Origin: a virus | DNA length: 33,231 nt | Virus record (IMG/VR): IMGVR_UViG_3300010400_000041 | Location: 1-33,231 of that record | Reading direction: 5' to 3' (one strand) | Shown: positions 1-33,231 of the stretch, piece by piece | Numbering within the stretch: position 1 is the stretch's first letter | Layout of the letters: every line of letters begins with the position of its first letter | Position numbers and translations under genes: made by a program | Notes under the pieces: generated by a model | Databases searched by the model: none | What the model was told of the DNA's origin: nothing | What the model saw: the letters and a program-made list of their open reading frames with translations, nothing else

Positions 1-792
1 ATTTGGGCGTCTGCTCTTAATTCCCAAATCCAGTTGTTTGTTGTTTCCTCGGGCGCGTTGGTCAGTTCTGGTGCAGATTCCGTGTTTACGGTCAGCACTG
101 TTAACTTCACCAACTTCACGGTGACGGTAACGGGTACCACGACTGGTATTACGGCTCTCGATACTGCTGCCACTGCTCCGCTTGTGATTTATTTCAATGG
201 CGCAGCGACAAACAGTCTCACGACTTGGATCGAAGGCGTTGGATTGATGAAGATCGCATCTAACACCGGCATTTTGTTCAGTGTGAATGCGGCCACCTTC
301 CCTCTCTGGCAGGGCAATACGTATGATGCTGGTGCGGCTCCTCTGTCCTTTGGAAAGTTGCAGAAAGCCATCACGCTTCCTGGTGATAAAGGTTTGATGG
401 GAGAAGATTGCACGGTTCTCGTGCCTTTGACAACCTTCAGTGATCTTTTGACCGAACAGGCTGCGGCTCGTCGTTATGGCGATGTGAAATCAAAGAAAAT
501 GGATAACGGGGCTGATAGCCTTGAATTCTATTCTCCTTCAGGTACGATGACGATTGTTCCTCACCCTCTGGTGAAACGTGGACAAGCAGTTATCTATCCT
601 ACGGATTCACTCAGCCGTATCGGTTCCTCAGACTTGACCTTCCAGCTTCCGGGCACCTCGACGGACAGCTATCTTCAGGTTCCTCTCGGCGACTTCGCCG
701 GTTATCAGGTTCGTATTTGGGCAGATAACACACTCTTTGCGGAGACTCCTTCGCATATGTGTTACATCACCAACATCGTTCCTCGCAGCTAA
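1..792 (+). CDS. Major capsid protein, C-terminal part (5' end outside window)
   Basis: The reading frame is open to the first base, so the N-terminus is missing and about 263 residues remain. It is a beta-rich, Thr/Ser/Gly-rich protein without lysine clusters, ending in segments typical of coat proteins (WIEGVGLMKIAS, YQVRIWADNT, HMCYITNIVPRS). A coat protein is expected here, because portal and terminase lie at the other end of the window and tail genes follow directly. The fold is probably HK97-like, as in all tailed-phage coat proteins, but the diagnostic N-terminal arm and E-loop are not in view. The call rests on position and general character rather than a specific motif. A different head protein remains possible. 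Confidence 0.68.
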   Translation: MWASALNSQIQLFVVSSGALVSSGADSVFTVSTVNFTNFTVTVTGTTTGITALDTAATAPLVIYFNGAATNSLTTWIEGVGLMKIASNTGILFSVNAATFPLWQGNTYDAGAAPLSFGKLQKAITLPGDKGLMGEDCTVLVPLTTFSDLLTEQAAARRYGDVKSKKMDNGADSLEFYSPSGTMTIVPHPLVKRGQAVIYPTDSLSRIGSSDLTFQLPGTSTDSYLQVPLGDFAGYQVRIWADNTLFAETPSHMCYITNIVPRS

Positions 793-804
793 AAAGTAGT
801 TCTT

Positions 805-844
805 GCCTCTCCCTTGCCGTCACATAGACGGCGGGGATAGAGGC
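805..844 (+). other. Strong imperfect hairpin downstream of the capsid gene
   Basis: GCCGTC (816-821) and GACGGC (827-832) form a perfect 6-bp stem around the 5-base loop ACATA. An outer stem pairs GCCTCT (805-810) with AGAGGC (839-844), and CCC (811-813) can pair with GGG (833-835) across small bulges. No T-run follows, so it is not a classical Rho-independent terminator. It could protect the 3' end of capsid mRNA, be an RNase processing site, or partly attenuate transcription before the smaller genes. Confidence 0.6.
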
Positions 845-875
845 ACAGACTACATTAATCTTAAGGAGATTTAAA

Positions 876-1055
876 ATGGCCACACTCGTAATCACAATCG
901 TTACCCCTGACTCTGTTGCAATGGTGACTGACCAATTGCAGGGAGTTGGTACCATTTCTTTTAATCCTGCGGCTATTGATCGTGTTTCTCGCTATGTCGA
1001 TGGCGTGGCCACAATGGCTTTTGGACAGACCTCTGTAACTACAGCTGTTTCCTAA
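876..1055 (+). CDS. Small hypothetical protein, 59 aa
   Basis: ATG at 876 is preceded by AAGGAG at 863-868, a strong ribosome-binding site. The product is short, rich in Val, Thr and Ala, and has one acidic turn (VTPDSVAM). It contains the aromatic/basic stretch DRVSRYVDG near residue 35. No signal peptide or clear membrane helix is visible. It sits between the capsid gene and an acidic disordered protein, so a minor head role such as decoration is possible but unproven. I do not recognise a family. Confidence 0.72.
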   Translation: MATLVITIVTPDSVAMVTDQLQGVGTISFNPAAIDRVSRYVDGVATMAFGQTSVTTAVS

Positions 1056-1068
1056 TAAGGAGTCTAAC

Positions 1069-1521
1069 ATGGACGGATTTGATAAAAAAAGAGAGATGAT
1101 TCAGCTTTTGCTGAAATCTCTTAAACACAACGCTGTAGAGGAAATGTCCAAGGGTGGAATAATGCCCCAAGATCTTCCTAATGAAACTCAAACGCCCGCG
1201 GGTCATCCCCATGAACAGGACTTGACCCAGACGAATGCCCTTCAGCAACGAACTAGTGATAGTTCTAGAATGGCAGAAGGTGGTTTGGCCGGAACGGATA
1301 TGCTGGCTTCCGATGAACCTAACCGTTTAACAGAACCGAAAGGTCCTGCGGATTCAAATCAAGACGAAACAGCCCTCGCTGCTCTTTCTGAGCCGCCACA
1401 AGATGAACAGGGTCAAGAAGAAGACCGTCAACAGCTGCACGATGAAAATATCGAGCACGAAGACGAAGATAATAATAGTTCTTCTTTTGAAGCCTTTCTG
1501 CCCCGTAAACGTAAGAAATAA
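1069..1521 (+). CDS. Acidic, disordered virion-region protein, 150 aa
   Basis: The start follows AAGGAGT at 1057-1063. Residues 1-25 form a basic amphipathic helix (MDGFDKKREMIQLLLKSL). The rest is Pro/Gln/Asp/Glu-rich and probably disordered, with a very acidic stretch at about 120-140 and a basic tail (PRKRKK). It contains GHPHEQ near residue 45 and MAEGG at 68-72. Both short motifs recur in the 465-residue protein at 9828-11225. The low complexity and charge pattern would suit a scaffold-like or DNA-associated virion component, but scaffolds usually lie upstream of the coat gene. Function unknown. Confidence 0.8.
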   Translation: MDGFDKKREMIQLLLKSLKHNAVEEMSKGGIMPQDLPNETQTPAGHPHEQDLTQTNALQQRTSDSSRMAEGGLAGTDMLASDEPNRLTEPKGPADSNQDETALAALSEPPQDEQGQEEDRQQLHDENIEHEDEDNNSSSFEAFLPRKRKK

Positions 1522-1533
1522 AGGAGTCTCTAT

Positions 1534-2709
1534 ATGTCAGAATTAATTGCGTTCCCTCTCCCGAGTGGACCGAATTACACCATTCCTGATGTAGGAGATG
1601 AGAATTGGGGACAGAATGTCACTAATTTTCTTGTAGCCCTGCCTCTAGGTGTTCCTCCCACAGCCGGTACCTTCACTCTAACTGGAGATCTTTCCTTTGG
1701 TGCGTCGTTTGGTATTATTTCTAAATACCTCATATCTACAACTATTAATCCATCGGCCACAGGTCAACTTCGGTTATCTAAAACAGACACTCTGTCTTGG
1801 CGAAATAATTTGAATAGCGCAGATCTACCATTAGGTATAGATGGATCAGATAATCTGACGTTCAATGGGTTAACAATTCAGTTTAATGGTACTGTGAATG
1901 CTGGTACAGCCAACCAATTAGCGTATTATCCCGCCTCTAGTAACGCTGTTAGTGGTCTAACCTCAATTACAGCTTCTAGGGCCCTTGTAAGCAATGCCAG
2001 CGGCCTTCCTGTGGCTTCTACAGTCACTACTACAGAATTGTCGTACGTTTCTGGGGTTACATCCTCCATTCAGACTCAATTAAACACACTTAGTTCAGAA
2101 ATTGGTGCGGGTTCTGTACCTACTGGTACAATGCTCGATTTTGCTGGTTCTTCAGCGCCGACTGGGTATTTATTATGCGATGGTACAGCCGTGAGTCGAA
2201 CAACCTACGCCGATCTCTTTAGCGTTATTGGGATTATTTGGGGGGCAGGGGATACAACCACTACTTTTAATATTCCAGATTTTAGACGTACCGTTGCTGT
2301 TGGATCTGGCGGTTCTGGAACCGGTACTTTAGGTAATGCAGTCGGAAATACAGGCGGAACTGAAACAGTTACTTTAACGGCTGCTCAAATCCCTTCTGGT
2401 TTGACTGTTACCGACCCCGGTCATAATCATACTCAGAATGCGCATGGACATGCAATTACCGACCCTGGCCACCAACACAATATAGTGGAAGGGGATAATA
2501 CCGGTGTTAATAATAGAAATTTCACCACTAAAACCGCCGATAATAGTCCCTATGGACAAACGACTGATGCCAGTATCACAAATATAACTGTAAATTCTAC
2601 AACTGCAACAAACAACTCCAATACGACTGGTATTTCTGTTAGTGGCGGCGGTTTGTCTCATAACAATCTTCAGCCTTCAGCAATCGTAACGAAAATCATA
2701 AAGATTTAA
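1534..2709 (+). CDS. Tail fibre with phage tail collar domain
   Basis: This 391-residue protein has a variable N-terminal shaft. A phage tail collar domain (PF07484 type) spans about 196-252, with recognisable signatures PTGYLLCDGTAVSRTTYADL and FNIPDFRR. The C-terminal head, about 290-391, carries a His cluster (GHNH, HGH, GHQHN). Similar histidines bind metal in the receptor-binding tip of T4 gp12. The product is therefore likely a short tail fibre or adhesin that contacts the host surface. It ends in the usual hydrophobic tail (PSAIVTKIIKI). An AAGGAG site precedes the ATG. Trimerisation is expected from the family, not shown by the sequence. Confidence 0.88.
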   Translation: MSELIAFPLPSGPNYTIPDVGDENWGQNVTNFLVALPLGVPPTAGTFTLTGDLSFGASFGIISKYLISTTINPSATGQLRLSKTDTLSWRNNLNSADLPLGIDGSDNLTFNGLTIQFNGTVNAGTANQLAYYPASSNAVSGLTSITASRALVSNASGLPVASTVTTTELSYVSGVTSSIQTQLNTLSSEIGAGSVPTGTMLDFAGSSAPTGYLLCDGTAVSRTTYADLFSVIGIIWGAGDTTTTFNIPDFRRTVAVGSGGSGTGTLGNAVGNTGGTETVTLTAAQIPSGLTVTDPGHNHTQNAHGHAITDPGHQHNIVEGDNTGVNNRNFTTKTADNSPYGQTTDASITNITVNSTTATNNSNTTGISVSGGGLSHNNLQPSAIVTKIIKI

Positions 2710-2722
2710 GAAGGAGCCCTTC

Positions 2723-3673
2723 ATGGCGCTCGATTATACCACAACGTCCCTCCTATCCACATTGCGTCTATTACCCTTGATGCCGACTGTTCAAGCGTTA
2801 TTCACTGATGCGAACTTATTAACCATTTTGAATTTTGAAATGGTTAGTAAGATCTATCCAATGATAGATAATCAAACAGAAGAGTATTTTGTTGAATTAT
2901 CTGATCTTCCGTATGTGCAAGCTAATACGATCTATCCCATGCCTTCACGGGCTGTTGGTGGAAAATTACGATCAGTGTCTTTTGTAGATCCCAACAATAA
3001 TGAGATACGGATACCGCGCCTACGCCCTGAAGACATCATGTCCAACGTCAATGCGACAGGACTTGCGATTAACCCAGCATTATGGGGTTTCTACATTCAA
3101 AATAATCAAATCCGTCTCTTCTTGACAAGTGTTAATGGCGGCACATCGAATTATCAGACTTTACGATTACGGTATATTCGTCAACCTAATAGTCTAGTAG
3201 CCGTCTCAGCAGCTGCTCTTGTGGTATCAGTTAACACTGGAACTAATACAATAACAACTACCGGTATTCCAAGTAATTACAACACTTCCAGTACCTATGA
3301 CTTTATTGAAGGAAAACCACAGTTTAGTTCTTTACAAGACGATGCGATTTGTACCGCCATTTCTGGGAATGACATGACTTTTACATCTCTGCCAGTAGAT
3401 ATGCTAGGTAATGTCACAATTCAAGCTGGCGATTGGGTCTGTTTATCTGGACAGGCACCTGTTGCACAAATACCCTATGACCCTGGTTATAATCTCTTAC
3501 TTCAATTAGGCGCAGCCAAATGTCTTGAAATCCATGGAGATATTCAGGGATTTAATGTGGCTATGAGCCAAGCTTCAGATATGAAGAATTATTTTATCTC
3601 AGTTCTTACACCCCGGGTTGATGGTAATGTGATCCGTTTAACGACCCCCAATAGTTTGTACGGTTGGGACTAA
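2723..3673 (+). CDS. Putative head-tail connector or adaptor, 316 aa
   Basis: The ATG is preceded by AAGGAG, 14 bases after the tail fibre stop. The protein mixes alpha and beta character. Residues 1-55 look helical, and the middle (about 60-230) is beta-rich with repeated YxMPSRAVGGK and RLRYIRQPNSL type strands. The C-terminal part contains a helix (YNLLLQLGAAKCLEIHGD). In P22-like phages a gp4-type adaptor precedes the nozzle gene, and this gene directly precedes the nozzle-like gene at 3883. The adaptor role is inferred from order only. No diagnostic motif is seen, and another tail or minor head protein is equally possible. Confidence 0.6.
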   Translation: MALDYTTTSLLSTLRLLPLMPTVQALFTDANLLTILNFEMVSKIYPMIDNQTEEYFVELSDLPYVQANTIYPMPSRAVGGKLRSVSFVDPNNNEIRIPRLRPEDIMSNVNATGLAINPALWGFYIQNNQIRLFLTSVNGGTSNYQTLRLRYIRQPNSLVAVSAAALVVSVNTGTNTITTTGIPSNYNTSSTYDFIEGKPQFSSLQDDAICTAISGNDMTFTSLPVDMLGNVTIQAGDWVCLSGQAPVAQIPYDPGYNLLLQLGAAKCLEIHGDIQGFNVAMSQASDMKNYFISVLTPRVDGNVIRLTTPNSLYGWD

Positions 3674-3819
3674 AAGAGTTTGTTTAACGCTTTTAGATAA
3701 ATTTCATGTTGTCTTTTATTGATTCTAGCCAAGATAATTTTAAAACAATCTACACACGTCAACTCAATGGTGCCTTTGAACTTTTTACCGCAGTCTCGAC
3801 AAACTTTAATTTTAGTCAT
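3670..3819 (-). CDS. Zinc-ribbon microprotein, 49 aa, antisense within the late block
   Basis: This minus-strand gene overlaps the last 4 bases of the connector gene tail to tail. It encodes a CxxC pair (CRDC at 7-10), a short beta loop, and a second pair (CVDC at 22-25), the spacing of a compact zinc ribbon. A basic C-terminal helix (LARINKRQHEIYLKALNK) follows. The ATG lies 5 bp after a promoter -10 box and no Shine-Dalgarno site is possible if transcription starts there. As the only minus-strand gene in a 13-kb plus-strand block, it is probably expressed early. The likely role is protein or nucleic-acid binding, perhaps host takeover, but that is inference. Confidence 0.75.
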   Translation of the reverse strand: MTKIKVCRDCGKKFKGTIELTCVDCFKIILARINKRQHEIYLKALNKLF

Positions 3820-3824
3820 ATTTC

Positions 3825-3853
3825 AGTATAACAGAAAAACCAGTAAAAATCAA
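3825..3853 (-). promoter_or_regulatory. Sigma70-like promoter for the antisense zinc-ribbon gene
   Basis: On the minus strand, TTGATT (3848-3853) is followed by a 17-bp spacer and TATACT (3825-3830). Five bases later comes the ATG at 3819, so the predicted transcription start coincides with the start codon. The same geometry occurs at 24294-24322 and 26130-26158. Confidence 0.65.
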
Positions 3854-3882
3854 GGTTTACTATAAACCATAAACTATAAACT

Positions 3883-6528
3883 ATGACACTTGAAACTGAT
3901 CCGCACCAACTTCAATTAACTTGTAAAGGGCTATTTACAATGCCCAATACCTTGGCTGAAGTACCGGCAGGTTCCTTATTATCCGCTGAAAATGTGGTTG
4001 TGGACTATGATGGACTTCTTTCCGGTAGACGGGGTATTAAACAATTTGGAATTTCTTTAGCGACACTGACAAGTATTTCAACTACACAGGTCTTTGAAGA
4101 ATTCTTCTACGCAGGTACTAAGCTTATTTGGTTTGGTGATTCTACAGTTTCAGATAGCGACCCTAATAGGTTCTTTTTAGCGTACGATTCTGATGGACTA
4201 GGAACCTGGGTTCAAACAACTCACCCATTTAGTCCTCCAGCCTATACTTTTACAGATACCTACCGAAGTGTTCAAAGTAATGGGAATCTGTATTTAACCT
4301 CTACAACCGGTTTACTTAAAACAGACGCACCCGCTAATGCCCTCTATCCTGCCGGAGGATTTCCAGGACTAGACGGGTCTGCCGCACTTACCGGTTCGTC
4401 TGGTTTCATGTCCACAAATACCCAAGTGGCGTATCGGATGACGTGGGAAACGACCGATGCGAACAATAATTCTTATGAAGGTACGCCTAGTACCCGTGTC
4501 ATTATTGCCAATGCTTCTGGTGGAAGTCGAAATGTCAACGTAACCTTTACGATACCTAATGGTGTAACGACAGCCATTAAGTACAATATTTATCGTTCAA
4601 AGATGAGTGCCAGTTCAACGACAGATCCGTCTGATGAATTACAACTAGCCTTATTTGGATTTCCTACAAGTGGCGAGATTACAGCTAGATCATTTACCGT
4701 CACTGACAGTACACCAGAATCTCTTTTAGGCGCTGCTCTTTACACCAATTCCGGTCAGCAGGGGATAACCCAAGCTAATAATATTCCTCCTTTAGCCAAT
4801 GATGTTTGTTTCTTTGAAGGCTATGTTATTTATGGATCTGCTACAACTCAGCAAAAATTCTTATTGAGTTTGTTATCTACTGGCGCTCCAAATGGCCTTC
4901 AAATTGGGGATACCTTTACAGTCAAAACCGGGGCAACGACCGAAGTCTATACCGCTGGTGCTGTTGAAAATGTGGGTACACAGACATTTAAAGTGTTCAC
5001 TGGCGGAACTCCAGCCGATGATATTTTAGAAACAAAAGAATCGCTAATTCGTGTTATTAATCGTTCAACTCAACTTCTAGTATATGCCTACGATGCTACA
5101 GACCAGAACAGTGCCACATCTCTGCCTGGCGACTTCTTTCTACAAGAACAGGGAATTTCTCGTGTTCCATTTGGTGTGGCCTCAAGTCGTTCTACTTGCT
5201 GGTTTCCAGCATTAACAACCAATCCTGATGATAATCCGTCTTTAGCAGGTGGTTTTATTGGCAGTGGTTATTGTTCTAAATTTCAACAACCTGAGAGTGT
5301 GCCAGTAGCCAATACAATCTCTGTTGGAAATCCCTATTTTGAATGGTATCGCTGTCTGCCTTTAAGAAACAGTGTAATCATTCTTAAGGCGGATGGTTGT
5401 TTTCAGTTAACTGGATCGACATTCCCATTTACCGTCACTATCCTAGATACTGGTACTATTTTAACAGCTCCTGAAAGTGCGGTTATTATGAGTAACCAGG
5501 TTTTTGCTTATACAAACCAGGGTATTGTTGCGATTACCGAAACTGGTCCTGGCATTATTTCGAGACCCATTGAAAACCTGCTCCAAGTCATTAGTGCCTT
5601 TTCATTTCCAGATTTCCCTAGAATAACCTTTGGCACAGCATATGAAACGGATCGTAAGTATATTATGAGCACCATTTCCCCTACCGGGAATTTTACTAAA
5701 GCTACAATCCAGTATGTGTATGATACGATCACCCAAACATGGACCACTTATAAATATCCATTGGCTATTTGGGATTTGAAAGAAAGTCCAACAGAACACC
5801 GTTTATACGCTGCGAGTGCTGATGACAATTATCCATTCGTATTTCAAGAAAGAAAAACATTCACACAGTCTGACTTCGCAGATATCGCTATTCCGGTCAC
5901 GATCACTTCTTTTTCTGGCACAATGCTGACAGTTTCTAGCACAACAGGGGCTCAGATTGGTTGGTCTATTGCTCAATTAACGAACGATGGCTCTGGAAAC
6001 CCAACCGTATTGGCGCGTATTGCCCAAATTACTAATATTGTCGATTCTACCCATATTGTTGTAGATAATACGGTTGTCTGGACAACCGGCGGTGGAGTTT
6101 ACACAGCTTATGAACAGCCAATTCCTATAGATGTGAAATTCTGCCCATTAATTGGCAATGCGGACAATAACGCACCTAGAGGAAACCCCGGTTGTGTTAA
6201 ATTTTGGATGGAAATGCAGGCTTTCTTTCAAAATGTCGACTTTAATTTCATTACTTTCCATTTTGCCAGTGATTTTATTGCTTCTTCTGATGCCATTAAT
6301 CTAGTTCCGCAAGCAGTTTCTGGTGGATGGGGTAATTTCCCATGGAATTCCGTACCTTGGGGCGGTTCTGGGGCTTCTCAAACCCAAACGATCCGTACCT
6401 ATATCCCCTTATCAGCTAAACGAGCTCATTGGCTTAATATCCAGATGGAATTATCCCAGGCAATGACGCAATTCACCTTTGCCGGTATGATGCTTACATA
6501 TCGTCCCGTTACGACTCGGACAAAGTAA
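3883..6528 (+). CDS. Large tail nozzle-like protein, 881 aa
   Basis: The N-terminus (GLFTMPNTLAEVPAG, then AENVVVDYDGLLSGRRGIKQFG shortened here to its ends) follows a pattern I associate with podovirus nozzle or tail tubular B-type proteins. In these, a 'pick up N-V-V-x-D-x-G, then RRG' segment opens a beta-propeller. The rest is beta-rich with repeated DxxTxxW strands and aromatic positions. The protein is longer than P22 gp10 (about 470 aa) or T7 gp12 (about 790 aa). It would form the tail tip or lumen below the adaptor. There is no Shine-Dalgarno site before ATG 3883, only AT-rich repeats (TATAAACCATAAACTATAAA). The next gene overlaps its stop as TAATG. Confidence 0.68.
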   Translation: MTLETDPHQLQLTCKGLFTMPNTLAEVPAGSLLSAENVVVDYDGLLSGRRGIKQFGISLATLTSISTTQVFEEFFYAGTKLIWFGDSTVSDSDPNRFFLAYDSDGLGTWVQTTHPFSPPAYTFTDTYRSVQSNGNLYLTSTTGLLKTDAPANALYPAGGFPGLDGSAALTGSSGFMSTNTQVAYRMTWETTDANNNSYEGTPSTRVIIANASGGSRNVNVTFTIPNGVTTAIKYNIYRSKMSASSTTDPSDELQLALFGFPTSGEITARSFTVTDSTPESLLGAALYTNSGQQGITQANNIPPLANDVCFFEGYVIYGSATTQQKFLLSLLSTGAPNGLQIGDTFTVKTGATTEVYTAGAVENVGTQTFKVFTGGTPADDILETKESLIRVINRSTQLLVYAYDATDQNSATSLPGDFFLQEQGISRVPFGVASSRSTCWFPALTTNPDDNPSLAGGFIGSGYCSKFQQPESVPVANTISVGNPYFEWYRCLPLRNSVIILKADGCFQLTGSTFPFTVTILDTGTILTAPESAVIMSNQVFAYTNQGIVAITETGPGIISRPIENLLQVISAFSFPDFPRITFGTAYETDRKYIMSTISPTGNFTKATIQYVYDTITQTWTTYKYPLAIWDLKESPTEHRLYAASADDNYPFVFQERKTFTQSDFADIAIPVTITSFSGTMLTVSSTTGAQIGWSIAQLTNDGSGNPTVLARIAQITNIVDSTHIVVDNTVVWTTGGGVYTAYEQPIPIDVKFCPLIGNADNNAPRGNPGCVKFWMEMQAFFQNVDFNFITFHFASDFIASSDAINLVPQAVSGGWGNFPWNSVPWGGSGASQTQTIRTYIPLSAKRAHWLNIQMELSQAMTQFTFAGMMLTYRPVTTRTK

Positions 6529-6953
6529 TGATTCTACCTACATATAGACGTATTACTGAAGAAGATTTGAATGATGCTCCTAAAGGCAACTGGAAGAGCA
6601 AATTACTTTATGCTATTAATCTTTTCATGCAACAATTGTATTCAGGTTTATCAAACCAGCTCACTCCAGAGCAGAATTGTATTGTGCAAACAAAGACTTT
6701 TACTATTATCGGTTCTAGCATAATCGATAATAACACATATAGCTTTGCAACAACCTATAGTTACAATCCTTTGGGTATTGATGTGATTAATATCCAACCA
6801 ACAGACGGTTCTACAGCTGTTTTTTCTGTTGCTCCTTACGTTTCGTGGAATTGGACCAATGGAACCTTTAATGTATTGGGCATAACCAGTCTTACAGACG
6901 ATATCCCCTACTCAGTGACAATAAGAGTGTGGTGGCCAGCAGTGGTGAACTAA
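6528..6953 (+). CDS. Hypothetical virion protein, 141 aa
   Basis: The start overlaps the nozzle gene stop (TAATG), so translation is probably coupled. Residues 1-45 contain a helix (DAPKGNWKSKLLYAINLFMQ), and residues 50-141 form a beta-rich domain with aromatic strands (YVSWNWTNGTFNVLG, SVTIRVWW). A helical N-terminus with a small beta sandwich would suit a tail-associated adaptor or fibre-attachment protein, but no family is recognised. Its place between the nozzle gene and the ejection-protein candidates supports a structural role. Confidence 0.75.
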   Translation: MILPTYRRITEEDLNDAPKGNWKSKLLYAINLFMQQLYSGLSNQLTPEQNCIVQTKTFTIIGSSIIDNNTYSFATTYSYNPLGIDVINIQPTDGSTAVFSVAPYVSWNWTNGTFNVLGITSLTDDIPYSVTIRVWWPAVVN

Positions 6954-6954
6954 T

Positions 6955-8535
6955 ATGGCATACGTTCAAAATCAATCTGAAGAAGATCAATTAAAGGCTA
7001 ACCAAGGACCACAATCTCCGACTAGTGGCGGAGTTCAAACTACCGCACCTAGCGGTGTTGGTTCTGCTGGAACTACGGGCGGCCCTAGTCAAACCTCTCA
7101 ACCCGGAGCCGGAGGGTCTTTTGCGTCTTTAACGAACTATGTTAATGCCAATCAGGGCAATGCCACACCTATCGCACAACAAGTCACGAACCAAGCCAAT
7201 CAACAATTTCAAACTTTACAGGGACAGAATCAAGAGGCCTTGCAGGGAATTCAAGGACAAGTTGCTGGTGGATATACAAAGAATGACCCAAACCTATTAG
7301 CCGCTGAAGCAGCCGATCCTACTAAATTTGCCTCGGATCAAAACAATATCGCATCTTTTCAGAAACTATTAAATGATGTTTATAAAGGACCTCAAAGTGC
7401 CGAAGGTACGGCCGGATTTCAGAAACAACAGGCAGCCACTACAAACGCCATTCAACAAGGTCAAAATTTACAAAGCACTGAAGCTGGCAATAAGCAGCTC
7501 TTAGGAAATATAGAACACCGCCCTAGTGCCAGTGTTACTGGACTAAATGAAGCAATTCTCTATAATGATCCGAATGCAACCTCTCAAGTTCAACATGCGT
7601 ATGATCCTTTTTCTAAATTAAATGAGCAATTATCGCAAGGTGCTGGGGATATTAATAAAGCCATTAGTCAGGGACAGAATGAAGCCCAAAATGCCTCTAT
7701 CGCATCGAATAAACAATTAAATGATCAGTTCCATGGTTTAAATAGTCAAATTACCAATGAAAACCAACAAGCGTTCAATACTGCCAACACTGGTTATCAA
7801 AATTTAATGGGCGCATTTAATAAAGTTGCCGGACCTGAACAATCTCTATTAGATGCAGTAAATAAAGTTACAGCAGCTGGTAGCGGACTCGGTGGCACTC
7901 AGCAAGCTGTACAAGCTCAAGATGCCCTTAAAGCGGCTATTGCAGCCAACCCTGGGGCACAGGCTTTCACCCCTGACATGCTCAAACAACTGGGGATTAG
8001 TTCAGACCAATTGAATCAGTTATTACAAGCTCAACAAAAACTACAAACCCCGGAATTTGTTACAAGTGGCAACGCCGGACAGGGTTCGGCTTGGACTAGA
8101 GCACAGAATGTGCCATTAACTAATTGGTTACAGGCGAATGCTCCTACCCAAGCTAATTTCACAGGCGCCACAGCCGATGAGATAGCTAGAGGGAATGCTT
8201 TAAACCAGATCTATGGACAAAATCAGTTTGTTGCGCCAGAACAAGGACCAGCCTACCAAGGGCCGGCATTTGATTTCAGTGGAGCTATGAATACTCTGAA
8301 CCAAGGTTTAGGACAGGTAAGAGGCATGACACAACAGCAGGCTGATGCTATTGCCGCTAATCAATTAGCTCAGTATAACGCTTCTAAAGACAATGGTTTG
8401 TTTGGTAGTGGTTTAGGTGGTTTTCTCGGTGCCGCAATTAATCCAGTAGCTTGGATTCCTAATGCTATAAATGCGGTACAAAATAAACCCGTATCCGGTA
8501 TGAATATGGGACAACAATACATAAAAGGAATTTAA
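6955..8535 (+). CDS. Gln/Asn/Ala/Gly-rich internal virion (ejection) candidate, 526 aa
   Basis: The gene starts one base after the previous stop. The protein is strikingly rich in Gln, Asn, Ala and Gly. A Gly/Ser/Thr-rich disordered N-terminus (about 1-55) is followed by long predicted helices (QGQNQEALQGIQGQ, LNQLLQAQQKLQ). A Gly-rich hydrophobic stretch near 478-500 (GLFGSGLGGFLGAAINPVAW) could touch membrane. This composition, and a place after the nozzle gene in a run of similar large genes, resembles podovirus internal proteins ejected with the DNA (P22 gp7/gp20/gp16 class). No enzymatic motif such as a transglycosylase is visible. Confidence 0.7.
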   Translation: MAYVQNQSEEDQLKANQGPQSPTSGGVQTTAPSGVGSAGTTGGPSQTSQPGAGGSFASLTNYVNANQGNATPIAQQVTNQANQQFQTLQGQNQEALQGIQGQVAGGYTKNDPNLLAAEAADPTKFASDQNNIASFQKLLNDVYKGPQSAEGTAGFQKQQAATTNAIQQGQNLQSTEAGNKQLLGNIEHRPSASVTGLNEAILYNDPNATSQVQHAYDPFSKLNEQLSQGAGDINKAISQGQNEAQNASIASNKQLNDQFHGLNSQITNENQQAFNTANTGYQNLMGAFNKVAGPEQSLLDAVNKVTAAGSGLGGTQQAVQAQDALKAAIAANPGAQAFTPDMLKQLGISSDQLNQLLQAQQKLQTPEFVTSGNAGQGSAWTRAQNVPLTNWLQANAPTQANFTGATADEIARGNALNQIYGQNQFVAPEQGPAYQGPAFDFSGAMNTLNQGLGQVRGMTQQQADAIAANQLAQYNASKDNGLFGSGLGGFLGAAINPVAWIPNAINAVQNKPVSGMNMGQQYIKGI

Positions 8536-8536
8536 T

Positions 8537-9826
8537 ATGGGCTTAGGCGATCTTTTTGGAACCGATGATTCAGAAGCACAGGACTATTTACGGCAGGCAC
8601 TACAGCAGTATCAAAATGTGTCAGTCCCGACTATTGCGTCTGAGGAAGTTAAAAATTTACCTCAAGAATCTGTGCAGGGAGTTGTGAATCCTGGCCAAAT
8701 ACAGGCCGTCAATCAAGCACCCTCTGCCTACAATAATATTTTATTAGATCCTGCTGCTCGACAGGCCCAAATGAATGCTCTTTCCCAGTATGGGGATATT
8801 GCAAACGCTGGTGGGTTAGATGCCGAATCCAAACTCGCAATGCAGCAAGCCGTCGATGCCGCTAATCTCCAATCTCAAGGGGCACAAGGCGCGATTATGA
8901 AGAGTGCTCAGGCTATGGGACAAGGTGGGGGCGACTTTGCTCTAACACAACGGGCTTTAGCCGCACAGGGCGCTTCTAATAATGCAGCAAATCAGGGAAT
9001 GCAAGCGGCTGCAATGGCCGAAGCCAATAGAGAAGCGGCTTTAGCTCAAATGGGACAATTAGGTGGACAGATTAACGCCTCAGATTTTGGTCAACAGGCG
9101 CAAGCGGCAAATGCTCAAAATCAAATCAATGCCGCTAACCAAGGATTTCAGAATCAGGCCAATGTAGGTAATGTTACGAATCAAATGGCTGGACAAGAGT
9201 TTAACATTGGAAATGCTCAGGGAGTAAATACCCGTAATACCGCCGCTAATCAAGGAAATGTGTATTATAATGCCGGACTTCCTCAACAGCAATTTCAAAA
9301 CGAACTAGCCAAAGCTGGTGGCATGGCTGGGGTTAATACAAATCAGGCTGGGGTAGCTCAGCAATCACAAGCCAATGCAGCTAATGCAACAGGACAACTT
9401 CTTAAAGGTGGTTTAGGTCTTGCTGCCACTGCAATGGGCGGACCAGTTGCGGGAATGCTCACTAGCGGTGCTTTAAACCAAGGTGGAAAATCTATTGGTA
9501 ATGCTCCGGGAATCGGGCCTATTTCTATTCCAAACAACCCTAATCAATATCGGCCCTTAGGCTATAATGAAGGCGGTATGTGCCAATATTCCCAAGGTGG
9601 AGAAGCACACAATCATTATATGTGTATGTTGATGGGCGGGAAAGTACCAGGTGAGCCGATTGTTGAAGGTGATTCGGCTCAAAATGACATTGTTGATGCT
9701 AAACTATCTCCTGGAGAAATTGTCATTAAACGATCTAAAGCAATGGACCCCGAAATGGCAGCACAAGAAGCTAAAAAGATATCCATGGAAGCCTTTACGA
9801 AGGGCTACAAGAAAAGGAGTAAATAA
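8537..9826 (+). CDS. Ala/Gln-rich virion protein with GDS...SPGEIVI tail, 429 aa
   Basis: Most of the protein (about 60-300) is Ala/Gln/Asn-rich helix. A Gly-rich hydrophobic segment at about 286-315 (GGLGLAATAMGGPVAGMLTSG) could associate with membrane. The C-terminus from residue 367 has the pattern GGKVPGEP-x-VEGDS-x-NDIVDAKLSPGEIVIKRS, which I recall from many aquatic phage virion proteins. Just before it lie Gly-Gly, Cys and His residues (EGGMCQYSQGG, HNHYMCMLMGG). Its start is one base after the previous stop. It is likely an internal or ejection protein. The role of the tail motif is unknown to me. Confidence 0.72.
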   Translation: MGLGDLFGTDDSEAQDYLRQALQQYQNVSVPTIASEEVKNLPQESVQGVVNPGQIQAVNQAPSAYNNILLDPAARQAQMNALSQYGDIANAGGLDAESKLAMQQAVDAANLQSQGAQGAIMKSAQAMGQGGGDFALTQRALAAQGASNNAANQGMQAAAMAEANREAALAQMGQLGGQINASDFGQQAQAANAQNQINAANQGFQNQANVGNVTNQMAGQEFNIGNAQGVNTRNTAANQGNVYYNAGLPQQQFQNELAKAGGMAGVNTNQAGVAQQSQANAANATGQLLKGGLGLAATAMGGPVAGMLTSGALNQGGKSIGNAPGIGPISIPNNPNQYRPLGYNEGGMCQYSQGGEAHNHYMCMLMGGKVPGEPIVEGDSAQNDIVDAKLSPGEIVIKRSKAMDPEMAAQEAKKISMEAFTKGYKKRSK

Positions 9827-9827
9827 G

Positions 9828-11225
9828 ATGCCTCTACACAAAGGTAAATCTAAAAAAGTTATCGGTGAAAATATTTCCGAAATGGAAGCTTCGGGTCATC
9901 CACATGATCAAGCTGTTGCTGCGGCTTTACACACAGCCCATCCAAAGGGGGGTATGGCAGAAGGCGGTCAAGTTGGAGACGCTTATTTTTCTCAAATTTC
10001 TGATGCCTTTAAAAAGGCGATGCATGGACCTGTGATTGAAGATTCAAATTTACAAGGATTTGCTAATTTATTGAAACAAAATGCTGGAACTCCTAGTCCT
10101 ACCGGCGGGACTGCTGTATTGAATGGAACACCAGAACCTTTAAGACCGGAAGGTGAAGCCAAACTGTTAAATGCTAGTGTTGGTACGCCTAAAGGATACG
10201 CTGATGGTGGTGCAGTCGATGATTCGGACTATAAATCTAAATTACAAGCAGTATTACAAGCAATGGGAATGGGGGCAAAAGCGGCTGTAGCTCCCCTTAT
10301 GCCTTCTGTAGCGGCTCCTACGACCCCGATTCCGGCTGCTTTAAACCCTGTGGGCGTGTCTGCACCAATTACACCACCTCCGGCTCCTGTTGCGGCTCCT
10401 GCACCAGTCCAGAGCGCTCCAGTAGAATTACCAAAGTCTCAAATCCCGGTAAATGCCGGTAAAAATCAACCTGTTTTGAATGAAAAACCTAAAGCATTAG
10501 ATCTTATGGCCCAATTAACTAATGGGGATAGTGAAAAAATGCAGTCTCTCCTGGCTCATTTAAAAGATGAGGATAAAAGGAATAAATTTGCCCAGGCATT
10601 AGGTATCATAGGAGATACCCTAGGGAATATCGGTATGGCAAGAGCCGGCCAACATCCTGAAGGATTCACGACTCCCCAAATGCTGCAAGGTATGCATGAA
10701 AAAAGTAAACAAGCTCAAATTGAGAATTTGACGCAATCCCTGGCCGCTGATCCTAAATCCCAAACCTCAAAAATGGCTCAAATGACATTAATGCAGTCTA
10801 TGGGAATAGGTCCTCAAGATCCTAGAGCTAAACAAATTATGAATATGTCTGCTCAGGATATCACTAAATTAATGCCTCAAATGACTGATGCAGTCAAAAA
10901 CAATATTGAAAAAGAAAAGAATTTGATTAGTGCTAAACACACAGATCTTGAAGCTCAAAATCAACAATTAACAAGACAACAGCATCAAGAAGAATTAAAT
11001 AGACAGAATCAGGCAGTAAAAACAACAGCCGCTTCTGATATTTTAAAAGAAACGTCTGCATTACGAGATTTTCTACCTGGTCAGGGTATTCGAGATGTCG
11101 CTAGAAAGACCCTAGAACAAAATTTAGGCGGAAAACCAGAATTACGCCCAATAACAGCCACTAATAAAATGGGACATCGTATCCAATCGACCGATGGAGG
11201 ACGCACATGGCACCCGATTCAGTAA
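9828..11225 (+). CDS. Modular virion protein with basic KGKSKKVI N-terminus, 465 aa
   Basis: ATG 9828 is chosen because AGGAG sits 8 bases upstream and the N-terminus then matches a common phage module: MPLHKGKSKKVIGENI, then SGHPHDQAVAAAL. An upstream in-frame extension would run inside the previous gene and is rejected. Residues 43-47 are MAEGG and 124-128 YADGG. A Pro/Ala-rich linker covers about 154-207. The C-terminal half is helical and Gln/Met/Lys-rich. The module usually appears as a small stand-alone basic protein, so fusion to a long virion-type protein is notable. Position suggests an internal virion or ejection protein. Confidence 0.72.
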   Translation: MPLHKGKSKKVIGENISEMEASGHPHDQAVAAALHTAHPKGGMAEGGQVGDAYFSQISDAFKKAMHGPVIEDSNLQGFANLLKQNAGTPSPTGGTAVLNGTPEPLRPEGEAKLLNASVGTPKGYADGGAVDDSDYKSKLQAVLQAMGMGAKAAVAPLMPSVAAPTTPIPAALNPVGVSAPITPPPAPVAAPAPVQSAPVELPKSQIPVNAGKNQPVLNEKPKALDLMAQLTNGDSEKMQSLLAHLKDEDKRNKFAQALGIIGDTLGNIGMARAGQHPEGFTTPQMLQGMHEKSKQAQIENLTQSLAADPKSQTSKMAQMTLMQSMGIGPQDPRAKQIMNMSAQDITKLMPQMTDAVKNNIEKEKNLISAKHTDLEAQNQQLTRQQHQEELNRQNQAVKTTAASDILKETSALRDFLPGQGIRDVARKTLEQNLGGKPELRPITATNKMGHRIQSTDGGRTWHPIQ

Positions 11226-12751
11226 ATCTTCCAGAAGGTTATCAATTAGATCAACCAGGGGTACCGGAAGGCTACACCATTGATCCAGAAACTTCTGTTC
11301 CTGGGGCTTTTGGACGGGGAGCCTTAAATGCTGTGCCATTTGGTACTAAAGGCGCCGCTGCGGTTGAAGCGGGATTAGGTTCTGGCTCCTATAAAGACTA
11401 TTTGGATGAATTAGATCGATTTATGAAATCTGATGTAGAACAACATCCCATAGCCCACACTACAGGCGAAATCGCAGGTACTGTGGCCCCCTTCCTTATC
11501 CCAGGGGTAGGACAGGCCTTGGGTGCAGAAACATTGGTTGGAAGGGCCGGTATTGGGGCTGGATTAGGGGCTCTGCAAGGAGCTTCTAATACAAGACAAG
11601 ATTTGACGAGCTCGGAAGGGATGAAGGATATAGCTAAAAGTGCTGGTATGGGTGCAATTCTTAACCCTGCTATCGGGGCTGTTGGTGATGTGGTAGGACT
11701 AGCTGGATCTAAGTTGGCTGGATCGGTTATTCCAGAACGTTTAGATGCTGCTGCTTTCGCTAAAGCGAATGGCTTTAATCCACTATCTATGAAGAAATTA
11801 GCTCAAATGGAAGGGACAAACCCAGAAGCAGCTTTAAAAGATATCTCTTTTAAACTATCGGAGATTGTTCCCGACAACTACTATGCGCCAACAAGTTCTA
11901 TTAATCAAAAGTACGCAATGTTGCAAGATCTAAAGAAACAAGCTGGTGAGATTATTGGTGCCTCTCGCCAAGGGGCAACTGAAGCAGAAGGATCGGCTTT
12001 GGAAGAAGGACAGAAGGCTATCGATGAATTGGTTCATAAAGCAGAGAACTATCAAGATGTAGCAAACCCAGAAGGGGCCAATACAATAAAACAGGCCGCT
12101 GCCATGCTCCAATCTCTAAAAGAAAAAGGACAATTAAACTTTGACACCTTGCAAGCGATCAAAAGTAAAGTAGGGGAGAATTATCAGAATCCTGCCAATG
12201 TAAAACCCGGTACAGATGAGATTTATTCAACTTTATCAGAACATTTAGATAAAGCACTGGATCGTTTAGCACCTTCTAATCCAAATATCGATCCCCAGGC
12301 CTTCCAAAAAGCAAAAACGACCTATTCCCTAACTAGTAAAGTATTACCATTAATGCTTAGGGGAGCAGGACGAGAGGTGCAATCAGCTATAACACCGATG
12401 AAGAGTGCTTTCGGGCTTGGCGCTTTGGCCACCGGTCACCCAATGGGAGCTTTGGCTGCCGCAGGTAAAGCTGCTCAAGAAATCGCTGCTCCTGAACTAC
12501 CGGCAAATCTATACATGGCTGCCAAAGGCCTTAAAACAGGGATTCCCACTCCATCATCCGCCATGATTACTAGCGGAGCAACAAATGCGATGGCAGAGCC
12601 CAAGATTCCCCAACAATATATGCCTGTATTTCAAAAAGCTACGCAGGGTCTACAAGATCAAGCTGAAAGACAGAAACAAATGACAGTAACAGACTTTGTT
12701 TTACAGTCTAGAGATCCTAACTATGTCAAGGCAAAGGCGGAAATGCCATGA
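11207..12751 (+). CDS. Putative internal virion or ejection protein, 514 aa
   Basis: The gene overlaps the previous one by 19 bases, with GGAGG just upstream of ATG. The N-terminus has two PEGY repeats (NLPEGYQLD, GVPEGYTID). Residues about 85-130 are hydrophobic and Gly/Ala-rich (APFLIPGVGQALG, GIGAGLGALQGAS) and could insert in a membrane. The remainder is alpha-helical and ends in a Met/Gln/Lys-rich tail. Proteins of this kind commonly close the tail module of podoviruses and are ejected to extend the DNA channel. No lysozyme or transglycosylase signature is visible. It is coupled by an ATGA overlap to the holin-like gene. Confidence 0.68.
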   Translation: MAPDSVNLPEGYQLDQPGVPEGYTIDPETSVPGAFGRGALNAVPFGTKGAAAVEAGLGSGSYKDYLDELDRFMKSDVEQHPIAHTTGEIAGTVAPFLIPGVGQALGAETLVGRAGIGAGLGALQGASNTRQDLTSSEGMKDIAKSAGMGAILNPAIGAVGDVVGLAGSKLAGSVIPERLDAAAFAKANGFNPLSMKKLAQMEGTNPEAALKDISFKLSEIVPDNYYAPTSSINQKYAMLQDLKKQAGEIIGASRQGATEAEGSALEEGQKAIDELVHKAENYQDVANPEGANTIKQAAAMLQSLKEKGQLNFDTLQAIKSKVGENYQNPANVKPGTDEIYSTLSEHLDKALDRLAPSNPNIDPQAFQKAKTTYSLTSKVLPLMLRGAGREVQSAITPMKSAFGLGALATGHPMGALAAAGKAAQEIAAPELPANLYMAAKGLKTGIPTPSSAMITSGATNAMAEPKIPQQYMPVFQKATQGLQDQAERQKQMTVTDFVLQSRDPNYVKAKAEMP

Positions 12752-12897
12752 ACCTAAAAGAATTGGAACGCTTGTTATTACAGCACTTACAAGAGTCTGG
12801 TGAGATTAGAAGCGATCTTAAATGGTTAAAACGAGCCTTTTGGGTTTTGACAAGTGCGGTAGTAATGTCTGGAGTAGGTAGACTATGGTTCCGGTAA
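12748..12897 (+). CDS. Small single-membrane-span protein, holin-like, 49 aa
   Basis: The ATG overlaps the previous stop as ATGA. Residues 1-28 form an amphipathic, charged helix (MNLKELERLLLQHLQESGEI), and residues 30-43 (AFWVLTSAVVMSGV) could span or anchor in the membrane. A charged helix followed by one C-terminal span resembles small class III or XhlA-like lysis helpers, and the place after the last large virion gene fits a lysis module. The call is tentative. It may simply be a membrane anchor of unknown use. Confidence 0.55.
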   Translation: MNLKELERLLLQHLQESGEIRSDLKWLKRAFWVLTSAVVMSGVGRLWFR

Positions 12898-12903
12898 ACT
12901 TTA

Positions 12904-13116
12904 ATGAACTATTTAGAACCTCGCAAGTGCGATTCTTGCAAAATGACTCGGATTCCCGATTCGGAGATTGTTAAAAAAGCTGGTAAACGCTGGCTTATAC
13001 TGACTTGTCGTGTTTGTAAATTGAAAGATATAGAACCGGCTCCTAAACCCATTAAAATATTTAAAAATGGAAGTTTTGTAGATGATACTGAATTTGACAA
13101 GAACCAAGACGACTAG
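12904..13116 (+). CDS. Zinc-ribbon protein, 70 aa
   Basis: Two Cys pairs (CDSC at 9-12 and CRVC near 35-38) frame a 22-residue loop rich in basic residues, the layout of a zinc ribbon. The C-terminus is Pro/Lys then Asp-rich. No clear Shine-Dalgarno site precedes the ATG, which is 6 bases after the holin-like gene stop. The next gene starts 35 bases inside it. It is one of several short CxxC/CxxC proteins in this genome. Function unknown, perhaps nucleic-acid or protein binding. Confidence 0.75.
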   Translation: MNYLEPRKCDSCKMTRIPDSEIVKKAGKRWLILTCRVCKLKDIEPAPKPIKIFKNGSFVDDTEFDKNQDD

Positions 13117-13432
13117 AGACGCTATTATCGGTTTTTTAACTGTCAATGATGTTTGGGAATGTTATACCTTAGAAAACAGAGATTTAGCCATTCCAGTAGG
13201 AACTTATGAGATATCGATGTATCTAAGTCCTAAAAACAAATGTGAGGTATTTTTACTAGACGTGCCTGGTAGAGAATATATAGAAATTCATCCAGCTAAC
13301 TATGCATATCAATTAGAAGGTTGTATAGCCCCTGGCACTGAAACGGATGGAGAAACAGTCTCTTATTCTAGAAATGCATTTAACAAACTAAAACAACTGG
13401 TAAAACTTCCTTGTCAAATAGTCATTTCTTAA
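13082..13432 (+). CDS. DUF5675 family protein, 116 aa
   Basis: The pattern fits the DUF5675 family: an opening LNLTRTKTT strand, CYTLENRDLAIPVGTYEI, then VPGREYIEIHPANYAYQLEGCIAPG. These conserved segments include the Pro-Val-Gly turn, the Ile-His-Pro-Ala-Asn core and Gly-Cys-Ile-Ala-Pro-Gly. The function of this beta-rich family is not established. In phages it is often found near lysis genes, and here it ends the late block. It overlaps the zinc-ribbon gene by 35 bases. The ATG at 13082 aligns with the usual family N-terminus. Confidence 0.85.
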   Translation: MILNLTRTKTTRDAIIGFLTVNDVWECYTLENRDLAIPVGTYEISMYLSPKNKCEVFLLDVPGREYIEIHPANYAYQLEGCIAPGTETDGETVSYSRNAFNKLKQLVKLPCQIVIS

Positions 13433-13454
13433 TTTACTATGGTTTATAAGAAAT
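13424..13454. repeat. Inverted repeat at the convergence of late and early blocks
   Basis: ATTTCTT (13424-13430) and AAGAAAT (13448-13454) are perfect inverted 7-mers around a 17-base AT-rich centre (AATTTACTATGGTTTAT). It spans the stop of the DUF5675 gene. It may be a weak terminator, an operator or just AT-rich sequence. Confidence 0.4.
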
Positions 13455-13465
13455 TACTAACTTTC

Positions 13466-13531
13466 CTAAACTCTATATAACTGTAAAATCCACGGCATAT
13501 CTTCCTCAATTTCAACACCTACCCATTTCAT
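13466..13531 (-). CDS. Possible 21-aa microprotein at the end of the early operon
   Basis: ATG at 13531 overlaps the stop of the upstream membrane-protein gene as ATGA, the junction used throughout this operon, with AAGG nine bases before it. The product reads MKWVGVEIEEDMPWILQLYRV, shortened by nothing but too small for homology reasoning. The regular junction is the only support. It is the last possible gene of the leftward operon. Confidence 0.3.
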   Translation of the reverse strand: MKWVGVEIEEDMPWILQLYRV

Positions 13532-13713
13532 CTCATTTCGCCTTGATTTAATTCAGAGAACTCAAATCTTTTTTGGGTTCTCTTTTTTAATGATCGGACA
13601 TGCTCATTAAGGCGTTTATCATATAGATACTCAGCTATCAGAATGCCTACAATCAGCCATTCTGCAATAAACATACTCCATTCTCTAATTTCCTTCAGCA
13701 CTGAGTAGTTCAC
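13528..13713 (-). CDS. Small single-span membrane protein, 61 aa
   Basis: The start is GTG at 13713, with GGAG ten bases upstream. An ATG at codon 14 is less likely because GGAG would be only one base away. Residues 11-32 (EWSMFIAEWLIVGILIAEYL) form one membrane span. The rest is a basic cytoplasmic-type tail (KRLNEHVRSLKKRTQKRFEF). The gene overlaps the previous small gene by 29 bases. Its 3' part contains a plus-strand terminator (13556-13588), so the two functions share DNA. Role unknown; a spanin or holin helper cannot be shown. Confidence 0.55.
   Translation of the reverse strand: MNYSVLKEIREWSMFIAEWLIVGILIAEYLYDKRLNEHVRSLKKRTQKRFEFSELNQGEMR
13556..13588 (+). terminator. Rho-independent terminator for the late plus-strand operon
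   Basis: A perfect 11-bp stem pairs GAGAACTCAAA (13556-13566) with TTTGGGTTCTC (13572-13582), including one T-G pair, around the loop TCTTT. Six T residues follow (13583-13588). On the minus strand no T-run follows, so it works only for plus-strand transcription. It lies about 120 bases past the last late gene and inside the opposing membrane-protein gene. Confidence 0.85.
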
Positions 13714-13816
13714 TTAAGCGTATCTCCGCCCATTCTCGGTTGTAGCACCACATATAGACATTCCCATTATTTAAGATCCAAAATCCGCCATGTGGTCCCT
13801 CTTTGATCTCAAACAC
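13685..13816 (-). CDS. Small hypothetical protein, 43 aa, GTG start
   Basis: GTG at 13816 overlaps the protease stop as TAGTG, and GAGG lies 8-10 bases upstream, so translation is coupled to the protease. The product is aromatic and compact (VFEIKEGPHGGFWILNNG, then MWCYNREWAEI), suggesting a small beta hairpin plus helix. It resembles no family I know. The next gene starts 29 bases inside its end. Confidence 0.6.
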   Translation of the reverse strand: MFEIKEGPHGGFWILNNGNVYMWCYNREWAEIRLSELLSAEGN

Positions 13817-14505
13817 TATTTCGTCCCCTCGTGTATATTAGCATTTCCTAAAATCTGAAGCATGATACCCTGCATTTCAGACTGTGCTTGTCTTGCTTTA
13901 AGCATTAGGTTGATTTTCTTGGCCGAAACTCCTCCAGCTAGACCAGGGACATGCTCTCCGGGACCTAACCGCCAATCTGTAATGGCCACAATCTCGCCTT
14001 TATCATTAAACCATGGACCCCCACTATTGCCGGGATTCACTAAAGCATCGGTTTCTAAATACCCTTGTTCTTCTCCGCTAATAATACCGTGTGTCACAAA
14101 CCACTGCATACCACCTAGGGCATTCCCCACGACAGTAATAGGCTCTCCAATAGCATAAGTTTCAGTAAAAACAGGGGTTTCACTTACTGTAACAGCGGTA
14201 GACAATGTAAGAATCAAGATATCTTCTGCTTGATTGCCACCTTCGACCTTTGCCTTTACCACCTGACCTAATGGATAAGTAAAGACCATGAAATCATCTT
14301 TATACGACCGTTCCATATGAAAACACGTTAATACATGAGTAGCATCTAACAAAACTCCAGTGCCCATACCCATTCCAGTAGTACTATTGTTTGTAATAAG
14401 TACAGTCATTGATTGTGCCCGTTCTACAGTACTTTTGACTGGAGTTACTTGAGAATAGACAGCAATACCCGTTAGAAATAAGAGGGCGACGATTAGTTTT
14501 TTCAA
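13816..14505 (-). CDS. Secreted trypsin-like serine protease, 229 aa
   Basis: The N-terminus is a signal peptide (MKKLIVALLFLTGIAVYSQ). The catalytic triad of the S1/HtrA type is visible: His63 in HVLTCFHM, Asp95 in AEDILILTL, and Ser161 in NPGNSGGPWF. Downstream lies the usual DKGEIVAITDW strand. No PDZ domain is present. The start is TTG at 14505, three bases after the exonuclease stop TAA, with GGAG upstream. A protease exported to the periplasm could act in lysis, in envelope remodelling, or against host factors; none of these is proven. It sits at the end of the early operon next to small membrane proteins, not among virion genes, so a head-maturation role is unlikely. Confidence 0.85.
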   Translation of the reverse strand: MKKLIVALLFLTGIAVYSQVTPVKSTVERAQSMTVLITNNSTTGMGMGTGVLLDATHVLTCFHMERSYKDDFMVFTYPLGQVVKAKVEGGNQAEDILILTLSTAVTVSETPVFTETYAIGEPITVVGNALGGMQWFVTHGIISGEEQGYLETDALVNPGNSGGPWFNDKGEIVAITDWRLGPGEHVPGLAGGVSAKKINLMLKARQAQSEMQGIMLQILGNANIHEGTK

Positions 14506-14506
14506 G

Positions 14507-15250
14507 TTATTTACTCTCCTTTATTCGATCTCCAACAGTCCATCTACCACAATCTAAACAATGAATCTTTGGGTATTTGCCTTTTTTGCTAGTATCATAA
14601 CCACGTCGTTCCGTGTGTTTAGATCCACAAACAGAGCATACAGTCGGTTCTAGATAAACTTTAGGGGCATTTTGTGGTGCCCATGCTCTAATACGATTAT
14701 ATAGTTCTTCTGTAGATAACACATCATGGATATTGTATTTTTTCATTTCTTCCCAAGCATCATTATTCCCATTTAGACACTCTGTCCATAAAGCCATACC
14801 TGGATATTTGCTATGAGACAACTTCTTATATTTTGTACATAGTTTATCTGTTAAATACTCAAGTTTATTAGATGTAAACTGTGCGGCACGTTTAATAATT
14901 TGATAAGTATCCAAATGACGATAGGGTTTCGGTGGTATCATTCCATACTGGATGAACCGGGCATTAAGTTTGGGACTATCGAAATTTTGACCGTTTTGGG
15001 TAATGACAATATCGGCGCGATTAAGTAAAACCCACAATGCTCCCAGGATTTCTCTTTCTGACCGTTTTCGTGTATCCATATACATCGTTTTAGACGCCGG
15101 TTCGCCTAACCATTTGGCTCCCCAAGCCATAACAGACCAGTCCTTTACAATTTGGTTAAGGCCTATATTCTGATCTTTAAGACCCCAAACATACGCTAAA
15201 ATAGGACGTGTCTCTATATCATAAACTAAAACGGATTGTTTATTTATCAT
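14507..15250 (-). CDS. DEDDy-type 3'-5' exonuclease with C-terminal zinc ribbon, 247 aa
   Basis: An RNase H-like exonuclease domain is evident. Exo I is VLVYDIETRP (Asp11, Glu13), Exo II is NGQNFDSPKLNARF (Asp91), and Exo III is YNIHDV (Tyr172, Asp176, the YxxxD of the DEDDy class). The C-terminus has two Cys pairs (CSVC at 205-208 and CLDC at 231-234), which form a zinc ribbon. It probably degrades DNA or RNA 3' to 5', as a repair, recombination or host-DNA nuclease. The polymerase of this phage has its own exonuclease domain, so simple proofreading is less likely. A GGGAG site precedes ATG 15250, and the gene overlaps the HNH gene by 11 bases. Confidence 0.85.
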   Translation of the reverse strand: MINKQSVLVYDIETRPILAYVWGLKDQNIGLNQIVKDWSVMAWGAKWLGEPASKTMYMDTRKRSEREILGALWVLLNRADIVITQNGQNFDSPKLNARFIQYGMIPPKPYRHLDTYQIIKRAAQFTSNKLEYLTDKLCTKYKKLSHSKYPGMALWTECLNGNNDAWEEMKKYNIHDVLSTEELYNRIRAWAPQNAPKVYLEPTVCSVCGSKHTERRGYDTSKKGKYPKIHCLDCGRWTVGDRIKESK

Positions 15251-15602
15251 TTTTCTCCCGTTTAACCTTTCGTCTTACTTTGTTTTCTGCTTGAGTTTTG
15301 GTGTAATGGCAGTCCCGACAGATAACTTTGAGAGCCTCTGCTGATACGAACATCCGTATTTTGAGACTATCGTAGCCGACAAATCCCACATTTGGTTCAA
15401 TGACAGGTTCGATATGATCAACCTGTTTTTGTTTTCGTGGGACAATTTTATGACAGCTTTCACATTCATAGAATTCTATTTTTCCTTTTTTATACTTAAA
15501 CGCTCTTTTTAACGCCTCTCTACGAGCTGGAGACCAACGAAATGTCCGTCTAAAAGCCGCTAATAGATAACGATCTGGAGACCAAACCTTAGTCTTTTTC
15601 AT
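15240..15602 (-). CDS. HNH endonuclease, 120 aa
   Basis: The order CESC (47-50), VDHIEPV (61-67, His63 with the preceding Asp62) and ICRDCHYTKT (94-103) is the zinc-bound HNH fold. The N-terminus is strongly basic (RYLLAAFRRTFRWSPARREA), probably for DNA binding. It sits between polymerase and exonuclease genes and overlaps its neighbours by 14 and 11 bases. A role in replication or recombination, such as Holliday-junction or nicking activity, is more likely than homing. Homing HNH genes usually interrupt operons rather than overlap both sides. Confidence 0.85.
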   Translation of the reverse strand: MKKTKVWSPDRYLLAAFRRTFRWSPARREALKRAFKYKKGKIEFYECESCHKIVPRKQKQVDHIEPVIEPNVGFVGYDSLKIRMFVSAEALKVICRDCHYTKTQAENKVRRKVKREKNDK

Positions 15603-15795
15603 TAAAATCAGAAATTCGCACCATTGTCACTGTATGTAATGGAAACCAATTCTCCCAGATATCTTTAGATCCATCTTCCTGATGTTTAACCATTAAGACC
15701 CCATCTTGAACCTTACAATTAATCATAAGGCCCGATACTTCACAGTAATCTTTATCAGATGAGGTAAAAACTTGAATATGTTTTAATTTTGCCAT
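15589..15795 (-). CDS. Hypothetical protein, 68 aa
   Basis: The ATG is preceded by AGGAG. The product is beta-rich with strands such as HIQVFTSSDKDYC and GVLMVKHQEDGSKD and the aromatic stretch WENWFPLHTV. It has no membrane segment. Overlaps on both sides place it firmly in the operon. It looks like a small SH3- or OB-like beta barrel, but that is only an impression. Family not recognised. Confidence 0.7.
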   Translation of the reverse strand: MAKLKHIQVFTSSDKDYCEVSGLMINCKVQDGVLMVKHQEDGSKDIWENWFPLHTVTMVRISDFNEKD

Positions 15796-15926
15796 GATTG
15801 GCTCTCCTGTATACCTTCGAAGTAATATCCATTATATTGGCAATAGATATCTGTTAGTAATGTTGTTAAACAAAAGAACACAGAAAATATAGCTATAATA
15901 ACAAGGGAATACCAAAGTTGTTTCAT
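15783..15926 (-). CDS. Small membrane protein, 47 aa
   Basis: ATG 15926 overlaps the upstream stop as ATGA. Residues 4-24 (LWYSLVIIAIFSVFFCLTTLL) form one clear membrane span, followed by a short aromatic and acidic tail (YCQYNGYYFEGIQE). The end overlaps the next gene by 13 bases. It fills a gap that would otherwise be empty. Function unknown. It is one of at least eight tiny membrane proteins in the early operon. Confidence 0.65.
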   Translation of the reverse strand: MKQLWYSLVIIAIFSVFFCLTTLLTDIYCQYNGYYFEGIQESQSWQN

Positions 15927-16066
15927 AGATTAAATGCTAATTCCGCGTCGAGTTGTTCATAGATCTCATCCACATGGGGTTTGTCAACACCAGTCACTGT
16001 TGTTCCACCTAACCACCAAACCTCTCTGTTCTCGCTACTATCGTCATTAAATTCAAATATAATCAT
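15923..16066 (-). CDS. Small acidic protein, 47 aa
   Basis: ATG 16066 overlaps the polymerase stop as ATGA, indicating coupled translation, and its own stop overlaps the next ATG the same way. The product is acidic (FEFNDDSSENREVWWLGG and HVDEIYEQLDAELAF), with a short C-terminal helix. No family recognised. Being translated directly after the polymerase suggests, but does not prove, a replication accessory role. Confidence 0.62.
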   Translation of the reverse strand: MIIFEFNDDSSENREVWWLGGTTVTGVDKPHVDEIYEQLDAELAFNL

Positions 16067-17838
16067 GATTTAGCTTCACTCCAATTAGTCCCAATCCCAG
16101 AATCTATGGTAAGGGGTACTTTAAGTATAACACAATTAATCATTTTGTCAATGATTAACATGCGCACTTCTTCAATCATTTTTATAGGGGCTTCAAACAA
16201 TAACTCATCGTAAACTTGCACCAAAAGACCACATGAGGGATATGCACTTATTATATCGATCATAGCCTTCTTCATGATCTCAGCTGCACTACCTTGGGTA
16301 ATGTTATTGATTAACTGCCTTTCTGCCGCTTCTCTTTTCCACTTATTACCGTCCGTAAGCCCGTCCACTTTAATTCTACGCCCCATGAGGGTTTCACAAT
16401 AGCCACTCTTTTTCGAGTTAAAGATAAGCGCATCTTGCCATCTACGAAGAGCCGGAAAGAGATTCCACCACTTATTGATTTCATCTTGAGACTCCTTATC
16501 ACTGCATTTTAATTGACTTGCTACGCTCTTAAACGTGGCCCTGTATCCCACGGAGAGGTTGAGAATTTTGGCCCGATCCCGGGAAATTCCAAGACGTTCA
16601 GCAGTATATGCATGGAAGTCAATCTCGTCATTAAACAACTTGCACAAAGTCGGATCTTCGGAAAGGTGCGCCAGGACACGGGGTTCGATCTGTCCAAAAT
16701 CGCAATCTCCCATAAGCATTCCCGGTCGGGGGACAAACATCCGTCGCACAAGTTTACCATTTTCGGTCCTTTGAGGTATCTGTAAGAGATTCGGGTTCGA
16801 GCACGACGGTCTACCAGTGCGAGTACCGGTCTGACTAAAACGTGGATGAACTACTGTTTGTCCTCTTTCAAGATATGAGATAACGAAAGATGTAAGTAAG
16901 GTTTCGATTTCTGAAAATCGCAATAAACTATCGACAATCCTGTTTCCTTTAAATCGTTCCAAAGCCCGTTTATCAGTGCTTGGCTTATTTTTGAGTACCG
17001 GATAGATCTCTTTCGCATTTAATGCTCTTAGTAACTGTTTTGGACTATTTAGGTTAATCTCCCCTAGTTCAGCCTTTATTTGGGCCTCTAAGGGGGCTTT
17101 TTGTGCTTCTAAGGCCTGTTTAAGGCCCTCGAGATAAGTCAGATCTACCGAGACACCTCTATTTTCCATAGTATTGAAAATAACACTACAGGGTTTCTCT
17201 AAATCTTCAAAATAATGAGCATCTGGAACTTGGGCCAGTCCTTGATTTCGTTGTTTATCCCATAGTTTATAAGTAACAAAGCAATCCATTGCATTATACA
17301 TAGCCACAAGCTCTTGGGGTTGTTTATCAAGAGTAAAGCGTTCTTTGCTTTGCTTTAAAGTCCGTTTACCTACTATATCATCATAACTTGGATACTCAAT
17401 TCCCAATTCTCGCTTCGCCATATCTTTAAGACCATAGGTTTTCAAAGAACTATCAATAATGTGACCAATCAACATCGTGTCCCAAATTAACTGTTTATCT
17501 TTAATGTCTATGCCCCAACTTCTCAAGCATTCGAAATCTGTTATACCGTTATGGGCTATGGCATGAACGGTAGAAAGAGCGCAACACTTAAGAACATTAA
17601 GATCGGAAAAATAATAAACCCGACTACTATCAAGAACAAGAATGCCACAACCGACGAATCCGCCGGCCTCATCATGCTCGACATCCAATGCGACAGTTTG
17701 ACCTTTAAAAGAACCAGAGGGGACATAATTAATGACAACCTCAATTTTGTAAGTTTCTAATAGTGTACGAAAGGTCGCTAAGAGCCCGTCCTGCTTTTCT
17801 GACAAAGTAGATGGTTGCACAAGTGGTGTAGATTCCAA
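16063..17838 (-). CDS. polA: Family A DNA polymerase with 3'-5' exonuclease domain, 591 aa
   Basis: TTG 17838 is chosen as start because AGGAG lies six bases upstream; a TTG 15 bases earlier has no such site. Numbering from it, the exonuclease domain has LDVEH (Asp52, Glu54), HNGITDF (Asp101) and YNAMD (Tyr181, Asp185). The polymerase domain has TRTGRPSCSNPNLLQIP (about 339-355), motif A DFGQIE (Asp380), motif B RDRAKILNLSVGY (420-432) and motif C VYDE (Asp544, Glu545). The residue matching E. coli Phe762 is Leu428. The residue matching His881 is Tyr543. There is no 5'-3' nuclease domain. It is the replicative polymerase, presumably working with the Prim-Pol/helicase. Confidence 0.93.
   Translation of the reverse strand: MESTPLVQPSTLSEKQDGLLATFRTLLETYKIEVVINYVPSGSFKGQTVALDVEHDEAGGFVGCGILVLDSSRVYYFSDLNVLKCCALSTVHAIAHNGITDFECLRSWGIDIKDKQLIWDTMLIGHIIDSSLKTYGLKDMAKRELGIEYPSYDDIVGKRTLKQSKERFTLDKQPQELVAMYNAMDCFVTYKLWDKQRNQGLAQVPDAHYFEDLEKPCSVIFNTMENRGVSVDLTYLEGLKQALEAQKAPLEAQIKAELGEINLNSPKQLLRALNAKEIYPVLKNKPSTDKRALERFKGNRIVDSLLRFSEIETLLTSFVISYLERGQTVVHPRFSQTGTRTGRPSCSNPNLLQIPQRTENGKLVRRMFVPRPGMLMGDCDFGQIEPRVLAHLSEDPTLCKLFNDEIDFHAYTAERLGISRDRAKILNLSVGYRATFKSVASQLKCSDKESQDEINKWWNLFPALRRWQDALIFNSKKSGYCETLMGRRIKVDGLTDGNKWKREAAERQLINNITQGSAAEIMKKAMIDIISAYPSCGLLVQVYDELLFEAPIKMIEEVRMLIIDKMINCVILKVPLTIDSGIGTNWSEAKS
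16124..16151 (-). promoter_or_regulatory. Possible internal promoter near the end of the polymerase gene
   Basis: On the minus strand, TTGACA (16146-16151), a 16-bp spacer and TATACT (16124-16129) lie inside the polymerase coding region. It would drive the small acidic and membrane genes, the HNH gene, the exonuclease and the protease. The sequence also encodes a conserved-looking protein stretch, so the match may be chance. Confidence 0.4.
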
Positions 17839-17911
17839 TATAGACTCCTGCAAACACTAGAATCAGTGCCGTATAAAGAAACACATAGCCAATCAATCTA
17901 CGCACTTGCAT
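17741..17911 (-). CDS. Possible small membrane protein overlapping the polymerase start, 56 aa
   Basis: ATG 17911 begins nine bases past the stop of the DUF5664 gene. Residues 6-36 (starting LIGYVFLYTALILVFAGVYI) are strongly hydrophobic, and a basic tail follows (FVRKAGRALSD). The last 98 bases lie out of frame inside the polymerase gene. The first 73 bases are otherwise unused and encode most of the membrane span. No good ribosome-binding site is seen. Either a real overlapping gene couples to polymerase translation, or this is a chance frame. Confidence 0.4.
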   Translation of the reverse strand: MQVRRLIGYVFLYTALILVFAGVYIGIYTTCATIYFVRKAGRALSDLSYTIRNLQN

Positions 17912-17919
17912 AGCTCGTG

Positions 17920-18303
17920 TTATGCATCTGGACTATGAACATTTTGCACTTGGCTATTGAATATTTTAACTGCCTCTGCATCACTGACCTTTGTGTAATA
18001 CCGATCATCAGTTCCTACTCCCCGATATTGCCATTCCATCAACATGAGTGCATTATAGCATAAATGCGCTAAATGCGGACAACCTGATTCAGGATCGCTA
18101 TCTTCTCCCCGGATAAATGCCGTTAGGTGTCGTACGCATGAACCTAAGGTACGCATAAACGCCATTCCGCTCATATAATTCCATTGTCCATACTTACGTG
18201 CTCCAAACTCCCCAACAAGAGCAATTTCGTCAAACCCGTGCATCGCCAAGAGATATTGACTCGTTAACTTTCCTGCATCGAAATGCTTTGCTTCATTTTG
18301 CAT
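17920..18303 (-). CDS. dATP/dGTP pyrophosphohydrolase-like protein (DUF5664), 127 aa
   Basis: ATG 18303 is preferred, with GGGG nine bases upstream. The product then begins MQNEAKHFDAGKL, matching the family start. Family features are EFGARKYGQWNY (32-43), RHLTAFIRGEDSDPESG (58-74) and PHLAHLCYNALMLMEW (76-91). The Glu, Asp and His residues here would hold magnesium, as in MazG-like all-alpha NTP pyrophosphatases. It probably hydrolyses deoxynucleoside triphosphates and so shapes the nucleotide pool. It overlaps the DUF6899 gene by 11 bases and lies in a nucleotide-metabolism and replication cluster. Confidence 0.82.
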   Translation of the reverse strand: MQNEAKHFDAGKLTSQYLLAMHGFDEIALVGEFGARKYGQWNYMSGMAFMRTLGSCVRHLTAFIRGEDSDPESGCPHLAHLCYNALMLMEWQYRGVGTDDRYYTKVSDAEAVKIFNSQVQNVHSPDA

Positions 18304-18547
18304 TGAGATATACCCCACCATTCTCTCGACATTTATAATCTTCATAAGGCGCCGCCACACAACGATATAATTCTAATTGGGCACATTGCATCGCTCCAAT
18401 CACCTCATTTAAAGTATTATAGGAAAGTCCTTTACGTGTTATGTAGTCATCGACCATCTTGCTGATCATGTAATTCAACTCGCCCGGTGCCATAGGCAGA
18501 CGGCCATCATCCAAACTCGCTTTAACTCCCGAATTAAGGTAGGGCAT
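18293..18547 (-). CDS. DUF6899 family protein, 84 aa
   Basis: ATG 18547 overlaps the upstream stop as TAATG and has AAGGAG seven bases before it; an upstream in-frame start is rejected. The pattern MPYLNSG, PGELNYMISKMVDDYI, SYNTLNEVIGAMQCAQLE and VAAPYEDYKCRENG is that of DUF6899, a common small phage protein. It often sits beside DUF5664-type genes, as here. The family function is not known to me. It is all-helical and soluble. Confidence 0.83.
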   Translation of the reverse strand: MPYLNSGVKASLDDGRLPMAPGELNYMISKMVDDYITRKGLSYNTLNEVIGAMQCAQLELYRCVAAPYEDYKCRENGGVYLNAK

Positions 18548-18717
18548 TAGATTACTCCTTTTAATTCTAATTCTTCTTTTTTCTTTCGCATGATTTGCGA
18601 CCATAAAACGCCGATGACAAAATCTTTTACTTTCATATCATATAGTTTGGCGTATTTTCTAATCATCTTATTGTCTTTGCCAGTAAATGTCATTATTCGG
18701 CCTTTAACTTTAATCAC
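18547..18717 (-). CDS. Small basic protein, 56 aa, GTG start
   Basis: GTG 18717 is preferred: it overlaps the upstream stop as GTGA, and AAGGAG lies eight bases before it. An ATG at 18741 would add eight residues. The product is very basic (KVKGRIMTFTGKDNKMIRKY and SQIMRKKKEELELKG), with a likely helix-turn-helix-like arrangement around residues 20-40. That would suit a small DNA- or RNA-binding protein, but no family is recognised. Confidence 0.65.
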   Translation of the reverse strand: MIKVKGRIMTFTGKDNKMIRKYAKLYDMKVKDFVIGVLWSQIMRKKKEELELKGVI

Positions 18718-19154
18718 TTTGTGCACTCCTTCTTTAGCCATCGAAAAGCAGTTTTCATATCTTTGAAGACGGGAAATAATACATTACTAAATCCCATGAG
18801 CTGACCTTTATGGCGCGCAGGAGCAACCAAAGCAACAGGTAATCCAATAAACTTAGCGTAGTCCTTTTCGAAGTCGGTACCATCACTAGCCTTATCTCCT
18901 GTAAGTTTAATGAGTCCATCAGCTCTCCTAATTAACTTCAAGTCTTTTATAACATACTTTTTCATCTTTGTCAAGGTCATACTATCAGATATTCGATATC
19001 CTTTCCAATCCGACAACTCCGTATAACCAGGGTCTAGGGGAGCCATTCCCATCTGACGACATAGTTTAGAGGCCTTCTTACGCTCTGCAATAACCTCTTT
19101 GGTTATGCGCCCAGCCATTGAACCGGCAAGATAGATCTTCGGTGGTGTTTTCAT
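18714..19154 (-). CDS. Nucleoside 2-deoxyribosyltransferase-like enzyme, 146 aa
   Basis: The fold signature of nucleoside deoxyribosyltransferases and related N-hydrolases is present: IYLAGSM (7-13), a helix ending in KDLKLIRRADGLIKL (Asp71 and Asp79), and SDGTDFEKDYA (90-100), where Glu96 would be the nucleophile. Such enzymes exchange or remove bases on deoxynucleosides or deoxynucleotides. It is read together with DUF6899 and DUF5664, so a nucleotide-pool role is likely. Whether it makes a modified nucleotide or degrades host nucleotides cannot be told from sequence. It overlaps both neighbours by four bases. Confidence 0.78.
   Translation of the reverse strand: MKTPPKIYLAGSMAGRITKEVIAERKKASKLCRQMGMAPLDPGYTELSDWKGYRISDSMTLTKMKKYVIKDLKLIRRADGLIKLTGDKASDGTDFEKDYAKFIGLPVALVAPARHKGQLMGFSNVLFPVFKDMKTAFRWLKKECTK
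18946..18974 (-). promoter_or_regulatory. Sigma70-like internal promoter upstream of the polymerase cluster
   Basis: TTGACA (18969-18974), a 17-bp spacer and TATAAA (18946-18951) read leftward, matching the consensus at 11 of 12 positions. It lies inside the deoxyribosyltransferase gene. It would drive the basic protein, DUF6899, DUF5664 and polymerase genes independently of the upstream operon. Confidence 0.55.
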
Positions 19155-19360
19155 AGTTCCCTATACCCTGGATTACCGCGATATTCCTTGTCTGCTTCGT
19201 AGCAATGTTTATGACATAATGTTTCGTTATCTGCTCCCGTCGGTTGTCCTAAAGCAAAATGGATTTGAGACTTTAGATCGTGATAGGGACCAAACATATA
19301 AAGACCAACTTCTTCTCCATGTAGAATTCGCTCATCGCAAATTTGACAAAAGGCGATCAT
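19151..19360 (-). CDS. Cys/His-rich zinc-binding protein, 69 aa
   Basis: ATG 19360 overlaps the upstream stop as TAATG, so it is preferred over an ATG nine bases earlier. CQIC at about 5-8 and CHKHC near 49-53 are likely zinc ligands. Between them lies FGPYHDLKSQIHF. It ends overlapping the deoxyribosyltransferase gene by four bases. It may be a small DksA- or HNH-like zinc protein. The catalytic pattern of HNH is not complete, so only zinc binding is claimed. Confidence 0.68.
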   Translation of the reverse strand: MIAFCQICDERILHGEEVGLYMFGPYHDLKSQIHFALGQPTGADNETLCHKHCYEADKEYRGNPGYREL

Positions 19361-19473
19361 TAGGCCCATCCCATCATCAATGCCACCAATTGTTCAGTGA
19401 GACACCGATCCTGTCCTAATTCATCAAACCAAGAAAGATTCCAACGACCGTTGAAATATGAATAATTAATCAT
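19360..19473 (-). CDS. Microprotein, 37 aa
   Basis: ATG 19473 overlaps the previous short frame as ATGA, and the stop overlaps the next gene as TAATG. The product is aromatic (MINYSYFNGRWNLSWFDELG) with a C-terminal helix (LTEQLVALMMGW). The double overlap is the main support. No family recognised. Confidence 0.5.
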   Translation of the reverse strand: MINYSYFNGRWNLSWFDELGQDRCLTEQLVALMMGWA

Positions 19474-19529
19474 ATTCTTAGTCCCCAAAGAATTAATTTC
19501 TCAATACACCAATCTATGAATTTAACCAT
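19470..19529 (-). CDS. Possible 19-aa microprotein
   Basis: ATG 19529 lies eight bases inside the previous gene and the stop overlaps the next ATG as ATGA. The product, MVKFIDWCIEKLILWGLRI, is one amphipathic to hydrophobic helix. It may be a true microprotein that contacts membrane, or only a relay that keeps ribosomes moving between its neighbours. Confidence 0.35.
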   Translation of the reverse strand: MVKFIDWCIEKLILWGLRI

Positions 19530-19659
19530 GTAAAGTTTCCGCTAGTATTTTAATTAAAGCCATTTCTAATTGATTTACTGTTAAACCTAGATAATCTGCA
19601 ATGCGCCGTAAGATCTCTTTACCATCGATAGTTTGCGTCCCACAAGGATCGTAACTCAT
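19522..19659 (-). CDS. Small hypothetical protein, 45 aa
   Basis: ATG 19659 overlaps the upstream stop as ATGA. The product has a helical body (GKEILRRIADYLGLTVNQLE), similar in look to a short helix-turn-helix (ADYLGLTVNQLEMALI). The stretch could be a minimal DNA-binding module, but it is too short to prove. It sits in a run of overlapping small genes downstream of the Prim-Pol/helicase. Confidence 0.55.
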   Translation of the reverse strand: MSYDPCGTQTIDGKEILRRIADYLGLTVNQLEMALIKILAETLHG

Positions 19660-19856
19660 ATTGACCTTATCCCATCATGAACACCATCATTGTATCCGAT
19701 TCTTTTCCCTTCATTAAATCTCTGATTACCAAAGTCTTCTATTTCCGCTTTGACAGCTCCATAAGTAGACTCTGGAATCTCATTTAGTCTATCGAATTTA
19801 GTCGGAAGATTGACAAGTGTCATAATACGTTCCATAACTTTTTGAGCTGATTTCAT
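19656..19856 (-). CDS. Hypothetical protein, 66 aa
   Basis: ATG 19856 overlaps the Prim-Pol/helicase stop as ATGA. The product is helical and charged (SAQKVMERIMTLVNLPTKFD, then VKAEIEDFGNQRFNEGKRIG) and ends with YNDGVHDGIRSI. No membrane span or known motif is seen. Coupling to the helicase gene suggests a replication context only. Confidence 0.65.
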   Translation of the reverse strand: MKSAQKVMERIMTLVNLPTKFDRLNEIPESTYGAVKAEIEDFGNQRFNEGKRIGYNDGVHDGIRSI

Positions 19857-21400
19857 TTAATTTCCTCAATTCTCCAAGGTTGTTTTCGAAGTATGAAGTT
19901 TAACTGTCCTTTCTCTCCCCACCGATTCTTGTCCACGATACCCACAATTTCTGTTCCTTCAAGTATAACACGAGTTTCACTTAAAAGCAAGACCTGTGCA
20001 GAAACTTCTTCTATTGTTCCGGCCCCCTTAATCATACTTAACCTTGGGGCGACCCTCTCACCATTTTCGACCCAATCGGCGCTACGATTTAGCTGTGCCG
20101 CTATAATACCTGGTATATTGAACTTTCTCGCTAAGAATTTAAGACCCTTCATAAACTCACTTAGTTTCTGCTGTTCATCCCCCACATTATTGATGTGGTC
20201 AAAGATGAAGACATCGGGCTGTATAAGTTTTAATGCTTCTTCAATTCTTTCTGTATTTGGCGCAAACTCGTCACATATGTAGAACTGATGTTTTGCAAAC
20301 GATTCTGGATCATCAAGAGTTGCGCGATACCGTGACCAGATCTGATCGAAAGACATTTCTGTTGAGAAGAGCAACACTTTTTTACCTTGTTCACAGAGTG
20401 TTCGAGCTGGGCCAATAAGCCAATTTGTTTTACCAACTCCGGTCCTAGCCGCAACTGTAAGTATCTCCGAACGACGGAGTCCGCCGGTGAGCCGGTCGAA
20501 TAAACTGTAGCCAGTCGGGAATTCAGCCGTTCTGTTCGTTGATGCCATTGCACTGGTGTACTGCTCGACACTGTCTGGGTTGGTTGGAGAATGGATAGTA
20601 AGTGCGGACTGATTGCCGTACAATCCGGGTCCGGTCCGTTGTATTTCAACACCGGAATGCATTGAAACTCTTGGTTCATAACGTGACCAGACGTTTTTGA
20701 TCTTTTCTTCCAAATGTCCAGAAATAGCTCCAACACGTTCCGCATGGGGTTGGAGGAGGACTTTTGCATCAAGTTCGCTATAACCATCATTGCGAAGCCT
20801 AGAACAAATCCGGAAAAGAGTTTCATCAATGTTTCCATCTTTCATTTCCTCCAATGCTTTAGCGATCCAGGATTCCTCTTTAACAACCGAAACTATCGTA
20901 GTATCCATCATAGAAACAGAGTCCGCAAATATGTTCATTGGGAACACAGGGAGCTTCGTGACACCAAGCACAGGTGTTAGGAAGCTGTACTTGCTTCCGT
21001 TTGGGTGCAGACTTGGGGGTGCCACTACATAACCTCCCTCTCCTCTTATATCCACTCCGGGTATCTTCTTTACACTGTTTCGGCATAGGCCCTCCGGATC
21101 ACTATAATATAACTGTTTGCCATTACCGGTTCGTACAGTAACCGTCGATACAAGTTTTAGCGATGAGCCAGACTTTATACCTTCTGGACCATCGAGGTCT
21201 ACAACTGCAATACCCGAAACCTTTCCCGTTACTATCCCGATGTTGGCCATTGGGTAGGACTGCCACCAATTCTTTATTTCTTGTTCGGTGGACTTTTTTG
21301 TTTGATATTCGCGCCAAGGAATTAAAGGTTCCTTTGATTTTGGACGCAATGGTATTATACAATAACCTAAGTTTAAATACTTCAAAGCCCAGTTTAGCAT
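19853..21400 (-). CDS. Prim-Pol primase fused to DnaB-like helicase, 515 aa
   Basis: The N-terminal domain (about 1-165) is a bifunctional primase-polymerase of the archaeo-eukaryotic type (PF09250 type): CIIPLRPKSKEPLIPW, NIGIVTGKVSGIAVVDLD (catalytic Asp68 and Asp70), VDIRGEGGYVVAPPSLHPNG. The C-terminal RecA-like domain (about 295-515) is DnaB/RepA-type helicase: Walker A ARTGVGKT (318-325), Walker B VFIFDH (Asp401), AAQLNRS (434-440) and KNRWGEKG (491-498), the likely arginine finger. It would prime and unwind at the fork for the family A polymerase. The start overlaps the nuclease stop (TAATG), with GAGGAG upstream. Confidence 0.92.
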   Translation of the reverse strand: MLNWALKYLNLGYCIIPLRPKSKEPLIPWREYQTKKSTEQEIKNWWQSYPMANIGIVTGKVSGIAVVDLDGPEGIKSGSSLKLVSTVTVRTGNGKQLYYSDPEGLCRNSVKKIPGVDIRGEGGYVVAPPSLHPNGSKYSFLTPVLGVTKLPVFPMNIFADSVSMMDTTIVSVVKEESWIAKALEEMKDGNIDETLFRICSRLRNDGYSELDAKVLLQPHAERVGAISGHLEEKIKNVWSRYEPRVSMHSGVEIQRTGPGLYGNQSALTIHSPTNPDSVEQYTSAMASTNRTAEFPTGYSLFDRLTGGLRRSEILTVAARTGVGKTNWLIGPARTLCEQGKKVLLFSTEMSFDQIWSRYRATLDDPESFAKHQFYICDEFAPNTERIEEALKLIQPDVFIFDHINNVGDEQQKLSEFMKGLKFLARKFNIPGIIAAQLNRSADWVENGERVAPRLSMIKGAGTIEEVSAQVLLLSETRVILEGTEIVGIVDKNRWGEKGQLNFILRKQPWRIEEIK

Positions 21401-22029
21401 TAGATCTCCTCATCAGGCTTTCTCCATGGTCCGGTTTCTCGATCATAATCCAATACTTCCCGACATGCTACAAATGCTTTAAAATAATCTTTAAGACCTT
21501 TATAATACGTCACTTTAAGTTTCGGCATTTTCAACTTCTTATCGTAATGAACACATACCGCTTGATCAATGATTTGATCTGGATGTTTTTCATTCCAGGC
21601 TTGGGCATAAGCGGCCATCTGAACAGTGTACCAATGGCTATTTGTATTAGACGTCTTCCAATCACCAACCCATAAGCCTGTCTCGCCTTCTATCCGGCAT
21701 ATGAAATCTGCCGTGCCATGATAACGATACTTTTGACTGATGACTTTTTGTTCTTGTTTTACAAATTCGGCTACCTTGGGACAGAACTGGTCGTATATTA
21801 ACTGTGCAGCTGGATTAGCAAGATCCCATGTTTCTAATGCACTATGAACAGCTGTTCCAAATGCACAGCCATCTTCATAGATCTTTTCGCATTTTTTCCA
21901 GCCATCAAGTCCAGCTTTATAAACTTCTCGTTTATACCATTCATGTAGAAATGGTTTAGCAACAATTCCGAGAACCTCTGTGACACTGGGCCACTGTTCG
22001 CCATTAACGATGAAGTTTGTATGAGGCAT
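21400..22029 (-). CDS. PD-(D/E)XK nuclease, RecB/Cas4-like, 209 aa
   Basis: The order of motifs fits RecB-family nucleases: GTAVHSALE (58-66), HGTADFI (104-110, Asp108), VGDWKTS (121-127, Asp123 and Lys125) and QMAAYAQAW (137-145). The opening SVTEVLGIVAKPFLHEWY is typical of phage members. It probably trims DNA ends or supports recombination and replication, like T7 gp6 in role but not in fold. AAGGA precedes the ATG, and both ends overlap neighbours. No Cas4 iron-sulphur cysteine cluster is visible. Confidence 0.88.
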   Translation of the reverse strand: MPHTNFIVNGEQWPSVTEVLGIVAKPFLHEWYKREVYKAGLDGWKKCEKIYEDGCAFGTAVHSALETWDLANPAAQLIYDQFCPKVAEFVKQEQKVISQKYRYHGTADFICRIEGETGLWVGDWKTSNTNSHWYTVQMAAYAQAWNEKHPDQIIDQAVCVHYDKKLKMPKLKVTYYKGLKDYFKAFVACREVLDYDRETGPWRKPDEEI

Positions 22030-22178
22030 TAGTTATCCTTATGGAAATAAACAATCAGATTAAATCCGACTAAGACTCCATTGATTAGAAATAATGGAGC
22101 ATTGCCGAATCTATAAGACAGGATCATTACTCCTGTCGATAATCCAGCAGCAAATGCATTAATGAATCGGCCGCCCAT
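22029..22178 (-). CDS. Small membrane protein with two hydrophobic segments, 49 aa
   Basis: ATG 22178 has GGAG ten bases upstream; its stop overlaps the nuclease ATG as TAATG. Hydrophobic segments at about 5-21 (FINAFAAGLSTGVMILS) and 28-45 (LFLINGVLVGFNLIVYF) suggest a helical hairpin in the membrane, with a basic start (MGGR). The function is not known. Confidence 0.65.
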   Translation of the reverse strand: MGGRFINAFAAGLSTGVMILSYRFGNAPLFLINGVLVGFNLIVYFHKDN

Positions 22179-22180
22179 GA

Positions 22181-22618
22181 TTACTTATCTCCAAAGACAA
22201 AAGCAACACCAGCTTCGACAAGCTTAAAGACATCTTCTTTATTAGATGTATCAGTTGAAGGATTCGACCAAAGAGCTTCAAGTAAGGCACAACGAGTCTT
22301 TCCCCGAGCTTCTTTATCGAAATCACGAGGAGCTAATGCAGCAGATACCTTTTGGTATGTCGCTACTCCAGGTTTCTCTTTCATCTCTGTCTTAGGGGGT
22401 GCTTTTACTTCGCCAACTTGGGCACCGATACTGTTAGCGTACTTTGAACCTTTATCTGAAATGTACAGTTCAATTTCAAGGCTGGCGCCCGGAACAACCT
22501 TAAGTTTATCGGTGTCTTTTAAATTCTTAGACCAATTAACATAAGATCCATCCTCTAATTGAAAACCGTATTTTGTGAGTTGCTTGATTTGAACGACTTC
22601 ATTAACTGTAGTTGCCAT
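22181..22618 (-). CDS. Putative single-stranded DNA-binding protein, OB-fold-like, 145 aa
   Basis: An AAGGAG site precedes ATG 22618. The N-terminal half looks like an OB-fold: VQIKQLTKYGFQLEDGSYVN, then LEIELYISDKGSKYANSI. A Pro/Lys linker with charged residues follows (APPKTEMKEKPG). The C-terminal part has helix ARGKTRCALLEALWSN and an acidic/aromatic end. The layout resembles small phage DNA-binding proteins next to helicase and nuclease genes. It lacks the classic acidic tip DDDIPF, so the role is inferred from fold impression and context. Confidence 0.55.
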   Translation of the reverse strand: MATTVNEVVQIKQLTKYGFQLEDGSYVNWSKNLKDTDKLKVVPGASLEIELYISDKGSKYANSIGAQVGEVKAPPKTEMKEKPGVATYQKVSAALAPRDFDKEARGKTRCALLEALWSNPSTDTSNKEDVFKLVEAGVAFVFGDK

Positions 22619-22635
22619 TATAATTCTCCTTATAT

Positions 22636-23157
22636 TTAGAATCTTTGTGTGACAAACAAATTGGGACTGTTGTGATCATCGATCCCTAATGAAATGCGCG
22701 TCTCATGCCAAACTGTATAAGACAAACATAAAGATATTCGTGGTTTTTCTAAGTCTTTGGTGAGGTCCGTTGCTGAAACACCCAGATCCAAAAGCTTATA
22801 ATAAAATACATCAACACCAATGCCAAAACGCAAACCATCATTGCTAAAACCGCCACCAACAAATACTCCATGTTCAAACCCCCATTGCGGACTTGTAACA
22901 ACCACCGAACCGTCTTTCTTAATCTCTATACTACTCGGACGCATGCCCGGTAAAGTTTCTCTTTTAATACCATCGGCTGTAATGATATCAATCCGGTGAT
23001 TAGACGGATCAATGATAATCTTTTCTTTGTCATCTTTAGGCAATACGGTTGATAAAATGTTTAAATCTTGTTGACGTTGTTTATGAGTTCTCCACCAATA
23101 GAACAAACCGAGACTAAGAACAATTAAAAGCATCAATCCAATGTGTTTTATTTTCAT
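22636..23157 (-). CDS. Membrane-anchored beta-rich protein, 173 aa
   Basis: ATG 23157 overlaps the previous stop as ATGA. Residues 5-23 (HIGLMLLIVLSLGLFYWW) form a membrane anchor with a basic flank. The rest is periplasmic-type and beta-rich: IIIDPSNHRIDIITADG, then GSVVVTSPQWGFEHGVFVGG, then FGIGVDVFYYKLLDLGVS. The alternation suggests a small barrel or sandwich. It is an early gene beside small membrane genes, so it may act on the host envelope, for example in superinfection exclusion. No known family. Confidence 0.7.
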   Translation of the reverse strand: MKIKHIGLMLLIVLSLGLFYWWRTHKQRQQDLNILSTVLPKDDKEKIIIDPSNHRIDIITADGIKRETLPGMRPSSIEIKKDGSVVVTSPQWGFEHGVFVGGGFSNDGLRFGIGVDVFYYKLLDLGVSATDLTKDLEKPRISLCLSYTVWHETRISLGIDDHNSPNLFVTQRF

Positions 23158-23351
23158 ATCTTTGGTTTCCCTTTATTGCTCCATGCAAAACAACCGACAG
23201 CCGATCCGTACACCATCGCATCTGAAGATGTTAGACCACCATGCGCCACTTTGTAGATAATGACTAATGTGAATAATAACATTAACACATCGCCATTAAC
23301 GTCAAGTAGATCTTGGATATATTCCCAATAGGATTTAATTATTTCTTTCAT
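23154..23351 (-). CDS. Small membrane protein, 65 aa
   Basis: The start overlaps the previous stop (ATGA) and its own stop overlaps the next start. Residues 21-37 (DVLMLLFTLVIIYKVAH) form one span. A second weaker hydrophobic stretch (YGSAVGCFAW) follows near 48-57. The N-terminus is an amphipathic helix (EIIKSYWEYIQDLLD). It could be holin-like, but early expression and position make a host-envelope role as likely. Confidence 0.68.
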   Translation of the reverse strand: MKEIIKSYWEYIQDLLDVNGDVLMLLFTLVIIYKVAHGGLTSSDAMVYGSAVGCFAWSNKGKPKI

Positions 23352-23482
23352 TTATTGTCTCCAAAAAATTTAATCTCTTCATCTAAATTGTATACAATAT
23401 CATTAACGACTTCTTGTACAATATTCATTATTTTTCTAGTTAATTGTAATTTTAATTCATAAGCTCTCGTATCTCTATTCAT
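23348..23482 (-). CDS. Small coiled-coil-like protein, 44 aa
   Basis: ATG 23482 overlaps the sigma-like gene stop as ATGA, and its stop overlaps the next ATG. The product is one long helix (AYELKLQLTRKIMNIVQEVV then NDIVYNLDEEIKFF). With a helix of this kind downstream of a sigma-like factor, a regulatory partner such as an anti-sigma is possible, but no evidence beyond position exists. Confidence 0.6.
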   Translation of the reverse strand: MNRDTRAYELKLQLTRKIMNIVQEVVNDIVYNLDEEIKFFGDNK

Positions 23483-23829
23483 TTTTCCCATTCCTCACAT
23501 AATTGCTTACGAACCGTTTCCCAGATCTGGGAAACACGTCCTTGTGTTAATCCTAACTTGAGTGCCGCATCTTTCTGAGTCATTGGCGGCGCCCCTTGCC
23601 ATCCTGTGAGTAGATTGAATACTTTCCATTCTTGTTTAGACAATTCTTTTTTGGCTTTTTTACAAAGTTCAATTACTCTATTCTGTAATTCTTTATTTTC
23701 TTCAATATAATACGGATTGTCTGATTCACAGACTTCGGGTTCGTATTGATTTTCCAATTCCTGATTAATATAACGCTTCAATATGGGTTTTTTGGGGACT
23801 TTTTGCCACACAACTAGATGCTTTCTCAT
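23479..23829 (-). CDS. Sigma-70 region 4-like DNA-binding protein, 116 aa
   Basis: ATG 23829, preceded by AAAGGA, is preferred over a TTG 18 bases earlier. The C-terminal half (63-112) has the sigma region 4 pattern: SKQEWKVFNLLTG, then MTQKDAALKLGLTQGRVSQI, a helix-turn-helix with Gly-Leu-Thr turn and recognition helix, then WETVRKQL. The N-terminal 60 residues are charged and lack region 2. It is likely a promoter-recognition or anti-host transcription factor that binds -35-like DNA. It is a candidate switch to plus-strand late transcription, as inference. Confidence 0.78.
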   Translation of the reverse strand: MRKHLVVWQKVPKKPILKRYINQELENQYEPEVCESDNPYYIEENKELQNRVIELCKKAKKELSKQEWKVFNLLTGWQGAPPMTQKDAALKLGLTQGRVSQIWETVRKQLCEEWEK

Positions 23830-23830
23830 A

Positions 23831-24007
23831 TCAACGTCCTTTAACAAGATCCGCCCGTTTAAGTTTAATAAATTTTAAACGATCTTCATATTCTTTCATT
23901 TCTGTTTCAAGTGTAGCAATCTGAAGCATGTGCCGTCCAATCATAACATTTAAATGTTCTGCTTCATAATCTAACTCTGCAATTGCCTCTTTAATTGTCA
24001 TTGACAT
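23831..24007 (-). CDS. Coiled-coil protein, 58 aa
   Basis: ATG 24007 has AAGGAG five bases upstream; an ATG two codons later overlaps the upstream stop as ATGA and is equally possible. The whole product is a charged heptad-rich helix (EAIAELDYEAEHLNVMIGR, then LETEMKEYEDRLKFIKLKRA). It ends two bases before the sigma-like gene. A dimerising regulator or adaptor is plausible. Family not recognised. Confidence 0.62.
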   Translation of the reverse strand: MSMTIKEAIAELDYEAEHLNVMIGRHMLQIATLETEMKEYEDRLKFIKLKRADLVKGR

Positions 24008-24288
24008 ATGGACTCCTTATCTGACCAATAGAGAATAAAGTATTTGTCATTTTGTTTAACAACGCGCACACCAGAATAAAAGATAAAAAGACGACCAGCA
24101 TTTAAACAAGCATCTTTTGCGTCTGTGAATATTCGACTATCTAGTGTCCATTGTTTTATCTTTGGTTCAATAATAGCAATCATATTGATGGGGTATATTG
24201 TCGACTGATTATATGGGTCAATCCATCCTGAATACCCAACTTCATCAAATATCTCTCCATCATTATCTTCAAAGATAGGATCGTTCAT
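23998..24288 (-). CDS. Hypothetical protein with leaderless-type start, 96 aa
   Basis: ATG 24288 lies exactly five bases after a perfect TATAAT box, so transcription should start at the start codon itself. AAAGGA lies further upstream within the promoter spacer and would not be in that mRNA. The product is acidic at the start (NDPIFEDNDGEIFDEVGYSG), with aromatic beta strands later (LFIFYSGVRVVKQ, YFILYWSDKE). No family recognised. Its strong promoter suggests very early, possibly host-takeover, expression. Confidence 0.72.
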   Translation of the reverse strand: MNDPIFEDNDGEIFDEVGYSGWIDPYNQSTIYPINMIAIIEPKIKQWTLDSRIFTDAKDACLNAGRLFIFYSGVRVVKQNDKYFILYWSDKESICQ

Positions 24289-24293
24289 AATTT

Positions 24294-24322
24294 ATTATAT
24301 CATCCTTTCTTAGATTTGTCAA
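24294..24322 (-). promoter_or_regulatory. Perfect consensus sigma70 promoter
   Basis: TTGACA (24317-24322), 17-bp spacer, TATAAT (24294-24299), then AAATT and ATG at 24288. All 12 positions match the sigma70 consensus. It overlaps the end of the upstream gene. The predicted start of transcription is the A of ATG, giving a leaderless mRNA. Confidence 0.85.
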
Positions 24323-24518
24323 GACCTTTCTTATCTGTTGGCACATTTTCAATCCATTTATAGTCTTTATCTGTTCCATCTGTTTCTGTATGGCTGTTAT
24401 CGTAGATAGCTTGCCGTCCTGCGAGATACGCAGCTTTCTTCTCTGCTCTAAGCCACATGAAAGAGGCTAATGTAAGTTGAATGGTTAACCAGATAATGAT
24501 TATATTCTCTTTATTCAT
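24300..24518 (-). CDS. Small membrane protein, 72 aa
   Basis: ATG 24518 is chosen because it overlaps the upstream stop as ATGA. Residues 4-22 (ENIIIIWLTIQLTLASFMW) are a membrane anchor followed by basic residues, then a hydrophilic region rich in Lys, Asp and Thr (TETDGTDKDYKWIENVPTDK). It is likely a membrane-anchored protein with a short soluble tail. Function unknown. Confidence 0.68.
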   Translation of the reverse strand: MNKENIIIIWLTIQLTLASFMWLRAEKKAAYLAGRQAIYDNSHTETDGTDKDYKWIENVPTDKKGLDKSKKG

Positions 24519-24730
24519 TTCCCTGCCGCTTTGCGCCAAGATTCCCATGCTTCACAACCAGAACAATCCTCACCATGACAAATGTGATCGGCTTGCGTGC
24601 CGATGACTTTCTCTGCCGCTTTAAGACGGGCAACGAGAGCGTGTCCATTGGCTGTACTTAGTGGTACATGCGGACTGTATTGTTTTAGATCTTCTTTCAA
24701 TCGCTTCAAATCATCGTCAGTGAAGGTCAT
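24515..24730 (-). CDS. Conserved phage-type small protein, 71 aa
   Basis: The product MTFTDDDLKRLKEDL... is helical and charged. It carries the stretch ANGHALVARLKAAEKVI, a CHGEDCSGC motif and the ending WESWRKAAGK. I recall this ending and the 'ALIARLEAAE' pattern from many short phage proteins next to nucleotide-metabolism genes, of unknown function. The cysteines could bind metal. Its ATG overlaps the previous stop as ATGA. Confidence 0.72.
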   Translation of the reverse strand: MTFTDDDLKRLKEDLKQYSPHVPLSTANGHALVARLKAAEKVIGTQADHICHGEDCSGCEAWESWRKAAGK

Positions 24731-24834
24731 TTATTTCTCCATTCTCCAAGCTTTATTCTTTTAGCATACAATCTTGTGAATAATTTATGGGCCCAAGAGT
24801 AACGTAGTAAGTCTAATAATCCTAGACTTTGCAT
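24727..24834 (-). CDS. Possible basic microprotein, 35 aa
   Basis: The stop overlaps the next ATG as ATGA, which supports reality. The product (LLDLLRYSWAHKLFTRLYAK, then RIKLGEWRNK) is a basic amphipathic helix. The start is uncertain: ATG 24834 has no good ribosome-binding site. A GTG at 24864, eight bases inside the upstream gene, would lengthen it to 45 residues. It may bind membrane or nucleic acid. Confidence 0.45.
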   Translation of the reverse strand: MQSLGLLDLLRYSWAHKLFTRLYAKRIKLGEWRNK

Positions 24835-24856
24835 GATACTTCGATAGAACCGGATC

Positions 24857-25087
24857 TTAACCACCGTGAACACCGCGTTCGCGCTCCTCATTATGAACTT
24901 GATTCAACTCTTCAAGTACAGCTTTGCATTGATCACAGATGGCCCAATCAGTCAGATAGTTATGCCAATCAGCATGGCAATAGTCACAATCACAATCTGC
25001 CCCACCTTCACATTCTTCTGGATAGCGCAAGTCATAGTTATGGTCTTCTTCACAACCGCTGTGACAAACGTGTGGAAGTCTCGACAT
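24857..25087 (-). CDS. Cys/His-rich putative zinc protein, 76 aa
   Basis: AGGA lies nine bases before ATG 25087. Cysteines and histidines are grouped: CHSGC (8-12), CEGGADCDCDYCHAD (about 26-40) and CDQC (51-54). Zinc binding is likely. The body is acidic and the end is charged (LEELNQVHNEERERG). It lies between the collagen-like gene and a microprotein. No family recognised. Confidence 0.7.
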   Translation of the reverse strand: MSRLPHVCHSGCEEDHNYDLRYPEECEGGADCDCDYCHADWHNYLTDWAICDQCKAVLEELNQVHNEERERGVHGG

Positions 25088-25091
25088 TGGC

Positions 25092-25604
25092 TTATTCCTG
25101 AACCCGCGCTAAACGAGCCTCTAAGGCACTTAGCTTCGCGTTTAAGGCCTCAATACGTCGGTCTTCATAGCTAGACCCTAGTTTAAACACAAACCGCCCA
25201 CCAATCGTTGAATTGTGCCCATTACCAAATACATCCGATCCAGGTGTTGATCCAAACACATAGACATCGTAAACCTGCACTTCAAAGTACTTAGTATCGA
25301 CTAGACGCACAGCAACATCAGCAGCAAGATCAGTACCATGGAATGCGGCTGAAGTATCTTTACCATCTTTGCCCGGAGTTCCAGCAACACCATTGGAACC
25401 ATTTTGACCATTAACCCCGTTCTGCCCATTAGTTCCGTTAGAGCCATTCAATCCTGCTTGTCCCTGAGGACCTTGTGGTCCTGTTGGACCGGGTGTGCCT
25501 GAACCAGAACAACCGTTACCATTTCCATTGTCATTACCGCAGTTAGCAAAAGCTGTGCCTGTCAGACTGCCTAAAATCAAAAATGTCAATAATTTAATCT
25601 TCAT
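25092..25604 (-). CDS. Secreted collagen-like protein with C-terminal coiled coil, 170 aa
   Basis: A signal peptide (MKIKLLTFLILGSLTGTAFA) is followed by an Asn/Gly-rich stretch with two cysteines. Sixteen Gly-X-Y triplets (36-83) include GPTGPQGPQGQAG and GTPGKDGKD. A beta-rich domain (FEVQVYDVYVFGS, GGRFVFKLGSSY) follows and ends in a coiled coil (RRIEALNAKLSALEARLARV). Collagen-like repeats and coiled coil imply a trimer. The signal peptide implies export, so it is unlikely to be a tail fibre. It could alter the host envelope or cell surface. GGAGGA precedes the ATG, which overlaps the previous stop. Confidence 0.85.
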   Translation of the reverse strand: MKIKLLTFLILGSLTGTAFANCGNDNGNGNGCSGSGTPGPTGPQGPQGQAGLNGSNGTNGQNGVNGQNGSNGVAGTPGKDGKDTSAAFHGTDLAADVAVRLVDTKYFEVQVYDVYVFGSTPGSDVFGNGHNSTIGGRFVFKLGSSYEDRRIEALNAKLSALEARLARVQE

Positions 25605-25798
25605 ATAATAAATCCTCCAAGTTTAGTTTCAATACGTTTAACGATTGCTTTCTTGATCTCTGGGTCAAGTCTAACATAGATTGGTCTTCCTGTCAAGTCC
25701 TTTTGTGGTGTCCATGCTAAAACCTTTGTGGTTATTGACTTTTCAGCCATAATATCTTCAAACTGTTCAGCTAAAGACTCTAACAATAGGTTTCTCAT
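25601..25798 (-). CDS. Hypothetical protein, 65 aa
   Basis: AAAGGAG precedes ATG 25798, and the stop overlaps the collagen-like gene as ATGA. The product has a helical start (RNLLLESLAEQFEDIMAEKS), a short basic strand region and a helix (DPEIKKAIVKRIETKLGG). No motif is recognised. The second gene of the first early operon. Confidence 0.7.
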   Translation of the reverse strand: MRNLLLESLAEQFEDIMAEKSITTKVLAWTPQKDLTGRPIYVRLDPEIKKAIVKRIETKLGGFII

Positions 25799-26124
25799 AG
25801 ATCTCCTTTTATGATTCCGATTTCTATTAGACCTTCTAAACTGAATGTGCTAAACTGCCGATTATACCCATTTTTGTCATAGAATGGTGACAAGATTGTC
25901 CACATCCTAATCCAACCGCCTTTGAAATCACTTTGCGGTTTTTCGGACTTTAAACGCGGATATTGGTGCACGGCTTGCCGCCATTCGGCTCGTTCTTCTT
26001 CAACTGTCATCCATTCAAACGCGTTACTAAACGGACTATGCATTTCTATATTTTTGAATGTGACTTCTGTAAATCTTACATTGCCGCTGAAGTCTTTTTT
26101 GATTAGATTATTTGATTGTTTCAT
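25795..26124 (-). CDS. First early gene, leaderless-type start, 109 aa
   Basis: ATG 26124 is chosen because it lies exactly five bases after the -10 box of the adjacent promoter. ATG 26130 and a TTG at 26142 would lie in or before that box and could not be in the mRNA. The product is soluble, with aromatic motifs (FEWMTVEEERAEWRQAVHQY, GWIRMWTILSPFYDKNGYNR). The first gene of a phage early operon is often a host-takeover protein. No family is recognised. Confidence 0.68.
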   Translation of the reverse strand: MKQSNNLIKKDFSGNVRFTEVTFKNIEMHSPFSNAFEWMTVEEERAEWRQAVHQYPRLKSEKPQSDFKGGWIRMWTILSPFYDKNGYNRQFSTFSLEGLIEIGIIKGDL

Positions 26125-26129
26125 ACTCA

Positions 26130-26158
26130 TGTATAACCCCAAAAGTATTAAAAGTCAA
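26130..26158 (-). promoter_or_regulatory. Sigma70-like promoter of the leftward early operon
   Basis: TTGACT (26153-26158), a 17-bp spacer, TATACA (26130-26135), then five bases and ATG at 26124. The geometry is identical to the promoter at 24294-24322. Reads into all the early and replication genes. Confidence 0.7.
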
Positions 26159-26288
26159 GGACTAAACACATAAATAACTAAAATGATTGAGAATCAATGG
26201 TTATCATTAAAGATAGTTATTGGAATCAGGCTTGCGCACTAATAAAATAGTTAATATGCTGATATCGTAGTATAAAGGACACACACCT

Positions 26289-26339
26289 ATGAAACGTCTA
26301 GTTTCCGCCCTTGACGTGTGGGGTCGGTGGGCCACCTGA
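26289..26339 (+). CDS. Possible 16-aa leader peptide
   Basis: ATG 26289 follows AAGGA (26275-26279) at nine bases. The frame reads MKRLVSALDVWGRWAT, with two tryptophans, and its stop codon lies in the loop of the compound hairpin. A translated leader whose stop is in a stem-loop is a classic attenuation layout, but no terminator T-run is present. If TATAAA (26271-26276) is the -10 box, the ribosome site would be cut off. Confidence 0.25.
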   Translation: MKRLVSALDVWGRWAT

Positions 26340-26356
26340 AAGAGTGGCCAGACCCC
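26291..26356 (+). ncRNA. Structured RNA candidate: small hairpin plus compound 12-bp hairpin
   Basis: GAAAC (26291-26295) and GTTTC (26301-26305) form a first hairpin. Then GGGGTC (26320-26325) pairs with GACCCC (26351-26356), and within it GGCCAC (26330-26335) pairs with GTGGCC (26344-26349) around CTGAAAGA. ACGTC (26294-26298) can alternatively pair with GACGT (26313-26317), competing with the first hairpin. Such GC-rich pairing stands out in AT-rich DNA. No Rfam class is recognised. Confidence 0.5.
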
Positions 26357-26463
26357 TAGCCAGCTTAAGCTAACACTAACGTAAGTTATATTAACGACGT
26401 TGAAGTTAAACCTTATATAGTAACTACATTGGATTATGTTAGATTAATATTTTAGGCTGTTTG

Positions 26464-26478
26464 CTACTATTGTAGTAG
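26464..26478. repeat. Perfect 15-base palindromic hairpin, possible operator
   Basis: CTACTA (26464-26469) and TAGTAG (26473-26478) surround TTG. It lies 77 bases before the first rightward gene, and the size and position would suit a dimeric DNA-binding protein. Confidence 0.45.
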
Positions 26479-26505
26479 AAGGGGTGTATGTCGTGTTTCA
26501 CATCC

Positions 26506-26518
26506 GCGCCAATGGCGC
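26506..26518. repeat. Short GC-rich hairpin upstream of the first rightward gene
   Basis: GCGCC (26506-26510), loop AAT, GGCGC (26514-26518). It lies 36 bases before ATG 26555 and could hold the 5' leader or help define translation, as no Shine-Dalgarno site is visible there. Confidence 0.4.
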
Positions 26519-26554
26519 TAACAAATCAGAAACAGTTTACTAACCCTTTTATTT

Positions 26555-26920
26555 ATGATCAATAGATTAATCAAATGGCTACGCCCTGTTAAAGAACAAG
26601 CCATGGTCACTGTCGTCCGCAGATACATCACTGCGAACGGATTCATTGGTGAGATATACATCGACGGTAAACAAGTCGGTGTGTCTTGTGATAACCTGAC
26701 CCAGATTCGCGGGCCATTAGCACACAATTGGCCCTGGCGCTCAGTCGGTAATCCGGAATCATTGTTGAAATACGGTGACTTTAAACTTAAAACCCCATTG
26801 GGTCAATGTTATATTGCCGCTATCGACGGATCGGATATAATGGATTTAGTATTACAAACAATTAAGAAGTATGATGCACGGCTATTGGTCTTGGCTAGAC
26901 TATGGCAGGAATCGCAGTAA
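26555..26920 (+). CDS. Hypothetical protein, 121 aa
   Basis: No Shine-Dalgarno site precedes ATG 26555, and an ATG 48 bases later (MVTVVRRYITANG) has none either. The body is beta-rich: VTVVRRYITANGFIGEIYID, then GKQVGVSCDNLTQI. A helical end follows (VLQTIKKYDARLLVLARLW). The opening strands faintly recall DUF5675, but the IHPAN and GCIAP cores are missing. It is the first gene of the rightward unit. Function unknown. Confidence 0.72.
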   Translation: MINRLIKWLRPVKEQAMVTVVRRYITANGFIGEIYIDGKQVGVSCDNLTQIRGPLAHNWPWRSVGNPESLLKYGDFKLKTPLGQCYIAAIDGSDIMDLVLQTIKKYDARLLVLARLWQESQ

Positions 26921-27201
26921 TGAACAAAGGGAGAAAACATCGTATGGTGGAGAAACAAGCTCAGTTGGATAATATGAAGCGTGAATTAGATGTGATTAAC
27001 AAGATTTGCTCTGTATTGTCATATGGACAGTTTAGTGGTGCATTAGCACAAGATGTCGCTATTTCGCAAATGTATTTGCAAGGATTGGCAAAGCACATGA
27101 AAGGCGAATACGAGAAACTAGAACACTCTATTAAAGCTGTTGAACCTACGAATACAGTTACAGTTGTAGATCAAACTCCTGTTGTTGAAGTAATTAAATA
27201 A
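26920..27201 (+). CDS. Hypothetical helical protein, 93 aa
   Basis: ATG 26920 overlaps the previous stop as TAATG and has AGGA nine bases before it, so it is preferred over an ATG 18 bases earlier. The product is basic at the start (NKGRKHRMVEKQAQLDNMKR), helical throughout, and ends in a Thr/Val-rich tail (NTVTVVDQTPVVEVIK). It comes just before the small terminase, where packaging accessory genes occur. Function unknown. Confidence 0.72.
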   Translation: MNKGRKHRMVEKQAQLDNMKRELDVINKICSVLSYGQFSGALAQDVAISQMYLQGLAKHMKGEYEKLEHSIKAVEPTNTVTVVDQTPVVEVIK

Positions 27202-27203
27202 AC

Positions 27204-27611
27204 GTGAGTAATCCTGAGAATCTAACACCTTTTAAAAAAGGTGACAAAAGAAACACAGGAAGACCGAAAGGTTCTAAAGACGTTAAATGGAAGTCTCTAC
27301 AGTTTTGGTTTGATCAACTTGAAACTGAATTGAATCGAAAGCTTCATATTCGAGAGTCTGATAAAGCCGGCACACTCATTCGAGAATACGATACGTATGC
27401 TGTTGATCCGAATACACGAGCCCGTATATTCTTAGATGCAATGAAGATGTTGGTGTCTAAGATGCAAGAGATACCAAAAGATCCAACAGAATCTAATGCT
27501 AATGCTTCTAAACTATTAGCAGAGATAAAGGCTTTGGAAACTCAATTTGACCCTAGCAGAGACCAAAAGAGCGATAAGAACAGCCTGGACAATAGGCCGC
27601 CTAAGATATAA
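27204..27611 (+). CDS. Putative terminase small subunit, 135 aa, GTG start
   Basis: The start is GTG at 27204, three bases after the previous stop. The N-terminus LTPFKKGDKRNTGRPKGSKD is the Lys/Gly/Arg-Pro-Lys-Gly pattern of DUF5681-like or small terminase proteins, an AT-hook-like DNA-binding segment. A helical body follows (LQFWFDQLETELNRKL, RARIFLDAMKMLVSKMQ). It lies immediately before and overlaps the large terminase, the usual place. It would bind the packaging site and regulate the large subunit. Confidence 0.75.
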   Translation: MSNPENLTPFKKGDKRNTGRPKGSKDVKWKSLQFWFDQLETELNRKLHIRESDKAGTLIREYDTYAVDPNTRARIFLDAMKMLVSKMQEIPKDPTESNANASKLLAEIKALETQFDPSRDQKSDKNSLDNRPPKI

Positions 27612-28998
27612 GTTAAAGCCTCTTCAGAGAGATATTGCCGATCTTTGGGTAAAGTCCAAGACTCATTCGCATCAGTTCCTTGGACATATTGGCAGACAGA
27701 CAGGTAAGACATTCTTATGGAATGTTACTGCTTGTGAACTTGCCATCCAGAATCCCAATGCCACCATTGTGGTCATTGCCCCTGTGGAGAAGAAGCTAGC
27801 AAGCTTCATAAAGCCGATTCTGGCCACTATTTTACTAGACTGCCCCGATGATCTTAAGCCAACATATTTAGAAGCTAAGAATCAACTAACATTCCCGAAC
27901 GGGGCGATTGTTCATTACTTCGGTTCTCATAACGATAACTATAATGCCATCCGTGGTCTTGGTTCTGTCCATTTCATATTGATCGATGAAGCTGGTTTCA
28001 TCAGCCATCTGCAAGAGTTGATAGCAGTCGTGGCACCGATGCTGTTAAGAACTAACGGTTATTTAGTGTTTAGTTCGTCGTCACCGGAAGCCGTAGATCA
28101 CCCATTTGTAGCCCTAATTGAACAAGCCAAGATGGAAGGTTGGTATGTCCTACATCCGACATGGGATGACAAGACTCTAACTAAAGAAGATCTAGACAAT
28201 CTGGCTAAGCTGTTAGGTGGTAGAGAGACAACTAGGTGGCGTCGTGAAGTGGGATGCGAGCTGATAGTCGAGAAGACTAAGCAGGTTCTACCTGAATGGG
28301 ATTCGGTTAAATATGTCAGACACATTGAACGAAGCCCAGTGTTTAAATACTTTCACCATATCGTGGCCTTCGATCCCGGTTTCAAAGATCCTAGTTCTGT
28401 CACTTTTGGCACATACTTGTTTGGGTCCGGAACATTCTATATTGAAGATGAGATTGTTATTCCGGGAAGAGATATTACAATTGACAAACTTGCAGCCAAG
28501 ATACAGGCTAAAGTGCTCGAATTGTGGCCAGGTTCAGATCGAATCTCCTATTGGGCTGACCCCAGTAACCAGACGATCTTAGATGAGTTAGGCAAGAAAT
28601 ACCGACTTTATTTCAATTGGACAGCCAAAGATAAAAAGGAGCAAGCACTTGAATCTCTTAGAGCGTTTATCGGTGAAGGACGACTTATCCTCGATCCTAA
28701 ATGTGTTATTCACAGAACAATGTTTGAAAACACTATCTGGAAAGATGACCATCATGATTTCGAACGATCTGCATCAGGATTCCATGGTGACTGTGTCGAT
28801 TCCGCTCTCTACGCTTTTAGAAACCTACGATACGACAATCCTGTCCCGGCGCTAGATGGTATTGATTTAGAGAACCATTTCGTTAAGTCCAAGAGTAAAA
28901 TGGACGAAACTAAAGCAATTGGTGAATGGATTTCGAACGGTTTAGATGAAGCCCTACTGGAAGACCAGACAGGGAAAGACCAAGGATCTTACGATTAA
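27547..28998 (+). CDS. Terminase large subunit, 483 aa
   Basis: The ATPase domain has Walker A GRQTGKT (49-55), Walker B FILIDEAGF (Asp147, Glu148) and the coupling segment FSSSSPE (175-181). The nuclease domain has VAFDPGF (Asp276), YWADPSN (Asp338) and HGDCVDSALYAF (Asp415, Asp418), the RNase H-like metal site. It packages DNA into the prohead through the portal. The start is TTG 27547, the only usual start codon before the ATPase domain, overlapping the small terminase by 65 bases with GGA upstream. The length is typical for this family. Confidence 0.93.
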   Translation: MTLAETKRAIRTAWTIGRLRYKLKPLQRDIADLWVKSKTHSHQFLGHIGRQTGKTFLWNVTACELAIQNPNATIVVIAPVEKKLASFIKPILATILLDCPDDLKPTYLEAKNQLTFPNGAIVHYFGSHNDNYNAIRGLGSVHFILIDEAGFISHLQELIAVVAPMLLRTNGYLVFSSSSPEAVDHPFVALIEQAKMEGWYVLHPTWDDKTLTKEDLDNLAKLLGGRETTRWRREVGCELIVEKTKQVLPEWDSVKYVRHIERSPVFKYFHHIVAFDPGFKDPSSVTFGTYLFGSGTFYIEDEIVIPGRDITIDKLAAKIQAKVLELWPGSDRISYWADPSNQTILDELGKKYRLYFNWTAKDKKEQALESLRAFIGEGRLILDPKCVIHRTMFENTIWKDDHHDFERSASGFHGDCVDSALYAFRNLRYDNPVPALDGIDLENHFVKSKSKMDETKAIGEWISNGLDEALLEDQTGKDQGSYD

Positions 28999-29126
28999 TG
29001 TCACAAAAACTGCATTGCAAGAGTTGCAATAAGTACCTAAAAATGGTACCTCTCGCCTATAACGTCTGTGGGCGCTGCGCTGAAAAAGCCAAAAATTTAA
29101 GGAAAAAACATGGGTCAACAAGATAA
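28998..29126 (+). CDS. Zinc-ribbon microprotein between terminase and portal, 42 aa
   Basis: ATG 28998 overlaps the terminase stop as TAATG, and the gene runs 17 bases into the portal gene. It encodes CKSC (7-10) and CGRC (24-27), a compact zinc ribbon, with a very basic end (AEKAKNLRKKHGS). Position between the two motor genes suggests a packaging or assembly role, perhaps DNA binding, but it could be a general regulator. Confidence 0.7.
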   Translation: MSQKLHCKSCNKYLKMVPLAYNVCGRCAEKAKNLRKKHGSTR

Positions 29127-31173
29127 ACTTTATACATCTGACGTAGACCAGAATTTTGCCACCTTACCAATCGAAGAACTTCTTCCAGAATGTCAACGTA
29201 GAGTTGACGATTATGGGGATTACTGTCTCCGGACCGGTAAACTGACCGTCTGGCGCACCAATTGGGAGATGTACAACCGGTCAGAGATGAAGATCGGTGT
29301 GCGATTCGGAGGGGATCGTGGTCAATATAAACTGCTTGAATCGAACATCTATCGTTCAATTCTTACGGGTCTTGTATCTGTTATTTGTAATCAGCGACCC
29401 GCTTTCCAGCCTGAAGCTATCAACGATGATCATCGGTCTATGTCTCAAGATATCATCTTCGACTCAGTTGCGAACTACTATCTGAAGGTTAAAAAGCTTG
29501 AGGATATGTATAAACAAGGCACAATCGTCGCCTTAAACACTGGCGAGGGTTGGCTTTATGAGCATTGGAATGCGAATATCGGTGAAGTGGTCGAAGTGGT
29601 CAACGATCCGACTACCGGCAAACCGAACCCAATTAAAGAGGGCGATGTGCAATTCCACATCCTCGGACCCCAAGATGTTGCTCGTGACTATACCCGAATG
29701 GATATGGATAATGATTGGTATATTATTCGGCAGTATTTGAGCAAGTGGGATCTGATTGCCCAACGTCCTGATTTAAAAGACGATATAAAAGGTCTTTCCA
29801 TTCCATACACTCTACAGCGTTACCGTTTTGGTCATATCGTCGATTCTCAAACTTCCAATGACGATTTGATTCCAGTCTATACGCTTTTGCATCGTAAGTC
29901 TGCCTCTTGTCCTCAAGGGCGCCTAGTCCAATATGTAGATGAAACCACTTGGATTACTGATACGGGAATGCCATATGATGAGATACCATTGTATCCAATG
30001 TTGCCTGAAAATCAACCATTTAATAACTTTGGCATGACTGTTATGACCAGTCTGGTCAAATTAGGGTATGCCTATGATAAAACTCTATCTATTATACTTA
30101 CTAATCAGCAAGCTTTTGCTATTCAGAATATTGCAGTTGATGATTCGACCCAAACGAAACCGGAACAAGTTATTGAAGGCCTTAACTTTATTAAGACCAA
30201 TCTCTCCAAAGGCGTTCCAGTGGCTTTGGAGCTATGTAAAACGCCAGCAGAGATCTTTAACTTCCTGAATCTTTTAGAGGCCCAGATGGAGAAGCTAAGT
30301 GGCTTGCCATCGATTCTACGAGGCACACCGCCCTCAGGTGAGATGTCTGGCACTGCAATGGCATTCCTTCAAGCACAAGCCTTGGTCTTTAACTCCCCAA
30401 TTCAGCAGGCCTATATTAGTTTCTTAGAACGGTCTGCGACAGGTTTATTCAATATCTTGAAATCTTTTGCCAATACAAAACGTATGATTGCCATATCTGG
30501 TGCAACAAAACGTCAATACATGGAAGAGTTTTCTGGTAAAGATTTAGAAAACATTACCCGCGTCATTGTTTCCGCTGGTAATCCCGCCAGTTCCACCGAG
30601 GCCGGTAAGCTTCAGATGGCGCAGGATTTGATGGCTAAAGGCATGGTTGATCTTAAAGAATACTTCCAAGTCATTGAAACTGGTCAAATTGACCCCATGA
30701 TTGAAGGACCCGAAGCAGAAAACATGTTTATTGTAGAGGAAAATGAGAATTTAAGGAAGGGTATCCCCTGTGTTGTGAGTCCTACAGACAATCATCCACT
30801 CCATATCAAACAGCACAATACGATAATGTTCGACACGGATCTCCGCAAAACCCAGAACAACCCTGTTCTTGCAGCTACCATGCAACATATGTTAGCCCAT
30901 GGACAAGCCATTATACCGGGACTCCAGAACTTGGCCGATCCCCGCTTTTTGGCGGTTCTTGGTATTCAAGTATCAATGGGCGGCGCTCCAGGTCCTCAAC
31001 AACCGACCCCACAACCAGTTTCTAACCCCATGCCTGCTGGGCATGGTACAGCTCCGGGTAATCCGGTGCCGGTAAGGCGACCTGTGTTGCCTTCAAACAC
31101 CCCAGCCCCGACCGCGCAAGCGGCGGGTCACAGCAGTCCCTTGTCAGCACATCTACCCTCAGGAGCTAAATAA
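29110..31173 (+). CDS. Portal protein, P22-like, 687 aa
   Basis: The ATG follows AAGGAAA. The sequence shows portal features: YNRSEMKIGVRFGGDRG and SNIYRSILTGLVSVICNQRP near the start, ILGPQDVARDYTRMDMDNDW in the middle, a stem region (TSLVKLGYAYDKTLSIILT), and GTPPSGEMSGTAMAFLQAQA in the crown. The C-terminal 60 residues are Pro/Ala/Gly-rich and probably disordered. It forms the dodecameric DNA gate at one capsid vertex and the docking site for the terminase. Length is near the 725 of P22 gp1. Its stop overlaps the next start as TAATG. Confidence 0.88.
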   Translation: MGQQDKLYTSDVDQNFATLPIEELLPECQRRVDDYGDYCLRTGKLTVWRTNWEMYNRSEMKIGVRFGGDRGQYKLLESNIYRSILTGLVSVICNQRPAFQPEAINDDHRSMSQDIIFDSVANYYLKVKKLEDMYKQGTIVALNTGEGWLYEHWNANIGEVVEVVNDPTTGKPNPIKEGDVQFHILGPQDVARDYTRMDMDNDWYIIRQYLSKWDLIAQRPDLKDDIKGLSIPYTLQRYRFGHIVDSQTSNDDLIPVYTLLHRKSASCPQGRLVQYVDETTWITDTGMPYDEIPLYPMLPENQPFNNFGMTVMTSLVKLGYAYDKTLSIILTNQQAFAIQNIAVDDSTQTKPEQVIEGLNFIKTNLSKGVPVALELCKTPAEIFNFLNLLEAQMEKLSGLPSILRGTPPSGEMSGTAMAFLQAQALVFNSPIQQAYISFLERSATGLFNILKSFANTKRMIAISGATKRQYMEEFSGKDLENITRVIVSAGNPASSTEAGKLQMAQDLMAKGMVDLKEYFQVIETGQIDPMIEGPEAENMFIVEENENLRKGIPCVVSPTDNHPLHIKQHNTIMFDTDLRKTQNNPVLAATMQHMLAHGQAIIPGLQNLADPRFLAVLGIQVSMGGAPGPQQPTPQPVSNPMPAGHGTAPGNPVPVRRPVLPSNTPAPTAQAAGHSSPLSAHLPSGAK

Positions 31174-31538
31174 TGGCTAATATGCAAACAGTCCCTTTTG
31201 TTGATACACAAACTATTCGTGCAGCCGCTGCTGGTACGAGCACCTTTACATACAATATGCAAGGGATTGATCGGGCCAGTCTTCAGTTGAATTCGACCTT
31301 CTCTATTGGCGGATCTACCGATGTGGTTACTCTAAAAATAAGCAATGATGGAGTGCACTTCGTAGGTTTTAGTACCGCTAAAACGGTTACATTTACTGGT
31401 GGTACAACCGATTCCGCTATATTCGAATTGGGTGATATTGATTATGTATGGCTTCAAGTCAGTTCTGCGGCTCCTTCTGCCGGAACAGTGGCTTTGCAAG
31501 GCGTGTTGTATGGAACTGGTAATTCTCAAACCTGGTAA
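31173..31538 (+). CDS. Small beta-rich virion protein, 121 aa
   Basis: ATG 31173 overlaps the portal stop as TAATG. The product alternates short beta strands: STFTYNMQGIDRASLQLNST, then DVVTLKISNDGVHFVGFSTA, then TDSAIFELGDIDYVWLQVSS. That is a jelly-roll or immunoglobulin-like sandwich. No cysteines and few charged residues. Such proteins often decorate the head or join fibres. It lies between portal and the repetitive tail protein. No family assigned. Confidence 0.72.
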   Translation: MANMQTVPFVDTQTIRAAAAGTSTFTYNMQGIDRASLQLNSTFSIGGSTDVVTLKISNDGVHFVGFSTAKTVTFTGGTTDSAIFELGDIDYVWLQVSSAAPSAGTVALQGVLYGTGNSQTW

Positions 31539-31543
31539 GTCTT

Positions 31544-31702
31544 ATGCCGGGATTAGAAGAAGCGGTAATTATCGAAGTCGTTGCAGAAGAATTAAGAAAA
31601 GAAGGTGTCGGTCTTATACAATCTGAACGGATTGGGAAAGTGGTAGCGAAGGTACTCTTACAACTAAATGGTAGATACACCACCACAGACAGACACATAT
31701 AA
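31544..31702 (+). CDS. Small helical protein, 52 aa
   Basis: ATG 31544 starts five bases after the previous stop. The product (MPGLEEAVIIEVVAEELRKE, then RIGKVVAKVLLQLNGRY) is a pair of acidic and basic amphipathic helices. The next gene starts 35 bases inside it. It might be a small adaptor or coupling peptide for the long protein that follows. No family recognised. Confidence 0.6.
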   Translation: MPGLEEAVIIEVVAEELRKEGVGLIQSERIGKVVAKVLLQLNGRYTTTDRHI

Positions 31703-33231
31703 TACAGCTCTTGATATCTTTGACAGAACTCATCCATTACGTGTAGATGCTGATGAGAATCTAAAAGTTACAGGGACATTTGTTGTTACTCCAAGTGGAG
31801 TACAAGATGTAAATATCGTTGGGACAACAATAACGGTTCCTGTAAGCGGTCCTCTAACAGATGCTGAATTACGTGCCTCCCCGGTATCTGTAACTTTAAC
31901 ATCTGGATCGATAGAGATTGGCACAGTAGATCAGGGAACAGCAGGAACCGATCCTTGGGTAGTAGATGTTACTAATACTGTCAATACAATAGTAACCAAT
32001 TTTCCCGCGACGCAAGCAGTTAGCGGAACTGTAACCGCGCTTCAAGGAACATCTCCTTGGGTTATTAGTGGGACAGTGACTGCGACCCCCACAGGGACGC
32101 AGGATGTAAACATCATTAGTACCATTCCGGTTCCAGTGACCGATAATGGCGGATCTTTGACAATAGACGGGACGGTTGCGGTATCTAACTTTCCAGCCAC
32201 CCAACCCGTCAGTGGAACAGTAACAGCGAACCAAGGTACGTCACCTTGGGTAGTGAGTGGTTCTATAACCACTTCGCCAGATGTTAATGTCCATGATGGA
32301 TCTGGGAATGCTATTACTTCTACTTCTGGTTCATTGAATGTCGATGTCACTAATATAGTGCCAGTATCTCAATCAGGAACATGGAATATTAATAATGTTT
32401 CTGGTACGATTTCATTGCCAACTGGAGCGGCCACAGAAGTTACTTTATCTGGTATTAAAACAGATACTGATAAATTTACTTTCGCTGCTACTCGTCTAAT
32501 TGTTGATGGTAGTCAAGTTACTCAACCAATTAGCGGGACTGTTTCTGTGTCTGGGTCTGTGGCAGTTACGGGTCCTTTAACAGATACACAACTAAGAGCA
32601 TCGCCTGTTCCTATTTCTGGAACTGTAACGGCGAATCTAGGTACAGTAGATGGTTTGGCCCTAGATGCAACTTTAACAAATAGTTCTCAAAAGACACAAA
32701 TTGTCCAAGGTGGAAATACTGCAGTTGTTGATGCAACAGGCGATTTGCAAGTAGATGTTAATAATTTTCCGGCCACACAAGCGGTAACACAAAGCACGTC
32801 CCCATGGGTTGTGTCAGGAACTGTTACGGCCAATGCCGGTACTGGGAATTTTACAGTTGTTCAACCTACTGGAACGAATCTACATACAGTTTTAGATTCT
32901 GGAACATTAACCAGTATAACTAACGCACTCCCGTCTGGATCTAATGTCATTGGACATGTCATTACAGATACCGGTTCTACTACAGCTGTTACTGGAAATG
33001 TAACTGTAGTTCAACCAACAGGGACCAATTTACACACTGTTATAGATTCTGGTTCTATTACAGTTAATAACGCCGCCGGCGCTTCTGCTGTAAATATTCA
33101 AGATGGTGGAAATAGTATTACAGTAGATGGAACCGTTGCCGCAACTCAATCTGGAACATGGACTGTTCAGCCAGGGAATACACCAAATATTTCCCCTTGG
33201 TTAATAGAACCCAGAGCGCCATCAATTCTAA
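31668..33231 (+). CDS. Repetitive tail or fibre protein, 3' end outside window, at least 521 aa
   Basis: ATG 31668 immediately follows an in-frame TAA, so this is the earliest possible start. The frame is open to the last base. The product is almost all beta-prone, rich in Val, Thr, Ser and Gly. It is built from repeated short units, such as NFPATQ-x-VSGTVTA, QGTSPWVVSG, and VQPTGTNLHTV. This repeat style is widespread in aquatic phage tail proteins. It would be a long fibrous virion protein involved in attachment. The repeats are listed separately. Confidence 0.82.
   Translation, partial: MVDTPPQTDTYNTALDIFDRTHPLRVDADENLKVTGTFVVTPSGVQDVNIVGTTITVPVSGPLTDAELRASPVSVTLTSGSIEIGTVDQGTAGTDPWVVDVTNTVNTIVTNFPATQAVSGTVTALQGTSPWVISGTVTATPTGTQDVNIISTIPVPVTDNGGSLTIDGTVAVSNFPATQPVSGTVTANQGTSPWVVSGSITTSPDVNVHDGSGNAITSTSGSLNVDVTNIVPVSQSGTWNINNVSGTISLPTGAATEVTLSGIKTDTDKFTFAATRLIVDGSQVTQPISGTVSVSGSVAVTGPLTDTQLRASPVPISGTVTANLGTVDGLALDATLTNSSQKTQIVQGGNTAVVDATGDLQVDVNNFPATQAVTQSTSPWVVSGTVTANAGTGNFTVVQPTGTNLHTVLDSGTLTSITNALPSGSNVIGHVITDTGSTTAVTGNVTVVQPTGTNLHTVIDSGSITVNNAAGASAVNIQDGGNSITVDGTVAATQSGTWTVQPGNTPNISPWLIEPRAPSIL
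31848..33053 (+). repeat. Internal protein repeats in the tail protein gene
   Basis: Unit one (NFPATQ..VSGTVTA..QGTSPWV) occurs at 31998-32072 and 32187-32261, with a shortened copy at 32763-32819. Unit two (GPLTD..LRASPV) occurs at 31848-31886 and 32571-32609. Unit three (VQPTGTNLHTV.DSG) occurs at 32859-32903 and 33009-33053, 150 bases apart. DNA copies differ at many third codon positions, so the copies are old or under protein-level selection. Confidence 0.85.

Follow-up and report, generated by a model that had tools for sequence, protein, structure and literature searches.

Near-consensus sigma-70 promoters abutting the start codon predict leaderless mRNAs in an uncultured phage and in part of its relatives

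Introduction

That some bacterial phyla use leaderless mRNAs is already known, and single phage genes, lambda cI among them, provide further examples. In the cI mRNA synthesized from PRM the -10 box abuts the ATG (TAGATT-N6-ATG), a pyrimidine occupies position -1, a Shine-Dalgarno (SD) sequence is absent and the host polymerase is used; the locus described here shares the position of the -10 box and the pyrimidine, and for it an mRNA without SD and the use of host polymerase are predicted. Yet cI is one maintenance gene under a weak activator-dependent promoter, whereas this locus and its relatives employ near-consensus promoters located 5-6 bases ahead of the start codons of several genes. 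A remark that phage transcripts are often leaderless is found in a transcriptome paper (PMC5312081). As in the genes considered below, for which an mRNA without SD is predicted, the -10 box lies few bases from the ATG in the leaderless genes of Deinococcus-Thermus, mycobacteria and other bacteria, which have no SD (PMC3160421, PMC12340547). The survey of bacterial genomes defines such genes by the signal TANNNT, positioned about 12 bp upstream in a range of 8-14 (PMC3160421), and in Deinococcus spacing of 6-7 bases between the -10 box and the ATG is the commoner one (PMC12340547). Spacing of 6-7 dominates in bacterial leaderless genes, and their -35 box is often weak or absent, while the promoters of the present phage combine a strong -35 box with a spacer of 17 bp and frequently carry an extended -10 element. 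70S ribosomes bind the 5' AUG of leaderless mRNAs (PMC9031893), and the class of E. coli mRNAs with a 5'-terminal upstream AUG (5'-uAUG), which share with the reading proposed here an AUG at the very 5' end, also binds them and can influence the downstream gene (PMC4965119). LUZ24-like podoviruses have a similar set of replication genes (split exonuclease/polymerase, primase-helicase) and similar host promoters (TTGACA-17-TATAAT), but in LUZ24 no ORF-opening ATG occurs 5-7 bases behind them; one LUZ24 promoter has an ATG at 8 bases, behind which GGGAGG and another ATG are found. Here, we address the arrangement of three promoters and start codons in a stretch of 33,231 bases (hereafter the window), which is a complete IMG/VR record with 42% G+C.

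Results and Discussion

Genomic context of the promoters

The plus strand of the window encodes a P22-like portal, the large terminase and further structural genes up to approximately 13.4 kb, while an operon on the minus strand runs from 26.1 kb to 13.8 kb and comprises numerous small genes besides those for a primase-helicase, exonucleases and a family A polymerase. The window proteins scanned include no phage RNA polymerase, and the early promoters should accordingly be read by the host enzyme. All three sites indicated by a preceding sequence-only reading (26130-26158, 24294-24322 and 3825-3853, minus strand) were found in place. Promoter A (26158..26122 including the ATG, minus strand) reads TTGACT-17-TATACA-TGAGT-ATG and matches the consensus in 9 of 12 positions; its -35 box occupies 26153..26158, its spacer tttaatacttttggggt 26136..26152 and its -10 box, in which the last position is not T, 26130..26135. 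It precedes gene A (25795..26124, minus strand; ATG 26124-26122), the first in the early operon, with 109 predicted residues; another in-frame ATG starts at the last base of the -10 box (26130). Promoter B (24322..24286, minus strand; TTGACA-17-TATAAT-AAATT-ATG) is a perfect 12/12 match with the -35 box at 24317..24322 and an extended -10 element (TGA ahead of 24294..24299), and serves gene B (96 aa; 23998..24288, minus strand; ATG 24288-24286) within the same operon, 12 bases after the stop codon that ends gene 24300-24548. Promoter C (3853..3817, minus strand; TTGATT-17-TATACT-GAAAT-ATG; 9/12 matches) has its -35 box at 3848..3853 and its -10 box, again extended (TGT ahead), at 3825..3830. 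Gene C (3670..3819, minus strand), 49 codons with two CxxC motifs and zinc-ribbon-like, stands alone among plus-strand structural genes, so that assignment to early genes, suggested previously for all three, suits A and B, whereas for C it is unproven.

The separation of the -35 and -10 boxes is 17 bp in each case, inside the 16-18 bp typical of housekeeping sigma-70 promoters; 10 bases lie between the A in the second position of the -10 box and the start codon, inside the 8-14 range of leaderless genes; and each start is T-ATG, that is, an AUG start codon with a preceding pyrimidine. Most probably A, B and C are host sigma-70 promoters at which transcription starts on the A of the ATG, and the gene would then be read from a leaderless 5'-AUG mRNA. 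The exact start of gene B is less sure, because its homologues in two related contigs (G001 and G003) align only from about residue 31-36 onward, the first 35 residues being absent from them, and because another, weaker promoter-like site (24221-24183, minus strand; TTGACC-18-TATACC with an ATG at 8 bases) precedes Met36, at about which these homologues begin.

Chance expectation in the window

Over both strands the window contains just three exact matches to TTGA-N19-TATA-N7-ATG, and in each of them the ATG is the first one of a plausible gene, while 150 sequences generated by an order-2 Markov model contained 0.033 matches on average and never more than one. The matches concentrate at the 17-bp spacer and ATG distance of five, other spacers and distances giving isolated hits only. 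Accidental consensus matches in AT-rich DNA deserve consideration, since the consensus is short and, if one mismatch is allowed, about one match per window is expected; a shuffle figure of 12 in 100 refers to that one-mismatch pattern and not to the exact one. The excess of exact matches bears out the earlier assertion that identical spacing is improbable by chance and, together with the pooled sites and the pile-up in IMG/VR described below, refutes this explanation statistically, leaving it with practically no credit.

Recurrence in relatives reached by protein homology

Proteins A, B and C gave no direct relatives in the viral contigs and phage records searched, and relatives were therefore sought via the polymerase and the exonuclease; a terminase search against bacterial genomes produced no match. 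Contig G001 carries a polymerase 59% identical to that of the window, and other contigs were taken by exonuclease homology. A remote homologue of gene A in G001 (L005 4607-4855, minus strand; 30.7% identity over 75 aa) has TTGACT-17-TACACT-N5-ATG at its start. Further abutting sites were recorded in G001 (two, at six and five bases), G003 (two, both at six), G005 (two, at six and five) and G015 (one, at six). In G003 and in G015, where the product is a lytic enzyme with an SLT domain, the signal-peptide-like N-terminus starts exactly at the abutting ATG. The more remote members G006, G007, G009, G010, G012 and G032 have no ATG abutting at 5-6 bases, and the feature thus belongs to part of the group. 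A search for homologues of the relatives' predicted leaderless genes in named phages produced distant matches or none. Promoter-like sites also occur within coding sequence conserved between G001 and G003 (L005 2099, L046 17243), but were disregarded, since they could simply mirror a conserved peptide.

The spacer of promoter A resembles those of G003 and G005 promoters, and a motif free of any ATG, TTGAC-N-TT-N6-TTTTGG[AG]G[GT]-TATA, was searched across all IMG/VR. Besides promoter A, the TT-N6-TTTTGG[AG]G[GT] spacer is present in early promoters in six further IMG/VR contigs. An ATG follows at five bases in the window, in G034, G035 and G036 and at one G005 site; in G003 it stands at six bases and in G033 at nine, where the ORF it opens is short and precedes an SD-led gene; at one G005 site it is lacking. 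The G035 locus at first ended inside the -10 box, and the ATG at five bases emerged once longer sequence was fetched. Among the four new contigs only G036 has a recognizable relative of the window polymerase, and a distant one (28%). A more far-reaching proposal, that TTGAC-N-TT-N6-TTTTGGGG[GT]-TATACT-N5-ATG is a cassette common to phages with no close kinship in their replication genes, fixing the starts of transcription and translation of first-expressed genes to one base and so defining a phage-wide class of early mRNAs which would load 70S ribosomes and whose production would continue when SD-led initiation is impaired, is doubtful at present.

The four near-identical promoter and leader copies in G033 (L329 4315, 5956, 7924 and 10753, plus strand; TTGACT-17-TATACT-TCAGTCACAATGAGGGAAACGAA) are a repeated expression cassette; three of the four open a short ORF at nine bases and at least the first two precede an SD-led gene.

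Pooled statistics and the position of the start codon

Fourteen phage records, leaving out G033 with its four repeated promoters, were pooled to give 26 sites matching TTGAC-N18-TA[TC]A[ACT][TA], an ATG being counted if its ORF had at least 30 aa. Ten sites have the ATG at five bases and four at six, 14 versus 0.35 expected, with a nominal p of 5e-19 that ignores kinship of the phages and the fact that some of the records came in through the promoter motif. Enrichment in related genomes, proposed beforehand as a check, is thereby confirmed, though for a spacing of five or six rather than the exact five. No other ATG occurs at 0-4, 7 or 9-19 bases; one at eight is a second ATG right behind that at five, and the remainder lie at 20 bases or more, often with an SD. 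Abutment of an ATG is not a general property of strong promoters in the clade, several of which lead to SD-led genes 20-40 nt on.

Transcription preferably initiates at a purine (+1) that follows a pyrimidine (-1). A pyrimidine precedes the ATG in 17 of 17 promoter-abutting starts versus 52 of 127 SD-led starts of the same records (p 1e-6), and the corresponding proportions in IMG/VR are 22/27 and 10/23; given this preference, the bias independently supports a transcript beginning at the A.

Generality was assessed on an IMG/VR sample, not random, of TTGACA-17-TATA[AC]T promoters with an ATG within 20 bases (98 sites among the matches listed). Among the matches listed, ATGs opening long ORFs fall at 5-8 bases in 32 of 63 cases (3, 15, 9 and 5 at distances of 5, 6, 7 and 8, respectively) and lack an SD, as compared with 14 of 58 for ORFs shorter than 40 aa, which are spread out (p 0.002). 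A like scan of bacterial genomes, again not a random sample, revealed no pile-up, with 4 of 26 at 5-8 bases among the matches listed, mostly Clostridia (p 0.0016 versus IMG/VR). As with the pooled sites, these p-values take no account of phylogeny. Because the long ORFs of IMG/VR pile up in this interval and the bacterial sample does not, promoter-abutting ATGs appear to be common in uncultured phages; distances of 6-7 exceed that of five among the IMG/VR matches listed and appear to be the favoured spacing, with the five of the window at its short edge. At such an edge transcription could begin at the G of the ATG in some transcripts.

The same data bear on the notion that an ATG in this position is needed for promoter escape or the first stage of transcription and is unrelated to translation. 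TA at -1/+1 is indeed a favoured initiator, but among the IMG/VR matches listed enrichment at 5-8 bases is confined to ATGs that open a long ORF, and strong promoters elsewhere in the same genomes have no ATG there, their SD-led genes following 20-40 nt on, which makes this explanation extremely improbable.

SD sequences and alternative routes of translation

It had been claimed that no SD could be present in the three mRNAs. This holds for gene C, which has none upstream; gene A has GGGG 13 bases upstream of the ATG, and gene B has just AAAGGA, about 14 bases ahead of its start and within the preceding gene. Neither would be part of a transcript that starts at the A of the ATG, and for them the claim is strictly true only under that condition. 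As to the accompanying statement that most genes of the operon are SD-led or have overlapping starts, a usable SD is present at many other minus-strand genes, although several lack one.

G-runs 9-13 bases before the ATG characterize half of the promoters and could serve as a distant SD in read-through transcripts. One may accordingly picture longer transcripts from an upstream start that are translated via the G-run of the spacer (GGGG or GGAGG) or by coupling to the preceding gene. Spacers in G003, G005, G035 and G036 end with GGAGG or GGGGG, with an anti-SD energy of about -10 and 9-12 nt from the ATG; GGGG is present at A; a stop codon precedes B by 12 bases and the homologue of A in G001 by one base. 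Eight of the 16 promoters, namely C, three of G001, the first of G003, the third of G036, that of G015 and B, which qualifies only weakly, are nevertheless devoid of the run; where present it keeps its phase relative to the -10 box and mostly reads GGGG rather than GGAGG, the better SD; A heads its operon and C stands alone; and the pyrimidine at -1 is left unexplained. Taken together, these data make translation from read-through mRNAs quite improbable.

A 5'-terminal AUG may alternatively act mainly as a ribosome landing site or open a short upstream ORF, the main product being made from a later SD-led ATG, as in the 5'-uAUG class of E. coli. SD-led ATGs some 20-60 nt downstream do occur in the relatives: behind the first promoter of G001, where the ATG at six bases is followed by AGGAGG and then, 30 nt in, by another ATG in frame; in G008, where a 13-codon ORF precedes an SD-led gene; in G034, with an SD-like site at codon 9; and in G033, whose ATG at nine bases opens ORFs of 15-19 codons ahead of SD-led genes. 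In contrast, none of the window genes A, B and C shows an in-frame ATG with an SD close to its 5' end, and among the IMG/VR matches listed the pile-up of ATGs is restricted to long ORFs. For the window genes this alternative is therefore rated as unlikely, and the leaderless reading remains the preferred one.

Proposed mode of initiation

According to the leaderless reading, the host sigma-70 polymerase would start the transcript on the A of the ATG, yielding an mRNA that begins 5'-AUG, and ribosomes, mainly 70S particles, would bind this end by the established leaderless route. Its prediction from the sequence alone is well supported by enrichment of the geometry, its recurrence with 5-6 bases in phages both related and unrelated to this one, the coupling to long ORFs and the pyrimidine-purine initiator. 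The feature belongs to a known mode of initiation, here used repeatedly. Compactness is its likely benefit: a promoter could be inserted before any ORF without leader or SD and would be fired immediately by the host polymerase, a layout that, as we conjecture, would be of use to small genes expressed first and to single insertions like C. That host-takeover genes evade ribosome selection in this manner, or that direct use of 70S particles is its purpose, as also suggested, is speculation. If confirmed, the arrangement would mean that these phages make repeated and predictable use of leaderless mRNAs for small early genes, and their role during infection, an old question, would become directly testable. 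It also matters for annotation, as promoter-abutting starts without SD are often missed or shifted downstream, and small genes like the 49-codon gene C likewise.

Accompanying features

An Rfam scan of the window found no RNA family. The window has no tRNA gene, while in G001 one (L005 6463-6534, plus strand) is located in the large intergenic region beside the early promoters. Within the early operon of the window, a collagen-repeat protein gene (25092-25604, minus strand) with a signal-peptide-like start is odd among early genes. A small early protein of 122 aa (23479-23847, minus strand) contains a helix-turn-helix like that of sigma-70 region 4 (PHROG phrog_351; Pfam Sigma70_r4 slightly under the cut-off), and the G001 protein in the equivalent place (L005 2398-2901, minus strand) matches a related helix-turn-helix family; the former is possibly a sigma-like phage regulator of later genes. 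Finally, palindromes just upstream of the -35 box (GCCTTTAGGC, GGGTCTAAAGACCC and GGTTTATAGTAAACC) accompany several promoters (L005 5371-5386; L056 16914-16929 and 17037-17052; window 3853-3868, where GGTTTATAGTAAACC lies immediately ahead of promoter C) and are possible operators.
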